Positions 1 to 64,000 of a stretch of DNA of 64,000 nucleotides are shown piece by piece (position 1 is the first letter of the stretch; each line of letters opens with the position of its first letter). The notes beneath the pieces are model-generated. The model made no database searches. It was not told the origin of the DNA and saw nothing but the letters and a program-made list of their open reading frames with translations. Source of the stretch: Arthrobacter sp. P2b (GTDB lineage: Bacteria; Actinomycetota; Actinomycetes; Actinomycetales; Micrococcaceae); contig NZ_FVZL01000001.1 in assembly GCF_900168295.1 (NCBI RefSeq), positions 892,134 to 956,133 of the forward strand. The letters are read 5' to 3'. Made by a program: the position numbers and the translations under genes.

Positions 1-821
1 AGTCCGTCCACCACGTGCTGGCCGTTGGGGGCGATGACGGTCAGGTCCCGGACCTCGAAGGTCTTTTCCTGCGGTTTGGCCGGGGCCTTGTCCAAAGTCA
101 GGTTTACGGCGCGGCCCACCATCATGGAGGCAAGATCGGTGGTGGGGGCCGAGGGCTCGGCGGATCCCACCACCTTTCCGCGCCTGATCACGGTGATGGT
201 GTCGGAGACCTCCTTGACCTCCCGCAGCTTGTGGGAGATGAAGACGATCGAGGTGCCCCCGGACTTGAGCTGGCGCATGATGTCCAGGAGTTCGTCGGTT
301 TCCTGCGGGGTCAGCACGGCTGTGGGTTCGTCCAGGATGAGGACCTTGGCGTTTCGGACTAGGGCCTTGATGATTTCCACGCGCTGCTGGACGCCCACCG
401 GCAGGTCCTCCACCAGGGCGTCGGGGTCGACGTCGAACCCGTACTGGTCCGAAATTTCCTTGATCCGGCGGCGCGTCTCGTCAAGGTTGAGGAAGCCTGC
501 CGCCTTGGTGGGTTCGGCTCCCAGCGCCACATTTTCGGCGACCGTGAAAACGGGAACCAGCATGAAGTGCTGGTGCACCATGCCGATGCCGGCGGCCATG
601 GCATCGCCAGGGCCGCGGAAGGACACCGGTTTGTCATCGATGAGGATGTCGCCTTCGGAGGGCTCATACAGCCCGTACAGCACATTCATGAGGGTGGATT
701 TACCGGCCCCGTTTTCGCCCAGCAGACAGTGGATTTGTCCGGGTTCAACCACCACATCGATGTGGTCGTTGGCGAGCAGGGTACCGAAGCGTTTAGTGAT
801 CCCTCTGAGTTCAAGTTTCAA
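1..821 (-). CDS. BmpA-type nucleoside ABC importer, ATP-binding subunit (3' part outside window)
   Basis: ATPase that would energise uptake of nucleosides or related solutes for the BmpA-like lipoprotein encoded just upstream. Translating the minus strand gives a first nucleotide-binding domain with Walker [10 protein letters not shown] near residue 35, the degenerate signature LPVGVQQRVE seen in this subfamily, and Walker [16 protein letters not shown]. The start of a second domain follows (FEVRDLTVIAPNGQ) before the window edge, as expected for a duplicated ATPase of about 500 residues. No ATG precedes the conserved N-terminus; TTG at 821 (MKLELRGITKRFG) is the best start, and TTG at 833 is an alternative. 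Neither has a convincing ribosome-binding site. A strong terminator lies between this gene and the lipoprotein gene. The permeases presumably follow to the left. Confidence 0.85.
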   Translation of the reverse strand, partial: MKLELRGITKRFGTLLANDHIDVVVEPGQIHCLLGENGAGKSTLMNVLYGLYEPSEGDILIDDKPVSFRGPGDAMAAGIGMVHQHFMLVPVFTVAENVALGAEPTKAAGFLNLDETRRRIKEISDQYGFDVDPDALVEDLPVGVQQRVEIIKALVRNAKVLILDEPTAVLTPQETDELLDIMRQLKSGGTSIVFISHKLREVKEVSDTITVIRRGKVVGSAEPSAPTTDLASMMVGRAVNLTLDKAPAKPQEKTFEVRDLTVIAPNGQHVVDG

Positions 822-944
822 AACTCTGACCAATCTCGAAGCGTCCAGTGATCCACCGGACGGGATATGTGGCTGCAGCACCAGCCTAGTGGCTGCAGCA
901 GGAGGATGAGCGGGCGCCGGCCCGGAAAAGGGAGCCAGCAAAAA

Positions 945-989
945 AGCGCCACCGCCCGGCCGGTCAATGACCAGCCGGGCGGTGGCGCT
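945..989 (-). terminator. Intrinsic terminator after the BmpA lipoprotein gene
   Basis: Sixteen-base perfect arms AGCGCCACCGCCCGGC (945-960) and GCCGGGCGGTGGCGCT (974-989) are followed on the minus strand by a T run (read as A at 940-945). The hairpin begins 11 bp after the lipoprotein stop and lies before the ATPase start, so it probably lowers ATPase expression relative to the binding protein. Confidence 0.85.
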
Positions 990-999
990 GCACGCGGAA

Positions 1000-2106
1000 T
1001 CAGGCCTTCGGGCTTGCCTTGGACTCAACCTTCAGCTTGCCGTCCACGATGTCCTTCTCGATCTGCTCCAGCTCGGACTTCAGCTCGGCGGGGACCTGGG
1101 AATCGAGGTCGTGGAAGGGAGCCAGCTTCACGCCCTCGTTGGCCAGCGTGCCAACATAGGGGGTGTTGCTGAAGTTGCCTTCCTTGTCATCCTTAACAAC
1201 GGCCTCAACGGCGTCGCCCATCGTCTTCATGACGGAGGACAGCATGATGTCCTTGTAGTCAGGTGCCGTGAGGTAGCCGTCCGAATCAACCCAGATGAGC
1301 TTAACGTCCTTGCCGGCGGCCTTGGCTTCCTTCAGGGCAGCACCGGCGCCCTTGCCTACCGGGCCGGCGACCGGCATCACGATATCGGCGCCCTGGTCCA
1401 GGAAGTTCTGGGTGAGCTGCTTGCCCACGTCCTGCTTTTCGAAGTCCCCGGTGAAGCTGCCGTCCTGGGCGTCCTTGTTCCAGCCAAGGAGCTTGACGTC
1501 CTTGCCCTTCTGCTCGTTGTAGTACTTCACGCCGTCGGCGTAGCCGTCCATGAAAATGGTCACTGTGGGGATCTTGACGCCGCCGAAGGTGGCCACCGTG
1601 CCGGTCTTGGTGGTTCCAGCGGCAAGGTAGCCGGCGAGGAACGCTGCCTGCGCGGTGTCGTAGATGATCGGCTTGACGTTGGCGATGGCCGGATCGTACT
1701 GGTAGTCGACAATGGCGAAGTGGCTGTCCGGGTTGGCTGCGGCCTGCTCCTTGGTGGAGTCTCCCAGCAGGAAGCCGATCGTCAGCGTGAGGTCGCAGCC
1801 GGCGGTGACCATGGCCCGCAGGTTCGGTTCAAAGTCGTTGTTGGTCTTGGACTCCACCTGGTTGACCTTGATGCCCAGGTCAGCCTCGGCCTTCTTCAGC
1901 CCCTCGTAGGAGGACTGGTTGAAGGACTGGTCATCGAAGCCGCCGGAGTCGGAGACGATGCAGCCGGTGTAATCGGTGGCGCCGGCCGTGGAGTTGGTTC
2001 CCGCTTCAGGCGGGGCGCCGCAACCGGCCAGCACGAGTGCTGTGGCACCCACGGTAGCCAGGCCTGCAACTGAACCGCGCTTGAGGTGTGAACGCAGTGA
2101 TGTCAT
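1000..2106 (-). CDS. BMP-family substrate-binding lipoprotein (nucleoside-type ABC importer)
   Basis: Extracellular solute receptor of the BmpA/PnrA family, 368 aa, anchored to the membrane by lipid. It has a basic N-terminus, a hydrophobic stretch and lipobox VLAGC with Cys29. The mature protein starts with the family motif SDSGGFDDQSFNQ and later shows DLTLTIGFLLGD, both typical of BMP proteins that bind purine nucleosides; substrate is inferred from the family. ATG at 2106 is preferred over TTG at 2109 because GGAGG sits 7 bases upstream of the ATG. It is the first visible gene of the importer, with the ATPase downstream after a terminator. Confidence 0.9.
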   Translation of the reverse strand: MTSLRSHLKRGSVAGLATVGATALVLAGCGAPPEAGTNSTAGATDYTGCIVSDSGGFDDQSFNQSSYEGLKKAEADLGIKVNQVESKTNNDFEPNLRAMVTAGCDLTLTIGFLLGDSTKEQAAANPDSHFAIVDYQYDPAIANVKPIIYDTAQAAFLAGYLAAGTTKTGTVATFGGVKIPTVTIFMDGYADGVKYYNEQKGKDVKLLGWNKDAQDGSFTGDFEKQDVGKQLTQNFLDQGADIVMPVAGPVGKGAGAALKEAKAAGKDVKLIWVDSDGYLTAPDYKDIMLSSVMKTMGDAVEAVVKDDKEGNFSNTPYVGTLANEGVKLAPFHDLDSQVPAELKSELEQIEKDIVDGKLKVESKASPKA

Positions 2107-2304
2107 CAAGATTCCTCCAGGGTGAAGAGAGTGGCGCTACGGCTCGAATTCAATGAGTGTCCGTTTCTGCACTGAAATTCTGTTTTCACTGAGGGCTCGC
2201 AGCACTGCGCCGGAGCGCACTGATGGCTCCTACTTTAGTGGCCTGCGCCACGCCCCAATAGCATGCCAGAACCGGTTCCCGGAGATTGTTTACAAGTTGT
2301 TACC

Positions 2305-2346
2305 AACCAGTAGGGGTGCCGCTCTGCTGCGGCACCCCTCCTGGTT
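2305..2346 (-). terminator. Hairpin downstream of curA
   Basis: Nearly perfect inverted repeat: AACCAG-T-AGGGGTGCCGC (2305-2322) against GCGGCACCCCT-C-CTGGTT (2329-2346). It starts 17 bp after the curA stop, so it probably ends the ohrR-ohr-curA transcript. No T tract follows on the minus strand, so termination may be weak or the hairpin may protect the 3' end. Confidence 0.5.
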
Positions 2347-2362
2347 GCGCGGCGGGCGGGAG

Positions 2363-3382
2363 CTAGAGCCGGACCAGCATTTTGCCCGTGTTCGCGCCAT
2401 CGAGCAGGTCCATGAAGGCCTGCGGGGCGTTCTCGAGCCCGTCGACGATGGTTTCGTCGTAGCGCACAGTGCCGTCGGCCAGCCAGCCCGCCATTTTTTC
2501 GGCGAACTCGCGGGCATGCTGCCGCTGGCCACCCACCAGGAAACCCTGCAGGGTGAGCTGCTTGCCGATGGCCTGCATGAGGTTGCGCGGCGCGGGGGTG
2601 GGTTCGGTGGAGTTGTATTGTGCGATGGCACCGCACATCGCCACCCGCCCGCCAACATTGAGGACGGCCAGTGCAGCCTCCAGGTGCTCGCCGCCCACGT
2701 TGTCGAAGTAGACGTCGATGCCGGCACTGCCGGCTGCCTTTTCCAGCTGCTCACGGACCGGACCGTCGTGGTAATCGAAGGCCGCGTCGTAGCCGAGCTC
2801 CAGCAGGCGGGCCACCTTGGCGGGTGAGCCTGCCGAGCCGATCACCCGCGAGGCGCCCATTGCTTTCGCGATCTGGCCCACCAGCGAGCCAACCGCGCCT
2901 GCCGCGCCGGAAACGAAGACGGCGTCGCCCGGGGCAAAATTGGCCACCTTGAGCAGCCCGGCATAGGCTGTCAGGCCGGTCATGCCCAGGGCGCCAAGGA
3001 ATGCCGAGGCCGGTGCCAGATCAGTGCGGGCCGGGGTGGCGGCGGCAGCGTCCAGCACCGCATATTCGCGCCAGCCGAGGGAATGCACGACGACGTCCCC
3101 CTCCTGATGCGCGTCGGAACGGGACGCGATCACCTCACCCACCGCGCCGCCGTCGAGCGCTTCGCCCAAGGCAAAGGGCGCAGAGTAGGACTTGACGTCG
3201 TTCATGCGTCCGCGCATATAGGGGTCAACCGAGATAAAAAGGTTCTTCACCATGATCTGGCCATCTGCGAGTTCAGGCAGCGGCGACTCGGCGAGCCGGA
3301 AATTCTCCGGCCCCGGGCGGCCCACCGGACGGGACACCAGCTGGATTTCACGGGTGGTGGCAGGCAGCGTCGCAACGCTCAT
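2363..3382 (-). CDS. NADP-dependent oxidoreductase of the CurA / leukotriene B4 dehydrogenase type
   Basis: Zinc-independent medium-chain reductase of 339 aa. The family reduces alpha,beta-unsaturated carbonyls (alkenals, curcumin) with NADPH in the cytosol. The N-terminus carries the family motif SRPVGRPGPENFRL and FISVDPYMRGRM; the Rossmann motif SGAAGAVGS is at residues 158-166. There are no catalytic-domain zinc cysteines. It is the third gene of the ohrR-ohr operon: its ATG overlaps the ohr stop in an ATGA arrangement. That coupling suggests it clears reactive aldehydes formed during peroxide damage (inference). Exact substrate is unknown. Confidence 0.88.
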   Translation of the reverse strand: MSVATLPATTREIQLVSRPVGRPGPENFRLAESPLPELADGQIMVKNLFISVDPYMRGRMNDVKSYSAPFALGEALDGGAVGEVIASRSDAHQEGDVVVHSLGWREYAVLDAAAATPARTDLAPASAFLGALGMTGLTAYAGLLKVANFAPGDAVFVSGAAGAVGSLVGQIAKAMGASRVIGSAGSPAKVARLLELGYDAAFDYHDGPVREQLEKAAGSAGIDVYFDNVGGEHLEAALAVLNVGGRVAMCGAIAQYNSTEPTPAPRNLMQAIGKQLTLQGFLVGGQRQHAREFAEKMAGWLADGTVRYDETIVDGLENAPQAFMDLLDGANTGKMLVRL

Positions 3383-3810
3383 GCTGCGTACTCCAGGACC
3401 TTGATGTCCACGCTGATGTTTCCACGGGTGGCGTTCGAATATGGGCAGATCTCGTGCGCTTTGGCCACGAGAGCCTCGGCAGCGGCCAGGTCGAGGGCCG
3501 GCAGCGCGATCTCCAGTTCAGCGGCAAGGCCGAAGCCCGTCCCGCCGTCCAGCTTGCCGAGGTGGACCCTGGCAGCTACGGCCGAATCGGTGAGGTCGGC
3601 CTGTTCCCTGCCGGCCACCAGGCGCAGTGCCGAGTGGAAGCAGGCAGCATATCCCGCGGCAAAGAGCTGCTCCGGGTTGGTGCCCTGGCCGCTGCCGCCG
3701 AGTTCAACAGGGCTGGCAAGGTTGACTTCCAGCTTGCCGTCGCTGGAGCGGGCGTTTCCGTCGCGACCTTCGCCGGAGGCGAGGGCTTCGGCAGTGTAAA
3801 GAGGCTTCAC
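3379..3810 (-). CDS. ohr: Organic hydroperoxide reductase Ohr
   Basis: OsmC/Ohr-family thiol peroxidase, 143 aa, which reduces organic and lipid hydroperoxides with lipoyl-dependent recycling. The two redox cysteines are visible: Cys57 in AAGYAACFHSAL and Cys122 in HEICPYSNATRGN. The active-site partners Arg16 and Glu47 (TNPEQLF) are also present. Length is normal for Ohr. It lies 43 bp downstream of ohrR on the same strand and is translationally coupled to the curA-like gene. The neighbouring 1-Cys OhrR and operator palindrome imply induction by organic peroxides. Confidence 0.95.
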   Translation of the reverse strand: MKPLYTAEALASGEGRDGNARSSDGKLEVNLASPVELGGSGQGTNPEQLFAAGYAACFHSALRLVAGREQADLTDSAVAARVHLGKLDGGTGFGLAAELEIALPALDLAAAEALVAKAHEICPYSNATRGNISVDIKVLEYAA

Positions 3811-3853
3811 AGTGGTATCCGTTCTGTTGGGGATCAGTAAGACGTTGGCGGCG

Positions 3854-4288
3854 TCACACCGCGTTGTGCAGGGCGGCCGTCAATTTGCCAAGGGTTTCGC
3901 GGAGCTGCTCGAGTTCCCGGGGAGACAGTCCCGCGGACTGCGCGAGACGCTGGGGAATGGCGGCCGCCTTGGCGCTGAGGCTTCTTCCCGCCGGCGTCAG
4001 GTGGACGGCGACGCGGCGCTCATCCTCGCCTGACCGGCGCCGTTCCACCAGGCCCAGGGCTTCAAGCCGCTTCAGCAACGGCGACAGGGTGCCGGAATCC
4101 AGGCCGAGCTCCTCGCCCAGCTCCTTCACGCCGCGCGGCTCGCTCTCCCACAGCACCAGCATCACCAGGTACTGCGGGTAGGTCAGCCCCATGTCCTCCA
4201 GGACAGGACGGTAGACGGCGGTGGCGGCGCGGGAGGCCGAATACAACGCGAAGCATACTTGCCGGTCCAGGCGGGGAATTTCAGTCAC
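3854..4288 (-). CDS. ohrR: MarR-family organic-peroxide repressor OhrR (1-Cys type)
   Basis: Dimeric winged-helix repressor that loses DNA binding when its reactive cysteine is oxidised. With GTG at 4288 the protein is 144 aa and begins VTEIPRLDRQVCFALYS. Cys12, Tyr26 and Tyr37 have the same spacing (+14, +25) as the Cys/Tyr/Tyr triad of characterised OhrR proteins. No second cysteine follows, so it is the 1-Cys class. The helix-turn-helix lies in VKELGEELGLDSGTLSPLLKR and the wing contains RRRSGEDERR. A TTG 21 bases upstream extends the frame, but no Shine-Dalgarno supports it. The predicted promoter would start transcription almost at the GTG, suggesting a leaderless message. The gene probably represses itself, ohr and curA. 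Confidence 0.93.
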   Translation of the reverse strand: MTEIPRLDRQVCFALYSASRAATAVYRPVLEDMGLTYPQYLVMLVLWESEPRGVKELGEELGLDSGTLSPLLKRLEALGLVERRRSGEDERRVAVHLTPAGRSLSAKAAAIPQRLAQSAGLSPRELEQLRETLGKLTAALHNAV

Positions 4289-4295
4289 AACACAA

Positions 4296-4335
4296 ACAGT
4301 AACGGACAACTAAGTTGTGCACAACTTAGTTGTCC
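4296..4335 (-). promoter_or_regulatory. ohrR promoter overlapped by a 32-bp perfect palindromic operator
   Basis: Bases 4304-4335 form a perfect 32-bp palindrome whose half is GGACAACTAAGTTGTG. It contains two 13-mers, ACAACTAAGTTGT and ACAACTTAGTTGT, each nearly self-complementary. On the minus strand TTGTGC (4324-4319) and TACTGT (4301-4296), 17 bp apart, give a plausible -35/-10 pair whose -35 lies inside the palindrome. A repressor dimer, or two, bound here would block RNA polymerase. Confidence 0.8.
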
Positions 4336-4364
4336 TGCGCCGGAGAGCCGGTGCAGAACGCTGC

Positions 4365-5564
4365 TTAGAGGTCGCGGATGGTGCGCAGGGCCGCCGCGGT
4401 GAGCACCCGGATGCCGAGGCCAAGGGCACGCTCGTCCAGGATGTAGTCGCCGCGGTGGAGGTCATATTCCTCCCCGCCCGGAGTTTTGGTGCCCAGCCGC
4501 ATCATGGCACCGGGAAGCTCTGCCAGGAACCAGGCGAAGTCTTCACCGCCCATGGACTGCGGCGTGAGCACCACGGCACTTTCGCCGATCTCGGCACGTG
4601 CGGACGCCTCGATAATGGCCGTTTCATGTTCAGAGTTGACCACCGGAGGCACTCCCCTGGTGTGCTCAAGCTTGACGTCCACGCCGTACGGTGCCGCCAC
4701 CTGGTGGACCACTTCATCAAGGAGTTCACCGGCGGCGTGCCAGGCCTCGCGGTCCAGGCAGCGCATGGTCCCGGCCATGTAGCCGGTGCCCGGGATGGCG
4801 TTGGGCGCCGACCCGGCGGAAATCTGGCCCCACACCACGGACACGCCGCTGCGGACATCCACCCGGCGGGACAGGACCGCGGGCACGTTCACCGCGATCT
4901 GCGCCAGGGCAAACACAAGATCCTCGGTCAGGTGTGGCCGCGAGGTGTGGCCGCCCCGGCCGGAAAGCTCGATGCGGATGGTGTCCGAGGCCGAGGTGAT
5001 GGCCCCAATGCGCGTGCCGATCTTGCCCACCTCGATGCGGGGATCGCAGTGCAGCGCCAGGATCCGGGGCACGCCTTCCAGGACGCCCTGCTCGATGCAG
5101 GAGTGGGCGCCGCCGGGCATGGTTTCCTCGGCCGGCTGGAAGATCAGGCGGACGGTGGCGCCCAGGGGGGACTCCTGGTGCATCCTGTGCAGCACCAGGG
5201 CGATGCCGAGCATGGTGGTGGTGTGCACATCGTGGCCGCAGGCGTGGGTTACGCCGTGGTTTTTCGAGGCGAACGGCAGGCCGGTTTCCTCGATGATGGG
5301 CAGGGCGTCGATGTCCCCGCGCAGCGCAGTGGCGATGGGGCCTTCCCCGACGTCCACCGAGAGTCCGGTTCCCTCGAGGCGGCGCGGAGTGAGGCCTGCC
5401 TCCTCGAGCCGCTCAGCCAGCTTGTCAGTGGTGCGGAATTCCTTGAAGGACAGCTCCGGATGCGCATGCAGGTCCCGGCGGAATTCGATCAGTTCCGGCA
5501 GGAGCGGCTCGAGCCACGGAGCCACCAAAGCGGTGGGCTCGGCTTCAGTAGTGTAATTGCGCAC
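4365..5564 (-). CDS. M20 family amidohydrolase (hippurate hydrolase-like)
   Basis: Cytosolic metal-dependent amidase or deacylase of 399 aa. Metal ligands of the M20D subgroup are visible: Cys109 and His111 in HACGHDVHT, Glu146/Glu147 in QPAEETMPGGA, His172 in LALHCDP, and a late His in YDLHRGDY. The lid domain carries SGRGGHTSRPH. Relatives hydrolyse N-acyl amino acids such as hippurate or auxin conjugates; the substrate here cannot be read from sequence. Start is GTG at 5564 (MRNYTTEAEPT). It appears monocistronic, ending 29 bp before the ohrR operator. Confidence 0.88.
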   Translation of the reverse strand: MRNYTTEAEPTALVAPWLEPLLPELIEFRRDLHAHPELSFKEFRTTDKLAERLEEAGLTPRRLEGTGLSVDVGEGPIATALRGDIDALPIIEETGLPFASKNHGVTHACGHDVHTTTMLGIALVLHRMHQESPLGATVRLIFQPAEETMPGGAHSCIEQGVLEGVPRILALHCDPRIEVGKIGTRIGAITSASDTIRIELSGRGGHTSRPHLTEDLVFALAQIAVNVPAVLSRRVDVRSGVSVVWGQISAGSAPNAIPGTGYMAGTMRCLDREAWHAAGELLDEVVHQVAAPYGVDVKLEHTRGVPPVVNSEHETAIIEASARAEIGESAVVLTPQSMGGEDFAWFLAELPGAMMRLGTKTPGGEEYDLHRGDYILDERALGLGIRVLTAAALRTIRDL

Positions 5565-5668
5565 TGTTTCACTCTAGCGAGGGTGGCAGGAATACCAGCC
5601 ATCACGGTCGCCGCGTTACATCCCGGGTGCCCGGACGGGCCCCGGGATGCCGACGGCGGGGCGTCCGG

Positions 5669-6802
5669 TTAGAGGACGTCCGTGTCGCCGCTGGCCTTGA
5701 GGGCATCAACGGCTGCTTTAACCCGCTGCGAGTTGGCCATGGTGGTGACCAGCAGGGCATCCGGAGTGTCCACGATGACCACGTCCTGGATCCCGATCAG
5801 GGCGATGACCCGCTTGGTGTCAGTGACTACAACGCCGCTGGAGTTCTCGGTGAAGACGCGGGCGCCTTCACCCAGGACCGTGACGTCATCCACTTCCTTG
5901 GCTGAGTTCAGCCGGCCCACGGAGGCGAAGTCGCCAACGTCATCCCACCGGAAGGAGCCGGGCACGACGGCGACGTCCCCGGCTTCGGCGGCGGGTTCGG
6001 CCACGGCGTAGTCGATGGCGATCTTGGGCAACGTGGGCCACACGCGGCTTGTCACTTCGTCACGGGCCGGGGTGTCCCAGGCGCGGGCGATTTCCTGCAG
6101 GCCCTGGAACAGCTCGGGCTGGTTGGCTTCCAGGTGCTTAAGCAGCAGCGCCACGGGCGCCACGAACATGCCGGCGTTCCAGACGTAGTTGCCGCTGTCC
6201 ACATACTGCTGGGCCACTACTTCATCCGGCTTTTCAACAAACTCCACCACGTCCTGGGCGCTGGGCGCGCCCTCGATGTGCAGCCCCTGGCCTGAACGGA
6301 TGTAGCCGAAACCTGTGGACGGGTGCGTGGGCTTGATGCCGATGGTCACGATCTTGCCGGCGGCTGCGGTGTGGATCGCTTCGCGGACAGCCTCCTGGAA
6401 GAGGTGGTCCGGGCTGATGACCTGGTCCGCGGCGAAGGAACCCATGATGGTGTCGGGATCACGCTCGTGCAGGATGGCGGCGGCGAGTCCGATGGCTGCC
6501 GCCGAGTCCTTGGGTTCGGACTCGAGGACAAGGTCCGAATCCTTAACCTCGGGAAGCTGGCGGCAAACGGCATCACGGTGGGCCTTGCCGGTCACCACCA
6601 GCATCCGGCTCCCCGCAAGCGGGTGCAGCCGGTCGTAGGTGGCGCGCAGCAATGTGCTGCCCGAACCCGTGAGGTCATGAAGGAACTTGGGAGCTGCGGC
6701 TCGCGACAGGGGCCAGAGGCGGGTCCCCACTCCGCCGGCCGGGATCACCGCGATGAAGCGGTCAAGGGGTGATGCCGGGCTTGTCACTTTGTCTGTACTC
6801 AT
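5669..6802 (-). CDS. manC: Mannose-1-phosphate guanylyltransferase
   Basis: Makes GDP-mannose from mannose-1-phosphate and GTP for mannosylated cell-envelope glycans. The nucleotidyltransferase signature IPAGGVGTRLWPLSR is near the N-terminus, followed by FVEKPDEVVA and a late SFRWDDVGDF motif typical of GDP-mannose pyrophosphorylases. Length (377 aa from ATG 6802) suits the single-domain actinobacterial enzyme without an isomerase domain. GTG at 6805 precedes the ATG; neither start has a clear ribosome-binding site. It diverges from the sdh promoter region. Confidence 0.9.
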   Translation of the reverse strand: MSTDKVTSPASPLDRFIAVIPAGGVGTRLWPLSRAAAPKFLHDLTGSGSTLLRATYDRLHPLAGSRMLVVTGKAHRDAVCRQLPEVKDSDLVLESEPKDSAAAIGLAAAILHERDPDTIMGSFAADQVISPDHLFQEAVREAIHTAAAGKIVTIGIKPTHPSTGFGYIRSGQGLHIEGAPSAQDVVEFVEKPDEVVAQQYVDSGNYVWNAGMFVAPVALLLKHLEANQPELFQGLQEIARAWDTPARDEVTSRVWPTLPKIAIDYAVAEPAAEAGDVAVVPGSFRWDDVGDFASVGRLNSAKEVDDVTVLGEGARVFTENSSGVVVTDTKRVIALIGIQDVVIVDTPDALLVTTMANSQRVKAAVDALKASGDTDVL

Positions 6803-6952
6803 CACCGCCTACTTTAGCCGACCGGCCGCAACGGACCCCTCCGGACTCCGCCGCCACGACACAGTTCAGTCCAAGTGCGGCAACCCCGTGTGGCGTTCGT
6901 CTCAAAAAATTCGAAAAACCGCGCCACTGCTGGGCACCAAGGAGCTCCTAAA

Positions 6953-6981
6953 TTGAATAAGCTGTGAGCGGAGCCTAGATT
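6953..6981 (+). promoter_or_regulatory. Predicted sdhC promoter
   Basis: TTGAAT (6953-6958) and TAGATT (6976-6981), separated by 17 bp, match the primary sigma-factor pattern. They lie about 90 bp upstream of the sdhC GTG in the 267-bp divergent region between manC and sdhC. Nothing else gene-like is seen there; an A-rich stretch at 6904-6918 may help promoter activity. Confidence 0.5.
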
Positions 6982-7069
6982 TAGGCCTGAGCTACGAGTG
7001 CTCTCGCAGCAGGCGTTCCCCCCGCGTGGATCTCATGCCAGCGCCGCTGTGTTGCAGGGAGGTTTATCA

Positions 7070-7450
7070 GTGCCGACAAAACCAGCTGGCACCTTGTACC
7101 GCGGCCGTGAAGGCATGTGGTCTTGGGTAGGACACCGTATTACCGGTGTAGTGATCTTTTTCTTCTTGTTGGTCCATGTCTTGGACACCTCCTTGGTGCG
7201 TGTGTCACCCGAGGCTTACACCGCCGTTATCGGCGCGTACAAGAATCCCCTGATGGCACTGGGTGAGACGGGCCTTGTTGCCGCCATCGTCTTCCACGCC
7301 TTCAACGGCCTGCGGATCATCGCGGTCGACTTCTGGAAGAACGGCGCCAAGTACCAGCGTCAGATGCTGTGGGCAGTCCTGGGTCTCTGGGTCGTCACCA
7401 TGGTCGCATTCTCCATCCGCCACCTGTCCCTCGCCCTCGGAGGTCACTAA
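7070..7450 (+). CDS. sdhC: Succinate dehydrogenase cytochrome b556 subunit
   Basis: Membrane anchor and heme-binding subunit of respiratory complex II. The chosen start is GTG 7070 (VPTKPAGTLYRGREGMWSW), 126 aa, because GGGAGG lies 7 bases upstream; the upstream in-frame codons look non-coding. Family motif WSWVGHRITGV is near the N-terminus. Three membrane helices are visible, with His in LLVHVLDT and in FHAFNGLRII suited to heme ligation. sdhD follows after 3 bp. Confidence 0.92.
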   Translation: MPTKPAGTLYRGREGMWSWVGHRITGVVIFFFLLVHVLDTSLVRVSPEAYTAVIGAYKNPLMALGETGLVAAIVFHAFNGLRIIAVDFWKNGAKYQRQMLWAVLGLWVVTMVAFSIRHLSLALGGH

Positions 7451-7453
7451 GCC

Positions 7454-7915
7454 ATGAGTGCAACAATCGAGAGCCCCCGCAGCGGGCGGATCGCCCCCCA
7501 GTACCGCCGCAACGGCGGCACCCGGGGCAACTTCGAGATGATCGCCTGGCTGTTCATGCGCCTCTCCGGCGTGGTGCTGGTGGTCCTCATCTTCGGGCAC
7601 CTTTTCGTGAACCTCCTGGTAGGCGAAGGCATCCACGCCATCGACTTCGGCTTCGTTGCCGGCAAGTGGGCGGATCCGTTCTGGCAGTTCTGGGACCTGA
7701 CCATGCTGTGGCTTGCCATGCTGCACGGCACCAACGGCGTCCGCACCATCATCAATGACTACGCCGAAAAGACCTCCACCCGCCGCTGGCTGAAGACGGT
7801 CCTCTACTCGGCCACCGTCGTCATCATCGTCCTGGGCACCCTGGTGATCTTCACCTTCAACCCGTGCCCCGTCGTCGACGGCGTTCCCCTGCCTGGCGGC
7901 TTCTGCCCTGCCTAG
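7454..7915 (+). CDS. sdhD: Succinate dehydrogenase hydrophobic membrane anchor subunit
   Basis: Second integral subunit of complex II, 153 aa, which with SdhC forms the quinone site and carries heme. The protein has three hydrophobic helices, with FMRLSGVVLVVLIFGHLFV first and HGTNGVRTIINDY, the anchor-family motif, preceding the last helix. It starts 3 bp after the sdhC stop. A terminator-like hairpin follows before sdhA. Confidence 0.9.
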   Translation: MSATIESPRSGRIAPQYRRNGGTRGNFEMIAWLFMRLSGVVLVVLIFGHLFVNLLVGEGIHAIDFGFVAGKWADPFWQFWDLTMLWLAMLHGTNGVRTIINDYAEKTSTRRWLKTVLYSATVVIIVLGTLVIFTFNPCPVVDGVPLPGGFCPA

Positions 7916-7930
7916 CACCAGCACCACCCC

Positions 7931-7956
7931 GGGCCCGCGGGCATTACCGCGGGCCC
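7931..7956 (+). terminator. Hairpin between sdhCD and sdhAB
   Basis: Perfect 10-bp arms GGGCCCGCGG and CCGCGGGCCC with a 6-base loop, followed by TGTTTTG. This looks like an intrinsic terminator or attenuator inside the sdh cluster, beginning 16 bp after the sdhD stop and 75 bp before the sdhA start. Confidence 0.6.
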
Positions 7957-8023
7957 TGTTTTGCGGGGAAGGCGAAGCCGCCCCGTTGTTTTATAGCGAA
8001 TTTTGAGAGAAAGAGCATCTGGT

Positions 8024-9823
8024 ATGCAGGTCCATAAGTACGACGTCGTCATCGTCGGTGCCGGTGGCGCTGGCATGCGCGCCGCGATCGAATCCGGTCA
8101 GCGCGCGCGCACAGCAGTACTGACCAAGCTCTACCCCACCCGCTCGCACACCGGTGCGGCGCAGGGTGGCATGTGTGCGGCCCTTGCCAACGTCGAGGAA
8201 GACAACTGGGAGTGGCACACGTTCGACACCGTCAAGGGCGGCGACTACCTGGTTGACCAGGATGCCGCGGAGGTCATGGCCAAGGAAGCCATCGACGCTG
8301 TGCTTGACCTGGAAAAGATGGGCCTGCCGTTCAACCGCACGCCCGAGGGCCGGATTGACCAGCGCCGCTTCGGTGGCCACACCCGCGACCACGGCAAGGC
8401 ACCGGTCCGCCGCGCATGCTACGCCGCCGACCGCACCGGCCACATGATCCTCCAGACCCTGTACCAGAACTGCGTCAAGCACAACGTCGAGTTCTACAAC
8501 GAGTACTACGTCCTGGACCTGCTGACGGTCGAAGAGGACGCAGTCCGCGCGGACGGCACGCCGTACAAGCAGAAGCGCGTTGCCGGCGTCGTATCCTACG
8601 ACCTCGCCTCCGGTGAACTGCACGTCTTCCAGGCCAAGTCCGTGGTCTTCGCTTCCGGCGGCGCCGGCAAGGTCTTCAAGACCACCTCCAACGCCCACAC
8701 CCTCACCGGCGACGGCATGGGCATCGCCTTCCGCCGTGGCATCCCGCTGGAAGACATGGAATTCTTCCAGTTCCACCCGACCGGCCTCGCCGGCCTGGGC
8801 ATCCTCCTGTCCGAGGCCGCCCGCGGTGAAGGCGCCATCCTCCGTAACTCGGAGGGTGAACGCTTCATGGAGCGCTACGCCCCCACCATCAAGGACCTGG
8901 CGCCGCGTGACATCGTGGCCCGCTCCATGGCCAACGAGGTACGTGAAGGCCGCGGCTGCGGCCCGAACAAGGACTACGTGCTCCTGGACCTGACCCACCT
9001 GGAGCCGGCCCACATCGATGCCAAGCTGCCGGACATCACCGAGTTCGCCCGCACCTACCTGGGCGTGGAACCGTACACCGAGCCGGTTCCCGTGTTCCCC
9101 ACCGCCCACTACGCCATGGGCGGCATTCCCACGAACATCACCACCGAGGTCCTGCAGGACAACGACACCGTGGTCCCGGGCCTTTACGCTGCCGGTGAAG
9201 TGGCCTGTGTTTCCGTGCACGGCTCCAACCGGTTGGGCACCAACTCCCTGCTGGACATCAACGTTTTCGGCAAGCGCGCCGGCATCGCCGCAGCCGAGTA
9301 TGCCAAGACGGCCGACTTCGTGGAACTGCCGGAGAACCCGCTGGCTTACACCACTGAACTGCTGGACATTGCCCGCAACGGCACCGGCGACGAAAAGGTG
9401 GCTCAGATCCGCAAGGAACTGCAGGACACCATGGACGCCAACATGCAGGTGTTCCGCACAGCGGAAACGCTGAACCAGGTGCTGCGCGATATCGCCTCCT
9501 TCGAGGAGCGCTACAAGCGCATCAACGTCCAGGACAAGGGCAAGCGCTTCAACCTGGACCTGCTCGAGGCCGTTGAGCTTGGCTTCCTGCTGGAACTGGC
9601 CAAGGTGATGACCGTGGCCGCACTGCACCGTGAGGAATCCCGCGGCGGACACTTCCGCGAGGACTTCCCGGAACGTGACGACGAGAAATTTATGAAGCAC
9701 TCCATGGCGTACAAGGACGACCACGCCCCGGCTGACGGATCGGCAGAAGCAATTGCCGGCATCCGCCTGGCCACCAAGCCGGTCGTCTTTACCCGCTACG
9801 AGCCGATGGTGAGGAAGTACTAA
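8024..9823 (+). CDS. sdhA: Succinate dehydrogenase flavoprotein subunit
   Basis: Catalytic subunit that oxidises succinate to fumarate with covalently bound FAD, 599 aa. ATG 8024 (MQVHKYDVVIVGAGGAG) is chosen over an in-frame TTG at 8003 because the dinucleotide fold begins almost at once. His42 in TRSHTGAAQGG is the expected FAD attachment residue. Active-site segments FQFHPTGLAG and HYAMGGIPTN, and the late GSNRLGTNSLLD, are present. The gene may use its own promoter, given the hairpin after sdhD. sdhB follows after 1 bp. Confidence 0.97.
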   Translation: MQVHKYDVVIVGAGGAGMRAAIESGQRARTAVLTKLYPTRSHTGAAQGGMCAALANVEEDNWEWHTFDTVKGGDYLVDQDAAEVMAKEAIDAVLDLEKMGLPFNRTPEGRIDQRRFGGHTRDHGKAPVRRACYAADRTGHMILQTLYQNCVKHNVEFYNEYYVLDLLTVEEDAVRADGTPYKQKRVAGVVSYDLASGELHVFQAKSVVFASGGAGKVFKTTSNAHTLTGDGMGIAFRRGIPLEDMEFFQFHPTGLAGLGILLSEAARGEGAILRNSEGERFMERYAPTIKDLAPRDIVARSMANEVREGRGCGPNKDYVLLDLTHLEPAHIDAKLPDITEFARTYLGVEPYTEPVPVFPTAHYAMGGIPTNITTEVLQDNDTVVPGLYAAGEVACVSVHGSNRLGTNSLLDINVFGKRAGIAAAEYAKTADFVELPENPLAYTTELLDIARNGTGDEKVAQIRKELQDTMDANMQVFRTAETLNQVLRDIASFEERYKRINVQDKGKRFNLDLLEAVELGFLLELAKVMTVAALHREESRGGHFREDFPERDDEKFMKHSMAYKDDHAPADGSAEAIAGIRLATKPVVFTRYEPMVRKY

Positions 9824-9824
9824 G

Positions 9825-10607
9825 ATGACCGCTGAAATCGCTGAGCCAGCCTCAAAGATTGAACTGCCTGCCGGCGTCGGCGGTGGCGGCGAAATCCCCA
9901 CGTTCGATGTGCACATGCGCGTCCGCCGGTACAACCCGGAGGTCTCCGAGGAGGCCACGTGGGATGACTTCCACCTCACCATGTACGGCACGGACCGCGT
10001 CCTGGATGCCCTGCACAAGGTCAAGTGGGAGATGGACGGCAGCCTGTCCTTCCGCCGCTCCTGCGCCCACGGTGTGTGCGGCTCCGACGCCATGCGCATC
10101 AACGGCCGCAACCGCCTCGCCTGCAAGACCCTGCTGAAGGACCTGGACACGTCCAAGCCCATCCTGGTTGAACCCATCAAGGGCCTGCCGGTGGAGAAGG
10201 ACCTCATCGTGGACATGGAACCGTTCTTCCAGTCCTACCGCGAGGTCATGCCGTTCCTGATCAACAAGGGCCACGAGCCCACCCGGGAACGCCTGCAGTC
10301 CGCCGAGGACCGCGAGCGTTTCGACGACACCACCAAGTGCATCCTGTGCGCCGCGTGCACGTCGTCCTGCCCCGTCTTCTGGACTGACGGCCAGTACTTC
10401 GGCCCGGCAGCCATCGTGAACGCGCACCGCTTCATCTTCGATTCCCGTGATGATGCCGGAGACATGCGCCTGGAGATCCTCAACGACAAGGAAGGCGTGT
10501 GGCGCTGCCGCACCACCTTCAACTGCTCCGAGGCGTGCCCCCGCGGCATCCAGGTGACCCAGGCCATTGCCGAGGTCAAGCAGGCCATCCTGTCCCGCAA
10601 GATCTGA
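9825..10607 (+). CDS. sdhB: Succinate dehydrogenase iron-sulfur subunit
   Basis: Electron-transfer subunit of complex II, 260 aa. Ligands for all three clusters are visible: 2Fe-2S by Cys80, Cys85, Asp88 and Cys100; 4Fe-4S by CILCAACTSSC (172-182); 3Fe-4S by Cys228, Cys234 and Cys238 in CRTTFNCSEACP. The Asp in place of a fourth cysteine also occurs in other SdhB proteins. GAGGAAG ahead of the ATG overlaps the end of sdhA. A strong terminator follows. Confidence 0.97.
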   Translation: MTAEIAEPASKIELPAGVGGGGEIPTFDVHMRVRRYNPEVSEEATWDDFHLTMYGTDRVLDALHKVKWEMDGSLSFRRSCAHGVCGSDAMRINGRNRLACKTLLKDLDTSKPILVEPIKGLPVEKDLIVDMEPFFQSYREVMPFLINKGHEPTRERLQSAEDRERFDDTTKCILCAACTSSCPVFWTDGQYFGPAAIVNAHRFIFDSRDDAGDMRLEILNDKEGVWRCRTTFNCSEACPRGIQVTQAIAEVKQAILSRKI

Positions 10608-10622
10608 CCAAGGATCAAACAG

Positions 10623-10665
10623 ACGACGGCGCCGTCCCCCACTTCAGGGGGTACGGCGCCGTCGT
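10623..10665 (+). terminator. Terminator of sdhAB
   Basis: Long stem ACGACGGCGCCGT plus CCCCC, loop ACTTCA, then GGGGG and ACGGCGCCGTCGT, followed by TGTTTCT. It starts 16 bp after the sdhB stop. Confidence 0.85.
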
Positions 10666-10760
10666 TGTTTCTCCCCACCCGCCCCTGACCTCGCAAGCTC
10701 GGCCAGGGAACCCGGCGGGCGTGGGCCCACAGCCATTCGTACCAAACGAAAGGGGACGCC

Positions 10761-11531
10761 GTGTCCCGCTCCGAAAAAGTCTCCTTTGCCGGGTCCACCG
10801 GCGAAATGCTCTCCGGCATCATCGATGTGCCGGATGGACCGGTGAAGGGTTGGGGCGTCTTTTCGCACGGCTTCACCTTGGGGAAGGACGCCCCTTCCGC
10901 ATCCCGGATGTGCAAGGCGCTGGCGGACAGCGGCGTGGGAATGCTGCGCTTCGACAACCTGGGGCTGGGCGGATCCGCCGGCGAATGGTCCGCGGGCTCC
11001 TTCAGCCACAAGGTTGCGGACACGGTGAAGGCGGCAGAGTTCATGCGCAGCGAGGGAAAGCAGATTTCCCTTCTGGTGGGGCACTCCTTCGGCGGTGCGG
11101 CCGTCCTGGCGGCGGCGCGGGAGATCCCGGAGCTCGACGCCGTCGCCACCGTTGGCGCCCCTTTCTCGCCCAAGCACGTGGCGCACGTTTTTGACGCTGC
11201 GCTGGACAAGATCCTCAGCGAAGGCAGCGCCGAGGTGGATCTTGGCGGGAAGCGCGTGGAGATCCGGCGGCATTTCGTGGAGGACCTCGAAAACGCCGAC
11301 CTCACGGACTGCATCAAGCAGCTGCACAAGCCGCTGATGGTGCTCCACTCCCCCACGGACAACACTGTGGGCATCGAGAACGCCAGCACCATCTTCCAGA
11401 CGGCACGGCACCCGCGGAACTTTGTGTCCCTCGAAGGGAGCGACCACCTGCTGACAGGCAAGGGCCAGGCGGCCCGGGCCGCCCGGATTATCGCTGCCTG
11501 GGCCGACCAATACCTCGACGCCGGGCAGTAG
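10761..11531 (+). CDS. Alpha/beta hydrolase of unknown substrate
   Basis: Cytosolic serine hydrolase fold, 256 aa, from GTG 10761 with AAAGGGG five bases upstream. The catalytic triad can be placed: Ser109 in VGHSFGGAAV, Asp200 in LHSPTDNTVG and His229 in LEGSDHLLTG. The oxyanion segment FSHGFTLGKD is near residue 35. This resembles hydrolases often found beside or fused to OsmC proteins, but no OsmC domain is present here. The 3' end overlaps the convergent YihY-like gene by 44 bp. Confidence 0.8.
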   Translation: MSRSEKVSFAGSTGEMLSGIIDVPDGPVKGWGVFSHGFTLGKDAPSASRMCKALADSGVGMLRFDNLGLGGSAGEWSAGSFSHKVADTVKAAEFMRSEGKQISLLVGHSFGGAAVLAAAREIPELDAVATVGAPFSPKHVAHVFDAALDKILSEGSAEVDLGGKRVEIRRHFVEDLENADLTDCIKQLHKPLMVLHSPTDNTVGIENASTIFQTARHPRNFVSLEGSDHLLTGKGQAARAARIIAAWADQYLDAGQ

Positions 11532-12768
11532 CGCCCCCGTCCTGCTGGACCGGCACCTTTCCGGGCTGGACCGGCACCTTTCCCGGCTGGACCGGCACCT
11601 TTCCCGGCTGGACTGGTACCTTTCCCGGCTGGACCTGGCGCGCACCCCACGTGCCCTTCTCATGGCCCGTGGGGGCGCTGCGCAGGTCGGCCTCCCGCAC
11701 TGCCGCCCAGCCGGCCGACACCAGGTAGACCTGGCTGACCAGGTTGAACCAGATCAGCAGGCCGATGATGATGGCGAACGGCGCCAGGATGGGATTCCTG
11801 CCGGCTCCGGCCAGCAGTTCCGTGCTGAATATCTGGAGCACGCCCGTGCCAAGGGCCGCCAGGATGGTGCCTTCCAGCAGCGCGCGGCGTGACAGCTTCA
11901 GGCTCGCGGCGAACCTGTACATGATGAAGGCGGTCGCCCAGCCCAGCACCAGGGGAACAGTGATTTTGACGGACGTGGCCAGGGGACCCGCCAGCGCGTC
12001 GTCGAGTCGGAGGAAATCCGAAACCCACCCTGCGGCGGTTCCGAACACCAGGGAAGCGCCGGCGCTGATGACCAGCGCCACGCCCAGGAGCAGCAGGGTT
12101 CCGGCATCCCGCAGTTTCAGGAGGATGGGATTGACCAGCAGTGGCGGCAGCCCCAGGACGCCGCGAAGCCCTTCCCTGATTCCGGAAATCCATCGCAGCG
12201 AGGTGACCACAGTGACCAGGGAGCCGATCACCGCTGTCCAGCCCAGTCCGTCAGGATTCAGCAGGTCCTGCGGATCCACGAGCCCGGCCCCTCCGTTCAG
12301 TTTCAGGAGCCCGGGCGCACTCGACGCCACACTGCTGATGATGGTGTCCAGGAGGGCCGGCTGCCCCCGCAGCACAAGGCCTGCGATGGAAAAGCCCGTG
12401 GTGAGGAGGCCTGTGATGGAGAAAAACATGTTGAAGCCAATGCCTGCGCTCATCAGCGGGCCGCGCTGAAGGCTGTAGTGCCGGAAGGCGCGCATCGGCC
12501 GGAGAGCGTTGAGCCGGGCAAGTATCCATTGGACCATCGCCATCAGCGCCGGAAACGGCCCCCCGCCTGCCCTGCGTGCCTTGCCCCACTCCATCCGCTT
12601 CCGGATGACGGCGAGCTGCAGCTGGGCGCGTTCAGTGGGAAGTGGCTGCTGCTCAGCCTGCTTCGGCTGCTGTGTCCGCGGCGGCGTCCGCGAATCGGGT
12701 GCCGGCGGCGTTGTCAGTTTCGGTCCCAAAGTCCAGCTCTTCCCGTAGCTGCCAGATGCCGTCGGCAT
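11488..12768 (-). CDS. YihY/BrkB-family inner-membrane protein with C-terminal heptad repeats
   Basis: Polytopic membrane protein of the YihY (formerly ribonuclease BN) family; function is unknown. About six membrane helices lie between residues 100 and 365, including GPLMSAGIGFNMFFSITGLL and IIIGLLIWFNLVSQVYLVSAG. The C-terminus holds a tandem VQPGKVP repeat, four and a half copies. The N-terminus is uncertain: ATG 12768 gives 426 aa but overlaps the upstream RNA-ligase-like gene by 116 bp in another frame. The next ATG (MEWGKARRAGG) would remove a basic segment. It ends the leftward xth-trpS gene run. Confidence 0.75.
   Translation of the reverse strand: MPTASGSYGKSWTLGPKLTTPPAPDSRTPPRTQQPKQAEQQPLPTERAQLQLAVIRKRMEWGKARRAGGGPFPALMAMVQWILARLNALRPMRAFRHYSLQRGPLMSAGIGFNMFFSITGLLTTGFSIAGLVLRGQPALLDTIISSVASSAPGLLKLNGGAGLVDPQDLLNPDGLGWTAVIGSLVTVVTSLRWISGIREGLRGVLGLPPLLVNPILLKLRDAGTLLLLGVALVISAGASLVFGTAAGWVSDFLRLDDALAGPLATSVKITVPLVLGWATAFIMYRFAASLKLSRRALLEGTILAALGTGVLQIFSTELLAGAGRNPILAPFAIIIGLLIWFNLVSQVYLVSAGWAAVREADLRSAPTGHEKGTWGARQVQPGKVPVQPGKVPVQPGKVPVQPGKVPVQQDGGATARRRGIGRPRQR
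11545..11628. repeat. 21-bp tandem repeat, four units, in the YihY-like gene
   Basis: Units begin at 11545, 11566, 11587 and 11608 with period 21 (CTGGACCGGCACCTTTCCCGG with few changes), plus a partial fifth. They encode VQPGKVP on the minus strand and lie just beyond the hydrolase stop on the plus strand. Copy number may vary between strains. Confidence 0.9.
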
Positions 12769-13228
12769 CGTGCTCGTAAAGTCCCATGCTAACCACGGGG
12801 AAGGTGGCCTTGTAGTTCTTCAGGACCGTTTCGGCCTCATCAAGGCTTTCGGGGGCAACGTCGTGGGCAATGGTGACGTGGGGATGGTAGGCAAAAGGCA
12901 ATTCCCGCTCCAGCGGGCCCTGCTGGAGCTTTTCGTGCAGGTCGACGCACTGCTCAAAGCCGTCCTCCACGTTGATGAAAACCACCGGGGAAACGGGGCG
13001 GAAGGTACCGGTGCCGGCAATGGTGACCATGAACGGGCTCTGCCGGCGGGCCACCTCGCGGACGTGCTCGCAGGTGGCTTCCCAGTCATGCGTGGGGGTG
13101 GTGGTCACCAGCGTGATGTGTGCCGGCACCACGTCCGCCAGCGGGTCGCCGAAGGACGCCCGCCAGCGCTGGAGCTCCTCCGCTATGTCAGGGGGGAACC
13201 CCAGGATGACGCCTACGCTGGATGACAT
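12653..13228 (-). CDS. 2'-5' RNA ligase / cyclic phosphodiesterase-like protein
   Basis: Two-histidine phosphoesterase superfamily member, 191 aa from ATG 13228 (MSSSVGVILGFP). The two HxT motifs are His37-Ile-Thr39 in VPAHITLV and His117-Val-Thr119 in YHPHVTIAHD. Relatives open 2',3'-cyclic phosphates or join 2'-5' RNA bonds; the true substrate is unknown. It starts 4 bp after the trpS stop, so it is probably cotranscribed. Its last 116 bases overlap the longest form of the YihY gene. Confidence 0.82.
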   Translation of the reverse strand: MSSSVGVILGFPPDIAEELQRWRASFGDPLADVVPAHITLVTTTPTHDWEATCEHVREVARRQSPFMVTIAGTGTFRPVSPVVFINVEDGFEQCVDLHEKLQQGPLERELPFAYHPHVTIAHDVAPESLDEAETVLKNYKATFPVVSMGLYEHDADGIWQLREELDFGTETDNAAGTRFADAAADTAAEAG

Positions 13229-13232
13229 GGCG

Positions 13233-14276
13233 CTAGCGGACTCCTGCGAGGCTGAGTGACGGGAGGAAGCCCATGCGCTCATACACCTGGCCAAGGGTAA
13301 CCGCCGCAATCTCACGGGCGCGCTCGGCGCCGTGGGCCAGCAGCCGGTCCAGCTCCGCGGGGTCCTCCATCAGCTCGTTGGTCCGGTTCCGAAGCGGGGT
13401 GACGAAGTCCACCACCACCTCGGCGAGGTCCACCTTAAGGTGGCCGTACATCTTGCCCTGGTACTCGGCCTCGAGGTCGGCGACTGACTTTCCGGTCAGG
13501 GATGAGTAAATAGTGAGCAGGTTTGAGACGCCCGGTTTTTCTTCGGGGTGGAACCTGATCTCCGTGCCGGCGTCAGTGACTGCGGACTTGATGCGCTTGG
13601 CGGCGATCTTGGGATCCTCCAGCAGCTGGATGGCGCCGTTGGGCGATTCGCCGGTCTTGGACATCTTGGCGCTCGGGTTCTGGAGATCGTAGATCTTGGC
13701 GCGTTCCTTGACGATGGTCGCCTCCGGAACGGTGAACGTGGCACCGAACCTGGTGTTGAAGCGCTGGGCCAGGTTGCGGGTGAGCTCCAGGTGCTGGCGC
13801 TGGTCCTCCCCCACAGGCACCAGGTCTGTCTGGTACAGCAGGATGTCGGCGGCCATGAGCGTTGGGTAGGCGAACAGTCCCAGCGTGGCGGCGTCCGCGC
13901 CGGACTTCTGGGTTTTGTCCTTGAACTGGGTCATCCGCGAAGCCTCGCCGAAGCCGGTGATGCAGTTCAGGGCCCAGGCAAGCTGCGCGTGCTCGGGTAC
14001 ATGGGACTGGACAAAGAAGATGCTTTTGTCCGGGTCGATGCCGGCGGCGATGTACTGGGCCGCGACGATGCGGGTGCGCTTGGCCAGTTCCGCGGGGTCG
14101 AAGTCCACGGTGATCGCGTGCAGGTCCGGGATGAAGAACACGGCGTCGTACTCAGCCTGCATGTCCACCCAGTTGCGAACGGCACCGATGTAGTTGCCCA
14201 GGTGCAGCGAATCGGCGGTGGGCTTGGCTCCGGAAAGGATGCGCTTCTTTGCGGCCGGGGATGTCTGGCTAGTCAT
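13233..14276 (-). CDS. trpS: Tryptophanyl-tRNA synthetase
   Basis: Class I synthetase that charges tRNA-Trp, 347 aa. The HIGH-type motif is HLGN (25-28) and the KMSKS-type motif is KMSKT (204-208). The segment [20 protein letters not shown] is typical of bacterial TrpRS. ATG 14276 lies 22 bp downstream of the xth stop. The gene is in the middle of a five-gene leftward run. Confidence 0.97.
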
Positions 14277-14298
14277 GGGGAGGAAACTTTCGGGGGGC

Positions 14299-15141
14299 TT
14301 AGAGCTGGTAGTCCACTACCAGCGGGGCATGGTCGGAGAAGCGGGTATCCCACGAGGCTGCGCGGTCAACAACGGCGGAGATAGCGGAAGCTGCCAAAGC
14401 CGGGGTGGCCAGCTGGTAGTCAATGCGCCAGCCGGTGTCATTGTCGAAGGCCTTGCCGCGCTGGGACCACCACGTGTAGGGCCCGTCCATCTCGCCCGCC
14501 AGGCTGCGATGGACGTCCTGCCAGCCGATCTCCTCGCCGAAGAACCGGTCAAAGTAGGCGCGCTCTTCGGGCAGGAACCCTGCCTTTTTGACGTTGCCCT
14601 TCCAGTTCCGGATGTCCAGTGGAGTGTGGGCGACATTAAGGTCACCCACCACCAGTGCGTGGTCGCTGTGTTTGGTCAGCTCAGGCAGCCGGGTGCTCAT
14701 GACGTCCAGGAAACGGAATTTATCGTCCTGCTTTGGCGTGCCCACCTCACCGGAGTGGACGTAGGCGCTTGCGACGGTCAGCTGGACAGGATGCCCGGCA
14801 GCGTCAGCGAACCGGAAATCCGCTTCCACCCAGCGGCCTGCCGTGGCGAAGTAGTCATCACCGATGCCGTTGCGGGTGGCCAGTGGCTCTTCCCGCGATG
14901 CGATGGCCACACCGGCGCGGCCTTTGGCTTCGGCCTCCGCATGCAGGATGTGCCAGCCGTCGCCCAGCAGCTGCCGGACAATGGCATCAGGGGCGCGGAC
15001 TTCCTGGAGGCAGAGGATATCCACCTCGCGCGGCTCCAGCCATGCCGCCATACCGTTCTTGTAGGCAGCCCGAAGGCCATTAACGTTGACGGTTGCGATG
15101 CGAAGGTGGTCCTTCTTCAATGCCGAGCTCACCCGCTCCAC
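14299..15141 (-). CDS. xth: Exodeoxyribonuclease III (AP endonuclease)
   Basis: Magnesium-dependent exonuclease and abasic-site endonuclease for base-excision repair, about 280 aa. Motifs in order are [21 protein letters not shown] (metal Glu), [25 protein letters not shown] and [10 protein letters not shown] with the catalytic Asp-His. GTG 15141 is used; GTG 15132 is also possible. The start is 1 bp after the stop of the upstream membrane protein, indicating coupling. Confidence 0.95.
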
Positions 15142-15142
15142 T

Positions 15143-15703
15143 CTAGTCGATGATGGTTCCGGTGACCGGCTCCCCGCTGCCGCCTGAGGACTTGATCATG
15201 TCCCTCGCATTGGTGGCGGTAATCTCGATGGTTTCAAGGGCACGGTTGATGGTGTCCTGGTTCGCGGCAGCTCCCTTGGCGCGCTCCTCCTCCACCACGC
15301 GGATCTGCACCTGGACAATCTTGAAGGAGTGGTCCAGCTTGAGGTCGCGGACTTCGTCCGCCTGGCTCCGCTCGGAAACCACCCGCGTGCCGCCGTGGTC
15401 AGCGGAGGACGACGGTCCGCGGCCGGCAGCCGTGGTGAAGGCGTTCTGGGCTTCGCTCAGCTTGGCGCCGGCTTTCTTGGCCGCCTTCTGGATGCTGAAG
15501 ACCACAAAGCAGGCAAGCAGCAGCCAGAAGAGGGCGATGACGGCCACAACCCAACCCACCACGTCATTCTGGTTGGCGGCGAAGATGACGGCGACAACAA
15601 ACGCCGTCACGAGGACCATCAGTCCCGGACCGCTGATGCGGAACATGGAGAAACCGCCCCTGGCGGGTTTGGAGGATGACTTGGAGCTGCCCAGAGATTG
15701 CAT
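15143..15703 (-). CDS. Conserved-looking membrane protein with coiled tail, function unknown
   Basis: Protein of 186 aa that I cannot assign. Two adjacent membrane helices are visible (GLMVLVTAFVVAVIFAAN and WVVAVIALFWLLLACFVV), followed by a charged, helix-prone cytosolic tail containing DLKLDHSFKIVQVQIRVVEE. It is the first gene of the run leading to xth and trpS, and its stop is adjacent to the xth start. A palindromic element lies upstream. Confidence 0.7.
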   Translation of the reverse strand: MQSLGSSKSSSKPARGGFSMFRISGPGLMVLVTAFVVAVIFAANQNDVVGWVVAVIALFWLLLACFVVFSIQKAAKKAGAKLSEAQNAFTTAAGRGPSSSADHGGTRVVSERSQADEVRDLKLDHSFKIVQVQIRVVEEERAKGAAANQDTINRALETIEITATNARDMIKSSGGSGEPVTGTIID

Positions 15704-15760
15704 GAAGCCATTGTCTCAAACCCCGGTGTATGCTCCCGCCGCTTCCACCGGCGGCGAACA

Positions 15761-15826
15761 CCCAACCAGGTAGCGCCAAGTGTCACTCTGGGGCCTCAAA
15801 ACGGCAGTTACTGCTACCTGGTTGGG
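15761..15826. repeat. Palindromic element, copy 1
   Basis: 66-bp inverted repeat with perfect 14-bp outer arms CCCAACCAGGTAGC (15761-15774) and GCTACCTGGTTGGG (15813-15826); the inner parts match imperfectly. It lies 6 bp beyond the stop of the second exporter permease (minus strand) and upstream of the 15143-15703 gene. It is the most diverged of four family members in the window. Confidence 0.9.
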
Positions 15827-15832
15827 TCGGCG

Positions 15833-16663
15833 CTACTTCAGGAACAGCTGCCGCAGCCGCATGGTGGTCAGCAGCATGCCGGCGGCGGTCATCACCAGGT
15901 AGTAGCCGATGTGCAGGGGCGTTGCCGCAGTGAAGGTTCCCACGCTGATCTGGCGCAGCAGTTCCACCCCGTGCCACAGCGGCATGGCCTGGATGAGCCA
16001 CTGGATGTACTGCGGATAGACGCTCAGCGGGTAGAACGTGGCACTGAACAGGAACATCGGAAGCATCATGAAGGTGATCCAGTCCATCTGCTGGAACGTC
16101 TTCATGAAGCTGGTGATCGCCATTCCAATACTCGCGAAGCCGAAGGCGATCAGCACCGAGCCGGGGATCATCAACAGCGCCCACGGCGTGGTGATGAGTC
16201 CCATCATCCCCATGACGGCCGTAAAGCCCGCGGCGTACAGCATCCCGCGCAGGAGTGCCAGGAAAATCTCGCCCAGCGCGATGTCCAGCGGTCCCAGGGA
16301 CGTGTACAGCATGCCCTGGTACAGCTTGCCGAAATGCATCTTGAAAAAGACGTTCCAGGTTGAGTCGTACACCGCCCCGTTCATCGCCGAGACGGCAAGG
16401 AGGGCCGGCGCGATGTAGGCGGCGTAGCTGATGGGCGTGCCGCCGGGCCCTTCCACGGCACCCACAATCGCCCCCATGCCCACACCCATGGACACCAGGA
16501 ACAGGACAGGCTCGAAGAAGCCGGACAGCATCACCAGCCAGTGGCCGCCCAACGTGGCCTTCAGGCCGCGCGAGATCACTGCCCTCGCGTTGCGCGAGTA
16601 CAGCGGTCCGAAGGTCCTGTTCCGTGCATCCTCGGTGGCGCCCTGCCGGATGGTCCAGCTCAT
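15833..16663 (-). CDS. ABC-2 type exporter permease, NodJ-like (second permease)
   Basis: Integral membrane subunit, 276 aa, of an export ABC system. Six helices are apparent, with the ABC-2 segment MFLFSATFYPLSVYPQYIQW and the NodJ-like MPLWHGVELLRQI near the end. ATG 16663 (MSWTIRQGATEDARNR) is chosen because it overlaps the previous gene's stop as ATGA; the longer open frame upstream is a shadow of the first permease. With the first permease it presumably forms a heterodimer. Substrate is unknown; NodJ relatives export lipo-oligosaccharides. Confidence 0.88.
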   Translation of the reverse strand: MSWTIRQGATEDARNRTFGPLYSRNARAVISRGLKATLGGHWLVMLSGFFEPVLFLVSMGVGMGAIVGAVEGPGGTPISYAAYIAPALLAVSAMNGAVYDSTWNVFFKMHFGKLYQGMLYTSLGPLDIALGEIFLALLRGMLYAAGFTAVMGMMGLITTPWALLMIPGSVLIAFGFASIGMAITSFMKTFQQMDWITFMMLPMFLFSATFYPLSVYPQYIQWLIQAMPLWHGVELLRQISVGTFTAATPLHIGYYLVMTAAGMLLTTMRLRQLFLK

Positions 16664-17514
16664 TGCCCCATCCTTTTGGTGAAGCGGCGCTGGGTCAGGT
16701 TCCAGCCCAGGACGGCGAGCCCGGCCAGGACGGCGACGTGGACGAGGGTGAGGAGCAGCGGCTCCTGGTATCCGTAGCTGACCACCCTGCCCAGTTCGGT
16801 GCCGTGCCAGATGGGCGAGATCCAGCCGATCCACCGGACGCCCGGCGGAAGCGTGTCCAGCGGGAAGAAGGTCCCGGAGAACAGGAACAGCGGCATGACG
16901 ACGAGCCGCATTACCAGGGCGAACTGCCCCTTGTCCTCGGTGATTGAGGCCGAGTAGGCCATGAGCGGCAGGCCAAACGACAGCCCCGCCAGGGTGGCCA
17001 CCAGGATGCCGGCCCACGCCCAGCTTCCTGAGGACGCACCAAAAACGGCCACGGCTGCGAAGTAGATGGCTGACTGCACCAGCAGCCGCAGCGTCACGGC
17101 CATGATGTGCCCGGCCGCGATTTGCTCCGGTGTCAGCGGCGTGGCATGCGGACCATAGTAGGTCCGTCGCCATTTGAAGCCGGCCATCACCGGAAACGTG
17201 AATTCGTTGGCGGCGGTCATCACGGCGGCGGACACCAGCAGCGCCGGCGCAATGAAGGCCAGGTAACTGACGCCGCCGAAAGCCGCTGCCCCCTGGCTGT
17301 CCACCAGGGAAGCCAGGCCGATCCCCATGGCGAAGAGGTATGCCACGGGCTGGCCCACGCTGTACATCAGGATGGACCAGCTGTAGTTCTTCATCACCCG
17401 GAGCACCTGCTCCGCGTGGTAGAATGCTCCCCAGCGCCGGGCCTTTGCGGCTGCCACCTGCGGGCTGTGGGCATGCAACGCCCCGGCCGGCCGCGGCGCC
17501 CGCTGCTCAGTCAA
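16660..17514 (-). CDS. ABC-2 type exporter permease (first permease)
   Basis: Membrane subunit of 284 aa with six predicted helices and the ABC-2 motif MPLFLFSGTFFPLDTLPPG, then WIGWISPIWHGTELGRV. It is homologous in layout to the downstream permease, suggesting gene duplication. The start is TTG 17514 (MTEQRAPRP), overlapping the ATPase stop by 8 bases. Confidence 0.88.
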   Translation of the reverse strand: MTEQRAPRPAGALHAHSPQVAAAKARRWGAFYHAEQVLRVMKNYSWSILMYSVGQPVAYLFAMGIGLASLVDSQGAAAFGGVSYLAFIAPALLVSAAVMTAANEFTFPVMAGFKWRRTYYGPHATPLTPEQIAAGHIMAVTLRLLVQSAIYFAAVAVFGASSGSWAWAGILVATLAGLSFGLPLMAYSASITEDKGQFALVMRLVVMPLFLFSGTFFPLDTLPPGVRWIGWISPIWHGTELGRVVSYGYQEPLLLTLVHVAVLAGLAVLGWNLTQRRFTKRMGQ

Positions 17515-18484
17515 CGAGGCTCCTGCCTGTCAGCCGTAGGAAGACGTCCTCCAGCGAGGACCTCCGGACCAGCGATGTCAGTGGCCGCAGGCCGCGGGAC
17601 GCCACCTGCTCAAGTGCGCCCTCGCCGTCGTGCGCGTAGATCAGCACCCGGTCCGGCAGGACCTCCAGCCGCTCGCCTATGCCCCCCAGTTCGGTTGCGA
17701 TGGTGGTGTTCCGTTCGGAACCGAACCGGAGTTCCACCACCTCGCGGGTCGAGTGTTCACGGATCAGCTGCGCCGGGGAACCCTCAGCCATGATCCGGCC
17801 CTTGTCCACCACGATCAGCCGGTCGCACAGCTGCTCGGCCTCGTCCATGTAGTGCGTGGTGAGGATCAGCGTGACGCCCTGTTCCTTGAGCCGGAACAGC
17901 CGGTCCCACAGGATGTGCCGTGCCTGTGGGTCAAGTCCCGTGGTGGGCTCGTCCAGCAGCAGGATGCGCGGTTCGTTGATCAGCGACCTGGCGATGGTCA
18001 GCCGCCGCTTCATGCCGCCGGAGAGGGCGTCGACCTTGGACTTTGCCTTGTCCGTCAGCTGCGCGAATTCCAGCAGCTCATCGGCTTTGGGCTTCAGGTA
18101 GCTCATCGGCAGGCCGAAGTAGCGCCCGTACACCAGGAGGTTGTCCCGGACGCGCAGCTCCTCGTCCAGGTTGTCCTGCTGCGGCACCACGCCCAGGTGG
18201 GCACGCACCTCAGGACCGTGCTGGTCCGGGTCGAGCCCCATGATGCTCAGGCTGCCGGACGTGCGCCGGGTGACACCGCCGATCATCTTCATCGTGGTGG
18301 ACTTCCCCGCGCCGTTGGGCCCCAGCAGGCCGAAAGACTCCCCCGCCGGAACCGTGAACGAGATGCCGTCCACGGCTGCCACCCCGCCATACGTCTTGGT
18401 CAGGTTCCCTGCCGTAATGACGGTGCCGGACGGCGGCGGGCTGCCTGGCCGGGTGCCGGCGGGCAAGATGGCTTCGTTGTGCAC
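17507..18484 (-). CDS. ABC exporter ATPase, NodI/DrrA-like
   Basis: ATPase of about 325 aa powering the two ABC-2 permeases. Walker A is GPNGAGKST, the Q-loop region reads GVVPQQDNLDEELRVRDNL (NodI-like), the signature LSGGMKRRLTIARSL and Walker B ILLLDEPTTGLDPQ. The C-terminal extension after LTTHYMDEAEQLCDR is typical of drug and lipo-oligosaccharide exporters. GTG 18484 (VHNEAILPAG) is the preferred start but GGAGG abuts it, so the true start is uncertain. The open frame extends to 18577. Confidence 0.9.
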   Translation of the reverse strand: MHNEAILPAGTRPGSPPPSGTVITAGNLTKTYGGVAAVDGISFTVPAGESFGLLGPNGAGKSTTMKMIGGVTRRTSGSLSIMGLDPDQHGPEVRAHLGVVPQQDNLDEELRVRDNLLVYGRYFGLPMSYLKPKADELLEFAQLTDKAKSKVDALSGGMKRRLTIARSLINEPRILLLDEPTTGLDPQARHILWDRLFRLKEQGVTLILTTHYMDEAEQLCDRLIVVDKGRIMAEGSPAQLIREHSTREVVELRFGSERNTTIATELGGIGERLEVLPDRVLIYAHDGEGALEQVASRGLRPLTSLVRRSSLEDVFLRLTGRSLVD

Positions 18485-18547
18485 CCTCCGCAGACTAATG
18501 GAGGTGCCGGGCTTGTGGAAGGGCTCCTTCCGTTCCGCGCTTAAAGT

Positions 18548-18595
18548 CCGACGGCGGCCCGCCCCTTGCGTGCGCAAGGTGCGTGCCGCCGTCGG
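18548..18595 (-). terminator. Terminator of folD
   Basis: Arms CCGACGGCGGC (18548-18558) and GCCGCCGTCGG (18585-18595) enclose an inner CCTTGCGTGCGCAAGG hairpin. It lies 12 bp beyond the folD stop and is followed on the minus strand by ACTTTAAG. Confidence 0.65.
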
Positions 18596-18607
18596 GCGTG
18601 AGAGAGA

Positions 18608-19513
18608 CTAGCCGGTGATGCCGGCCTGGCGTTCGGCCGCTTCGACCACGTTGGTCATCAGCAGCGCCACGGTCATGGGGCCGACGCCCCCGGGGTTCGG
18701 CGAAACCCAGCCGGCTACCTCGGCAGCGGCCGGTTCGATGTCGCCATGGACCCTGCTCTTGCCCGTCTCCGGGTCGGTTTCCCGGGTGACTCCGACGTCC
18801 AGCAGGGCAGCGCCGGGCTTCACGTCCGAAGCCTTCACGATGTGCTTGGCACCGGCCGCGCCCACAATAACGTCCGCCTGCCGGAGCAGCTCGGAGAGGT
18901 TTTTCGTGCCGGTGTGCGTCAGGGTCACGGTGGCGTTCACGGCCCGCCGCGTGAGCAGCAGCCCGATGGAGCGGCCGATGGTAACCCCACGGCCTACCAC
19001 CACAACATGCTTGCCTGAAAGGCTGTAGCCGTTGCGCTCCAGGAGCTCGATGACGCCGCGGGGCGTGCACGGCAGCGGCGAGGTGATCTCCCCGTTGACG
19101 TTGAGCACCAGGCGGCCGAGGTTGGTCGGGTGCAGGCCGTCGGCATCCTTGGCGGGGTCAATCCGCTCGAGGATGGCGTCGGTATCCAGGTGCTTGGGCA
19201 GCGGCAGCTGCACGATGTACCCGTGGCAGGCGGGGTCCGCATTGAGTTCGTCAATGAGGTCCTCGACCTGCGCCTGGGTGGCATCTGCAGGCAGCTCGCG
19301 CTGGATCGAGTTCATCCCGATCTCCACGGACTGCTTGTGCTTCATGGACACATACAGCTGGGAGGCGGGGTCCGCCCCCACGAGCACGGTGGCGATCCCG
19401 GGCGTGACGCCGCGGGCCTTCAGGGCTGCGACACGGTCTTTCAGCTCGGACTTGATGGCGGCAGCTGCTGCCCTGCCGTCAAGGATCTTTGCGGTCTGCG
19501 TGGTTTCAGTCAC
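18608..19513 (-). CDS. folD: Methylenetetrahydrofolate dehydrogenase / methenyltetrahydrofolate cyclohydrolase
   Basis: Bifunctional one-carbon enzyme, 301 aa, that interconverts 5,10-methylene- and 10-formyl-tetrahydrofolate with NADP. Motifs include [13 protein letters not shown] with the active-site Lys, [27 protein letters not shown] for the nucleotide fold and [16 protein letters not shown]. Three bases separate it from glyA, so the two are probably cotranscribed and pass methylene-THF directly along the pathway. Confidence 0.97.
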
Positions 19514-19516
19514 GAA

Positions 19517-20815
19517 TTACCACTGCTCGTGCTGCGGGTACAGCGGGAAGTCGGCGGCCAGCTTGTCCACGCGTGCCTGCAGGGACTCGACGTCGGCGCT
19601 GCTGCCTGCCTTGAGGGCGGTGGCAATGATCTCGGCGACCTCGGTGAACTCGGCGGCGCCGAATCCGCGGGTGGCCAGGGCCGGGGTGCCGATGCGCAGG
19701 CCGGAGGTGACCATCGGCGGGCGGGGGTCGAACGGCACGGCGTTGCGGTTGACGGTGATGCCCACGGAGTGCAGGAGGTCCTCGGCCTGCTGGCCGTCCA
19801 GCTGGGAGTTGCGCAGGTCAACAAGGACCAGGTGCACGTCGGTGCCGCCGGTGAGCACCGAGACGCCGGCCTCCGCGACGTCGGCCTGGTTCAGGCGGTC
19901 GGCGATGATCTTTGCGCCTTCCAGGACGCGCTCCTGGCGCTCCTTGAATTCCTGGGTGCCGGCGATCTTGAAGGCCACTGCCTTGGCGGCGATGACGTGC
20001 ATGAGCGGGCCGCCCTGCTGGCCCGGGAACACGTTGGAGTTCAGCTTCTTGGCCCACTCCTGCTTGGCCAGGATCACACCGGAACGGGGACCTGCGAGGG
20101 TCTTGTGCACGGTGGAGGTGACGACGTCGGAGTGCGGGACCGGGCTGGGGTGCAGGCCTGCGGCCACCAGGCCCGCGAAGTGTGCCATGTCCGTCCACAG
20201 GAGGGCGCCCACTTCATCGGCGATGGAGCGGAAGGCTGCGAAGTCCAGGTGGCGCGGGTAGGCGGACCAGCCGGCGATGATGACCTGGGGCTTCTCGGCG
20301 ATGGCCTGCTCGCGGAGCTTGTCCATGTCCACGCGGAAGGTGTCTTCTTCCACCTGGTAGGCAGCCACGTTGTAGAGCTTGCCGGAGAAGTTCAGCTTCA
20401 TGCCGTGGGTCAGGTGGCCGCCATGGGCCAGGGACAGGCCCAGGATCTTGTCGCCGGGGGTGATCATGGCGGAGAGGGCTGCGGCGTTGGCCTGCGCGCC
20501 GGAGTGCGGCTGGACGTTGGCGTACTCGGCGCCGAAGAGTGCCTTGACCCGGTCAATGGCCAGCTGCTCTGCGACGTCCACGTACTCGCAGCCGCCGTAG
20601 TAGCGGCGGCCCGGGTAGCCCTCGGCGTACTTGTTGGTGAGGACGGAGCCCTGGGCTTCCATCACGGCGCGGGGCGCGAAGTTTTCGGAGGCAATCATTT
20701 CCAGGGTGCCGCGCTGGCGGCCGAGCTCCTGGTTGAGGACTGCGGCGATTTCGGGGTCGAGCTCGGCCAGCGGCTGGTTGCTGACGGCGGTGGTTGAGGT
20801 GGCTGTAGTAGTCAC
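19517..20815 (-). CDS. glyA: Serine hydroxymethyltransferase
   Basis: PLP enzyme, 432 aa, converting serine and THF to glycine and methylene-THF. The PLP lysine is Lys238 in [35 protein letters not shown] and the N-terminal [17 protein letters not shown] are family signatures. The GTG start has GGAG 7 bases upstream. It diverges from purU over a 276-bp region in which I recognise no riboswitch. Confidence 0.97.
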
Positions 20816-21091
20816 GGAAAACTCCTGGCTAGGGATGCGGGCACTGCTTAGGTCAGGCTACCGGCTGGCGCACTTTCGTACCGCGTTGGTGACAGGGCGT
20901 GAAAGCGCAGGGCATGGCGCTGCAGCACTGACGCAGTGCAGCCCCACTTCCGGCAAGACATGACCCTCGGCCCAGGCGTACGATCCGTGGTCTTCGTGAT
21001 TGCCGCTCCCTGGTGGTTAGCCACCCAACGCCAGTTGCGACGCTTCCAGCGTATCAAAACCGGCGCCCGGTGCGCGGGTAGGCTTGTACGC

Positions 21092-21952
21092 GTGAACGAA
21101 GAGCTGCTGAACCAAGCGTACGTAGTAACCCTGTCCTGCCCGGACCGTCCCGGAATTGTCCACGCGGTGGCCGGTGCCCTGCTGGTGGCAGGCTGCAACA
21201 TTACGGACTCGCAGCAGTACGGCAGCCCCGCCACGGGCAACTTCTTCATGCGGGTGGAAGTGACCACGCCTGCCTCCGCGTCCGAGCTTCGCGGGGCCCT
21301 GGAGCCCGTGGCCGAGGCCTTCAGCATGCAGTGGAGCCTCAACGCCGTAGGCCAGAAAGTACGGACCCTGGTGATGGCCAGCACCTCCGCCCACTGCCTG
21401 AACGACCTGCTGTTCCAGCAGCGCTCCGGCACGTTGCCCGTTGAGATTCCTGCCATCGTGTCCAACCACCAGGACCTGGCCGGGCTGGCCGAGTTCTACG
21501 GCATCCCGTTCCATTACATCCCCGTGACCAAAGACACCAAGGTCCAGGCTGAGGACAAGCTGCGCGCCATCATTGCCGAACACGACATTGAGCTGACGGT
21601 CCTGGCCCGGTACATGCAGATCCTGTCCGACGAGCTCTGCACCGAGCTGACCGGCAAGGCCATCAACATCCACCACTCATTCCTGCCGTCCTTCAAGGGC
21701 GCCAAGCCGTACCACCAGGCGCACGCCCGCGGCGTGAAGCTGATCGGCGCCACGGCCCACTACGTGACGGCGGCGCTGGACGAGGGCCCCATCATCGAGC
21801 AGGAAGTCATCCGCGTTGACCACGCCCGGACTCCTGAGCAGTTCGTCCAGATGGGCCGCGATGTGGAGGGCCGCACGCTGGTCCAGGCCGTGCAGTGGCA
21901 CGCGGAGCACCGGGTGCTGCTGGACGGCAACCGGACAGTGGTCTTCAACTAG
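21092..21952 (+). CDS. purU: Formyltetrahydrofolate deformylase
   Basis: Releases formate and THF from 10-formyl-THF, balancing the one-carbon pool; 286 aa. GTG 21092 (VNEELLNQAYVVTLSC) gives the normal length; the open frame upstream to 20936 has no coding character. An N-terminal ACT domain (SCPDRPGIVHAVAGALL) precedes a formyltransferase domain with INIHHSFLPSFKGAKPY and GATAHYVTAALDEGPIIEQ. Its divergence from folD-glyA fits shared folate control. Confidence 0.95.
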   Translation: MNEELLNQAYVVTLSCPDRPGIVHAVAGALLVAGCNITDSQQYGSPATGNFFMRVEVTTPASASELRGALEPVAEAFSMQWSLNAVGQKVRTLVMASTSAHCLNDLLFQQRSGTLPVEIPAIVSNHQDLAGLAEFYGIPFHYIPVTKDTKVQAEDKLRAIIAEHDIELTVLARYMQILSDELCTELTGKAINIHHSFLPSFKGAKPYHQAHARGVKLIGATAHYVTAALDEGPIIEQEVIRVDHARTPEQFVQMGRDVEGRTLVQAVQWHAEHRVLLDGNRTVVFN

Positions 21953-21985
21953 CACTCCAGCAACCGGGAGCCGGGGGCGGACATC

Positions 21986-22657
21986 ATGCAGGGCATTCCG
22001 GAGCACGCCGACCACGAGGCCGACCTCGCCGTGTTCTATGACCGGGCGGCAGCTGCTGGCAGTACCCGGGCCATGACCCCGCACCGTGTCCAGTGCCGCG
22101 ACCGGTTCATCCGACTCCTGAAGAATGAACACCGGCACTCGCTGTTCGAGCTCGGGTGCGGCACCGGCGTTGAAGGCCTGGAGTTCGTGCGTGCCGGCCT
22201 GCATTACACCGGGGTTGACCTGTCAAGTGAGAGCGTCCGTCTGGCACGCGGCAGGGGCCTCGACGTAAGCGTGGCCAGCGGCCGGAGCCTGCCCTTCCCG
22301 GCCAACTCGTTTTCCGCGGCGTGGACCATGAGCACGCTCCTGCACGTTCCCAACGGCCGGATCCACGACGTCGTCAGCGAGTTGGTGCGGGTCAGCGCAC
22401 CGGGCGCGCCGATCGCCGTCGGACTGTGGTCCGGGAACGATGAGGAAGTCCTGAACCCGGAGGACGACGAGGAGCCGCGCCGGTTTTTCAGCCGTCGCAG
22501 TGATGAGACCGTCCGGCGGATCTTCGGCGAACACGGCGAGGTGGAGCACTTCCAGACCTGGCCGGAGGGTACCGGTGACGAGTCAGGCCCGGGCCGGGGC
22601 GCCTGGAAGCAGCATTACCAGTTCCTTGTCTTGCGAACCCCAAACCCAAGTAAGTAG
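21986..22657 (+). CDS. Class I SAM-dependent methyltransferase
   Basis: Cytosolic methyltransferase of 223 aa, substrate unknown. Motif I is LFELGCGTG (53-61), followed by TGVDLSSESVRLARGRG and the post-motif FPANSFSAAWTMSTLLHVP. It starts 33 bp after purU. The final codons and stop (NPSK then TAG) lie inside palindromic element copy 2, so the present C-terminus is set by that element. Confidence 0.82.
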   Translation: MQGIPEHADHEADLAVFYDRAAAAGSTRAMTPHRVQCRDRFIRLLKNEHRHSLFELGCGTGVEGLEFVRAGLHYTGVDLSSESVRLARGRGLDVSVASGRSLPFPANSFSAAWTMSTLLHVPNGRIHDVVSELVRVSAPGAPIAVGLWSGNDEEVLNPEDDEEPRRFFSRRSDETVRRIFGEHGEVEHFQTWPEGTGDESGPGRGAWKQHYQFLVLRTPNPSK

Positions 22658-22711
22658 CGCAAAGTGTCGTTTAGACACCCCACAACGACAGTTAGCGCTA
22701 CCTAGTTGGGT
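22644..22711. repeat. Palindromic element, copy 2, overlapping a gene end
   Basis: 68-bp inverted repeat. The right arm GCGCTACCTAGTTGGGT is perfect consensus; the left arm ACCCAAGTAAGTAGCGC differs at two positions. The left arm supplies the last codons and the TAG of the methyltransferase gene, and the gamma-carbonic anhydrase gene starts 28 bp beyond the element. Confidence 0.9.
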
Positions 22712-22739
22712 CTGCGCGGGGATGCCCTAGGCTGGGCCC

Positions 22740-23258
22740 ATGGCTCCCCTGTACCCCTTCGCCGGCAACTCGCCGGCCGTCCACGATTCAGCTTTCGTCG
22801 CGCCCACTGCCTCGATCATCGGCAACGCCACCCTGGGCCCCGAATCGAGCGCCTTCTACGGCGTCTCCGTCCGGGCCGACACCGCGGCCATCACCGTCGG
22901 GGCTGGCAGCAACCTGCAGGACAACGTGGTGCTGCACGCTGATCCCGGCTTCCCCTGCACGGTGGGCGAACGGGTCAGCGTCGGGCACGCCGCCGTCGTG
23001 CATGGCTGCACGGTGGAGGACGACTGCCTCATCGGCATGGGCGCAACCGTCCTCAACGGCGCAGTGATCGGCACCGGCTCGCTCGTGGCGGCCGGCGCCG
23101 TCGTCCTTGAGGGCACGGTTGTGCCGCCCCGCTCACTGGTGGCCGGCGTTCCCGGCAAGGTGCGCCGCGAACTGACCGACGAGGAGTACGACGGCGTGCG
23201 CGCCAACGCTTCCCGGTACGTTGAGCTGGCCGCAGCGCACCGGGAGCTCCACGCTTAA
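22740..23258 (+). CDS. Gamma-class carbonic anhydrase family protein
   Basis: Left-handed beta-helix hexapeptide-repeat protein, 172 aa, forming trimers with zinc at the interfaces. The three expected metal histidines are His66 (VVLHAD), His83 (VGHAAV) and His88 (VHGCTV), so it may be catalytically competent, although many relatives show little anhydrase activity. Repeats run from about residue 18 to 138, followed by a C-terminal helix (EEYDGVRANASRYVELAA). Its stop overlaps the convergent davB stop by 4 bp. Confidence 0.88.
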   Translation: MAPLYPFAGNSPAVHDSAFVAPTASIIGNATLGPESSAFYGVSVRADTAAITVGAGSNLQDNVVLHADPGFPCTVGERVSVGHAAVVHGCTVEDDCLIGMGATVLNGAVIGTGSLVAAGAVVLEGTVVPPRSLVAGVPGKVRRELTDEEYDGVRANASRYVELAAAHRELHA

Positions 23259-24991
23259 TCGAGGCTGATAGGCCCGATCGCGTCCAGCAGGTCGCCCGGT
23301 CCCGGATTGCCCGGCGCGGAAGAGCCGCCCAGGTGGTTCACGACGCCCCACACCGCGTTCAGCCCGGTGGTCACTGCCCCTTCGGCCCAGCCGGCGGTGA
23401 AGGACACGTCGTCGCCGGCCAGGAAGATGCCACGCTGGGATTCGGGCAGGGCATCCTGCTTGAAGTGCGTGAAGAGCCGCTGCTGGTAGCGGTAGTGCCC
23501 CGGCAGGTTGGCCTTGAAGGCGCCCATGAAGTTGGGATCCGCTTCCCAGGACACGGTGATGGGCTGGCCCACGATGTGGCTGGCGATGTCCACGCCGGGG
23601 TAGATCTGCTCGAGCGAGTGCAGCATCAGTTCAACGCGCTCATCGGCGTCCAGCGCCAGCCACTTCAGGGCGTCGTCGTTCCACGTGTAGGACAGCAGGA
23701 TGACGGCGGGCTGGTCCGGTCCGTTGTCCAGCAGGTACGTCGCCCGGTTCAGGCGGTCCGTCAGGGTCATGGACAGGACCTCGTTGCCGGTCTCCGGATC
23801 GATGTCCTTCCAGAACGGCCGGTCCACCATCACGAAGGTCTTGGAGGACTGCATGTAGTGCGAGCGCTCGATGGCGGTCCACAGCTCGGCCGGGAAGAGT
23901 GCTTCCTCGGTGTGGATCCGGGTGGACAGCAGCCAGGACTGGCACGTTGTCACCACAGCGGGGTAGCTGGCTTCGCGGCCCCAGCGTTCACGGACCCGCA
24001 GGTTCCCGTCCGGGTCCCGGCTGATTTTCCCGACGGCGCCGCGGGGTGACCCGGAGTGCAGTGAGGACAGGGACGTTCCCTCCGGCCAGTGGCGCATGTC
24101 CGACGGCGAGTGCTGCCAGAGTGCCTCGGGCAGCCTTTGCGCTCCCCCGCTGATGAGGCGGTGCTGGTCGTCTGCATCCGTGTAGACCACGCGCAGGATC
24201 TCCAGGATGGAGTTGGGGAAGTCGGTGTCCCATCCGCCGGTGCCGAAGCCAACCTGTCCGAACGCTTCGCGGTGCGCAAACCCCGCCTTCTTAAAGGACT
24301 CGCTGGCAGCGATGAACCCGTAGAAGGTCTGCTCGTCCATCAGCGGCAGCAGTTCGTTCCAGAGTTCCTTGATCCGGCCTGCGTCCCGGGCACGGATGGC
24401 ATCCTGCATCTCCGCGAATTTGGCGCCGTCATTGACGGCCGCCTTCCAGGCGTCCGCAACCTCGCGGAAGAACGGCGGAAGGTCGCTCGGCTTTTCCGCA
24501 TAGTGCTTCTGCCCGGCCAGTTCGATCACGGTACTGGAGGTGGCGTCGGCGAGCGGGTTGGGGAATTCCTGGGTGTCCAGGCCCAGCAGGTCCACATAGT
24601 GGTAGAAGGCCCTGCCGGAGACCGGGAAGCGCATGCCGCCCAGATCCGCCACCACGCCCGGCGCGGCGGGGAAGGCGGCTGTACGGAGGCGCCCGCCGAT
24701 CCGGTCGGCTTCATACACAACCGGCCGCAGTCCCAGCTTCATCAGTTCATACGCCGTGACCAGGCCGGACAGTCCCGCACCAATAACGGCAACCTCGGTT
24801 CCGAGCATGTCGTCCGGCAGCGAGCCCAGCCCGTCCGGGTGTGCCAGGTAGTGGTCGTAGCTGAACGGGAAGTCCGGGTTGAGCATGGTGATGGGCGCCG
24901 TCTGCTCTCCGGGACGCCGGCCAGGCGCGCCCGGCGCCAGGGTGGAGGTGCTGGACGGGTCGGAGGCCGGAAGTTCGGTGGCGATGGTCAT
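23255..24991 (-). CDS. davB: L-lysine 2-monooxygenase-like FAD amine oxidase
   Basis: Flavoprotein of 578 aa that would convert L-lysine to 5-aminopentanamide (aminovaleramide) with CO2 release. The FAD motif is GAGLSGL near residue 71, and GGMRFPVSGRAFYHYVDLLG, GQVGFGTGGWDTDFPNS and YMQSSKTFVMVDRPFWKD match my recollection of Pseudomonas DavB over most of the length. Tryptophan 2-monooxygenase is a more distant alternative. It lies 51 bp downstream of an amino-acid permease gene, probably in one transcript. A davA-like amidase gene is nearby, which supports the assignment. Confidence 0.82.
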   Translation of the reverse strand: MTIATELPASDPSSTSTLAPGAPGRRPGEQTAPITMLNPDFPFSYDHYLAHPDGLGSLPDDMLGTEVAVIGAGLSGLVTAYELMKLGLRPVVYEADRIGGRLRTAAFPAAPGVVADLGGMRFPVSGRAFYHYVDLLGLDTQEFPNPLADATSSTVIELAGQKHYAEKPSDLPPFFREVADAWKAAVNDGAKFAEMQDAIRARDAGRIKELWNELLPLMDEQTFYGFIAASESFKKAGFAHREAFGQVGFGTGGWDTDFPNSILEILRVVYTDADDQHRLISGGAQRLPEALWQHSPSDMRHWPEGTSLSSLHSGSPRGAVGKISRDPDGNLRVRERWGREASYPAVVTTCQSWLLSTRIHTEEALFPAELWTAIERSHYMQSSKTFVMVDRPFWKDIDPETGNEVLSMTLTDRLNRATYLLDNGPDQPAVILLSYTWNDDALKWLALDADERVELMLHSLEQIYPGVDIASHIVGQPITVSWEADPNFMGAFKANLPGHYRYQQRLFTHFKQDALPESQRGIFLAGDDVSFTAGWAEGAVTTGLNAVWGVVNHLGGSSAPGNPGPGDLLDAIGPISLD

Positions 24992-25042
24992 GGAGATGTC
25001 TGCCTTTGTTGGTTCGGGGCGTCGATGGGTTGCTGCGGAGGG

Positions 25043-26575
25043 TCAGGACTTGGAGGCTTGGGGCGTGGCGGGTTGGGTCGTGGCGGACCGGGCGGACAAC
25101 TCAAGGTATTCCTCGTTGCCCAGCGCCGCCACCCTGGAGTTGCGGCGTCCGTAGCCGAAGTAGGCGGCCAGGCCCACCAGCATCCAGACGGCGAAGGTCA
25201 TCCAGGTGTCGGCTCCCAGGTTTGCCATGAGGTAGCCGCACATCAGGGCGCCGAGAATCGGCGTGAGCGGGAAGAACGGCACCCGGAAGGTCCGCTCCAG
25301 TTCCGGACGCGTCCGGCGGAGGTAGATGACCGCAACATTCACCAGCGCGAACGCGAACAGGGTGCCGATGCTGGTGGCATCCGCCAGTGCGCCCAGCGGG
25401 ACCAGTCCGGCGGTGAGCGCGACGGCGGTTCCCACCAGGAGCGTGCCGGCCACCGGGGTGCCGGTCCGGCGGGAGACGCGGCCGAAGATCGCGGGGATGA
25501 GGCCGTCGCGGGCCATGGACAACAGGATGCGGGTCTGGCCGTAGAGGACCGTCAGGACGATGCTGGCGATGGCGAGGACGGCGCCGACCGCGAAGACCAG
25601 GGCAATCCAGGGCTGTCCGGTGGTCTCTTCCAGGATCTTCACCAGGGCCGCTTCGGTTCCGTCGAACCAGCCCCAGGGGCGGGCGCCGATCGCGGCCACG
25701 GCCACCAGGACGTAGATGGTGGTGACGATCAGCATGGAGAGCATGATGGCGCGCGGCAGGTCCCGCTTGGGGTTGCGTGCTTCTTCGCCCGCGGTGGAGG
25801 CGGCGTCGAAGCCGATGTAGGAGAAGAAAACGCGTGAAGCTGCGGCCGAGACGCCGGCGGCTCCCATGGGAAGCAGCGGCTCGAAGTTTCCGGCGTTGAA
25901 GGCGCTGAAGGCGACGGCGCAGAAGAAGAGCAGGATTCCTACCTTGACCACCACGATGGAGGTGTTGATCCAGGCGCTTTCCTTGGCGCCCCGGACCAGG
26001 AGGACGGTGGCAAGCACCACGATCACCATGGCGGGGATGTTGACCATTCCGCCGTCGCCCGGGGGCTGGGAGAAGGCGTCCGGCAGCACCGAGCCGAACA
26101 CGGACAGGGCTTCGTTCACGTACTGTCCGGCGCCGACTGCAACGGCCGCAACGGACACGGCGTATTCCAGCACCAGGCACCAGCCGCAGATCCATGCCAT
26201 CCCCTCGCCCATGGTGGCGTAGGTGTAGGAGTAGCTTGAGCCCGACACCGGAACCAGGCCCGCCATCTCGGCGTAGGAGACCGCTGACAGCAGGGCAGCG
26301 AGGCCGGCGATGGCGAAGGAGATCCAGATGGCAGGTCCCGCCAGCGGGACGGATTCGCCCAGGATCACCAGGATGCCGGTGCCCAGCGTCGCACCCACGG
26401 AGATCATGGTCAGCTGCAGGACGCCAAAGCTCCGGACCAGGCGGGGCCCGCCCTGGCTGGACTCAGCCTCGCTGACCATTTGGGCGATCGGTTTGCGGCG
26501 CAGCAACTGAGCGCCGAGGGTGGGACGGCCGGCCGGGCGGGCCGGAGCCTGGCCGGAGAGTGTAGGCACAGTCAT
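25043..26575 (-). CDS. APC-family amino acid permease, probable lysine/cationic amino acid importer
   Basis: Secondary transporter with 12 predicted helices, 510 aa. The first helix has the APC motif ISVGATLGTGILVILGES, then the segment SYAEMAGLVPVSGSSYSYTY. ATG 26575 (MTVPTLSGQAP) is chosen; the frame upstream of it is intergenic. The gene is followed by davB and is divergent from the PucR-type regulator, so it probably supplies lysine or a similar substrate (inference from context). Confidence 0.85.
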   Translation of the reverse strand: MTVPTLSGQAPARPAGRPTLGAQLLRRKPIAQMVSEAESSQGGPRLVRSFGVLQLTMISVGATLGTGILVILGESVPLAGPAIWISFAIAGLAALLSAVSYAEMAGLVPVSGSSYSYTYATMGEGMAWICGWCLVLEYAVSVAAVAVGAGQYVNEALSVFGSVLPDAFSQPPGDGGMVNIPAMVIVVLATVLLVRGAKESAWINTSIVVVKVGILLFFCAVAFSAFNAGNFEPLLPMGAAGVSAAASRVFFSYIGFDAASTAGEEARNPKRDLPRAIMLSMLIVTTIYVLVAVAAIGARPWGWFDGTEAALVKILEETTGQPWIALVFAVGAVLAIASIVLTVLYGQTRILLSMARDGLIPAIFGRVSRRTGTPVAGTLLVGTAVALTAGLVPLGALADATSIGTLFAFALVNVAVIYLRRTRPELERTFRVPFFPLTPILGALMCGYLMANLGADTWMTFAVWMLVGLAAYFGYGRRNSRVAALGNEEYLELSARSATTQPATPQASKS

Positions 26576-26665
26576 CGTTGACGTCCGTTCGTGTCGGTGA
26601 GTGGTTGAACTGGTTTCCCCTCCCCCAGCGTAGGGGTGTGAGCCGTATCTCAGAGGTGTGCAAAG

Positions 26666-26685
26666 TGACCTATAGTCATTGGTCA
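26666..26685 (+). promoter_or_regulatory. Inverted repeat and -10 box at the PucR gene start
   Basis: TGACC-N10-GGTCA spans 26666-26685 and contains TATAGT (26671-26676). ATG begins at 26685, about where transcription would start from this -10, so the message may be leaderless. The dyad may be an autoregulatory operator; no good -35 is seen. Confidence 0.4.
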
Positions 26686-28376
26686 TGAGACGCAATGCAC
26701 CAGCCATCAGTGCCCCCGCCGATGATTCGGCCCCTCAGCTGGATGCAGTGACACTGGGACAGTTCCTGGCCGCGCTGCCTCCGGCGGTGGCCGTGGTGCA
26801 CGATGCCGGCAACGGCCACACTCCCCTGCGCTGGGTGGAGCCGAGCGAGCTGGAAGATCCCACGCCGTACCTGCTGGATGGGGAGTTTGTGCTGACCGCC
26901 GGCCTGCCTTTCCGCGGCGGCAGCAATGGAAGGAACGACGGCGGCGGCACCGCCGGCAGTGACCGCGGCAGGAGCCGCGCCAGCGGGGCCGACGCCTACG
27001 TCCGCCGGCTTGTCGCTGCCGGGGTTGCGGCACTGGGGTTCGGCCTGGAACCTTACTACGATGCTGTGCCCGGCGATCTTGTGGCCGCGTGCCGGGAGCA
27101 TGGCCTCACCCTGGTCGAAGTGCCCGCCAGCGTCCCGTTCGCCGCCCTGGGGCTCGAGTTCTCCAAGCTGTTGGAATCCGGCAACGCCCAGGTGTTCAGG
27201 CAGTTGGCAGAAACCAACCGGCACCTGATGCGGGCCGTCCTTTCGGCCCGGCCCGAGCATGAGCTGCTGGCGGCCCTGACCCAGCGGGTTCCGGTGTGGG
27301 CTGTCCTGGCCGGCGCCGACGGAAGGGCGCGCGCCCGGGCGGGTGCCGCCGTCGAACTTTCCGCACTCCAGCCCCTGCTCAAGAGGCTCCTGGCGGGAAG
27401 CGGCCCGCGCGTGGAAACAGAGGCATTCGATATACCCGGCTCGGCGCTGGTGTTCGGCCATCCCCTGCGGAGCAGCAGGGACGCAACGCTCGGCGGCCTG
27501 GTGCTGGGCGCGGACAAGCCGCTCACCCCCGCCCAAAACAACGTGGTCTCCTCTGTGGTTGGCCTGTTGGAACTCCTGGTCCGGCAGCGGACCAGCGGTT
27601 CGCTGGCGCCGAGCCAGCTGGCCACCGCCTTGCTGCTGCACCCCGAAAGCCTGGCCGGGGGCAACAACAGGGAGCTGAACGCCATGAGGGATCTGTTGGC
27701 GCAAAGTGTTTCCGGAACCCGGACCGGGCCGGTCCGGGTGGTGCAGGGCATTCGGACTGATCCTGCAGCTGCCGCCGACGGGCCGGTCCGGGAGCTGCTC
27801 CAGTGGCGGCGGCTGTTCGACACGAAGATGGTGGAGCTGACGGGGTACGGGTTCGCTGCGGTAACGCGGCTGAAGGTGGATGAGCAGCTGCTGGCGGAGG
27901 TGGAGCAGCTGGGCTGGCGGCTCGTGGTCGGGCAGCCCGCGGAACTCCCGGGTCTTGCCGCGGCCTACCGCAGTGCCACGGCGCTGCGCCCCAGGGTCTC
28001 GGCTACCGGCAAGTCTGTGCGGGAAGAGGAACTGACGTGGTCCGTCACTGGCTTACTGGGCGGCGATGCCGGCGCCATGCTGGCCGCCCGGCTCCTGGCA
28101 CCGGTTCTGGACCAGGAGCCCGACCGTCGGGACTCCCAGCTCCAGGTCCTCCGGTCCTGGCTGGCCGCCAACGGTAACTGGGACGCCACGGCAAAGGACC
28201 TGGGCCTGCACCGGAACAGCGTCCGCCGCCAGATCAACGCCTTGGCGGAGCTCCTGGACATGGACCTGGGGCAGGCGTCAGCCCGCGCCGAGTTGTGGAT
28301 TGCCCTGCAGTTTGTCGACGCCGCAGCGCCTTCGGATGAGGTGGCGGGCGGCGGTCAGGCGTCCCAGGACCGGTAG
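26685..28376 (+). CDS. PucR-family transcriptional regulator of the lysine locus
   Basis: Regulator of 563 aa from ATG 26685; a TTG at 26679 is also in frame. The N-terminal PucR domain (VTLGQFLAALPPAVAVV to about residue 170) is followed by a central CdaR-like region. A C-terminal PucR helix-turn-helix ends the protein (LRSWLAANGNWDATAKDLGLHRNSVRRQINALAELL). Such proteins usually sense a nitrogen compound and activate a divergent operon. It is divergent from the permease-davB pair and convergent with davA, overlapping it by 22 bp. Confidence 0.85.
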   Translation: MRRNAPAISAPADDSAPQLDAVTLGQFLAALPPAVAVVHDAGNGHTPLRWVEPSELEDPTPYLLDGEFVLTAGLPFRGGSNGRNDGGGTAGSDRGRSRASGADAYVRRLVAAGVAALGFGLEPYYDAVPGDLVAACREHGLTLVEVPASVPFAALGLEFSKLLESGNAQVFRQLAETNRHLMRAVLSARPEHELLAALTQRVPVWAVLAGADGRARARAGAAVELSALQPLLKRLLAGSGPRVETEAFDIPGSALVFGHPLRSSRDATLGGLVLGADKPLTPAQNNVVSSVVGLLELLVRQRTSGSLAPSQLATALLLHPESLAGGNNRELNAMRDLLAQSVSGTRTGPVRVVQGIRTDPAAAADGPVRELLQWRRLFDTKMVELTGYGFAAVTRLKVDEQLLAEVEQLGWRLVVGQPAELPGLAAAYRSATALRPRVSATGKSVREEELTWSVTGLLGGDAGAMLAARLLAPVLDQEPDRRDSQLQVLRSWLAANGNWDATAKDLGLHRNSVRRQINALAELLDMDLGQASARAELWIALQFVDAAAPSDEVAGGGQASQDR

Positions 28377-29149
28377 AGGTCCGGGCGGCGCTCGGCCAGG
28401 TACGGCACGGTGGTCCGCTCACGCCGGGCGGCATCCGGGTCCACCTCGGCGAAGAGCAGCTCAGGCGCTTCCCCGGCTGCGGCCAGCAGCTTCCCGTCCG
28501 GACCGGCGATCACGCTGCCGCCCAGAAAACGGCAGTCATCCTCAATCCCTGAGTGGTTGGCGTAGGCGATGGTCAGCTGGCTTTCGAGTGCCCTGGCCCG
28601 CAGCAGCACCTGGGGAACGTCGTCGAATCCGTGGGCCAGGGCTGTGGGGACCAGCAGCAGTTCAGCGCCGCCCGCAGCCGCGGCACGCACGGCTTCGGGA
28701 AACTCCACGTCATAACAAATCACCATCGACGTCGGTATCCCATGGAAGTGCACGACAGCGGGGCGTTCCGTTGCCGGAGTAAAGGCTGCCCTTTCATCCG
28801 GGCCAAACAGGTGAACCTTGCCGTAGCTGAACAGGCTACTGCCATCGGTATCCACAAGAGTGGCGCTGATCTGCCAGTCCCCCTCAGGGGTGATGCGGGG
28901 AAGGCTGTACACCAGCGCGATGCTGTTTCGGCGGGCGATGTCCGCGAGCCGTTCGTGGAGCACCGGCAGGAGTGCCGGATCCAGCCCGGCCCGGACGCGG
29001 CGCGGAGCGTATCCCACCGGGAAGAGCTCCGGGGTTACCAGGACTTCAGCGCCGGCCGCTGACGCGGAGCGGGCAGCGGCGTCAATGACGGAACAATTGG
29101 CTTCGGGATCAAGGACCGCGGCGTTCGCCTGCAGGAGTGCCAGCAGCAC
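28355..29149 (-). CDS. davA: Carbon-nitrogen hydrolase, probable 5-aminopentanamidase
   Basis: Nitrilase-superfamily amidase, 264 aa, expected to hydrolyse 5-aminopentanamide to 5-aminovalerate. The Glu-Lys-Cys triad is Glu41 (VTPELF), Lys111 (YGKVHLFG) and Cys145 (VICYDVEFPE). The segments HLFGPDERAAFTPA, IAGPDGKLLAAAG and TVPYLAERRPDLYR resemble Pseudomonas DavA as I recall it. GTG 29149 is preferred over GTG 29158 because GGAAGG sits 8 bases upstream. It is not in the davB transcript but lies just past the regulator. Confidence 0.78.
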   Translation of the reverse strand: MLLALLQANAAVLDPEANCSVIDAAARSASAAGAEVLVTPELFPVGYAPRRVRAGLDPALLPVLHERLADIARRNSIALVYSLPRITPEGDWQISATLVDTDGSSLFSYGKVHLFGPDERAAFTPATERPAVVHFHGIPTSMVICYDVEFPEAVRAAAAGGAELLLVPTALAHGFDDVPQVLLRARALESQLTIAYANHSGIEDDCRFLGGSVIAGPDGKLLAAAGEAPELLFAEVDPDAARRERTTVPYLAERRPDLYRSWDA

Positions 29150-29304
29150 TGCTACCACCTTCCGTCGTTGGGGCGGCCCCTCGCCGGGGCCCTACAACCA
29201 GCGTAGCCAGCGGCCGCGACGCTTTTCGGGGCCATTTGCACCTCACTTGCCGAATAGCTGGCCACATTGTCCCGGCGTCCATCACCGGCCCTGGCATGCC
29301 TTAT

Positions 29305-29345
29305 GCGTTAACTTCTTGACTCCAAGGTGAGCGATAGGGCAATCT
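29305..29345 (+). promoter_or_regulatory. Predicted ROK-gene promoter with shared motif, copy A
   Basis: GCGTTAACTTCTTGAC at 29305-29320 closely matches a 16-mer ahead of the sugar importer. TTGACT (29316-29321) could be a -35 with CAATCT (29340-29345) as a weak -10, 18 bp apart. That would place the transcript start at the ATG, suggesting a leaderless message; no Shine-Dalgarno is visible. Confidence 0.45.
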
Positions 29346-29352
29346 TCTTAGC

Positions 29353-30543
29353 ATGTCCGCAACCCCGCGCTCAACGAGGAGCAAGCCGAAAAATCCCGGT
29401 TCACAGTCCGCCTTGCGGCAGCTGAACCAGCAACGGATTATCGAGACCCTCATGGGCGGACCCTCCACCCAGGCCGAGCTGGCCAGGCAGACGGGACTCT
29501 CCACCGCCACCGTCTCCAACATCGTCAAAATCATGCTGGATTCCGGACTGGCCTCCACCGAACCGATCACCAGCTCGGGCCGGAGGGCACTCAACGTCAG
29601 GCTCAACAGCAACGGGGCGGTGGCTGTGGGAATCGACTTCGGCCGGCGCCACCTCCGGGTGGTGCTGGCTTCCCTGAGCTACCACGTCATTGCGGAGGAA
29701 TCCGTCATGCTCCCCCTCGGCCACCAGGCAGAGGAGGGCATCCAGGCATCGGTGGTCCTGCTGGACAAACTGCTGCGCGAAAGTGGCATTGACCGGTCAG
29801 CCGTGGTGGGTGCCGGCGTCGGAATTCCCGGGCCGATCGACAGGCGGACGGGGACGGTTGCGCAGGGTGCCATCCTTCCTGAGTGGGTGGGGATCAACAT
29901 CCTCCAGTACCTTGAGGAAACCTTGAGAATCCCTGTGTTTATTGACAACGACGCCAACCTGGGCGCGTGGTCCGAGGTGACCTGGGGGCAGCACACCGGG
30001 GTCAGCAACCTGCTGTTTTTAAAGATCGGATCGGGCATCGGTGCGGGCTTGATCCTCAACGGCGCCCCCTACTACGGGAACGTCGGCATCACCGGTGAAA
30101 TCGGCCATGCAACCATCCACGAACAGGGCCTCGTATGCCGATGTGGCAACCGCGGCTGCCTAGAAACCATCGCCTCCACCACCACCATGATCGAACTCCT
30201 CAGCCGCGGCGAGGACCGGCCGCTCACGCCCGCGGACATCGTCAGGAAAGCCCTCAACCGCGACCCCGCCACGCTCCGCGTCGTGGACGATGCTGGCCTG
30301 TCCGTTGGCCGCGCCCTGGGCAACGTGGCCAACCTCATCAACCCTGAAGTGATCGTGGTGGGAGGACCGCTGGCCGGACTCGGCGACCTCCTGCTGGAGC
30401 CCATCCGCCGCGGCCTGGTCAGGCATGCCGTCCCCGTCATCGGGGAGACCACAACACTCACCATGTCCTCCCTGGGAGACCGTGCGGAGGCCCTGGGCGC
30501 TGCGGCCCTGGTCTTCCAGCACGCTGGGATCCGGAAGACCTAG
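29353..30543 (+). CDS. ROK-family (XylR/NagC-like) transcriptional regulator
   Basis: Sugar-responsive repressor of 396 aa. The N-terminal winged helix (STQAELARQTGLSTATVSNIV) is followed by a ROK kinase-like domain with VGIDFGRRHLRVV. The zinc motif uses His252, Cys262, Cys264 and Cys269 in CRCGNRGCLE. The sugar-binding ENDAN-type segment is FIDNDANLG. It precedes and runs parallel to a ChvE/GguAB-type importer, and the two share an upstream motif. It probably represses both in the absence of the sugar. Confidence 0.9.
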   Translation: MSATPRSTRSKPKNPGSQSALRQLNQQRIIETLMGGPSTQAELARQTGLSTATVSNIVKIMLDSGLASTEPITSSGRRALNVRLNSNGAVAVGIDFGRRHLRVVLASLSYHVIAEESVMLPLGHQAEEGIQASVVLLDKLLRESGIDRSAVVGAGVGIPGPIDRRTGTVAQGAILPEWVGINILQYLEETLRIPVFIDNDANLGAWSEVTWGQHTGVSNLLFLKIGSGIGAGLILNGAPYYGNVGITGEIGHATIHEQGLVCRCGNRGCLETIASTTTMIELLSRGEDRPLTPADIVRKALNRDPATLRVVDDAGLSVGRALGNVANLINPEVIVVGGPLAGLGDLLLEPIRRGLVRHAVPVIGETTTLTMSSLGDRAEALGAAALVFQHAGIRKT

Positions 30544-30565
30544 ACCGTTTCGTTATCCAGCAATT

Positions 30566-30615
30566 GCGTTAAAGACTTGACGACAACTGCTGTGATCCAG
30601 TTTACTTTTGGATCA
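30566..30615 (+). promoter_or_regulatory. Predicted sugar-importer promoter with shared motif and operator-like dyad
   Basis: GCGTTAAAGACTTGAC (30566-30581) matches the motif ahead of the ROK gene at 13 of 16 positions. TTGACG (30577-30582) and TTTACT (30601-30606), 18 bp apart, form a plausible promoter. An inverted repeat TGATCCA-N9-TGGATCA (30593-30615) covers the -10, a good position for a repressor. Confidence 0.5.
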
Positions 30616-30674
30616 GACGGCCCTGCGCTTTGCCGGCCGGACAAAGAAGTCATTGCATTGGAGGGTTAGGGCAT

Positions 30675-32237
<1,563 letters not shown>

Positions 32238-32282
32238 CCCTCTGGATCACTCCAGAACCTTCCGGACACAAGGACTGACACC

Positions 32283-33572
32283 ATGAACGCCCTCAAAAAG
32301 CTGTTTGGCGGCAACACCCGCCAATTCGGCATGATCTTCGCCCTGGTTGCACTGATCATCTTCTTCCAGATCGCCACCGACGGCCGCACCCTCACCCCCG
32401 GCAACGTCATCAACCTCTTCAACGGCAACTCCTACATCCTGATCCTGGCCATCGGCATGGTCCTGGTGATTATCGCCGGGCACATCGACCTTTCCGTGGG
32501 TTCCGTGGCCGCGTTCGTGGGGGTCACCGTTGCCCTGGCCATCCGCGACTGGGGCATCCCCTGGTACGCGGGCGTCCTGCTGGGGCTGTTGCTTGGTGCG
32601 CTGATCGGAGCCTGGCAAGGCTGGTGGACGGCGTACGTGGGAATCCCGGCCTTCATCGTGACGCTGGCCGGCATGCTCCTGTTCCGCGGCTTCAACCAGT
32701 TCGTGGGCAAGTCCAACACCATCCCGGTCCCCAACGACTTCCAGTACCTGGGCGCCGGTTACCTCCCCGAGGTGGGACCCGACAGCGGATTCAACAACCT
32801 CACGCTCCTGCTGGGCATCGCCGCCACCGCATTTGTCGTCGTCGGCGAACTCCGCTCCCGGGCACGTGCCAAGGCTCTCGGTGCCGAAGTCCCCGAAATG
32901 TGGGTGACTGCCCTCAAGCTGGTCCTGATCGGCGGCGCCATCCTCTACGCCACATACCTGTTCGCCACCGGCCGCCCGGGCACCTCCTTCCCCATCCCCG
33001 GCCTGATCCTCGCGGTCCTGGTCCTGGTCTACGGCTTTATCTCCTCCCGCACCATCCTCGGCCGGCATGTGTATGCCGTGGGTGGCAACCGCCACGCGGC
33101 CGAACTTTCCGGCGTCCAGTCCAAAAAGGTCAACTTCCTGGTCATGATGAACATGTCCATCCTGGCCGGCCTGGCCGGCATGATCTTCGTCGGCCGCTCC
33201 ACCGCCTCTGGCCCGTTCGACGGCGTCGGCTGGGAACTGGACGCCATCGCCGCAGTCTTCATCGGCGGCGCCGCCGTCACCGGCGGCGTGGGCACCGTAG
33301 TGGGGTCCATCATCGGTGGCCTGGTGATGGCTGTGCTGAACAACGGCCTGCAGCTCCTCGGCATCGGCGCCGACCTCACCCAGATCATCAAGGGCCTCGT
33401 GCTCCTGATCGCCGTTGCCTTCGACGTCTACAACAAGAGCCAAGGCAAAAAGTCGCTCATCGGCATGCTGATGAAGAACATCGGCGGCGGCCGTGCCGGC
33501 GGCGGACCCAGCAACCCGCTTCAGCCCGACGAGACCACCTCCACCAAGGAAGCCATCGCCAGGGAAGCCTGA
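32283..33572 (+). CDS. CUT2 sugar ABC importer permease (GguB/XylH-like)
   Basis: Membrane subunit of 429 aa, with about ten helices and the family motifs AIGMVLVIIAGHIDLSVGS and IFIGGAAVTGGVG. The long insert after residue 150 and the motif GRHVYAVGGNRHAAELSGV are typical of the larger multiple-monosaccharide permeases. It follows the ATPase gene after 45 bp and precedes the binding protein. Confidence 0.92.
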   Translation: MNALKKLFGGNTRQFGMIFALVALIIFFQIATDGRTLTPGNVINLFNGNSYILILAIGMVLVIIAGHIDLSVGSVAAFVGVTVALAIRDWGIPWYAGVLLGLLLGALIGAWQGWWTAYVGIPAFIVTLAGMLLFRGFNQFVGKSNTIPVPNDFQYLGAGYLPEVGPDSGFNNLTLLLGIAATAFVVVGELRSRARAKALGAEVPEMWVTALKLVLIGGAILYATYLFATGRPGTSFPIPGLILAVLVLVYGFISSRTILGRHVYAVGGNRHAAELSGVQSKKVNFLVMMNMSILAGLAGMIFVGRSTASGPFDGVGWELDAIAAVFIGGAAVTGGVGTVVGSIIGGLVMAVLNNGLQLLGIGADLTQIIKGLVLLIAVAFDVYNKSQGKKSLIGMLMKNIGGGRAGGGPSNPLQPDETTSTKEAIAREA

Positions 33573-33622
33573 GCCGTGCAGCCTGAACAGCGTTACACCA
33601 CTACAGAGAAAGAGAACCAACA

Positions 33623-34720
33623 ATGAGAATGTCTGGTAAAGCAGGAAAGGCAGCAGCGGTAGCTGCCATCGCAGCACTGGCGCTGACGGGCTGCGGCCGC
33701 TCCGAGCCCACCACGGGTGGCGGGACCGAAGGCGCCGGCGGGTTCGAACAGGACGCCGCCATCGCCGTCGCACTTCCCCAGAAGACCAGTGAAAACTGGG
33801 TCCTCGCCGAAAAGTTGTTCAATGACGGCCTCAGCGATGCCGGGTTCAAGCCTGACGTCCAGTTCGCCAACGCCGGCGTTTCCGAGCAGCAGAACCAGAT
33901 CAGCGCCATGATCACGAAGAACCCCAAGGTCCTCATCGTGGGCGCTGTCGACGGCACCCAGCTCGGCACGCAGCTGAAGCAGGCCAAGGATGCCGGCGCC
34001 ACCATCATCGCGTACGACCGCCTGCTGCTGAACACCGAGAACGTGGACTACTACGTGGCCTACGACAACTTCAAGGTCGGCGAACTCCAGGGCCAGGCGC
34101 TGCTGGAAGGCCTGCAGGCCAAGAAGCCGAACGGCCCGTACAACATCGAACTGTTCGCCGGTTCGCCTGACGATGCCAACGCAAAGGTCTTCTTCGACGG
34201 TGCCATGAGCGTCCTGAAGCCGAAGATCGACGACGGCACCCTGAAGGTCCTTTCCGGACAGACCAACTTTGAGCAGGCTGTCACCCAGGCCTGGAAGAGC
34301 GAGAACGCACAGCGCCGCGCTGACACGTTGCTCACCGGCAACTACACCAGCGAGCCCCTGGACGGCGTCCTCTCGCCAAACGACACCCTGGCCCGCGCAG
34401 TCCTGACGTCCGTCAAGGCCGCCGGCAAGCCGATCCCGGTGATCACCGGCCAGGACTCCGAAGTAGAGTCGGTCAAGTCGATCCTGGCTGGCGAGCAGTA
34501 CTCCACCATCAACAAGGACACCCGGAAGCTCGTTGAGCACGCCATCACCATGGCGAAGGACCTCCAGGCCGGCAAGGAACTGGAGATCAACGATCCGAAC
34601 TCCTACAACAACGGCGTCAAGACAGTCCCGGCCTACCTGCTGGAGCCGGTCATCGTTACCTCCGCGAACGTGAAGACTGCCTACACCGACGATCCGGTAC
34701 TCGGCCCGATCACCAAGTAG
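33623..34720 (+). CDS. Sugar-binding lipoprotein (ChvE/XylF-like)
   Basis: Extracellular receptor of 365 aa with lipobox ALTGC (Cys24). The mature part shows IAVALPQKTSENWVLAEKLF, LIVGAVDGTQLGTQL and AYDRLLLNTENVDYYV, as in multiple-sugar receptors for xylose, arabinose, glucose or galactose. Placement last in the operon, after the permease, is unusual because the receptor gene often comes first. A GC-rich hairpin follows. Confidence 0.92.
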   Translation: MRMSGKAGKAAAVAAIAALALTGCGRSEPTTGGGTEGAGGFEQDAAIAVALPQKTSENWVLAEKLFNDGLSDAGFKPDVQFANAGVSEQQNQISAMITKNPKVLIVGAVDGTQLGTQLKQAKDAGATIIAYDRLLLNTENVDYYVAYDNFKVGELQGQALLEGLQAKKPNGPYNIELFAGSPDDANAKVFFDGAMSVLKPKIDDGTLKVLSGQTNFEQAVTQAWKSENAQRRADTLLTGNYTSEPLDGVLSPNDTLARAVLTSVKAAGKPIPVITGQDSEVESVKSILAGEQYSTINKDTRKLVEHAITMAKDLQAGKELEINDPNSYNNGVKTVPAYLLEPVIVTSANVKTAYTDDPVLGPITK

Positions 34721-34734
34721 CCAACTCCACGCGA

Positions 34735-34779
34735 GAAGCCCGGTCCCTTTCTGAGCACATCAGTAAGGGACCGGGCTTC
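34735..34779. terminator. Hairpin between the sugar importer and the pectate lyase
   Basis: Perfect 15-bp arms GAAGCCCGGTCCCTT (34735-34749) and AAGGGACCGGGCTTC (34765-34779). It lies between two convergent genes and can serve both, though neither side has a clear T run. Confidence 0.7.
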
Positions 34780-34806
34780 CCTGCGTCTGTTGGAACGTGG
34801 GCGGAA

Positions 34807-36303
34807 TTACCGCTTGACCGTCAGCACACCGGGGCCAGTGAACTGCAGCGCGTGGTTCCGGACTGACTGCGGCGTGGTGAAGGCTTTGTAGCTGTAGGCG
34901 TCCGCGGGGTTCCAGCCGACGTCGGTGGTGAAGTCCCAGCCGGTCCAGTCGGGGGCGGACGTGCCGGAAAGTTCTGCTTCCGCCAGAGCCTCTGCCCGGT
35001 TTTGCTCGAAGGACGCCCGGGCCACCGAGTTCAGGTCCGCATCGGCTCCGTTGAACCAGGAGCCGGTGTCGCTGAAGCGATGCCCGTTGTAGCTGCTCAC
35101 CATGACGGTGGGATCGGCACCGGGTCCGGAGTAATCGAACGCATTGCCCTCAGAGAAGATCCGGGACTCGTATCCCGCGCCAAGGAAGTAGCTGTTCCCG
35201 CCCTGACCTTCACTGACCATGGGGTATTGAGGGTGGTCCGTGCTGCCCACGAAGTAGTTGTTAAGGACGTGGACCTGGCCGAAGCGCACGCGAGGCCCGC
35301 GCTGCTGGATGTTCTCGAAGTGGTTCCCAATGTAGCTGACGCGCAGCTTGCCGCCGTCCTTGTCCACGTGTTCGTCACCGGATCCCAACAGCATGGTTTT
35401 GTCGTGGTTGGCCAGCTTGCTGTTGGAGATGGTCACAAAGTCGGTGCCGTCCTTCAGGTCCAGCAGGCCGTCATGCCGGTTGGCGGGCTTGCCGTTCGGT
35501 CCCAGCGGGGCCTCACTGTCCGGGTACCGGCCGTCGCTGAGCCGGACGTGGTCGATCCAGAGATGGTCGGAGGTCACGGAGGAGACGGCGTCGAAGCGGG
35601 CGTTCCAGGCGCCGTCCCCGTCATCCGGCGACCAGGTGCTGAAGAAGTCCACGGGCGCCTCCACGCTCAGGTTGCGCATCACCACGTTGGTGGCACTCAG
35701 GATGACGATGTTGGCCCCGACAAATCCGGAATCAGCGCCCACGCCGATCAGCGTCGTGTTGCTGGGCAGGCTAACTTCGATCTGCCGCTTCATGTTGTTG
35801 CTGCCGGTCTGGCGCAGCTGGCGCTGCTTTTTGCAGTAGTCAAAGGTCTGGTCGCTCCATACCTTGCCCTCCGGGCCGAAGCAGGACATGTACTTGTGGA
35901 TGTCGTATCCAGCGGCGTAGTCCTGCTCGCCGAGGATGCGGCCGTCCGGTGTCTGGTTCCCGTCAATAGTTCCGTTGATATAGATGATTTTGGCTGCCGT
36001 TGGGTCGCCGTGGTTGGCCAATGCGGCCTTAAGGCCCGCCAGCGTGCTGACCTCGTATCGATTTTCGGCCGGTGCACCTGCCCCGCCGTTCGTGGCGCGT
36101 CCGACGGCGGCCCAGCCGGTGGGTGCAGCATCGTCCGGGCGAATGATGCCTCCGCCGGTAGGGGCAGGGCTGGCAGTTGCGGGAGAGGTGGAGGCCAGGC
36201 CCGCGGCGAGTGCCAGAACAGATGCTGAAGCGGCGATGCCTGCGGTTCGGCGCAGTCTGCCGAAAGTAATAGGGCGTGCGGTAGTAGGAATTTGGGACGT
36301 CAT
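34807..36303 (-). CDS. Secreted pectate lyase, polysaccharide lyase family 1
   Basis: Extracellular calcium-dependent enzyme that cleaves polygalacturonate by beta-elimination, 498 aa. A Tat- or Sec-type signal is present (GRLRRTAGIAASASVLALAA, then ATASPAP). PL1 motifs are SDHLWIDHVRLSDG, the calcium-site run HDGLLDLKDGTDFVTISNS and the catalytic Arg segment RGPRVRFGQVHVLNNYF. ATG 36303 is preferred to ATG 36321 because it keeps a purine-rich leader upstream. Convergence with the sugar importer suggests both take part in plant-polymer use. Confidence 0.92.
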   Translation of the reverse strand: MTSQIPTTARPITFGRLRRTAGIAASASVLALAAGLASTSPATASPAPTGGGIIRPDDAAPTGWAAVGRATNGGAGAPAENRYEVSTLAGLKAALANHGDPTAAKIIYINGTIDGNQTPDGRILGEQDYAAGYDIHKYMSCFGPEGKVWSDQTFDYCKKQRQLRQTGSNNMKRQIEVSLPSNTTLIGVGADSGFVGANIVILSATNVVMRNLSVEAPVDFFSTWSPDDGDGAWNARFDAVSSVTSDHLWIDHVRLSDGRYPDSEAPLGPNGKPANRHDGLLDLKDGTDFVTISNSKLANHDKTMLLGSGDEHVDKDGGKLRVSYIGNHFENIQQRGPRVRFGQVHVLNNYFVGSTDHPQYPMVSEGQGGNSYFLGAGYESRIFSEGNAFDYSGPGADPTVMVSSYNGHRFSDTGSWFNGADADLNSVARASFEQNRAEALAEAELSGTSAPDWTGWDFTTDVGWNPADAYSYKAFTTPQSVRNHALQFTGPGVLTVKR

Positions 36304-36545
36304 TGGCCTTTTTTCCGGCATGCCAAACAGCTCACATGCCTCGGTTGGTTCGGATAAAGGGGGAAGACCTTTCCTTCGAGAAAGCGGTTTCTAGAAGTCA
36401 CTTAATACTTACGCGCCGTGTGACTGGGCTGTCAAGAGTTCTTCACAGCTCAAACACAGCTTGGACCGGTTCCCTGCACAGGGTGAAGCACAACTGTGGA
36501 CCTGAAGCCGGCCTCCCGGGTTGGCACCGGAATCATAGGAGTAAC

Positions 36546-38000
36546 GTGAGCGTCCTTGCCCGCAGTGTAGGCAATGCCTTCAGAAACAAGGTCCGCACCG
36601 CCGCCGTCGTCGCAGTGCTGGCGGTTGCCATCGGCCTTGCCCTGGCCATGCTGGTGGCGAACCAGGCGGTTGGAGCCAAGGTCCAGGAACTCAACGCCTC
36701 GGTGGGCACCGTTCTGACCGTCAACCCGGCCGGCGGCCAGGGCTTCGAAGGCGGCGGCGAGCCGCTGACCAGTGACCAGGCAGCAACCGCCGCCGCCGTT
36801 CCCAACGTCAGTGCCGTCGTCGGGACCTCATCCCTTAGGCTGAGAAACGCCGCGGAAGCTGCGGCGCAAAGTGCTTCAGGCGCCCAAGCCGGCCCAGGCG
36901 GCGGACAGGGCGGTCCAGGAGGCCAGGCGGCGGCCACGTTGACCACCAGCCTCACGGCCGCGGTGGACGCCGGTACGCTGGGCGGCCGCAACCAGGCAGC
37001 CAACGGCACAACGGGTACCACCGGCACCACCCAGCCGGTCCGTTTGCTGCCCATTACTGCCACGGGCATCGGCGCTGAAGTGGACACGACAGGCAAGGCA
37101 CTGACCATCACCCAGGGCACGGGCCTGGGTGATTACACGGCCGAATCCACATATGCCCTGCTGGGCACCGCGCTGGCCGACAAGAACAGCCTCACGGTGG
37201 GATCCACCTTCACCATCAACGACCAGACCTACACCGTGGCCGGGCTGTTCGATGCCGGCACCACGTTCGGCAACAACGCCGTTTATCTCACGCTCCCGTC
37301 AGCCCAGACCCTCGCCGGACTCCCCGGCGAACTGTCCAGCATGATCGTCACCGTGGATTCGCTCGAAAACGTCGAAGCCGCCAAGACTGCCCTGCAGTCT
37401 GCCCTCGGCACCGACAAGGCCGACGTCACGCAGGGCCAGAACCTCGAGACCGCCGTCAGCTCATTGAGCAGCGTGAAGGACATCTCCTTCATCGCCTTCG
37501 TGGCAGCTTTGGGAACGGCCGGCCTGATCATCCTGCTCATCATGGTGATGCTGGTCCGCGAGCGCCGCAGGGAAATCGGCGTGCTCAAAGCGATTGGCGC
37601 ACCCAACCGCACCATCGGCCTGCAGTTCGTCCTCGAAGCCCTCGTCCTGGCGGCACTGGGCAGCGCGGCCGGCGCCGTGATCGCGGCCTTCGCCAGCAGC
37701 GGCATCGCATCCGCGCTGATCAGCACCAACAGCACCACCACGACGGCGGCTGCCACTGCCGGCCGCGGCATGCCCGGCGGCGCCGGCGGGGTCGCAGGGG
37801 GCGGGGCAGGTTTCCCTGGCGGCCAAGGGGGACCCTTCGGCGACGCCTCCCAGCTGCTGACCTCCGTCACGGCCAGCGCCTCCCCAGAAGTCATCGCTGC
37901 CGGCATTGCAGCCGTGTTCGGCGTCGCCATTGTTGGAGCTCTCGTCCCGGCGCTGCTGACCGCGCGCATCCGTCCCATCGAAGTCCTGCGAGGAGAATAA
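36546..38000 (+). CDS. MacB/FtsX-like ABC permease
   Basis: Membrane protein of 484 aa from GTG 36546 with GGAG 5 bases upstream; the frame upstream is non-coding. One helix lies at the N-terminus (VVAVLAVAIGLALAMLVAN), then a long extracellular domain, then three C-terminal helices with the FtsX motif RRREIGVLKAIGAPNRTIG. Two Gly/Pro/Gln-rich low-complexity stretches occur, one in the extracellular domain and one between the last helices. It pairs with the ATPase 2 bp downstream. Transported substrate is unknown. Confidence 0.88.
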   Translation: MSVLARSVGNAFRNKVRTAAVVAVLAVAIGLALAMLVANQAVGAKVQELNASVGTVLTVNPAGGQGFEGGGEPLTSDQAATAAAVPNVSAVVGTSSLRLRNAAEAAAQSASGAQAGPGGGQGGPGGQAAATLTTSLTAAVDAGTLGGRNQAANGTTGTTGTTQPVRLLPITATGIGAEVDTTGKALTITQGTGLGDYTAESTYALLGTALADKNSLTVGSTFTINDQTYTVAGLFDAGTTFGNNAVYLTLPSAQTLAGLPGELSSMIVTVDSLENVEAAKTALQSALGTDKADVTQGQNLETAVSSLSSVKDISFIAFVAALGTAGLIILLIMVMLVRERRREIGVLKAIGAPNRTIGLQFVLEALVLAALGSAAGAVIAAFASSGIASALISTNSTTTTAAATAGRGMPGGAGGVAGGGAGFPGGQGGPFGDASQLLTSVTASASPEVIAAGIAAVFGVAIVGALVPALLTARIRPIEVLRGE

Positions 38001-38002
38001 CC

Positions 38003-38710
38003 ATGATTGAAGTCAAGAACCTTGTCCGCACCTTCAACTCGGGTGACCGCACCATCAAGCCCGTCAACGATGTCAGCTTCAATTTGGAGCAGGGCACCCT
38101 CGCCTCCATCGTGGGCAAAAGCGGCAGCGGAAAGAGCACGCTGTTGTCCCTCCTGGGCGCGCTGGACAAGCCCACCTCTGGAGACGTCGTCGTCAACGGC
38201 GTAAGCCTTGCGGGCATGCCCGACGGGAAGCTGACCGAATACCGGCGCCGGGACATCGGATTCGTGTTCCAGCAGTTCAACCTAATCCCCAACCTGTCCG
38301 CCCTGGACAACGTGATGCTGCCGATGGAGTTCGCCGGGATGCGGAAGCCGGCCAGGCTGCACCGTGCAAAGGAGCTGCTGGAACAGGTCCAGCTGGTTGC
38401 CGAGAAGCACGACCGGCGCATCAACAGGCTCTCCGGCGGCGAACAGCAGCGTGTGGCGATCGCCCGTGCCCTCGCCAACGCACCCAAGCTGATCCTGGCC
38501 GATGAACCCACCGGCAACCTGGACGAGCAGACCGGCGACCACATCATCGAGCTGCTCAGCTCCCTCTGCCGCGACCACAACACCACCATTCTGGTGGTCA
38601 CCCACGACAGGGCTCTGGCCAACAAGACGGACCGCCGCTTCAGGCTGCAGCAGGGCAAGCTGACCGAGGAGCCGGTACGCGACCGTACTGCCATGGCCGC
38701 CACGGCCTAA
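38003..38710 (+). CDS. MacB/LolD-like ABC ATPase
   Basis: Single-domain ATPase, 235 aa, partner of the FtsX-like permease. Walker A GKSGSGKST, the segment FVFQQFNLIPNLSALDNVMLP, signature LSGGEQQRVAIARAL and Walker B LILADEPTGNLDEQ are all typical of the MacB/LolD class. Such pairs work as mechanotransmission export or signalling modules rather than importers. Confidence 0.93.
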   Translation: MIEVKNLVRTFNSGDRTIKPVNDVSFNLEQGTLASIVGKSGSGKSTLLSLLGALDKPTSGDVVVNGVSLAGMPDGKLTEYRRRDIGFVFQQFNLIPNLSALDNVMLPMEFAGMRKPARLHRAKELLEQVQLVAEKHDRRINRLSGGEQQRVAIARALANAPKLILADEPTGNLDEQTGDHIIELLSSLCRDHNTTILVVTHDRALANKTDRRFRLQQGKLTEEPVRDRTAMAATA

Positions 38711-38750
38711 TCGCCAACGCCCGCCCACCGACGGTGAGAGGATGGGCATC

Positions 38751-39827
38751 ATGAGTGCGCCCATTGCCAAACCGTGGCTGTCCAGCCAGTCCGACACGGA
38801 TCCACGTTCCGCCACCGGCAAGACATTGCGGTGGGGTGTCATCGCCACCGGCGGCATCGCCCGTTCCGTCGCCCAGGACCTCGCATTGCTGGCCGACGCA
38901 GAGCTGTACGCCGTCAGTTCCCGAGCGCAGGATACCGCGGACGCTTTTGCCGTTGCCTACGACTTTTCCAAGGCGTACGGGGACGACGGCGGCCTGCGCG
39001 GCTACCAGCGGCTGCTCGCCGATGAGGCGGTGGACATTGTCTATGTGGCGACTCCCCATGCGCAGCACCATGAAATAGTCCTCGCCGCACTGAACGCCGG
39101 CAAGCACGTTCTCTGCGAGAAGGCCTTCACCATCAACGCGCGCGAGGCCGGCGAACTCATCGACGTCGCCCGCAGCCGGAAGCTCTTCCTGATGGAGGCG
39201 GTCTGGAGCCGTTTCCTGCCCAGCATGCAGCGGGCGTTCGACATTGCCGCTTCCGGCGAACTCGGCGACATCCATTGGGTGAGCGCCGACCTCGGCTTCC
39301 CTGCACCGTACTCCCCCACCTCCAGGCTCTGGGCCAGGCAGGACGGCGGCGGAGCCCTGCTCGATATCGCCGTCTACCCGCTGCTGTGGGCGCTCGGAAC
39401 CCTTGGCTTCCCACAGACCGTCAGCGCCACCGGGTTCCTGAACGACGACGGCGTCGACGCCCAGAACGCCATGACCCTGGGTTACAACCACGGAGCCCAG
39501 GTCCAGCTCACCTCGTCGCTGCTGTCCCACGGCCCGCGCATCGCCACTGTTGCAGGAAGCCTCGGCTTCCTGCAGAGCGTGGGATCCATCAACAACCCGC
39601 GCGAACTTACCGTCGCAAAGGGGTGGGACGAACGCCGGACGGAAGCATTCGACGTGGTGGGCAAGGGGTACACGTACGAACTTCGCGAGGTCACGCGGTG
39701 CATTCAGCAGGGCCTGACCGAGAGTCCTGTTATGCCCCTGGAAGATTCGCTGAACACCATGCGTCTCTTTGACGGCGTCCGTGCGCAACTCGGGGTGACT
39801 TACCCTAACGACAGCCACGGAAGATAG
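38751..39827 (+). CDS. Gfo/Idh/MocA-family oxidoreductase
   Basis: NAD(P)-dependent dehydrogenase of 358 aa, probably acting on a sugar or cyclitol. The Rossmann motif WGVIATGGIARSVAQDL is near residue 30 and the catalytic EKP-type motif is CEKAFTINAREAG. The overall layout resembles trans-dihydrodiol dehydrogenase relatives. ATG 38751 has GAGAGG about 9 bases upstream; ATG 38742 is the alternative. It seems to be its own unit, ended by a T-tailed hairpin. Confidence 0.88.
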   Translation: MSAPIAKPWLSSQSDTDPRSATGKTLRWGVIATGGIARSVAQDLALLADAELYAVSSRAQDTADAFAVAYDFSKAYGDDGGLRGYQRLLADEAVDIVYVATPHAQHHEIVLAALNAGKHVLCEKAFTINAREAGELIDVARSRKLFLMEAVWSRFLPSMQRAFDIAASGELGDIHWVSADLGFPAPYSPTSRLWARQDGGGALLDIAVYPLLWALGTLGFPQTVSATGFLNDDGVDAQNAMTLGYNHGAQVQLTSSLLSHGPRIATVAGSLGFLQSVGSINNPRELTVAKGWDERRTEAFDVVGKGYTYELREVTRCIQQGLTESPVMPLEDSLNTMRLFDGVRAQLGVTYPNDSHGR

Positions 39828-39879
39828 TTGAGCAGGGCGTTTTCCGTGGCACCGGGGTCAATAACATGACATCCGGAAC

Positions 39880-39918
39880 CGGTAATGGTGGTGGATGGCT
39901 TCTGCCATTACCGTTTTT
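39880..39918 (+). terminator. Intrinsic terminator after the Gfo/Idh/MocA gene
   Basis: Arms CGGTAATGG (39880-39888) and CCATTACCG (39905-39913) followed directly by TTTTT. Confidence 0.85.
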
Positions 39919-40010
39919 GTCGAATTGTTTTAGTTCGCTCTAGACTTCCTGCAACATCCGGTCTTACGCTGTAGACGTCGTCGAATAGACCAGTACTGGG
40001 GGTGGTACGC

Positions 40011-40991
40011 ATGGGTGAAGCTCGCTCCCCGTGGCGTGTCCTGAGGCCAGTACTCCTTGCCGGGGCGGCCGCAGTCAGCTGGCTGACACTTTCGTCCACG
40101 GCTGCCTCTGCTGACGCCCTTTCGGATACAACGTCCCTTTTGGGCGGTGTGACCAGTTCAGTCTCTTCCGTGGCGGATAAGGTGATCACCCCGGTGCCCG
40201 CGTTGCCCGCTCCGGCTCCTGCTTCGGCAGTCTCCGCGCCGCTTCCCGCACCCGCGCCGAAGGCCGGGCTGCTTCAACCTGTGGTGGCCCCCGTCGCGAA
40301 GCTCGCCGACAATCTCGTGTCCTCCGTTCCGGTAGTGAGCCATATCGTTCCGGCCGGAACGGTTTCTGCTGTTTCTGCTCCCATCGCTGAAGTTGCTGAT
40401 GGAGCCACCACAGCAGTGGTTGAAGTGGTGGTTCCCCCGGTTGCAGAGGCCGTTCCGGTCCTGGAGCCGGTTCTGGACCCAGTTGCCGATCTTGTGACAG
40501 GCACGTCACCCCTGCCCGTTCGGGTTCCTGATCTCCCCGGGACGGCCATTGGCGAAGAGCCGTCCAAGGTTGCAGCTGATACCCCTGTACGTGGTTCGGT
40601 CACGGCAACCGTCAGTGAATCAGTGGAAGAACCAGCTCCTGCAGGGAGCTCGTCCACGGATGCATCCGGTGTTCCCAGCGCTCCGGCCACAGCTGTTGGC
40701 GTGGCTTCCCTCGCCGGCACTTCCGTACTTCCATGGACTGGGCTGACCGGAGCTGGCCAGGCTGCAGAGCAGCCGGGCACTGCCGACCATTCGCCCGTGC
40801 CCGCACAGAACCCGGCTGTTCCCGGCTCCGGCTCGGGCAGCAGCGCGTCCTCTTCGACGTCCTCTAGTTCAGCGGCGTGGCTGACCCCCTTTAGCTTTGA
40901 CCTTCCCTCCAACGGCCTTGTCCTGGCCGGCGAAGCCACTGAGCATGCTCCCTCACCGGTGTCGTACGACCCCGGTTCCTCCCCTGACTAG
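40011..40991 (+). CDS. Secreted Ala/Pro/Val-rich protein of unknown function
   Basis: Protein of 326 aa that I do not recognise. ATG 40011 follows a G-rich GGGGGTGG; a GTG at 40002 is in frame. A signal peptide is clear (LLAGAAAVSWLTLSSTAASA, cleavage near residue 35). The rest is low complexity: proline- and alanine-rich repeats such as PAPAPASAVSAPLPAPAP, then a Ser-rich stretch before the end. No sortase motif or membrane helix is seen at the C-terminus. It is probably a wall-associated or extracellular protein, next to an LAXTG-anchored surface protein. Confidence 0.7.
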   Translation: MGEARSPWRVLRPVLLAGAAAVSWLTLSSTAASADALSDTTSLLGGVTSSVSSVADKVITPVPALPAPAPASAVSAPLPAPAPKAGLLQPVVAPVAKLADNLVSSVPVVSHIVPAGTVSAVSAPIAEVADGATTAVVEVVVPPVAEAVPVLEPVLDPVADLVTGTSPLPVRVPDLPGTAIGEEPSKVAADTPVRGSVTATVSESVEEPAPAGSSSTDASGVPSAPATAVGVASLAGTSVLPWTGLTGAGQAAEQPGTADHSPVPAQNPAVPGSGSGSSASSSTSSSSAAWLTPFSFDLPSNGLVLAGEATEHAPSPVSYDPGSSPD

Positions 40992-41079
40992 TTGAGTCCC
41001 GTCTGCCCTTCTGTTGGCAGAACGTGGCCCTATGGGCAGCTGACAAGCGCCCGACTTCAACTTTTCAGGAGACATCATC

Positions 41080-42618
41080 ATGAGTTCCAACCTTCACAGG
41101 GGGCTGCTTGGCACCCTCTTTGCCGGCGGGCTTTTGGCCTTCGGCTGCACCGCGGCAAATGCCGCGGATACCACCAGCGGATCGGATCTTTCCGCATCTG
41201 CCCTGATCTCGGCGGCGGCGTCCGCGGATACGGCGTCGTTGGGCCTGCTGGGTGACCCAACGCCGTCCGATTCCACGGGCGTCGCCGCCGTAGCCGCCGT
41301 CGACCTTGGCCTCGGCAACGCTGCGACCACCACGCCGGAAGCACCCGCAACCGACCTCACCGTCGCAGCAGACGCCGTCGTGGACCTCGGCACCAACCAA
41401 GCCACCAGCCCCGACCTCGCTGCAGCAGCCACCGTCGACCTCGGACTCGGCAACGGCCTCGGCAACGCTGGGACCACCACGCCGGAAGCACCCGCAACCG
41501 ACCTCACCGTCGCAGCAGACGCCGTCGTGGACCTCGGCACCAACCAAGCCACCAGCCCCGACCTCGCTGCAGCAGCCACCGTCGACCTCGGACTCGGCAA
41601 CGGCCTCGGCAACGCTGGGACCACCACGTCGGAAGCACCCGCAACCGACCTCACCGTCGCAGCAGACGCCGTCGTGGACCTCGGCACCAACCAAGCCACC
41701 AGCCCCGACCTCGCTGCAGCAGCCGCCGTCGACCTCGGACTCGGCAACACCGGCACCCCCACAACGGAAGCACCCGCAACCGACCTCACCGTCGCAGCAG
41801 ACGCCGTCGTGGACCTCGGCTCTGTTACAGGAGCCGAAGGAGCTAGCGATGGACTTGGGGCTGCTATAGACGCCGCGGTTGACCTCAATCTCGGTGGCAC
41901 CACCACGGACGGACTCGACACCGCCGTAGATGCAGCAGTTGATCTCAACCTCGGCGGCACCACCACCGACGGCACCACCAGCGGACTCGACACCGCCGTA
42001 GACGCAGCCCTCGACCTCAACCTCGGCGGCACCACCACCGACGGCACCACCAGCGGACTCGACACCGCCGTAGACGCAGCCCTCGACCTCAACCTCGGCG
42101 GCACCACAACCAACGGCACCACTGGCAGCACCGGCGGCAACGGCGGTCTCGATCTCGGTGTGGACCTGGGCATTGACCTTGGCCTCGGCACGATCGGCGG
42201 CGACAACGGCACCGGGACGGAAACCCCGGGAACCGACAACCCCGGCACTGAAACCCCGGGTACCGATCCGGTCGACGGCAACACCGGAGGCGTGGGCACC
42301 GTTGATCCCGGCACCAGCACCCCGGGTACCGGTACCGGAAACGGGACCGACACCAACGACACCGAGAACGGGAACGGCACCGGAAACGGTACCGGCACCA
42401 CGGGCACCGGCACCGCGGGTACCGGCAGCATCTCGGTAGCACCTGCCGGGTCCACCGCAGTTGGTGGCGCCATTGCTGCCGACGCTGCCCCCCGCAGCAC
42501 TCCGGCCCAGGGCGCCACGGCGCTGGCCAACACGGGTGTGGACACCTCGCTGATCCCGCTCGCCCTGCTGATCCTGGTGGCCGGACTCCTGATGCTGCGC
42601 AAGCGCAAGGTGTCCTAG
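41080..42618 (+). CDS. Repeat-rich sortase-anchored surface protein (LAXTG type)
   Basis: Surface protein of 512 aa. It has a signal peptide (GTLFAGGLLAFGCTAANA). Three near-identical 49-residue repeats built around EAPATDLTVAADAVVDLG follow, the last leading into a shorter variant. Next come about four 24-residue repeats (LDTAVDAALDLNLGGTTTDG) and a Gly/Thr-rich spacer. The C-terminus LANTG, hydrophobic helix IPLALLILVAGLLML and tail RKRKVS is the wall-sorting signal recognised by class E sortases in high-GC actinobacteria. CAGGAG precedes the ATG. Function is unknown; display or adhesion is an inference. Confidence 0.85.
   Translation: MSSNLHRGLLGTLFAGGLLAFGCTAANAADTTSGSDLSASALISAAASADTASLGLLGDPTPSDSTGVAAVAAVDLGLGNAATTTPEAPATDLTVAADAVVDLGTNQATSPDLAAAATVDLGLGNGLGNAGTTTPEAPATDLTVAADAVVDLGTNQATSPDLAAAATVDLGLGNGLGNAGTTTSEAPATDLTVAADAVVDLGTNQATSPDLAAAAAVDLGLGNTGTPTTEAPATDLTVAADAVVDLGSVTGAEGASDGLGAAIDAAVDLNLGGTTTDGLDTAVDAAVDLNLGGTTTDGTTSGLDTAVDAALDLNLGGTTTDGTTSGLDTAVDAALDLNLGGTTTNGTTGSTGGNGGLDLGVDLGIDLGLGTIGGDNGTGTETPGTDNPGTETPGTDPVDGNTGGVGTVDPGTSTPGTGTGNGTDTNDTENGNGTGNGTGTTGTGTAGTGSISVAPAGSTAVGGAIAADAAPRSTPAQGATALANTGVDTSLIPLALLILVAGLLMLRKRKVS
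41326..41751. repeat. 147-bp tandem repeats in the surface-protein gene
   Basis: Units start at 41326, 41473 and 41620. The first two appear identical over 147 bp; the third has a few changes and lacks 12 bp near its end. A further partial unit follows from about 41752. Near-identity indicates recent duplication and likely length variation. Confidence 0.92.
41911..42126. repeat. 72-bp tandem repeats in the surface-protein gene
   Basis: Units start at 41911, 41983 and 42055 (each GGACTCGACACCGCCGTAGA onward), encoding 24 residues ending GGTTTDGTTS. A degenerate earlier unit lies just upstream. Confidence 0.9.
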
Positions 42619-42762
42619 CCACATCTGAAAGGCATCTGCCCGCGCCTGCACCATGCGCCTGAAGCGGCTGCACCCTGCAGGCTGAGGGGAAGGAGGTCCG
42701 CCCGAAGAAACGCGATATTACACGCAAAACATGTCCTCAGCACACATGTCCTTGTGACCGGT

Positions 42763-42800
42763 GGTCCGGTGGCGAAATGATTCAAACTCGCCGCCGGACC
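42763..42800 (+). terminator. Hairpin between surface protein and kinase genes
   Basis: Arms GGTCCGGTGGCGA (42763-42775) and TCGCCGCCGGACC (42788-42800), one mismatch, without a T tract. The 287-bp gap also contains a perfect TATAAT at 42859-42864, a likely -10 for the kinase gene. Confidence 0.5.
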
Positions 42801-42905
42801 GCTGGCGTGCCATCCCCCCATCCAGCGCCGCCAATCGCGAGTAGTGCCTCCCCGCCCGTATAATTTGAGTACGACAGTGCCGCAGCGCACCGGGAGGAAC
42901 GGGTC

Positions 42906-44129
42906 ATGGTGGCGGAATCGCCGAGCTCCATCACGAATGAAGTTGTTGGCGGACGTTACCGGCTGGGTGAGGTCATTGGGCGCGGCGGGATGTCCTCGGT
43001 CTACTGCGCCAGGGACGAAAACCTGGGCCGCGATGTAGCCCTCAAACTCTTCGCACCGCAGGCCCCTGATGCGGAGGAATTGAAGCGCCAGGAAGCCGAA
43101 ATCCAGCTTCTGGCCACGCTGAACCATCCGGGCCTGGTTACCCTTTTCGACGCGGGCATCGATACACGCATCCCGGACGAGCCACGGCCATTTCTCACCA
43201 TGGAACTGGTGGAGGGGCAGGACCTTCGGACCCGGATCCGGCACAGCACTGTTCCCCTTGAGGAGCTCGCTGTCATCGGCGCCGGCATCGCCGATGCACT
43301 GGCCTATGTCCACGGACTGGGCATCATCCACCGTGACATCAAGCCTGCCAACATCCTGCTGGTCCAGATCCGTCCCGGAGAGCCGCTGCGCCCAAAGCTG
43401 ACAGACTTCGGCATAGCCCGCATCGTGGATGCAACCCGGCTCACGGCCACGGGAACCATGGTGGGCACCGCTGCCTACCTCAGCCCCGAGCAGGCGATGG
43501 GCCAGCCCCTCTCCCCCGCAACCGACATCTACTCACTGGGGCTCGTGCTCCTGGAGTGCATCAAGGGCGTTGTTGAATACCCCGGAGGCGCGGTAGAGTC
43601 CGCGGTGGCCCGGCTGCACCGCGCACCCGAGATTCCGGATGAGGTCCCCGCCGAATGGGCTGATCTGCTCCGCTCCATGACTGCCCTCGAACCCATGGAG
43701 CGTCCTGCCGCCGCAGACATAGAGACCGCGCTGCGGCAGGCCCTGGTGTCGCCCGCGTCGACTCCCGGGGAACTGGCCCCTGAGACCACCCGCGTGCTTC
43801 CCGCTATGCCGTTCCACCCTCCCTCCATCACGGCGGAGGAATCGGTGGACGAGCTGCGCGAGGCAGCGGCATCCTCAAGTGACCCGGCCCCGGCAGAGAA
43901 CGTGCAGGAGGCTGCGCCGACTCCGGCTGCCGCACAGGCACACCCGCAGACCCGGACCAAACGCTTTTGGCTTGCTGTGGTCCTCGGCCTCGTGGCGGTT
44001 GCGGCGGCGGTGGCAGCGGTGATGATGACAATATCCGCGCAGTCTCCCGCCGACGTCGTGCCTTACCCAACGGTGACCGGGGTCTTGGGCGAACATCTGG
44101 AGGAACTCCAGAAAAGTGTGGAGCCGTGA
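42906..44129 (+). CDS. Membrane-anchored serine/threonine protein kinase
   Basis: Hanks-type kinase of 407 aa. The glycine loop is IGRGGMSSVY (24-33), ATP lysine Lys47, Glu65, catalytic loop HRDIKPAN (142-149), DFG at 167-169 and the activation segment TATGTMVGTAAYLSPEQ. An Ala/Pro-rich linker leads to one membrane helix at about 354-377 and a short outer tail of about 30 residues, too short for PASTA repeats. GGGAGGA precedes the ATG. It overlaps the downstream lipoprotein gene as GTGA, implying coupled expression. Substrates are unknown. Confidence 0.93.
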   Translation: MVAESPSSITNEVVGGRYRLGEVIGRGGMSSVYCARDENLGRDVALKLFAPQAPDAEELKRQEAEIQLLATLNHPGLVTLFDAGIDTRIPDEPRPFLTMELVEGQDLRTRIRHSTVPLEELAVIGAGIADALAYVHGLGIIHRDIKPANILLVQIRPGEPLRPKLTDFGIARIVDATRLTATGTMVGTAAYLSPEQAMGQPLSPATDIYSLGLVLLECIKGVVEYPGGAVESAVARLHRAPEIPDEVPAEWADLLRSMTALEPMERPAAADIETALRQALVSPASTPGELAPETTRVLPAMPFHPPSITAEESVDELREAAASSSDPAPAENVQEAAPTPAAAQAHPQTRTKRFWLAVVLGLVAVAAAVAAVMMTISAQSPADVVPYPTVTGVLGEHLEELQKSVEP

Positions 44130-44662
44130 GGCTGAAGCAAGGAGGCGCCGGCCGTTTGGTCCTCGGATGGTCGGTCACCTTGCTGGCAGCAGGACTGCTG
44201 AGCGGCTGCGGCACCAATGACTCAGGCCTCCAGCGTGACGCCGCCAGGCAGCTCCAGGCTCGCGTCCTCGAGGTGACCCAGGCGTCCTCGCAAAATGATC
44301 CCGGCGGCGCGTTGAAAGCCCTTGAGGGACTTGAGGCGGAGCTTCAGGCTGCCCAGGCGAAGGGCCAGATTTCCGAAGACCGGCGCCGCAACATCACCAC
44401 CATTGCCACGGCCGTGCGTGCGGACTTGGACGATGCGGTTGCCGCCGCGCAGGCAGCGGCTGACAAGGCCGCGGCTGACAAAGCAGTGGCTGACAAAGCA
44501 GTGGCTGACAAAGCAGTGGCCGATCAGGCTGCGGCGGCCGCCGCAGCCGCCGCAGCTCCTGTTGAAACACCGGCCCCGTCACCCGAACCGGAACCTGAGC
44601 CAGCACCGGAGCCGGACAGGGATGACGACAAAAAGGGCGGCAAGGGCAAGGGCAGCGACTAA
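44126..44662 (+). CDS. Small lipoprotein coupled to the Ser/Thr kinase
   Basis: Lipoprotein of 178 aa from GTG 44126, which overlaps the kinase stop. The lipobox is LLSGC after the hydrophobic segment VLGWSVTLLAAGL. A helical region follows (RQLQARVLEVTQAS and LEGLEAELQAAQAKGQ). Next is an Ala/Lys/Asp repeat ADKAV in near-identical 15-bp units, then a Pro/Glu-rich stretch and a charged KKGGKGKGSD tail. I do not recognise the family. The coupling suggests it senses or anchors at the cell surface for the kinase (inference). Confidence 0.75.
   Translation: MRLKQGGAGRLVLGWSVTLLAAGLLSGCGTNDSGLQRDAARQLQARVLEVTQASSQNDPGGALKALEGLEAELQAAQAKGQISEDRRRNITTIATAVRADLDDAVAAAQAAADKAAADKAVADKAVADKAVADQAAAAAAAAAAPVETPAPSPEPEPEPAPEPDRDDDKKGGKGKGSD
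44474..44518 (+). repeat. 15-bp tandem repeat in the lipoprotein gene
   Basis: Three exact copies of GCTGACAAAGCAGTG (44474, 44489, 44504) encoding ADKAV, flanked by one diverged copy on each side. Confidence 0.9.
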
Positions 44663-44712
44663 GCCCGCGGAAACAGAACGGACGACGGCGGCCCCGCCTT
44701 CCGCGGCACGCT

Positions 44713-45612
44713 TCACCCGGGCAGGTTCCCCGCCTTCCGTTCAATGTGGTTAAGGACAGCGGCGAGGGCCGGCCATCTGTTATTGCCCCGCCGGGTACGG
44801 GCATAGGCGCGCACCACCACGTCGGGTTCGGCCAACCGTACGAGGGTGACGCCGCTGCGTGGCTTCCAGCCCGCCGGCAGTAGGCCGATTCCCATTCCCG
44901 CGAGGATCAGGTCCTCAACGAGGTCCAGGCTGTCCGCCTGATGCCGCATCCGGGGTTCAAAACCGGCCATCGATGAGATGAGCCGCAGGACCTGCTCATC
45001 CGCCTGGTTGCGTGAGTTGCCGATCCAGTCCCAGTCCCGAAATCCGAGGAAAATGTCAGTTGCACTGCCACCTTGCAGTGGCGCGCCTTCAGGAACACCG
45101 AGGCTCCACGGCGTGCTCCACAACGAGAGGGAGTCAAAGAATTTACCGCTGCCGTCCGGTGCCAGGTTGTAGTCGTATGTCAGGGCGAGGTCCACGGCGT
45201 CGGAGCCAAGCAGGGCAAGAGCTTCGGCAGGCTCGTGTTCCCGGACTTCGATTTTCACCTCCGGATGGCTCACCGCAAGCTCCCGCACAACGGGCATGAG
45301 GACCAACCGGATTGCGGTGGCGAAACCGGCCACCCGGACCGTGCCCGCGGGCTCGGCTTCAGGATCCAGCTCCGCCGTGGCGGCGTCCACGGCGGCGAGG
45401 ATGGTCACCGCATGATCAGCCAGGCGCCGGCCAGCCGGTGTCAGGCGGACTCCGCGTCCAACCGGTTCCAGGAGGGGCGTGCCGGTCTCCCGGGCAAGGG
45501 CCGCGATCTGCTGCGACACGGTGGACGTGGTGGTCTGGAGGGCATCTGCGACGTTCCGCATCGAGCCTTGGCGGGCGAGTTCCAGCAGGACTTCCAGGCG
45601 GCGGGTTTCCAT
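44713..45612 (-). CDS. LysR-family transcriptional regulator
   Basis: Regulator of 299 aa from ATG 45612 (METRRLEVLLELAR); ATG 45627 is an alternative. The winged helix lies at residues 1-60 (SMRNVADALQTTTSTVSQQI), followed by a LysR substrate-binding domain (GTVRVAGFATAIRLVLMPVV). It diverges from an EamA-type exporter gene across a short region with a dyad, so it probably controls that exporter. The ligand is unknown. Confidence 0.88.
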   Translation of the reverse strand: METRRLEVLLELARQGSMRNVADALQTTTSTVSQQIAALARETGTPLLEPVGRGVRLTPAGRRLADHAVTILAAVDAATAELDPEAEPAGTVRVAGFATAIRLVLMPVVRELAVSHPEVKIEVREHEPAEALALLGSDAVDLALTYDYNLAPDGSGKFFDSLSLWSTPWSLGVPEGAPLQGGSATDIFLGFRDWDWIGNSRNQADEQVLRLISSMAGFEPRMRHQADSLDLVEDLILAGMGIGLLPAGWKPRSGVTLVRLAEPDVVVRAYARTRRGNNRWPALAAVLNHIERKAGNLPG

Positions 45613-45628
45613 CCGTCCATTGTCCATA

Positions 45629-45653
45629 ATTCGTGAACAATTTGTGAACGAAT
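45629..45653. promoter_or_regulatory. Dyad between the LysR and EamA genes
   Basis: Imperfect inverted repeat with outer arms ATTCGT and ACGAAT and inner ACAA/TTGT; it also holds two direct GTGAAC copies. It lies in the AT-rich gap between the divergent genes, a typical LysR-box position. Confidence 0.45.
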
Positions 45654-45695
45654 ATCACGTGGACGAGGACAGTGCGGGGACGGTCTACTGAACGC

Positions 45696-46619
45696 ATGGA
45701 ATTTTCTCAACACCACGGCAACCGCATACGGAGCGGGACAGCAATGGCGGGGGCTGCCATGTGCTGCGTCCAGCTTGGCCTTGCCGCCTCAGTGGGCCTG
45801 ACGGACAAACTTGGTCCCGAAGGAGTCTCCTGGCTGCGCCTTGCCTGGGCCGCCGTCATTCTGGTCGCTTTCACCCGTCCCTGGCGGTCGCGGATCAGCC
45901 GGACCGGCCTGGCGACATGCATCCTCCTGGGCCTCGCCACCGCGGCCATGACCCTGATGTTCATGGCCGCTGCGATGCGTATTCCGCTGGGCACGGCAGC
46001 AGCGTTGGAGTTCCTGGGCCCCCTGTCGGTCGCCGTCATCCGGGGGCGCCGTGCAGGACGGTGGTGGGCCCTGGTGGCAGCAGCCGGATTGGCAGCTTTG
46101 ACAGAGCCATGGCATGGCCGCATCGATCCTGTCGGGGTTCTCCTGGCATTGGGGGCGGCGGCCTGCTGGGCGGCCTACATCCTGCTGACGCAGCGTGCCG
46201 GTGACGAGGTGAACGGCCTGCAGGCGCTGGCAGTGTCCATACCTGTTGCCGCGGCTGCCACAACGGTGGTGGCGGGACCGGCGGTCTTCGCACACCTCGA
46301 CTGGCAGCTGCTGCTCGCCGGAGCAGGCCTGGCCCTGCTGATGCCGGTGATCCCCTTCAGCCTCGAGCTGCTGGCCCTGCGCCGCCTGAAGGCTTCGGCT
46401 TTCGGGACGCTGATGAGCCTGGAACCGGCCATCGCAGTGGTGATCGGGTTCGCCGTCCTGGGGCAGGTTCCCGGCCTCAGCGCCGTCCTGGGCATCGTAT
46501 TGGTTGTGGCGGCAGGCATTGGGGTGACGCTTCAGGCCGGCCGGGAGCGGGCGACGGCTCCCGCAGGTCAGCCCGACGGCGGCCCGCAGGCGGCGGAGGC
46601 GCCTGCCGTCCGTTCCTGA
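45696..46619 (+). CDS. EamA/DMT-family transporter, probable amino acid or metabolite exporter
   Basis: Membrane protein of 307 aa from ATG 45696 (MEFSQHHGNR) with about ten helices in two EamA repeats. Segments GPEGVSWLRLAWAAVILVAF and AFGTLMSLEPAIAVVIGFAVL are typical of the RhtA-like branch that exports threonine or homoserine. Substrate is not defined by sequence. The paired LysR gene suggests substrate-induced expression. Confidence 0.85.
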   Translation: MEFSQHHGNRIRSGTAMAGAAMCCVQLGLAASVGLTDKLGPEGVSWLRLAWAAVILVAFTRPWRSRISRTGLATCILLGLATAAMTLMFMAAAMRIPLGTAAALEFLGPLSVAVIRGRRAGRWWALVAAAGLAALTEPWHGRIDPVGVLLALGAAACWAAYILLTQRAGDEVNGLQALAVSIPVAAAATTVVAGPAVFAHLDWQLLLAGAGLALLMPVIPFSLELLALRRLKASAFGTLMSLEPAIAVVIGFAVLGQVPGLSAVLGIVLVVAAGIGVTLQAGRERATAPAGQPDGGPQAAEAPAVRS

Positions 46620-46697
46620 CAACAGGACGGATGCGCCAACAAAACAAGACGGACCTGCCAACAGACGTTCCCACAACAAGCTATTCCCTAGAAACCC

Positions 46698-46740
46698 AAA
46701 AGAGGCGGTGCCCCGGGTAAACCGGGGCACCGCCTCTTTT
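46698..46740. terminator. Bidirectional terminator between the EamA gene and icd
   Basis: Perfect 19-bp arms AAAAGAGGCGGTGCCCCGG (46698-46716) and CCGGGGCACCGCCTCTTTT (46722-46740) with a 5-base loop. The A and T ends give T tracts on both strands for the convergent genes. Confidence 0.93.
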
Positions 46741-46769
46741 AATGCTCAACTGCCGCAGCAGCGGATCAC

Positions 46770-49321
<2,552 letters not shown>

Positions 49322-50272
49322 ATGACACGCACCAGGTCCTTGGCCACCGGCCTTTTGAGCCTTTCAACAGCGGCCGCTCTGGTACTTGGCTCAGCCGGCG
49401 GAGCCACCGCCGCACCGGCCGCTTCCGAAGACAAGAAGGATCCGTCGGTCGCCAGCATCGCCGTCGAAGGCCGCGGGGCAGCCGACTATTGGACCGCCGA
49501 CAAAATGAAGAGTGCCATCCCCGGTGACGTCCTGGCTGGCAAAGCGCTGGAACGCGGCAACCACTCAAAGGCCCCAACGATGGAGAAGGGAAAACCCGCC
49601 GCCACTAAGGGCAGCGGCAAGGGTGAACCACAGATAGTGAGCCACGTAGGCAAGATCTTCTTCACCATGGGAACCTCCGATTACGTCTGCTCCGGCAATG
49701 CCGTCCAGTCCATCAACCGGAGTACAGTCGCGACCGCTGGCCACTGCGCCGTTGGCGGGCCGGGCCAGGAGGCCGAGAACTTCGCCTTTGTCCCTGCCTA
49801 CGACAACGGCGCGACTCCTTATGGCACGTGGACGGCCCGTAACCTCTACACACCCATTGAGTGGAGCACCAGCGGCAACATCTCCTTCGACACGGCATTT
49901 GCGGTGATGAACACGGACGAAACCGGCAGATTCCTCACCGACGTAGTAGGCGGTTCCGAGGTTGCGTTCAACCAGCCCCGGGGCCTTTTCTACACGTCCT
50001 ACGGCTACCCCGCTGATAAGCAGTTCAACGGCCTGACGCTCGAGAGCTGCGCGGGCACAGCCACCGCAGACACCACCAATAACTTCAATACGCAGGGCAT
50101 TCCCTGCAACATGAACGGCGGCGCGTCCGGCGGCCCGTGGCTGACCGTCAGCGGCACTGAGCAGGTGCAGAACTCCGTCAACAGCTACGGCTATAGCGGC
50201 TCCAAGGTCATGTACGGCCCCTACTGGGGCCCCGAAATCGAGGCGACCTACAACCTTGCGCAATTCTCCTAG
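49322..50272 (+). CDS. Secreted trypsin-like serine protease
   Basis: Extracellular peptidase of 316 aa from ATG 49322. Signal peptide MTRTRSLATGLL to about ATAAPAA is followed by a propeptide-like region with DYWTADKMKSAIPGDVLAG. The catalytic triad is His141 (TAGHC), Asp190 (SFDTAF) and Ser269 (GGASGGPW); four cysteines (123, 142, 243, 262) could form two disulfides. It is related to V8/glutamyl endopeptidase-like secreted proteases. Specificity is unknown. A short ORF with a similar YWT motif overlaps its 3' end. Confidence 0.88.
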   Translation: MTRTRSLATGLLSLSTAAALVLGSAGGATAAPAASEDKKDPSVASIAVEGRGAADYWTADKMKSAIPGDVLAGKALERGNHSKAPTMEKGKPAATKGSGKGEPQIVSHVGKIFFTMGTSDYVCSGNAVQSINRSTVATAGHCAVGGPGQEAENFAFVPAYDNGATPYGTWTARNLYTPIEWSTSGNISFDTAFAVMNTDETGRFLTDVVGGSEVAFNQPRGLFYTSYGYPADKQFNGLTLESCAGTATADTTNNFNTQGIPCNMNGGASGGPWLTVSGTEQVQNSVNSYGYSGSKVMYGPYWGPEIEATYNLAQFS

Positions 50273-50414
50273 CAACGACCAACCGGATCCGGAGCCGGTC
50301 AGCCGTATCGATGTTCCCCAGACTCACGAGGAGATCCTCGAGTACTGGACGGAGCAGCGGATGGCGGAAGCTAAGCCCCGGGAGATCCGTCTGCCGCCGG
50401 AGGCTGAACCCTAG
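50256..50414 (+). CDS. Possible 52-residue protein with protease propeptide-like motif
   Basis: Open frame overlapping the protease end, from TTG 50256 to TAG 50414. It includes the stretch ILEYWTEQRMAEAKPREIRL, which mirrors the protease's own DYWTADKMKSAIPGDVLAG. Charged, soluble and without a signal peptide. The start is uncertain and no good ribosome-binding site is seen. It could be a small separate protein acting on the protease, or the remnant of a second protease gene. A terminator follows at 50449. Confidence 0.5.
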   Translation: MRNSPSNDQPDPEPVSRIDVPQTHEEILEYWTEQRMAEAKPREIRLPPEAEP

Positions 50415-50448
50415 GCACGCATCCGGCCAAGGCTAACCCTGCACAACA

Positions 50449-50489
50449 ACGACGGCGCCTGTCCCCTTCGCGGGGACAGGCGCCGTCGT
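50449..50489. terminator. Terminator between the protease locus and purH
   Basis: Perfect 18-bp arms ACGACGGCGCCTGTCCCC (50449-50466) and GGGGACAGGCGCCGTCGT (50472-50489) with a 5-base loop. It can end both convergent transcripts. Confidence 0.85.
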
Positions 50490-50579
50490 CGTATGTTCCA
50501 ATCGACTGCTCCGTACCGGCCCTTTCCGGAAGCGAAAACGACCGTTACGGAGCAATCGGTGGGGCCAGATCGGTGGGGA

Positions 50580-52265
50580 TTAGTGGAAGAAGTGGCGGGA
50601 GCCGGTGAAGTACATCGTCACGCCGGCGGCGTTCGCTGCCGCGATCACTTCCTCGTCCCGCACGGAACCGCCGGGCTGCACCACGGCGCGGACACCGGCG
50701 TCGATGAGGATCTGCAGGCCGTCAGCGAACGGGAAGAAGGCGTCGGAGGCAGCAACGGCGCCGCGGGCCCGCTGCGGCGCACCGCTCGCATCGGTGTTGG
50801 AGGCACCGCCTGCCCCTTCGACGTCGGACTCCACCTTCACGCCAAGCGTGTTGGCCCGCTCCACGGCAAGGCGGCAGGAATCCAGGCGGTTGACCTGGCC
50901 CATGCCGATGCCGACGGCGGCACCGTCAGCGGCGAGGAGGATGGCGTTGGACTTTGCTGCGCGGCAGGCTGTCCAGGCGAAGGCCAGGTCCGCGAGGGTC
51001 TTTTCGTCAGCGGGGTCACCTGCGGCGAGGATCCAGTTGGCGGGGTTGTCGCCGTCGGCGTCCACCTTGTCGCTGACCTGGACCAGCATGCCGCCGGAGA
51101 CCTGGCGCATTTCGGCCGGGTAGCGGCCGTAGCCCTCGGGGAGCGCGAGCAGGCGGATGTTCTTCTTCTTCGAGAGGATCTCCACGGCTTCCGGCTCGAA
51201 GCCGGGCGCGATGACCACCTCGGTGAAGATGTCCTTGACGGTGTTCGCCATCCCGGCGGTCACGGTGCGGTTGGCTGCGATGACACCGCCGAAGGCAGAG
51301 ACAGGATCGCACGCGTGCGCCTTGGCGTGTGCGTCGGCGATGGGGTCGGCGGCGTCCGCGGACCCTACCGCTACGCCGCACGGGTTGGCGTGCTTGATGA
51401 TGGCCACTGCGGGTTCATCGAAATCGTAGGCGGCCCGGAGTGCGGCGTCGGCGTCCACGAAGTTGTTGTAGCTCATGGCCTTGCCGTGCAGCTGGTCAGC
51501 CTGGGCGATGCCCACCGGTGCAGCCTTGTCCACGTACAGCGCGGCCTGCTGGTGCGGGTTCTCGCCGTAGCGCAGGACCTCTGAGCGCTCCAGCGAAACG
51601 CCGGCGTAGGCAGGCCAGTCGATGACGCCGTCGCCGTCCTCATCAAGGAACTGGCTGGCCGTCCAGGTGGCCACGGCATTGTCATAGGACGCCGTGTGCG
51701 CGAAGGCTTTTGCCGCCAGGCGGCGGCGGGTCTTCAGGTCGAAGCCGCCCGCTGCGGCCGCCTCCACCACCTGGGCGTAAAAGGAGGGGTCAACCACGAT
51801 GGCGACGGCGGCGTGGTTCTTCGCGGCGGACCGCACCATGGCGGGGCCTCCGATGTCGATCTGCTCCACCACGTCGTCCTGCGCCGCGCCGGACTTGACC
51901 GTCTCAACGAATGGGTAGAGGTTCACCACCACCAGGTCGAAGGGTTCAATCTCCATGCTGGTGAGCGTTTCCATGTGCGCCGCCACGCGGCGGTCGGCCA
52001 GGATGCCGCCGTGGACCCGCGGGTGCAGGGTCTTGACGCGCCCGTCCAGCATCTCCGGCGAACCGGTGACTTCCTCGACCTCCTGGACGGGGATGCCGGC
52101 GGCGGCGATCTTCTTGGCCGTGGAGCCGGTGGACACCAGCTTGACCCCAGCTGAGTGCAGGCCCTGGGCGAGCTCCTCCAGACCGGTCTTGTCGTAAACC
52201 GAGATCAGCGCCCGGCGGATGGGAACACGGTCAATGGATACGCGCTCATGCTGCGTGAAGCTCAC
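50580..52265 (-). CDS. purH: AICAR formyltransferase / IMP cyclohydrolase
   Basis: Bifunctional enzyme for the last two steps of IMP synthesis, 561 aa. The N-terminal MGS-like cyclohydrolase domain has [18 protein letters not shown] and [19 protein letters not shown]. The transformylase domain has [14 protein letters not shown] and [12 protein letters not shown] with the catalytic Lys-His. GTG 52265 is preceded by GGAG. It uses 10-formyl-THF, linking it to folD and purU in this window. purN, commonly its neighbour, is about 2.6 kb upstream beyond an interposed segment. Confidence 0.97.
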
Positions 52266-52407
52266 AAATGTCTCCGTCTTATATCGCGGAACAGTGCCGC
52301 GGTTGGTGGGGATAGGCCCAGTTTATCGCGAAGCGCAGGTTGCCCCGCGTGTCAGCCGGAGTGTGAACGCCGGTGGGCGGGGCTAGAGTTTTTCACAGGA
52401 GGCTGCG

Positions 52408-53760
52408 ATGAATACTTACACCACTGTGCCGAGCGGCGAACAGGTGGTCCAGGAACTGCCATGGCGATGGAAAGTCCAGGGCCGGATCTTTCTGATCGGC
52501 GGCCTGGGCTTTATGTTCGATGCCTGGGATGTAACGCTGAACGGCATCCTCATCCCGCTGCTCTCCACCCACTGGGCGTTGACTCCGGGCGAGGTGGCGT
52601 GGGTGGGCACGTCCAACCTCATCGGGATGGCCCTCGGCGCCTTCGTCTGGGGAACCATCGCCGACACCATCGGACGCAAAAAGGCGTTCACCGCCACGTT
52701 GCTGATATTTTCCCTCTTCACCGTCTTCGGGGCCTTCTCCCCCGACTTCATGTGGTTCTGCGTGTTCCGGTTCATGGCCGGCTTCGGCCTGGGCGGATGC
52801 ATTCCGGTGGACTATGCGCTGGTGGGTGAATTCACGCCCCGGAAGCAACGCGGCAAGGTTCTCACTGCCATGGACGGCTGGTGGCCCATTGGCGCGGCGC
52901 TGGCAGGTTTCGTCTCCGCCGGCCTGGTTGCCCTGTACGGCGACTGGCGGCTGACCATGCTGGTGATGGTGCTGCCCGCACTGCTGGTGTTCTGGGTCCG
53001 GCGGAGCGTGCCGGAGTCTCCACTGTTCCTGATCCGCAAGGGCCGGCGCGAGGAAGCGGCCAAGGTGATTGACGGCCTGGTGGCCGCCACCGGAGCGGAA
53101 GCCCGCGCGTACAGCCTGCCGGACGCCCAGGACGTGCCCCGCCTTTCGGCCGGCAGCGCCTGGACCCAGTTGCGTTCCGTGTGGCAGTTCAACTGGAAGA
53201 TCACGGCCGCGGCCTGGGCCCTGTTCTTCAGCATCCTGCTGGTCTACTACCTGTCACTGACGTGGATGCCGCGCATCCTGATCGGCGCCGGGTTCGCCGA
53301 GTACAAGGCATTCGTCACCACCGCGTCCATGGCCGCCGTCGGACTGCTCGGTGTGATCGTGGCCGCCCTCCTGGTGGAGCGGGTGGGCCGCAAATGGATC
53401 CTGGCCATCACCGGTCCCCTGTCCGCGCTGACCCTGGTGATCGTCGCCTTCGTGGTGGACATCCCCACGGCAGCGGTGTTCTGGCTGCTGGTGTTCGGCT
53501 TCGTGGTCCAGGTGGCCATCCCGGTGCTCTACGCCTATGTGTCCGAGCTCTACCCCACCGAGCTGCGGGGCACCGGCTTCGGCTGGGCGTCCACCTTCTC
53601 GCGGCTGGGTGCAGGATTCGGCCCGCTCATCTTCGCGGACTACTTCTGGCCGGAACTGGGCCTGGCCACGTCCTTCGCCCTGGCCGGCGGACTGGTCCTG
53701 CTGGCGGTCCTGTGGATGGCGTTCTTCTCCCCCGAAACCAAACAGCGCCGCCTCGAGTAG
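52408..53760 (+). CDS. MFS transporter (metabolite:H+ symporter type)
   Basis: Twelve-helix major facilitator of 450 aa. Signature segments are GTIADTIGRKKAFTATL (loop 2-3), FMAGFGLGGCIPVDYALVGE and, in the second half, LVERVGRKWILAITG and ELYPTELRGTGFGWAST. These match the sugar/aromatic-acid symporter branch; substrate is unknown. It lies on the strand opposite to purH and purN, between them. Palindromic element copy 3 starts 11 bp after its stop. Confidence 0.88.
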   Translation: MNTYTTVPSGEQVVQELPWRWKVQGRIFLIGGLGFMFDAWDVTLNGILIPLLSTHWALTPGEVAWVGTSNLIGMALGAFVWGTIADTIGRKKAFTATLLIFSLFTVFGAFSPDFMWFCVFRFMAGFGLGGCIPVDYALVGEFTPRKQRGKVLTAMDGWWPIGAALAGFVSAGLVALYGDWRLTMLVMVLPALLVFWVRRSVPESPLFLIRKGRREEAAKVIDGLVAATGAEARAYSLPDAQDVPRLSAGSAWTQLRSVWQFNWKITAAAWALFFSILLVYYLSLTWMPRILIGAGFAEYKAFVTTASMAAVGLLGVIVAALLVERVGRKWILAITGPLSALTLVIVAFVVDIPTAAVFWLLVFGFVVQVAIPVLYAYVSELYPTELRGTGFGWASTFSRLGAGFGPLIFADYFWPELGLATSFALAGGLVLLAVLWMAFFSPETKQRRLE

Positions 53761-53770
53761 CCCCCGCCCC

Positions 53771-53840
53771 TTCCCAACTAGGTAGCGCCAACTGTCGTTT
53801 TGGAGCCCCATTACGACACTTCGCGCTACCTAGTTGGGAA
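53771..53840. repeat. Palindromic element, copy 3
   Basis: 70-bp inverted repeat with perfect 18-bp arms TTCCCAACTAGGTAGCGC (53771-53788) and GCGCTACCTAGTTGGGAA (53823-53840). It sits between convergent genes, and its right arm encodes the final residues (PTR) and TAG of the PD-(D/E)XK-like protein. Confidence 0.95.
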
Positions 53841-54764
53841 CCAGCCCCGGGAAAGTAGGGCCTGCCGCACCTTGCCCACGGCCGTCCGCGCATCGTTTTC
53901 CATATGCAGCTTTGAGATGCGGACCAGCAACCAGCCAGCGCGGCAGTAGTCCTCCTCGCGGGTTATGTCCCGCACGATTCGGCCGGGGTCCGAGTGCACC
54001 TCACCGTCGTACTCCACAGCCACCTTCTGTTGCGGGTAGCTCATGTCAGGTTGGCGTACGACGCCGGGCCTCAAGGCGGTAGGTACGTTCAGTTCCGGTT
54101 CGGGCAGTCCGCTGTCCCTTATGGCAAGCCGCAGACGCGTTTCGGGCGCAGAGTCCGAGCCGACTTTTGCCTGCTCCAGAGCGAGCCGGGCTTTCCTGAT
54201 GCCCGGCGTGCCTTTGTGCCGGTCCAGCATGTCCTCCAGAACCTCAAGGGTTGCGAAGGGGTCCGAGCGGCCCTCCAAGTCCGGCCGCGGGATACGCAGG
54301 AGGTGGTCAGCCACAACTGTCAGCTCATTGATGCTCATCAACCGGGAGCAGTCGAGCCATGTCCTGGCCCGGGTTGTGATCAGCAGCCCATGCAGTGTAG
54401 TGATTTCATCGGCAAAGAACTGGCCTCGATGCCCCTTCACGCCGGGCCGGCGCATGATCGCCACGGAGTCAGGGCGGGAGACGTGGAGCAGCGGGACGTC
54501 TGTTCCCGGCATGTATCCAGGAAACTGCCACAACAGGAATGCGGAGGCGTGGGAGGCGGCAGCAAGATCCGTCACCAGGGTGTACGGGCGGATTTGTGGC
54601 CCAAGGTCGGAGGTATCGGTCGCCTCGGGCACCCGGACTCCGCGGCTGGGCCGCTGCAGCCCTTGGTGACGGAGCCTCCGCTGGCTGATGCCGGCGTCGG
54701 CCGCTTCCTGCAGAGTGAATGGAAGCGAAGCCAAGGGTTCGGGAAGAGGGGCTGGAACCTTCAT
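53826..54764 (-). CDS. Protein with C-terminal Vsr/DUF559-like PD-(D/E)XK domain
   Basis: Protein of 312 aa from ATG 54764 (MKVPAPLPEPLASLPF); TTG 54791 is also in frame. The N-terminus has a helix-turn-helix-like segment (TLQEAADAGISQRRLRHQG), as in AbiEi-like proteins of actinobacteria. The C-terminus resembles a Vsr-like nuclease: RQPDMSYPQQKVAVEYDGEVH, then RDITREEDYCRAGWLLVRISK. Function is unknown. A sample at 54301-54420 is 66/120 G+C, lower than neighbouring purN. The gene is bracketed by two palindromic elements, one of which provides its stop codon. Confidence 0.75.
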   Translation of the reverse strand: MKVPAPLPEPLASLPFTLQEAADAGISQRRLRHQGLQRPSRGVRVPEATDTSDLGPQIRPYTLVTDLAAASHASAFLLWQFPGYMPGTDVPLLHVSRPDSVAIMRRPGVKGHRGQFFADEITTLHGLLITTRARTWLDCSRLMSINELTVVADHLLRIPRPDLEGRSDPFATLEVLEDMLDRHKGTPGIRKARLALEQAKVGSDSAPETRLRLAIRDSGLPEPELNVPTALRPGVVRQPDMSYPQQKVAVEYDGEVHSDPGRIVRDITREEDYCRAGWLLVRISKLHMENDARTAVGKVRQALLSRGWFPTR

Positions 54765-54829
54765 GAACCCATCGTTACAGCCGAGAGCCAACGCTACGGC
54801 GGTTATCCACAGGTAGGCCCCGGTCTGCT

Positions 54830-54891
54830 CAACTAGGTAGCGCTAACTGCCGTTTTGAGGGGTCAAAACGGCAGTTAGCGCTACCTAGTTG
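54830..54891. repeat. Palindromic element, copy 4 (perfect)
   Basis: Perfect inverted repeat: 29-bp arms (54830-54858 and 54863-54891) starting CAACTAGGTAGCGCTAACTG, with loop GGGG. It begins 6 bp beyond the purN stop and lies upstream of the PD-(D/E)XK-like gene. Confidence 0.97.
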
Positions 54892-54896
54892 GGAGG

Positions 54897-55469
54897 CTAG
54901 GAGGCAGGGCTGGCGGCGAGGCTTGCCAGGGTGGATACCAGCAGCCGGCGTTCCACCACCTTGATGCGCTCGTGGAGGGTTTCCTCGGTGTCGCCGTCCT
55001 CGATGGTGACGGCTTCCTGGGCGATGATGGGACCGGTGTCCACACCGGCGTCGGCCCAGTGCACCGTGCAGCCTGTGACCTTCACCCCATACGCCATGGC
55101 ATCCCGCACGCCGTGGGCTCCCGGGAAGGCGGGGAGCAACGCCGGGTGGGTGTTGAGGTACCGGCCATGGAAGGTGTCGATAAATTCTGCGCTGACGATC
55201 CGCATAAAGCCCGAGGAGACCACAACGTCCGGGGCGTAGGAGGCCACCCGCGCGGTAAGCGCGGCATCCCATTCGTCCCGGGTGGGGAACGAGTTGAAGT
55301 TGACCACGAACGTCTCCAGCCCGGCTTCGGAGGAACGCTCGACGCCGTACGTCCCCTCGCGGTCCGCGCCCACGGCAGCGATCTCGACGTCGAGCTCCCC
55401 TGCCTTGACCGCGTCGATGACTGCCTGGAGGTTGGACCCGGTTCCGGAAACGAGGACTACGATGCGCAT
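54897..55469 (-). CDS. purN: Phosphoribosylglycinamide formyltransferase
   Basis: Adds a formyl group from 10-formyl-THF to GAR in purine synthesis, 190 aa. The N-terminal IVVLVSGTGSNLQAVIDAV and the catalytic run GRYLNTHPALLPAFPGAHG followed by GCTVHWADAGVDTGPIIAQ are diagnostic. ATG 55469 diverges from the small membrane protein gene. A palindromic element lies right after its stop. Confidence 0.96.
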   Translation of the reverse strand: MRIVVLVSGTGSNLQAVIDAVKAGELDVEIAAVGADREGTYGVERSSEAGLETFVVNFNSFPTRDEWDAALTARVASYAPDVVVSSGFMRIVSAEFIDTFHGRYLNTHPALLPAFPGAHGVRDAMAYGVKVTGCTVHWADAGVDTGPIIAQEAVTIEDGDTEETLHERIKVVERRLLVSTLASLAASPAS

Positions 55470-55508
55470 TGGTCTAGCTTATGGGCACGCTCGCGTAGGC
55501 TGGAAAAC

Positions 55509-55940
55509 ATGAACAGCACCCCGGAACCGGCGCAGCAGCAGCGGACCAAACCTCCGCTCAGCGAAGCAGCGAAAGCCTCGCTCGCCCGGACCCACACCCT
55601 GTTCCGGATGTTCGTCGTTTCGGTTCTTGGCGCGTTCTTCGTCTACCAGCTCGACGTCAACTACCTCTGGCTGACAACCATCCTCACCGTCGCCAGCCTG
55701 GTCTTGGGCGTACTCCTGCTGGTCCGCTCGGCACGCTTGAGGGAGTCCAGGCTGGTCCTCATCGGCACCATCTCGGGCCTGGTGGTCTCCGCGATCCTGG
55801 TGCTGCTGATTGTGGTGACGGCGGTGTTCTTCGACGAAGTGCGCACCTACCAGGAATGCGTTGGCCGGGCCCTCACGGACCAGGCCCAGTCCGCATGCCG
55901 GGTGCAGCTGGAACGTTCACTGCCCACCCAGCTCCCGTAG
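55509..55940 (+). CDS. Small membrane protein, function unknown
   Basis: Protein of 143 aa from ATG 55509 with three probable helices (MFVVSVLGAFFVYQL, YLWLTTILTVASLVLGVLLL and LIGTISGLVVSAILVLLIVV) and a short soluble tail with two cysteines (YQECVGRAL, SACRVQLE). I do not recognise the family. It is divergent from purN and convergent with the DUF6350 gene. Confidence 0.75.
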   Translation: MNSTPEPAQQQRTKPPLSEAAKASLARTHTLFRMFVVSVLGAFFVYQLDVNYLWLTTILTVASLVLGVLLLVRSARLRESRLVLIGTISGLVVSAILVLLIVVTAVFFDEVRTYQECVGRALTDQAQSACRVQLERSLPTQLP

Positions 55941-55966
55941 GACAGCAGGGGAAACGGCGCAGCAAT

Positions 55967-57355
55967 TTAGCGGACCAGGTCCGCCGCGTCCTCTACGTTG
56001 ACAGCCCGCTCGCGCTCCAGCCATGGGCCGGCCGCGTAACCGATAACGACGCCGGCACCCACCTCCGCCGCCACCCAGACTCCCGTCCAGAAGGGGTCAG
56101 GACCAATGGCCGTCAGGCGTCCAATCCCGGCCGAGCCCCCGGCCAGCCACGCGAGCGCTACGGTCAGCAGTCCCGCGGCCAGTCCTGTCAGCGCCCCCAG
56201 CACCAATGTGGATGCCGTTGCCGTGAACCAGCGTGCCCGGATTTTGATGGACAGCCATTCGTCGAAATGATTCTCGCCTTCGCGCAGGAACCACCAGCCG
56301 GCCAAAACACCGGCCAGCACGGGGACCACCAGGGCAACGAAGGCGTAGTCCAGCGGCCCGCTGGGGATCGCCGCCAGCACGGGAATGGAGGGCAGCGGCC
56401 CGACGGCGGTGCCCAGCGGACTCACCTGGGAACCGACGCCCACGGCAAAGCCTGAGCCCGATATCCAGGCGAGGGCGAAAACCACCAGGTTGGGCAGGTA
56501 GCCGAGCTGTGCAACGGTGAGGGCGGCACCTCCGACAGCGCCGGCGTCGAGCGCTTCATAGACGGCAACCACAAGGTTCCAGTGGATGAACAGGTCCACC
56601 GCCAGCAGCGCCGAGGCAAGCGCAAGGGCAGACACGATGGCCACAAAACCTGCCTTCGCCGCCGACGCAAGGTAGGAGCCCGCCCAGCGTGAGTGCTGGC
56701 TGGTCCGCGAAATCCAGTCCACGGCGTCGACGCCGATGAGCCGGCTCCAGGACCCGGCCTCGCGGCGGGCACCGACCACCATTCCCAGGGCGTAGGGAAC
56801 CAGGGGAACCAGCAGGGCGTATCCCAGGTTGATCGCGACGTCGGCGGTGCGGCAGATGAAACCGGTGGCCGCACCAAAGGCTGCATACACCACCCACGAT
56901 CCCAGCAGGGCTTGCCAGAGCTGATCAGTATACGAGGCGCGCGCCAGACGCCGTCCGGCGCGCCAGGCCAGGAGGAACGGTATAAGTGTCAGGCCCAGCG
57001 GTATGAGCGTCAGGAATTTACCGTCCGCCTGGGCGGCTGTGCCGGATCCTGCGGCGGTGAGCTCAAGCGGTACCCCGTGAACCAGCAGCCAGGACTGGCC
57101 GGCCAGCCGCGCGAGGACGTCGAACTGCGCGTTCTGGAAGCCCGCGGTGGCCCAGACGGCAATGATCGGAACCATCACCACCAGGGCGGAAATGAACGCT
57201 GCCTGGGCCGTTTCGAGGGCACCCTGCAGCCATAGGGGCATGGGAAGGCCACGGTCTCCGGTCTGATCAGCGCGCAGTTTCATCGTGTTCCATGGTGTCA
57301 CGCCCGGACCTGCCTGCCCGGAAGCGACAGGCTCCGCGCCCGTCTCGAAACTCAC
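55967..57355 (-). CDS. DUF6350-like polytopic membrane protein
   Basis: Hydrophobic protein of 462 aa, with about ten helices, start GTG 57355. It matches the actinobacterial DUF6350 family (related to cell-division protein PerM) by size, composition and its common place beside purN. Segments include LPLLTLIPFLLAW-type helices and a late FDEWLSIKIRARW loop. Biochemical function is unknown. The reading frame ends at 55967. Confidence 0.7.
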   Translation of the reverse strand: MSFETGAEPVASGQAGPGVTPWNTMKLRADQTGDRGLPMPLWLQGALETAQAAFISALVVMVPIIAVWATAGFQNAQFDVLARLAGQSWLLVHGVPLELTAAGSGTAAQADGKFLTLIPLGLTLIPFLLAWRAGRRLARASYTDQLWQALLGSWVVYAAFGAATGFICRTADVAINLGYALLVPLVPYALGMVVGARREAGSWSRLIGVDAVDWISRTSQHSRWAGSYLASAAKAGFVAIVSALALASALLAVDLFIHWNLVVAVYEALDAGAVGGAALTVAQLGYLPNLVVFALAWISGSGFAVGVGSQVSPLGTAVGPLPSIPVLAAIPSGPLDYAFVALVVPVLAGVLAGWWFLREGENHFDEWLSIKIRARWFTATASTLVLGALTGLAAGLLTVALAWLAGGSAGIGRLTAIGPDPFWTGVWVAAEVGAGVVIGYAAGPWLERERAVNVEDAADLVR

Positions 57356-57401
57356 TTAAGGCCAACTGTCACGGAGCTTTTTTGAAAGGTCCGCCGTAAA
57401 A

Positions 57402-57607
57402 TTGGACTTACTGTAAGCGCCGGCACCTGCAATGGGTGCATCGGGATTGTGGCTGGCCCCTCAGCGGAGAGCAGGGCCGGCAAGGGGCCCGGAATCCGTA
57501 AGCCGGGAAACAGGAGCCGCGAATGAGAGATGAACAATAAGTTCTGAAGATATTCGTCCTACTGGCTGGTGCAGTCGCCGCTTCGGCACGGCTGCACCAG
57601 CGTTTTT
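57402..57607 (+). ncRNA. Possible structured RNA with 5-codon ORF and terminator
   Basis: The 383-bp gap 57356-57738 has no ordinary gene. On the plus strand GC-rich complementary stretches (GGCTGGCCC with GGGCCGGC; CCGGAATCCG with AAGCCGG) precede CAGGAG (57511-57516). A five-codon ORF ATG-AGA-GAT-GAA-CAA-TAA (57523-57540) comes next, then a T-tailed terminator. No known riboswitch pattern fits. It could be an sRNA or a leader. The 5' end is a guess; no firm promoter is visible. Confidence 0.35.
57565..57607 (+). terminator. Intrinsic terminator of the candidate RNA
   Basis: Arms GCTGGTGCAG (57565-57574) and CTGCACCAGC (57592-57601) followed by GTTTTT. Its presence on the plus strand, with no plus-strand gene upstream, argues for a non-coding transcript. 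Confidence 0.75.
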
Positions 57608-57624
57608 AATGTCTGCACGCACAG

Positions 57625-57659
57625 CAACGCCGGGAGCCTCCAAGTAGCTCCCGGCGTTG
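57625..57659. terminator. Hairpin near the 3' end of the DUF2382 gene
   Basis: Perfect 13-bp arms CAACGCCGGGAGC (57625-57637) and GCTCCCGGCGTTG (57647-57659). It lies 80 bp beyond the DUF2382 stop on the minus strand, without a T tract; possibly the gene's terminator. Confidence 0.5.
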
Positions 57660-57738
57660 TCTGCTCTGGGCGGCGGCTGGCCACCGGTCCGTCTGCGGCT
57701 TCCGCTGTCAGCGCATCAGGACACCATTCAGTACTGGG

Positions 57739-58614
57739 TCAGATCCGGCGGTCATCGTCGATGCCGCGCCGCCGGTCGTCGTCGATGCCGTCCGCTTCAA
57801 TGCGTTCCTTGCGGACTTCCTCGTTGACCGTGACGTCGTCCTGGACCACGTCCTTGTCGAGGCGGACCCGCTCCACCGGAACGGCTTCCTTCTGCACCAC
57901 GGGGCGCTCCTCGTGGAGGGTCACCTCGTGCTCCTCTTCGCTGATGTCCGGTCCGGACATCGCTGCGCCGCGGTTGGCGTCGGTAATGGGTTCGCGCTCC
58001 AGGCGGACCTCTTCGCGCTGCACGGGCACCGTCTTGGTGACGTTCTCCGTGGTGACGTACTTGCGCAGCCGGACCCGGCCGGTGGCCTCGCGTTCGGTGC
58101 CGACGTGCAGCCGTTCCTCGGAACGGGTCATCGCGTCGTCAGTGTTGGGCCCGGACGTGTCGTGGCCGACGGTGCCGCGGGAGGTCGTGTCACGATCGAG
58201 GTCACGATCGCGGTCAATACCCGTGGTGGGGGTGCCGGCGTTGAGGTCGGCGTCGCCCTGCAGATCCACATCTTCCCGGGCATCCGAGTAGGTACGGGCT
58301 CCGCGGTCGTAGTAGGTGTAGAGGCGGTCCTCTTCCTCAGGGGTGAGGTGGCCGTCCACGTCTACCCGCGGTGCGTCCTTGACGTGTTCCTTGGTGTAAG
58401 GCACCACCAGGTCATCGCCCTGGCTGTGCGCGCCTTCGACGGGAACGAAGGACTGGGAAGTGCCGAAAAGCCCCGTCTTGACGGTGACCCATGTGGGCTC
58501 ACCGGTGTCGTCGTCCGCGTAGAGCTGACCGATGGAGCCGATCTTCTCGCCATCTGAGCCGACGACGTTGCCGTTCCTGTTGAGCAGGTCTTCAATGTTT
58601 TCCCTGTTGAGCAT
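57739..58614 (-). CDS. PRC-barrel and DUF2382 domain stress protein
   Basis: Soluble, highly charged protein of 291 aa from ATG 58614 with AAGGAG upstream; the longer frame to 58641 is unneeded. An N-terminal PRC-barrel (VVGSDGEKIGSIGQLYADDD, then WVTVKTGLFG) leads through an acidic linker with RDRDLDRDTTSR to a C-terminal DUF2382 region (RLHVGTEREATGRVRLRKYV). Such proteins are usually linked to general stress in actinobacteria. Function is unknown. A short palindrome lies upstream. Confidence 0.85.
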   Translation of the reverse strand: MLNRENIEDLLNRNGNVVGSDGEKIGSIGQLYADDDTGEPTWVTVKTGLFGTSQSFVPVEGAHSQGDDLVVPYTKEHVKDAPRVDVDGHLTPEEEDRLYTYYDRGARTYSDAREDVDLQGDADLNAGTPTTGIDRDRDLDRDTTSRGTVGHDTSGPNTDDAMTRSEERLHVGTEREATGRVRLRKYVTTENVTKTVPVQREEVRLEREPITDANRGAAMSGPDISEEEHEVTLHEERPVVQKEAVPVERVRLDKDVVQDDVTVNEEVRKERIEADGIDDDRRRGIDDDRRI

Positions 58615-58738
58615 GACGTCTCCTTGGATGTGTCGGTGCACTGGGTCGGCAGCAATGGAGTTGACCGGCGCCGGGGAGTCCCCGGCACACGGCCTCTGCC
58701 CCGGCTGCTTGAGGCTTTATGTTCGCTGCCCCTACACC

Positions 58739-58752
58739 CTAAGCATGCTTAG
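58739..58752. promoter_or_regulatory. 14-bp palindrome upstream of the DUF2382 gene
   Basis: CTAAGCATGCTTAG is perfectly self-complementary and sits about 125 bp upstream of the start, among further CTTAG copies in an AT-rich patch. It may be a regulator site. Confidence 0.45.
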
Positions 58753-58771
58753 CATCAAAAGGAAAGCCTAC

Positions 58772-60235
58772 TTAGTAAATTTTCTCCGATTGCAGGGAAA
58801 CATGCCTGTGCTCAATGCCGAGAAGCGAGGCAGCGGCGCCGAAATCAGCGGCCCGGTGGCCCAGGCAGAGGGCCCAGTGATGGCCTATACCGGTCTGGCT
58901 CCACCGGTCAACCCAGAGTCCCGGGTCGCCGCCGAAATGTACCCGGGAGGTGGTGTTTCCGATTTCCAGGAGCGGTCCCGGGACTACTTCGCCTTCCGAG
59001 GTGACGAAGACGTAGGTGCCGTCCGGGTCCTGGCCGAGGCCAAAGGTGGTGACCGGGCCCTGCCGGACGTCGAATTCGACCGAAACGCCCCAGCCGCGCT
59101 TGCCGTGGTAGGTGCCCAGCCCGCGCAGGAGAGGCTCCCTGGCGGAGACGGCCAGGTGTGCCGGGCCGTCGTGCCCCATCTCCACCACCCCGTCAAAGAA
59201 GTTGAGCGCCTGGATCTCGGTGAACGAACCGCCGGCTCCGATGGCTTGCGCTGCCAGCATGGCGATCGAGGTCCGCAGCTCGTACTCCCCCGCCATCGGG
59301 ATTCCGCGGGCCGTGAGGATGGAGGAGCCCAGGATCATGCCCGCCCCCAGCCGCTCGTGCTGCTCCCCGGCCAGCCCACGGTGGTAGTAGGCCACGGAGT
59401 CCAGGTCAAAGTCCTCCACCAGCCGGTCCAGCCCAACAGAAACCCTGGCACCCCAGGCGAAATCGTCGTCGTTGACGGACTCATCAAGCACAAACAGGCT
59501 CCGGGCCAGGTCAAGGCGCTCCGAGACTTCCGCGGCGGTCACCGCGTTCACCCGTTCGCGCAGGTCATCAAATTCCAGGACTTCCACGTGTGAACCGAAC
59601 GTGGTTAAAACGCCCGTCAGGTCCGTGGAGACGTCAAGCATGCCCGGGTAGAGGTGCCCCATCAGGCCGTGCCGGGCATTCCGGAGCCGCGCACGGACAC
59701 CGGCGGCGTGCACCCACTGGTTGATCCGGTCCCAGGCTGCTTCCTGTTTCAGGTGCCCCGAGACGGAGCGGAACTCGATCCCGGCGCGGCGGAACACGTT
59801 GGCGACCTCGGGCACCGGGCACTGTCCGCAATAGGCAAGCCATTGTCCGGTGCCGAAATTCGCGTGGTCCATTGCCTCCGTCGGCTGGAGATCGATGACC
59901 AGCACCGGGGTGCCTGCGCGCTGGGCGATGGGAAGGACCATGGAGGAGGTGAGGTAGGTGGCCAGGAAGATGACAATCAGGTCGCAGTCGGCCACCCTCA
60001 GCTTTTCCCCTGCCCTGGCGGCTTCGGGCGCGTCGGAGATAAAGCCGGCGTCGACCACGTCGGCGTCCAGTTCCCTCAGCCTGCCGGTGACGTAGCGGGC
60101 CGATTCCTGCAGTTGCGGCAGGAGCCCGGGGAACTGCGGCCAGTAGGCTCCCAGTCCCCCTGAGACCAGACCGATCCGGGTGGGCCGGCGCCGGTGGGGC
60201 GTCAATAACTCTGCTGAGCGGTTCGTAGCTGCCAA
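58772..60235 (-). CDS. L-fucose/L-arabinose isomerase-family protein
   Basis: Cytosolic enzyme-like protein of 487 aa, probably an aldose-ketose isomerase for the sugar taken up by the adjoining importer. The N-terminus RIGLVSGGLGAYWPQFPGL and the segments LATYLTSSMVLPIAQRAG and GHLYPGMLDVSTDLTG are characteristic of this family; Glu and His residues suited to metal binding are in ETRTSIAM-like and DGPAHLAVS positions. TTG 60235 has GGAAGG about 9 bases upstream. It is last in a leftward transport operon. Substrate is unproven. Confidence 0.75.
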   Translation of the reverse strand: MAATNRSAELLTPHRRRPTRIGLVSGGLGAYWPQFPGLLPQLQESARYVTGRLRELDADVVDAGFISDAPEAARAGEKLRVADCDLIVIFLATYLTSSMVLPIAQRAGTPVLVIDLQPTEAMDHANFGTGQWLAYCGQCPVPEVANVFRRAGIEFRSVSGHLKQEAAWDRINQWVHAAGVRARLRNARHGLMGHLYPGMLDVSTDLTGVLTTFGSHVEVLEFDDLRERVNAVTAAEVSERLDLARSLFVLDESVNDDDFAWGARVSVGLDRLVEDFDLDSVAYYHRGLAGEQHERLGAGMILGSSILTARGIPMAGEYELRTSIAMLAAQAIGAGGSFTEIQALNFFDGVVEMGHDGPAHLAVSAREPLLRGLGTYHGKRGWGVSVEFDVRQGPVTTFGLGQDPDGTYVFVTSEGEVVPGPLLEIGNTTSRVHFGGDPGLWVDRWSQTGIGHHWALCLGHRAADFGAAASLLGIEHRHVSLQSEKIY

Positions 60236-60337
60236 CGTGCACGGCCTTCCGGCTCGGAATGTTCAGCGGAAAAACAGTCGATGCAACCGCAGGGGTCCAC
60301 ACCGGGCCAACCGGCCCGGAATGGACCCCGTTCGGCG

Positions 60338-61396
60338 CTAGAAGTCGTACTGGTCGATGTTGTCCTTGTTGAAAACGGTCGGCGGGCCCACGATGACCAG
60401 TCCGCCTTCCTCAACCGTGCGGTCTCCCAGTTCGCCTGCCGTGAAGGTGTCCCCTGCGGCTCCGGTGATCTTTCCTTCCACCAGTGCCTTGCCGGCAAAG
60501 GCAGCCACGTAGCCGAGCTGGGCCGGATCCCACAGTGCGAATTCCGTCACGGTTCCGTCCTTGACGAACGGCCGCATTTCATTGGGCAGGCCCAGGCCCG
60601 TCAGTGCCACCTTGCCCTTGTAGGCCGACGTGGAGAGGTAGCGGGCCGTGGCGGCAATGCCCACGGTGGTGGGCGAGATGATGCCCTTCAGGTTCGGGTG
60701 GGCCTGCAGCAGGCCCTGGGCTTCCTGGAAGGACTTGGTGTCGTCGTCATCGCCGTAGACCTTGGCCACCAGCTTGATGTCCTTGTAGGCCGGGTTGGTG
60801 TTGAGGTCCTCCTCCATGAACTTGATCCACTCGTTCTGGTTGGTGGCGTTAGCGGTGGCGGACAGGATGGCGATTTCGCCGGATCCGCCGATCTGCTCCG
60901 CGATCAGCTTGGTCTGGATGAGCGCCACCTCCTTGGCCACGACCTGGCTGATGAAGACGTCGCGGCAATCGGGGTTCGCGTCGGAGTCGAACGCCACAAT
61001 CTTGGCACCCGCGGACCGTGCCTCGCCGAGGGCGGTGCACACGGCGTCGGGATCATTGGCGGCGATGACGATGACGTTCGTCCCCGCCTGGGTTTCGGCG
61101 TTGATGAAGGACACCTGGCTGGAGGCAGACGCTTCAAGCGGGCCCACCACCTGCGAGGACGCAAATCCTGCTTCCTCCGATCCCTTCTTGCCGCCGCCGA
61201 GGACAACGTCCGTATACGGGTTGTTCAACTGCTTGGGGATGAACGTGATCTTCTGCTCCTCGACGGGGGCGGAGGTCTCCCCCTGGGTCCCCCCACCGCC
61301 GGCGCACCCTGTCAGGGCCAGCGCTGCCGCAGCGGTCAGGGTGACCAGCGGGACCATGCGCCCGCCGAGTCCGGTGTTTTTGCGGTTAAACATCAT
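60338..61396 (-). CDS. CUT2 sugar-binding lipoprotein, RhaS/LsrB-like
   Basis: Receptor of 352 aa with lipobox ALTGC (Cys31) from ATG 61396, preceded by AAGGAGAAGG. Segments ITFIPKQLNNPYTDVVLGGG, VIVIAANDPDAVCTALGEA and AFDSDANPDCRDVF match the rhamnose/autoinducer-2 receptor group. Its start overlaps the upstream permease end by 11 bp. Rhamnose is the likeliest ligand by family, but other deoxysugars or polyols remain possible. Confidence 0.88.
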   Translation of the reverse strand: MMFNRKNTGLGGRMVPLVTLTAAAALALTGCAGGGGTQGETSAPVEEQKITFIPKQLNNPYTDVVLGGGKKGSEEAGFASSQVVGPLEASASSQVSFINAETQAGTNVIVIAANDPDAVCTALGEARSAGAKIVAFDSDANPDCRDVFISQVVAKEVALIQTKLIAEQIGGSGEIAILSATANATNQNEWIKFMEEDLNTNPAYKDIKLVAKVYGDDDDTKSFQEAQGLLQAHPNLKGIISPTTVGIAATARYLSTSAYKGKVALTGLGLPNEMRPFVKDGTVTEFALWDPAQLGYVAAFAGKALVEGKITGAAGDTFTAGELGDRTVEEGGLVIVGPPTVFNKDNIDQYDF

Positions 61397-62543
61397 TGTT
61401 TTCCTTCTCCTTGGTGCGGTCGGTTTTTTGGACGCGGTGAGGGGCTGTGCTGCCTCCGCCGGTGTCCCGGGAAAAGCTGCGGCGGACCCGCCGGGTGTGC
61501 CGCCACTCCTTGATGCCCGACCCAATACTGGGAGCCACCACGGAAGCGATGAGCAGCAGTCCGGTCACGGTGATCAGGACGACGTCGGACACGCGTCCCA
61601 GGCGCAGGGCGTAGTTGAGGGTGCCGATCAGCAGGACGCCGGCGATGACACCGGGAATGGTCCCCTTGCCGCCGAAGATGGACACGCCGCCCAGGAGGAC
61701 GGCGGCGATCACGGCGAGTTCCAGGCCGGAGGCGTTGTCGCTGCGTGCGCTCGTGTACCGCAGCGTCCAATAGATTCCGGCCAGGGATGCAACCACGCCC
61801 GATGCCACGTACAGCCAGAACTTGCTGCGTGCCACCTTGATGCCCACGAACGTGGCGGCTTCCTTGCTGTAACCCATCGCGTAGAGACCGCGTCCGAAGG
61901 GCGTGAAGTGCAGCAGGATGCCGAAAAACAGCATGACAAGGACGACGCCGATCATCACCGTCGGGATGCCCGTCCCGCCCAGCTTGGAGGTGAAGAAGGC
62001 GGTCAGTTCCTTTGGGAAGTTGGCCACGGCGTTGTCGCCGATCACCACGAGGGCGAGTCCACGGAACAGGGCCAGGGTTCCGATGGTGACTGCCAGTGAC
62101 GGCAGGCCCAGGACGGCGATCAGGAATCCGTTGAACATGCCTGCTGCCGTTCCTGCGAGCAGGCAGATGGCGAGCACCAGCCAGATGTCCATCCCGCCCG
62201 CCCACAGGACACCCATCAGGGCGCTGGTCAGCCCGGCGGTACTGGCCACCGAAAGGTCGATCTCACCCGTGATGATGATCAGCGTCATGGGCATCGCGAT
62301 GAGCAGCACAGGTATGACATCCAGGAGCAGGAAGCCGGTGGTGACCGGGGAGGCGAACCGTGGGATGGTGATGGCTGCGTAGACCAGGAATGCCAGGAGG
62401 GCGTAGATGGTGATGGCGTCGCGGCTGGCCAGGATCCGGGCTGCCCCTGTCCTGCCCTTCGGCTCGTCCGCAAGCGGTTTGGTGCTGTCTGCGACCGCCG
62501 CGGCCGGCGCCGGTTTGCTCCTGGGGGTGGTGGTTTCAGACAT
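61386..62543 (-). CDS. CUT2 sugar ABC permease, RhaQ-like
   Basis: Membrane subunit of 385 aa with about ten helices, containing IAMPMTLIIITGEIDLSVAS and VIAAVLLGGVSIFGGKGT. A basic C-terminal tail (EWRHTRRVRRSFSRD) is longer than usual. It overlaps the first permease's stop by 8 bases and the receptor start by 11, showing a tight operon. Confidence 0.9.
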   Translation of the reverse strand: MSETTTPRSKPAPAAAVADSTKPLADEPKGRTGAARILASRDAITIYALLAFLVYAAITIPRFASPVTTGFLLLDVIPVLLIAMPMTLIIITGEIDLSVASTAGLTSALMGVLWAGGMDIWLVLAICLLAGTAAGMFNGFLIAVLGLPSLAVTIGTLALFRGLALVVIGDNAVANFPKELTAFFTSKLGGTGIPTVMIGVVLVMLFFGILLHFTPFGRGLYAMGYSKEAATFVGIKVARSKFWLYVASGVVASLAGIYWTLRYTSARSDNASGLELAVIAAVLLGGVSIFGGKGTIPGVIAGVLLIGTLNYALRLGRVSDVVLITVTGLLLIASVVAPSIGSGIKEWRHTRRVRRSFSRDTGGGSTAPHRVQKTDRTKEKENNDV

Positions 62544-63579
62544 TGCGTGCCTCGCTTATCCGCAGTTTCTTCGCTGTCCGAAGGCTGGCCAGGCGGTCGA
62601 TGATGATGGCGGTGAGGATGAGGATGCCCACAATCGCCTGCTGCCAGAACTTGTCGACCCGCAAGGCGGTGAGGGAGCTGGTGATGGTGGTCAGGAGCAG
62701 TGCACCCAGGGCGGCTCCGGCAACGGTTCCGCTGCCGCCGAAGATGGCGACGCCGCCCACCACCGCCGCCGCAACGACGTCCAGTTCCATGCCGGTTCCG
62801 GTGGTTGCCCCCACTGAGTTGAAGCGGCTGGCGTAGAGCACTCCGGCCAGGCCGGCGAGCGCGCCGTTGGCAAGGAACGCCAGGAACACCCGCTTGGATA
62901 CCTTGATGCCGAAGACCGTGGCAGCGTCGGGGTCCGAGCCGATGGCGTACAGGTCCCTGCCGGGGCGCGTCCCGGCCATGTAGACCGCCACCGCTACCAC
63001 CACCGCGATGGCCAGCAGGGTGATGATGGGGAATCCGAGCACGGTGTCCACGGACAGGGCACCGAAGGCTTCCGGCCGGTCTCCGGCGAAGTACTGTTTG
63101 CCCCCGGCCCAGGCGTTGTTGAGGCCCCGGAACACGTAGAGCGTGCCGAGGGTGATGACCAGCGCCGGTACCTTGGCCACGGTCACCAGCAGCCCGTTGA
63201 TGGATCCGAGCAACGCACCGAAGGCCATCCCGACGACGAGGACGGCGAAGATGGGCAGGTCCGGCATCGCCGCAAAAATGGACCCCGTGCCGAACGCGAC
63301 GAGCCCCAGCATGGAGCCCACCGAGAGGTCGATGTTCCGCGTGATGATGAGCAGGGTTTGTCCGGCCGCGAGGATCATGATGATGGTCGCGTTCAACAGG
63401 AGGTCCTTGACCCCCTGCGGCGACAGGAACAGCGGGTTATTCAGGTACGTGATCAGCACCAGCAGGGCCAGCGCAATCAGGACGGGAAGCTCACGCAGCC
63501 GCAGCACGGAGCCAAGCGCGCCTCCGCCGGCGCGCACCGCCGTCGTGTCCGGTTCCCGGTGGTCGATGGTGGAGCTCAT
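62536..63579 (-). CDS. CUT2 sugar ABC permease, RhaP-like
   Basis: Membrane subunit of 347 aa from ATG 63579 ([15 protein letters not shown]), which overlaps the ATPase stop as ATGA; the longer open frame to 63945 is a shadow of the ATPase gene. Motifs include [19 protein letters not shown] and [17 protein letters not shown]. It pairs with the second permease. Confidence 0.9.
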
Positions 63580-64000
63580 TCCGTCACTCCCGTGGATGAT
63601 GTTGCGGCATGCATAACGGATTCGGGATCGGCGGCAGCACGGTCCAGGTGGGCTGTGATGCGGCCCTCGCGCATGACGAGGACCCGGTCCGCCATGCCCA
63701 GGACCTCGGGCAGTTCGGACGAGATCATCAGGATGGCGATCCCCCGCACCGCCAGGTCTGAGATGAGCCGGTGGACTTCGCTCTTGGTGCCGACGTCGAT
63801 GCCACGCGTGGGTTCGTCGATGATCAGCAGCCGGGGGTCCGTCGCCAGCCACTTGGCGAGCACCACCTTTTGCTGGTTCCCGCCGGAGAGGGTGGAGACG
63901 GCGTGCTCCTGGGAACCGGCCTTGACCTGCAGGCGCTTGCTCCACTCCTGGGCAGCGCGGCGCTCTTTGGCACCGTTGATGAGTCCCGCCGTCAGGAATT
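63576..64000 (-). CDS. CUT2 sugar ABC importer ATPase, RhaT-like (5' part outside window)
   Basis: C-terminal part of a duplicated sugar ATPase; the gene starts beyond the right edge. The visible portion has signature [14 protein letters not shown], Walker [20 protein letters not shown] and the H-loop region [17 protein letters not shown]. Its stop overlaps the first permease start. It is the upstream gene of the permease-permease-receptor-isomerase operon. Confidence 0.92.

Follow-up and report, generated by a model that had tools for sequence, protein, structure and literature searches.

REP repeats, as described in one passage of PMC8266576, are palindromes of 20–50 nt preceded by a tetranucleotide, most often GTAG. 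In REPtrons, features of which are also described in part of PMC3733652, cognate palindromic repeats flank a resident RAYT (TnpA-REP) gene, which encodes an HUH/Y1 enzyme, and are also dispersed between genes; the repeat type fits the resident gene, and there are several families per genome. The same part of PMC3733652 covers TIRtrons, in which the gene of a tyrosine transposase lies between long terminal inverted repeats able to form repeat families. The EDxHD homing endonuclease I-Bth0305I, according to an excerpt of a review (PMC3943268), forms a dimer on its target, which spans nearly 60 bp. PMC12306157 includes an Arthrobacter species in a table of REP counts computed for a survey, and hence palindromes in this genus have been counted previously; the passage concerned names no enzyme. 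In the excerpt of PMC12907096, a Vsr-like protein that contains DUF559 underlies a DNA-damage response in Caulobacter, and palindromes are mentioned neither there nor in the excerpt of PMC10448857. Among the papers listed by searches of the PMC literature, outside which lie most subscription papers and all preprints, we found no report associating palindromes with an AbiEi-nuclease protein.

The locus considered here belongs to Arthrobacter sp. P2b (genome 4.89 Mb) and lies in a stretch of 64,000 nt that was analyzed as a whole, hereafter the window. Like a REPtron, it consists of a resident gene flanked by palindromes that also occur dispersed between genes, with a repeat type that fits the gene and several families in one genome. 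Unlike a REPtron, it encodes an AbiEi-like domain joined to a Vsr/EDxHD-fold nuclease, its repeat is a single full palindrome of 62–68 bp rather than a short tagged hairpin, and a DnaA-box sequence stands ahead of the gene. It shares with TIRtrons the placement of a gene between repeats, but TIRtrons have a tyrosine transposase, and each end is here a complete palindrome. The unit works like a REPtron yet is none, lacking both the enzyme and the repeat form that define the class; in these two respects it is new within the limits of the literature covered.

The gene (53826–54764, minus strand; 312 aa), called from the open reading frames and from domain and fold matches, sits between purN (54897–55469, minus strand) and a gene for an MFS-like transporter (52408–53760, plus strand; MFS models, below cut-off). 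The first-pass annotation had placed it between purN and purH, which is right as to position, but the MFS-like gene also separates it from purH (50580–52265, minus strand; like purN, above the NCBIfam cut-off). The same annotation had the gene bracketed by two palindromes, and we find them at 70 and 68 bp. The downstream palindrome (53771–53840) has 33-nt arms that are 88% complementary and takes in the stop codon of the gene (53826–53828); the upstream one (54827–54894), centered 96 bp before the start codon, has 29-nt arms that are 100% complementary. As single-stranded DNA, they are predicted to fold with –27.7 and –37.3 kcal/mol, respectively, and 0 of 200 shuffles of either fold as well. 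The claim that the gene itself is low in G+C did not hold up: at 64.2% it falls in the 33rd percentile of stretches of equal length, the window as a whole having 65.3%, and low G+C is confined to the palindromes (52.9%). A known RNA family can be set aside for this region, as Rfam returned no match at the gathering threshold in window positions 52000–56500. Elsewhere in the window, tandem coding repeats with units of 147 and 72 nt occupy positions 41308–42122.

The protein falls into an N-terminal AbiEi-like domain (residues ∼1–200) and a C-terminal nuclease domain of Vsr/EDxHD fold (∼203–312). The Vsr/DUF559-like character of the C-terminus, noted previously, recurs in Pfam matches to MTES_1575 (E 6.7e-5) and DUF559 (E 0.022), both of which fall under the curated cut-off. 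Profile searches gave 3hrl (E 3e-6) and 3r3p, which is I-Bth0305I (E 0.005); Foldseek gave no solved structure at E ≤ 0.001, its best being again I-Bth0305I at E 0.01. In an AlphaFold2 model built from a 60-sequence alignment (pLDDT 92.5), predicted residues 205–308 superpose on the catalytic domain of I-Bth0305I with Z 9.8 (rmsd 2.4, 95 aligned), and on Vsr with Z 6.9 (rmsd 2.6, 96 aligned), a value below Z 8, under which resemblance may be due to chance. E208, D240, H257 and D266, which we take to be the residues of the EDxHD motif, are each conserved in 59 of the 60 sequences. The model thus combines a predicted catalytic fold with conserved E, D, H and D, as in EDxHD homing endonucleases, although I-Bth0305I has no counterpart to the AbiEi-like half, the palindromic flanks or the free-standing chromosomal setting found here. 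Vsr/DUF559 endonucleases likewise share the fold but lack the extra N-terminal domain and the palindromes, and the protein scores only 14.5 bits against the cut-off of 97.85 for the Vsr model TIGR00632. The N-terminal 200 residues match AbiEi antitoxins (PADLOC, E 1.7e-11; predicted residues 2–200, Z 8.1, rmsd 5.5, 178 aligned); here, however, the domain is fused to a nuclease, and the neighbors in the window are purN and the MFS-like gene instead of a toxin gene, no AbiEii gene being adjacent. A median dN/dS of 0.166 (279 pairs among 58 intact genes) shows, at the level of codon comparisons, that the gene is under purifying selection.

We searched 150 genomes of the genus, of which all 150 have PurN and 148 have a homologue of the protein at E ≤ 1e-20, and fetched 80 stretches; these were chosen mostly by purN position and hence favor that site. 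Fifty-eight near-full orthologue loci from 57 genomes were retained, including the window and two loci from one genome (G121) and excluding truncated or broken copies (G097, G063, G017) and matches below 60% identity. An upstream palindrome (at least 18 of 30 pairs) is centered 92–98 bp before the start codon in 57 of the 58, and 51 have a downstream palindrome as well (at least 20 of 30 pairs). Among the 61 loci initially listed, the upstream center lies at 94–97 bp in 58, and the downstream center falls exactly 24 bp past the stop codon in 41, placing the stop codon within the arm. The spacing is the same at sites other than purN and in units inverted at purN (G004, G016). In a set of 80 named loci, mainly from Arthrobacter, Pseudarthrobacter and Paenarthrobacter (29 proteins repeat the first set and 51 are new), 72 have the upstream palindrome, 60 the downstream one and 56 both, with 8 other palindromes in 356 kb; in four of these loci the sequence stops before a downstream palindrome could be seen.

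Fifty of the 80 named loci adjoin purN/MFS, and the remaining 30 fall into 12 context groups. These counts, and the MFS-like gene that is there too, give no support to the earlier picture of an insert splitting purN from purH, and a fresh insertion at purN can be rejected, as the arrangement recurs among the fetched relatives. Origin as a plasmid or phage gene was likewise rejected, with matches to 6 plasmid records and 1 phage record. Judged from these comparisons, the arrangement is an old one in which many genomes have the gene at purN. Gene-less relatives have short gaps or other palindromes at purN; in two of them the gap is 48 bp and the junction is not clean, and neither a target-site duplication nor a clean empty site was resolved among the gene-less relatives compared there. 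Five gene-less relatives (L198, L201, L203, L204 and L207) carry palindromes of other sequence in the purN–MFS gap. PurN and PurH (window 50580–55469, compared with relatives) do not share the same closest relatives, suggesting a recombination breakpoint close to the palindrome-gene unit.

In the P2b genome, 48 half-sites were found at up to 3 mismatches, compared to 0 for the reversed control over 4.89 Mb. They resolve into at least 28 palindromes, a lower bound because another pattern found 63 half-sites. Two solo members of the family lie in the window, at 15758–15827 and 22642–22711 (repeat and pattern search). Based on a crude coding model, the neighboring genes are convergent for 12 of the 28, codirectional for 13 and divergent for 2, and 1 palindrome falls in a weak ORF. 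In 24 of the 28, the 3′ end of a gene is within 61 bp of the palindrome center, and in 6 the distance from the center to the end of the neighbor's stop codon is exactly 24 bp, which means that the palindrome supplies this codon. Co-variation between the arms of 27 of these elements is modest (699 agreements; 2000 shuffles gave a mean of 675.4 and a maximum of 700). The window also holds a solo palindrome of a second family, 3′ of purH (50499–50562), which belongs to the family bracketing a 45%-identical paralogue on another contig (C26). Its presence varies among relatives, and at two loci (L169 and L168) a further repeat family (CCCCACCGG...GGGCCCA) is nested inside the second-family palindrome in the purH 3′ flank; this nested insertion could give exact junctions.

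One could read these settings as regulatory, with the palindrome an operator for the AbiEi-like domain, the downstream copy a terminator and the dispersed copies a regulon or a set of terminators. The fixed upstream distance, the predicted AbiEi-like fold and the strong predicted hairpins near gene 3′ ends would all suit such a role. Yet by the crude gene model hardly any of the copies lie between divergent genes, the nuclease residues are conserved, and the number of half-sites varies from 0 to 162 between genomes. We regard this regulatory reading as improbable.

The sequence of the palindrome differs between clades, and we distinguished types A–F. The arms of types A and B contain GTAG, which the consensus of C, D and E lacks. 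The two palindromes of one locus are alike, differing at 11.3 positions in 68 compared to 23.8 between loci (n = 51). Types A–E were counted in 150 genomes each, with reversed-pattern controls giving 0 or 1 per genome and strand. Comparison of dispersed and flanking copies kept 38 of 40 genomes, 36 of which could be typed, and in 32 of these the dominant dispersed type is the flanking type; 10,000 shuffles gave a mean of 10.8 and a maximum of 21. Several observations count against a simple link between protein and repeat. Four of the 36 genomes (G020, G077, G028 and G046) have another dominant dispersed type, and four others (G119, G143, G093 and G112) hold 15–33 half-sites of type A or B with no close orthologue. 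The dispersed profile, moreover, tracks species at least as well as protein (partial r 0.319 and 0.253, respectively; 6 of 4999 permutations for the latter). In some genomes the gene is present but dispersed copies of its type are nearly absent, as in G084, which has 1.

Further loci in the P2b genome show the same layout. At E ≤ 0.01 there are five, 28–45% identical and one of them frameshifted. Palindromes lie on both sides of three of them and only upstream of two, with a different sequence at each locus. No palindromes were found elsewhere in the 57 kb around these loci, and the shuffled control gave 0 in 144 kb. We then turned to the host's class, where a homologue at E ≤ 1e-15 was found in 240 of 393 sampled genomes, representing 97 of 130 genera. 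At 87 class-level loci (27 best matches and 60 picked by hand from the match list; threshold of at least 18 of 25 pairs), a palindrome is present upstream in 53, downstream in 55, on both sides in 40, on at least one side in 68 and on neither in 19, against a background of 30 other palindromes in 292 kb. For the 40 loci with both, the members of a pair differ at 14.8 positions per 60, compared to 38.5 between loci, and 33 pairs fall below the first percentile. At one homologue (L333), several near-identical palindromes surround the gene.

The first-pass annotation had named three kinds of finding that would speak against a partnership of gene and palindrome, and two of them weigh against it in part: palindromes in the four genomes without a close orthologue, and an old, recurrent arrangement at purN that already includes the gene. 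The third, homologues that lack palindromes, is seen upstream at 1 of the 58 near-full loci and on both sides at 19 of the 87 class-level loci. We take the gene-less palindromes and palindrome-less homologues to reflect an old association that has partly been lost or has decayed.

Evidence for recognition comes from co-variation, which was assessed by Mantel tests on the 40 of 51 loci with PurN, PurH and MFS in the stretch. As the loci are related and matrix permutation leaves some shared history, the permutation counts given here are not strict probabilities. Palindrome distance follows protein distance with PurN, PurH and MFS controlled (partial r 0.696, 0 of 4999 permutations, n = 40), and species distance adds nothing (–0.136). 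Residues 1–200 carry the signal (partial r 0.773 given nuclease domain and species, 0 of 2999), whereas the nuclease domain, residues 203–312, gives –0.109 (2802 of 2999). When 110 N-terminal columns were drawn at random, r stayed near 0.778, compared to 0.316 for the nuclease domain, and in sliding windows the correlation drops beyond about residue 140. For the downstream palindrome alone, the N-terminal domain has a partial r of 0.675 (0 of 1999) and the nuclease domain –0.155. In these alignments, linkage alone does not explain the co-variation, because the downstream palindrome abuts the nuclease-coding end and yet tracks the N-terminal domain, the opposite of what linkage predicts. Recognition of the palindrome by the protein is well supported by this pattern. 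A one-residue recognition code at position 113 (R with GT arms in 48 of 52, V with CT arms in 37 of 40, and 7 with other residues) was rejected as a finding, since the tree shows just 4 and 5 changes with 2 supported independent pairs and no significance can be reached; we keep it as a lead.

These data also bear on whether some other enzyme spreads the palindromes, the gene merely having been trapped between two copies. Such hitchhiking would fit the palindromes in genomes without a close orthologue and the coexistence of several palindrome families. Against it stand the constant spacing, the co-variation with the N-terminal rather than the nuclease domain, the paralogues with palindromes of their own and the recurrence of the association over the host's class. 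A search of the Y1 family argues in the same direction: no Y1 transposase (PF01797) was found in the P2b genome at E ≤ 0.001, whereas control genomes matched in 5 of 14 cases, and a RAYT-type mover was rejected on this ground. Profile searches gave no Y1 match for the 312-residue protein or its 17 relatives. We consider hitchhiking very improbable.

A further recurrent feature lies between the upstream palindrome and the gene. The sequence TGTGGATAA, which we take to be the DnaA-box consensus, occurs on the gene strand (minus) at 54803–54811, 47 bp before the start codon, as the sole exact copy in the window. Of 59 orthologues, 56 have an exact copy 45–47 bp upstream of the start codon, without exception in the same orientation. 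Four paralogues in the P2b genome were examined; three (L047, L048 and L049) have it exactly, and the best match in the fourth (L051) has 2 mismatches. The fetched stretches (566 kb) hold 66 exact copies, of which 56 occupy the pre-gene position; of the other 10, 5 lie ∼45 bp ahead of paralogues that are more distant and 3 ahead of degraded copies. At the class level, 14 of 87 loci have an exact copy and 21 a copy with one mismatch, compared to 0.3% and 1.8% of random stretches. The sequence could instead be part of a promoter.

Collectively, we favor, as fairly probable, the view that the locus is a REPtron-like unit built on an unrelated nuclease. The REP/RAYT-like layout and new repeat-nuclease partnership proposed in the first-pass annotation gain strong support from the fixed spacing, the N-terminal co-variation, the match between dispersed and flanking types and the paralogues with their own palindromes. 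That protein and palindrome are partners, one recognizing the other, we hold to be very likely from the comparisons at hand; on balance, we also infer that the 312-residue protein spreads the palindromes. The AbiEi-like domain would recognize the palindrome, to which the protein probably binds as a dimer whose subunits each take one arm, and the nuclease domain would nick or cut at or near it. The two flanking palindromes would be the ends of the unit and, because such ends are symmetric, the gene could lie in either orientation. Processing and repair would copy palindromes to new intergenic sites, mostly near gene 3′ ends, where a copied palindrome can provide the stop codon; the dispersed palindromes would be non-autonomous copies, and expression may be linked to replication via the DnaA box. 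We know of no strand-transfer step for a hydrolytic nuclease, and for this reason the route of copying is unexplained.

Many of the same features could belong to a homing system. In this view, a dimer of the nuclease would home to the palindrome; solo copies would be cut and then repaired with the gene-bearing copy as template, so that palindrome, gene and palindrome are inserted together. The solos would then have spread by another route or be remnants of lost units. The nuclease domain is closest to that of I-Bth0305I, the long target bound by that enzyme as a dimer is in keeping with this idea, symmetric sites account for both orientations (the inverted units above), and the named loci occupy 12 contexts besides purN. 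However, a genome usually has one orthologue yet tens of half-sites, and the arrival of solos at unrelated sites is left unexplained. We think homing unlikely, though it deserves mention.

A REPtron-like unit that copies its palindromes could also be one case of something broader, namely an independently evolved second REP-type system, made up of AbiEi-EDxHD nucleases with homologues in 97 of the 130 sampled genera, each recognizing and spreading its own long palindrome and timed by DnaA. We advance this tentatively, as a possibility that falls a little short of probable. Dispersed palindromes in many bacterial genomes have, to our knowledge, no known enzyme, and for several families together a candidate cognate protein can now be named. 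It has a metal-dependent nuclease fold for which the PMC searches gave no link to repeat spread. The family offers many naturally matched pairs of protein and DNA sequence from which recognition rules may be derived, and the question of how such repeats move becomes directly testable. A bracketed nuclease gene with dispersed palindromes may represent a mobile repeat system of a new type in actinobacteria and, if this is true, the REP/RAYT arrangement would have arisen at least twice, by unrelated chemistry.
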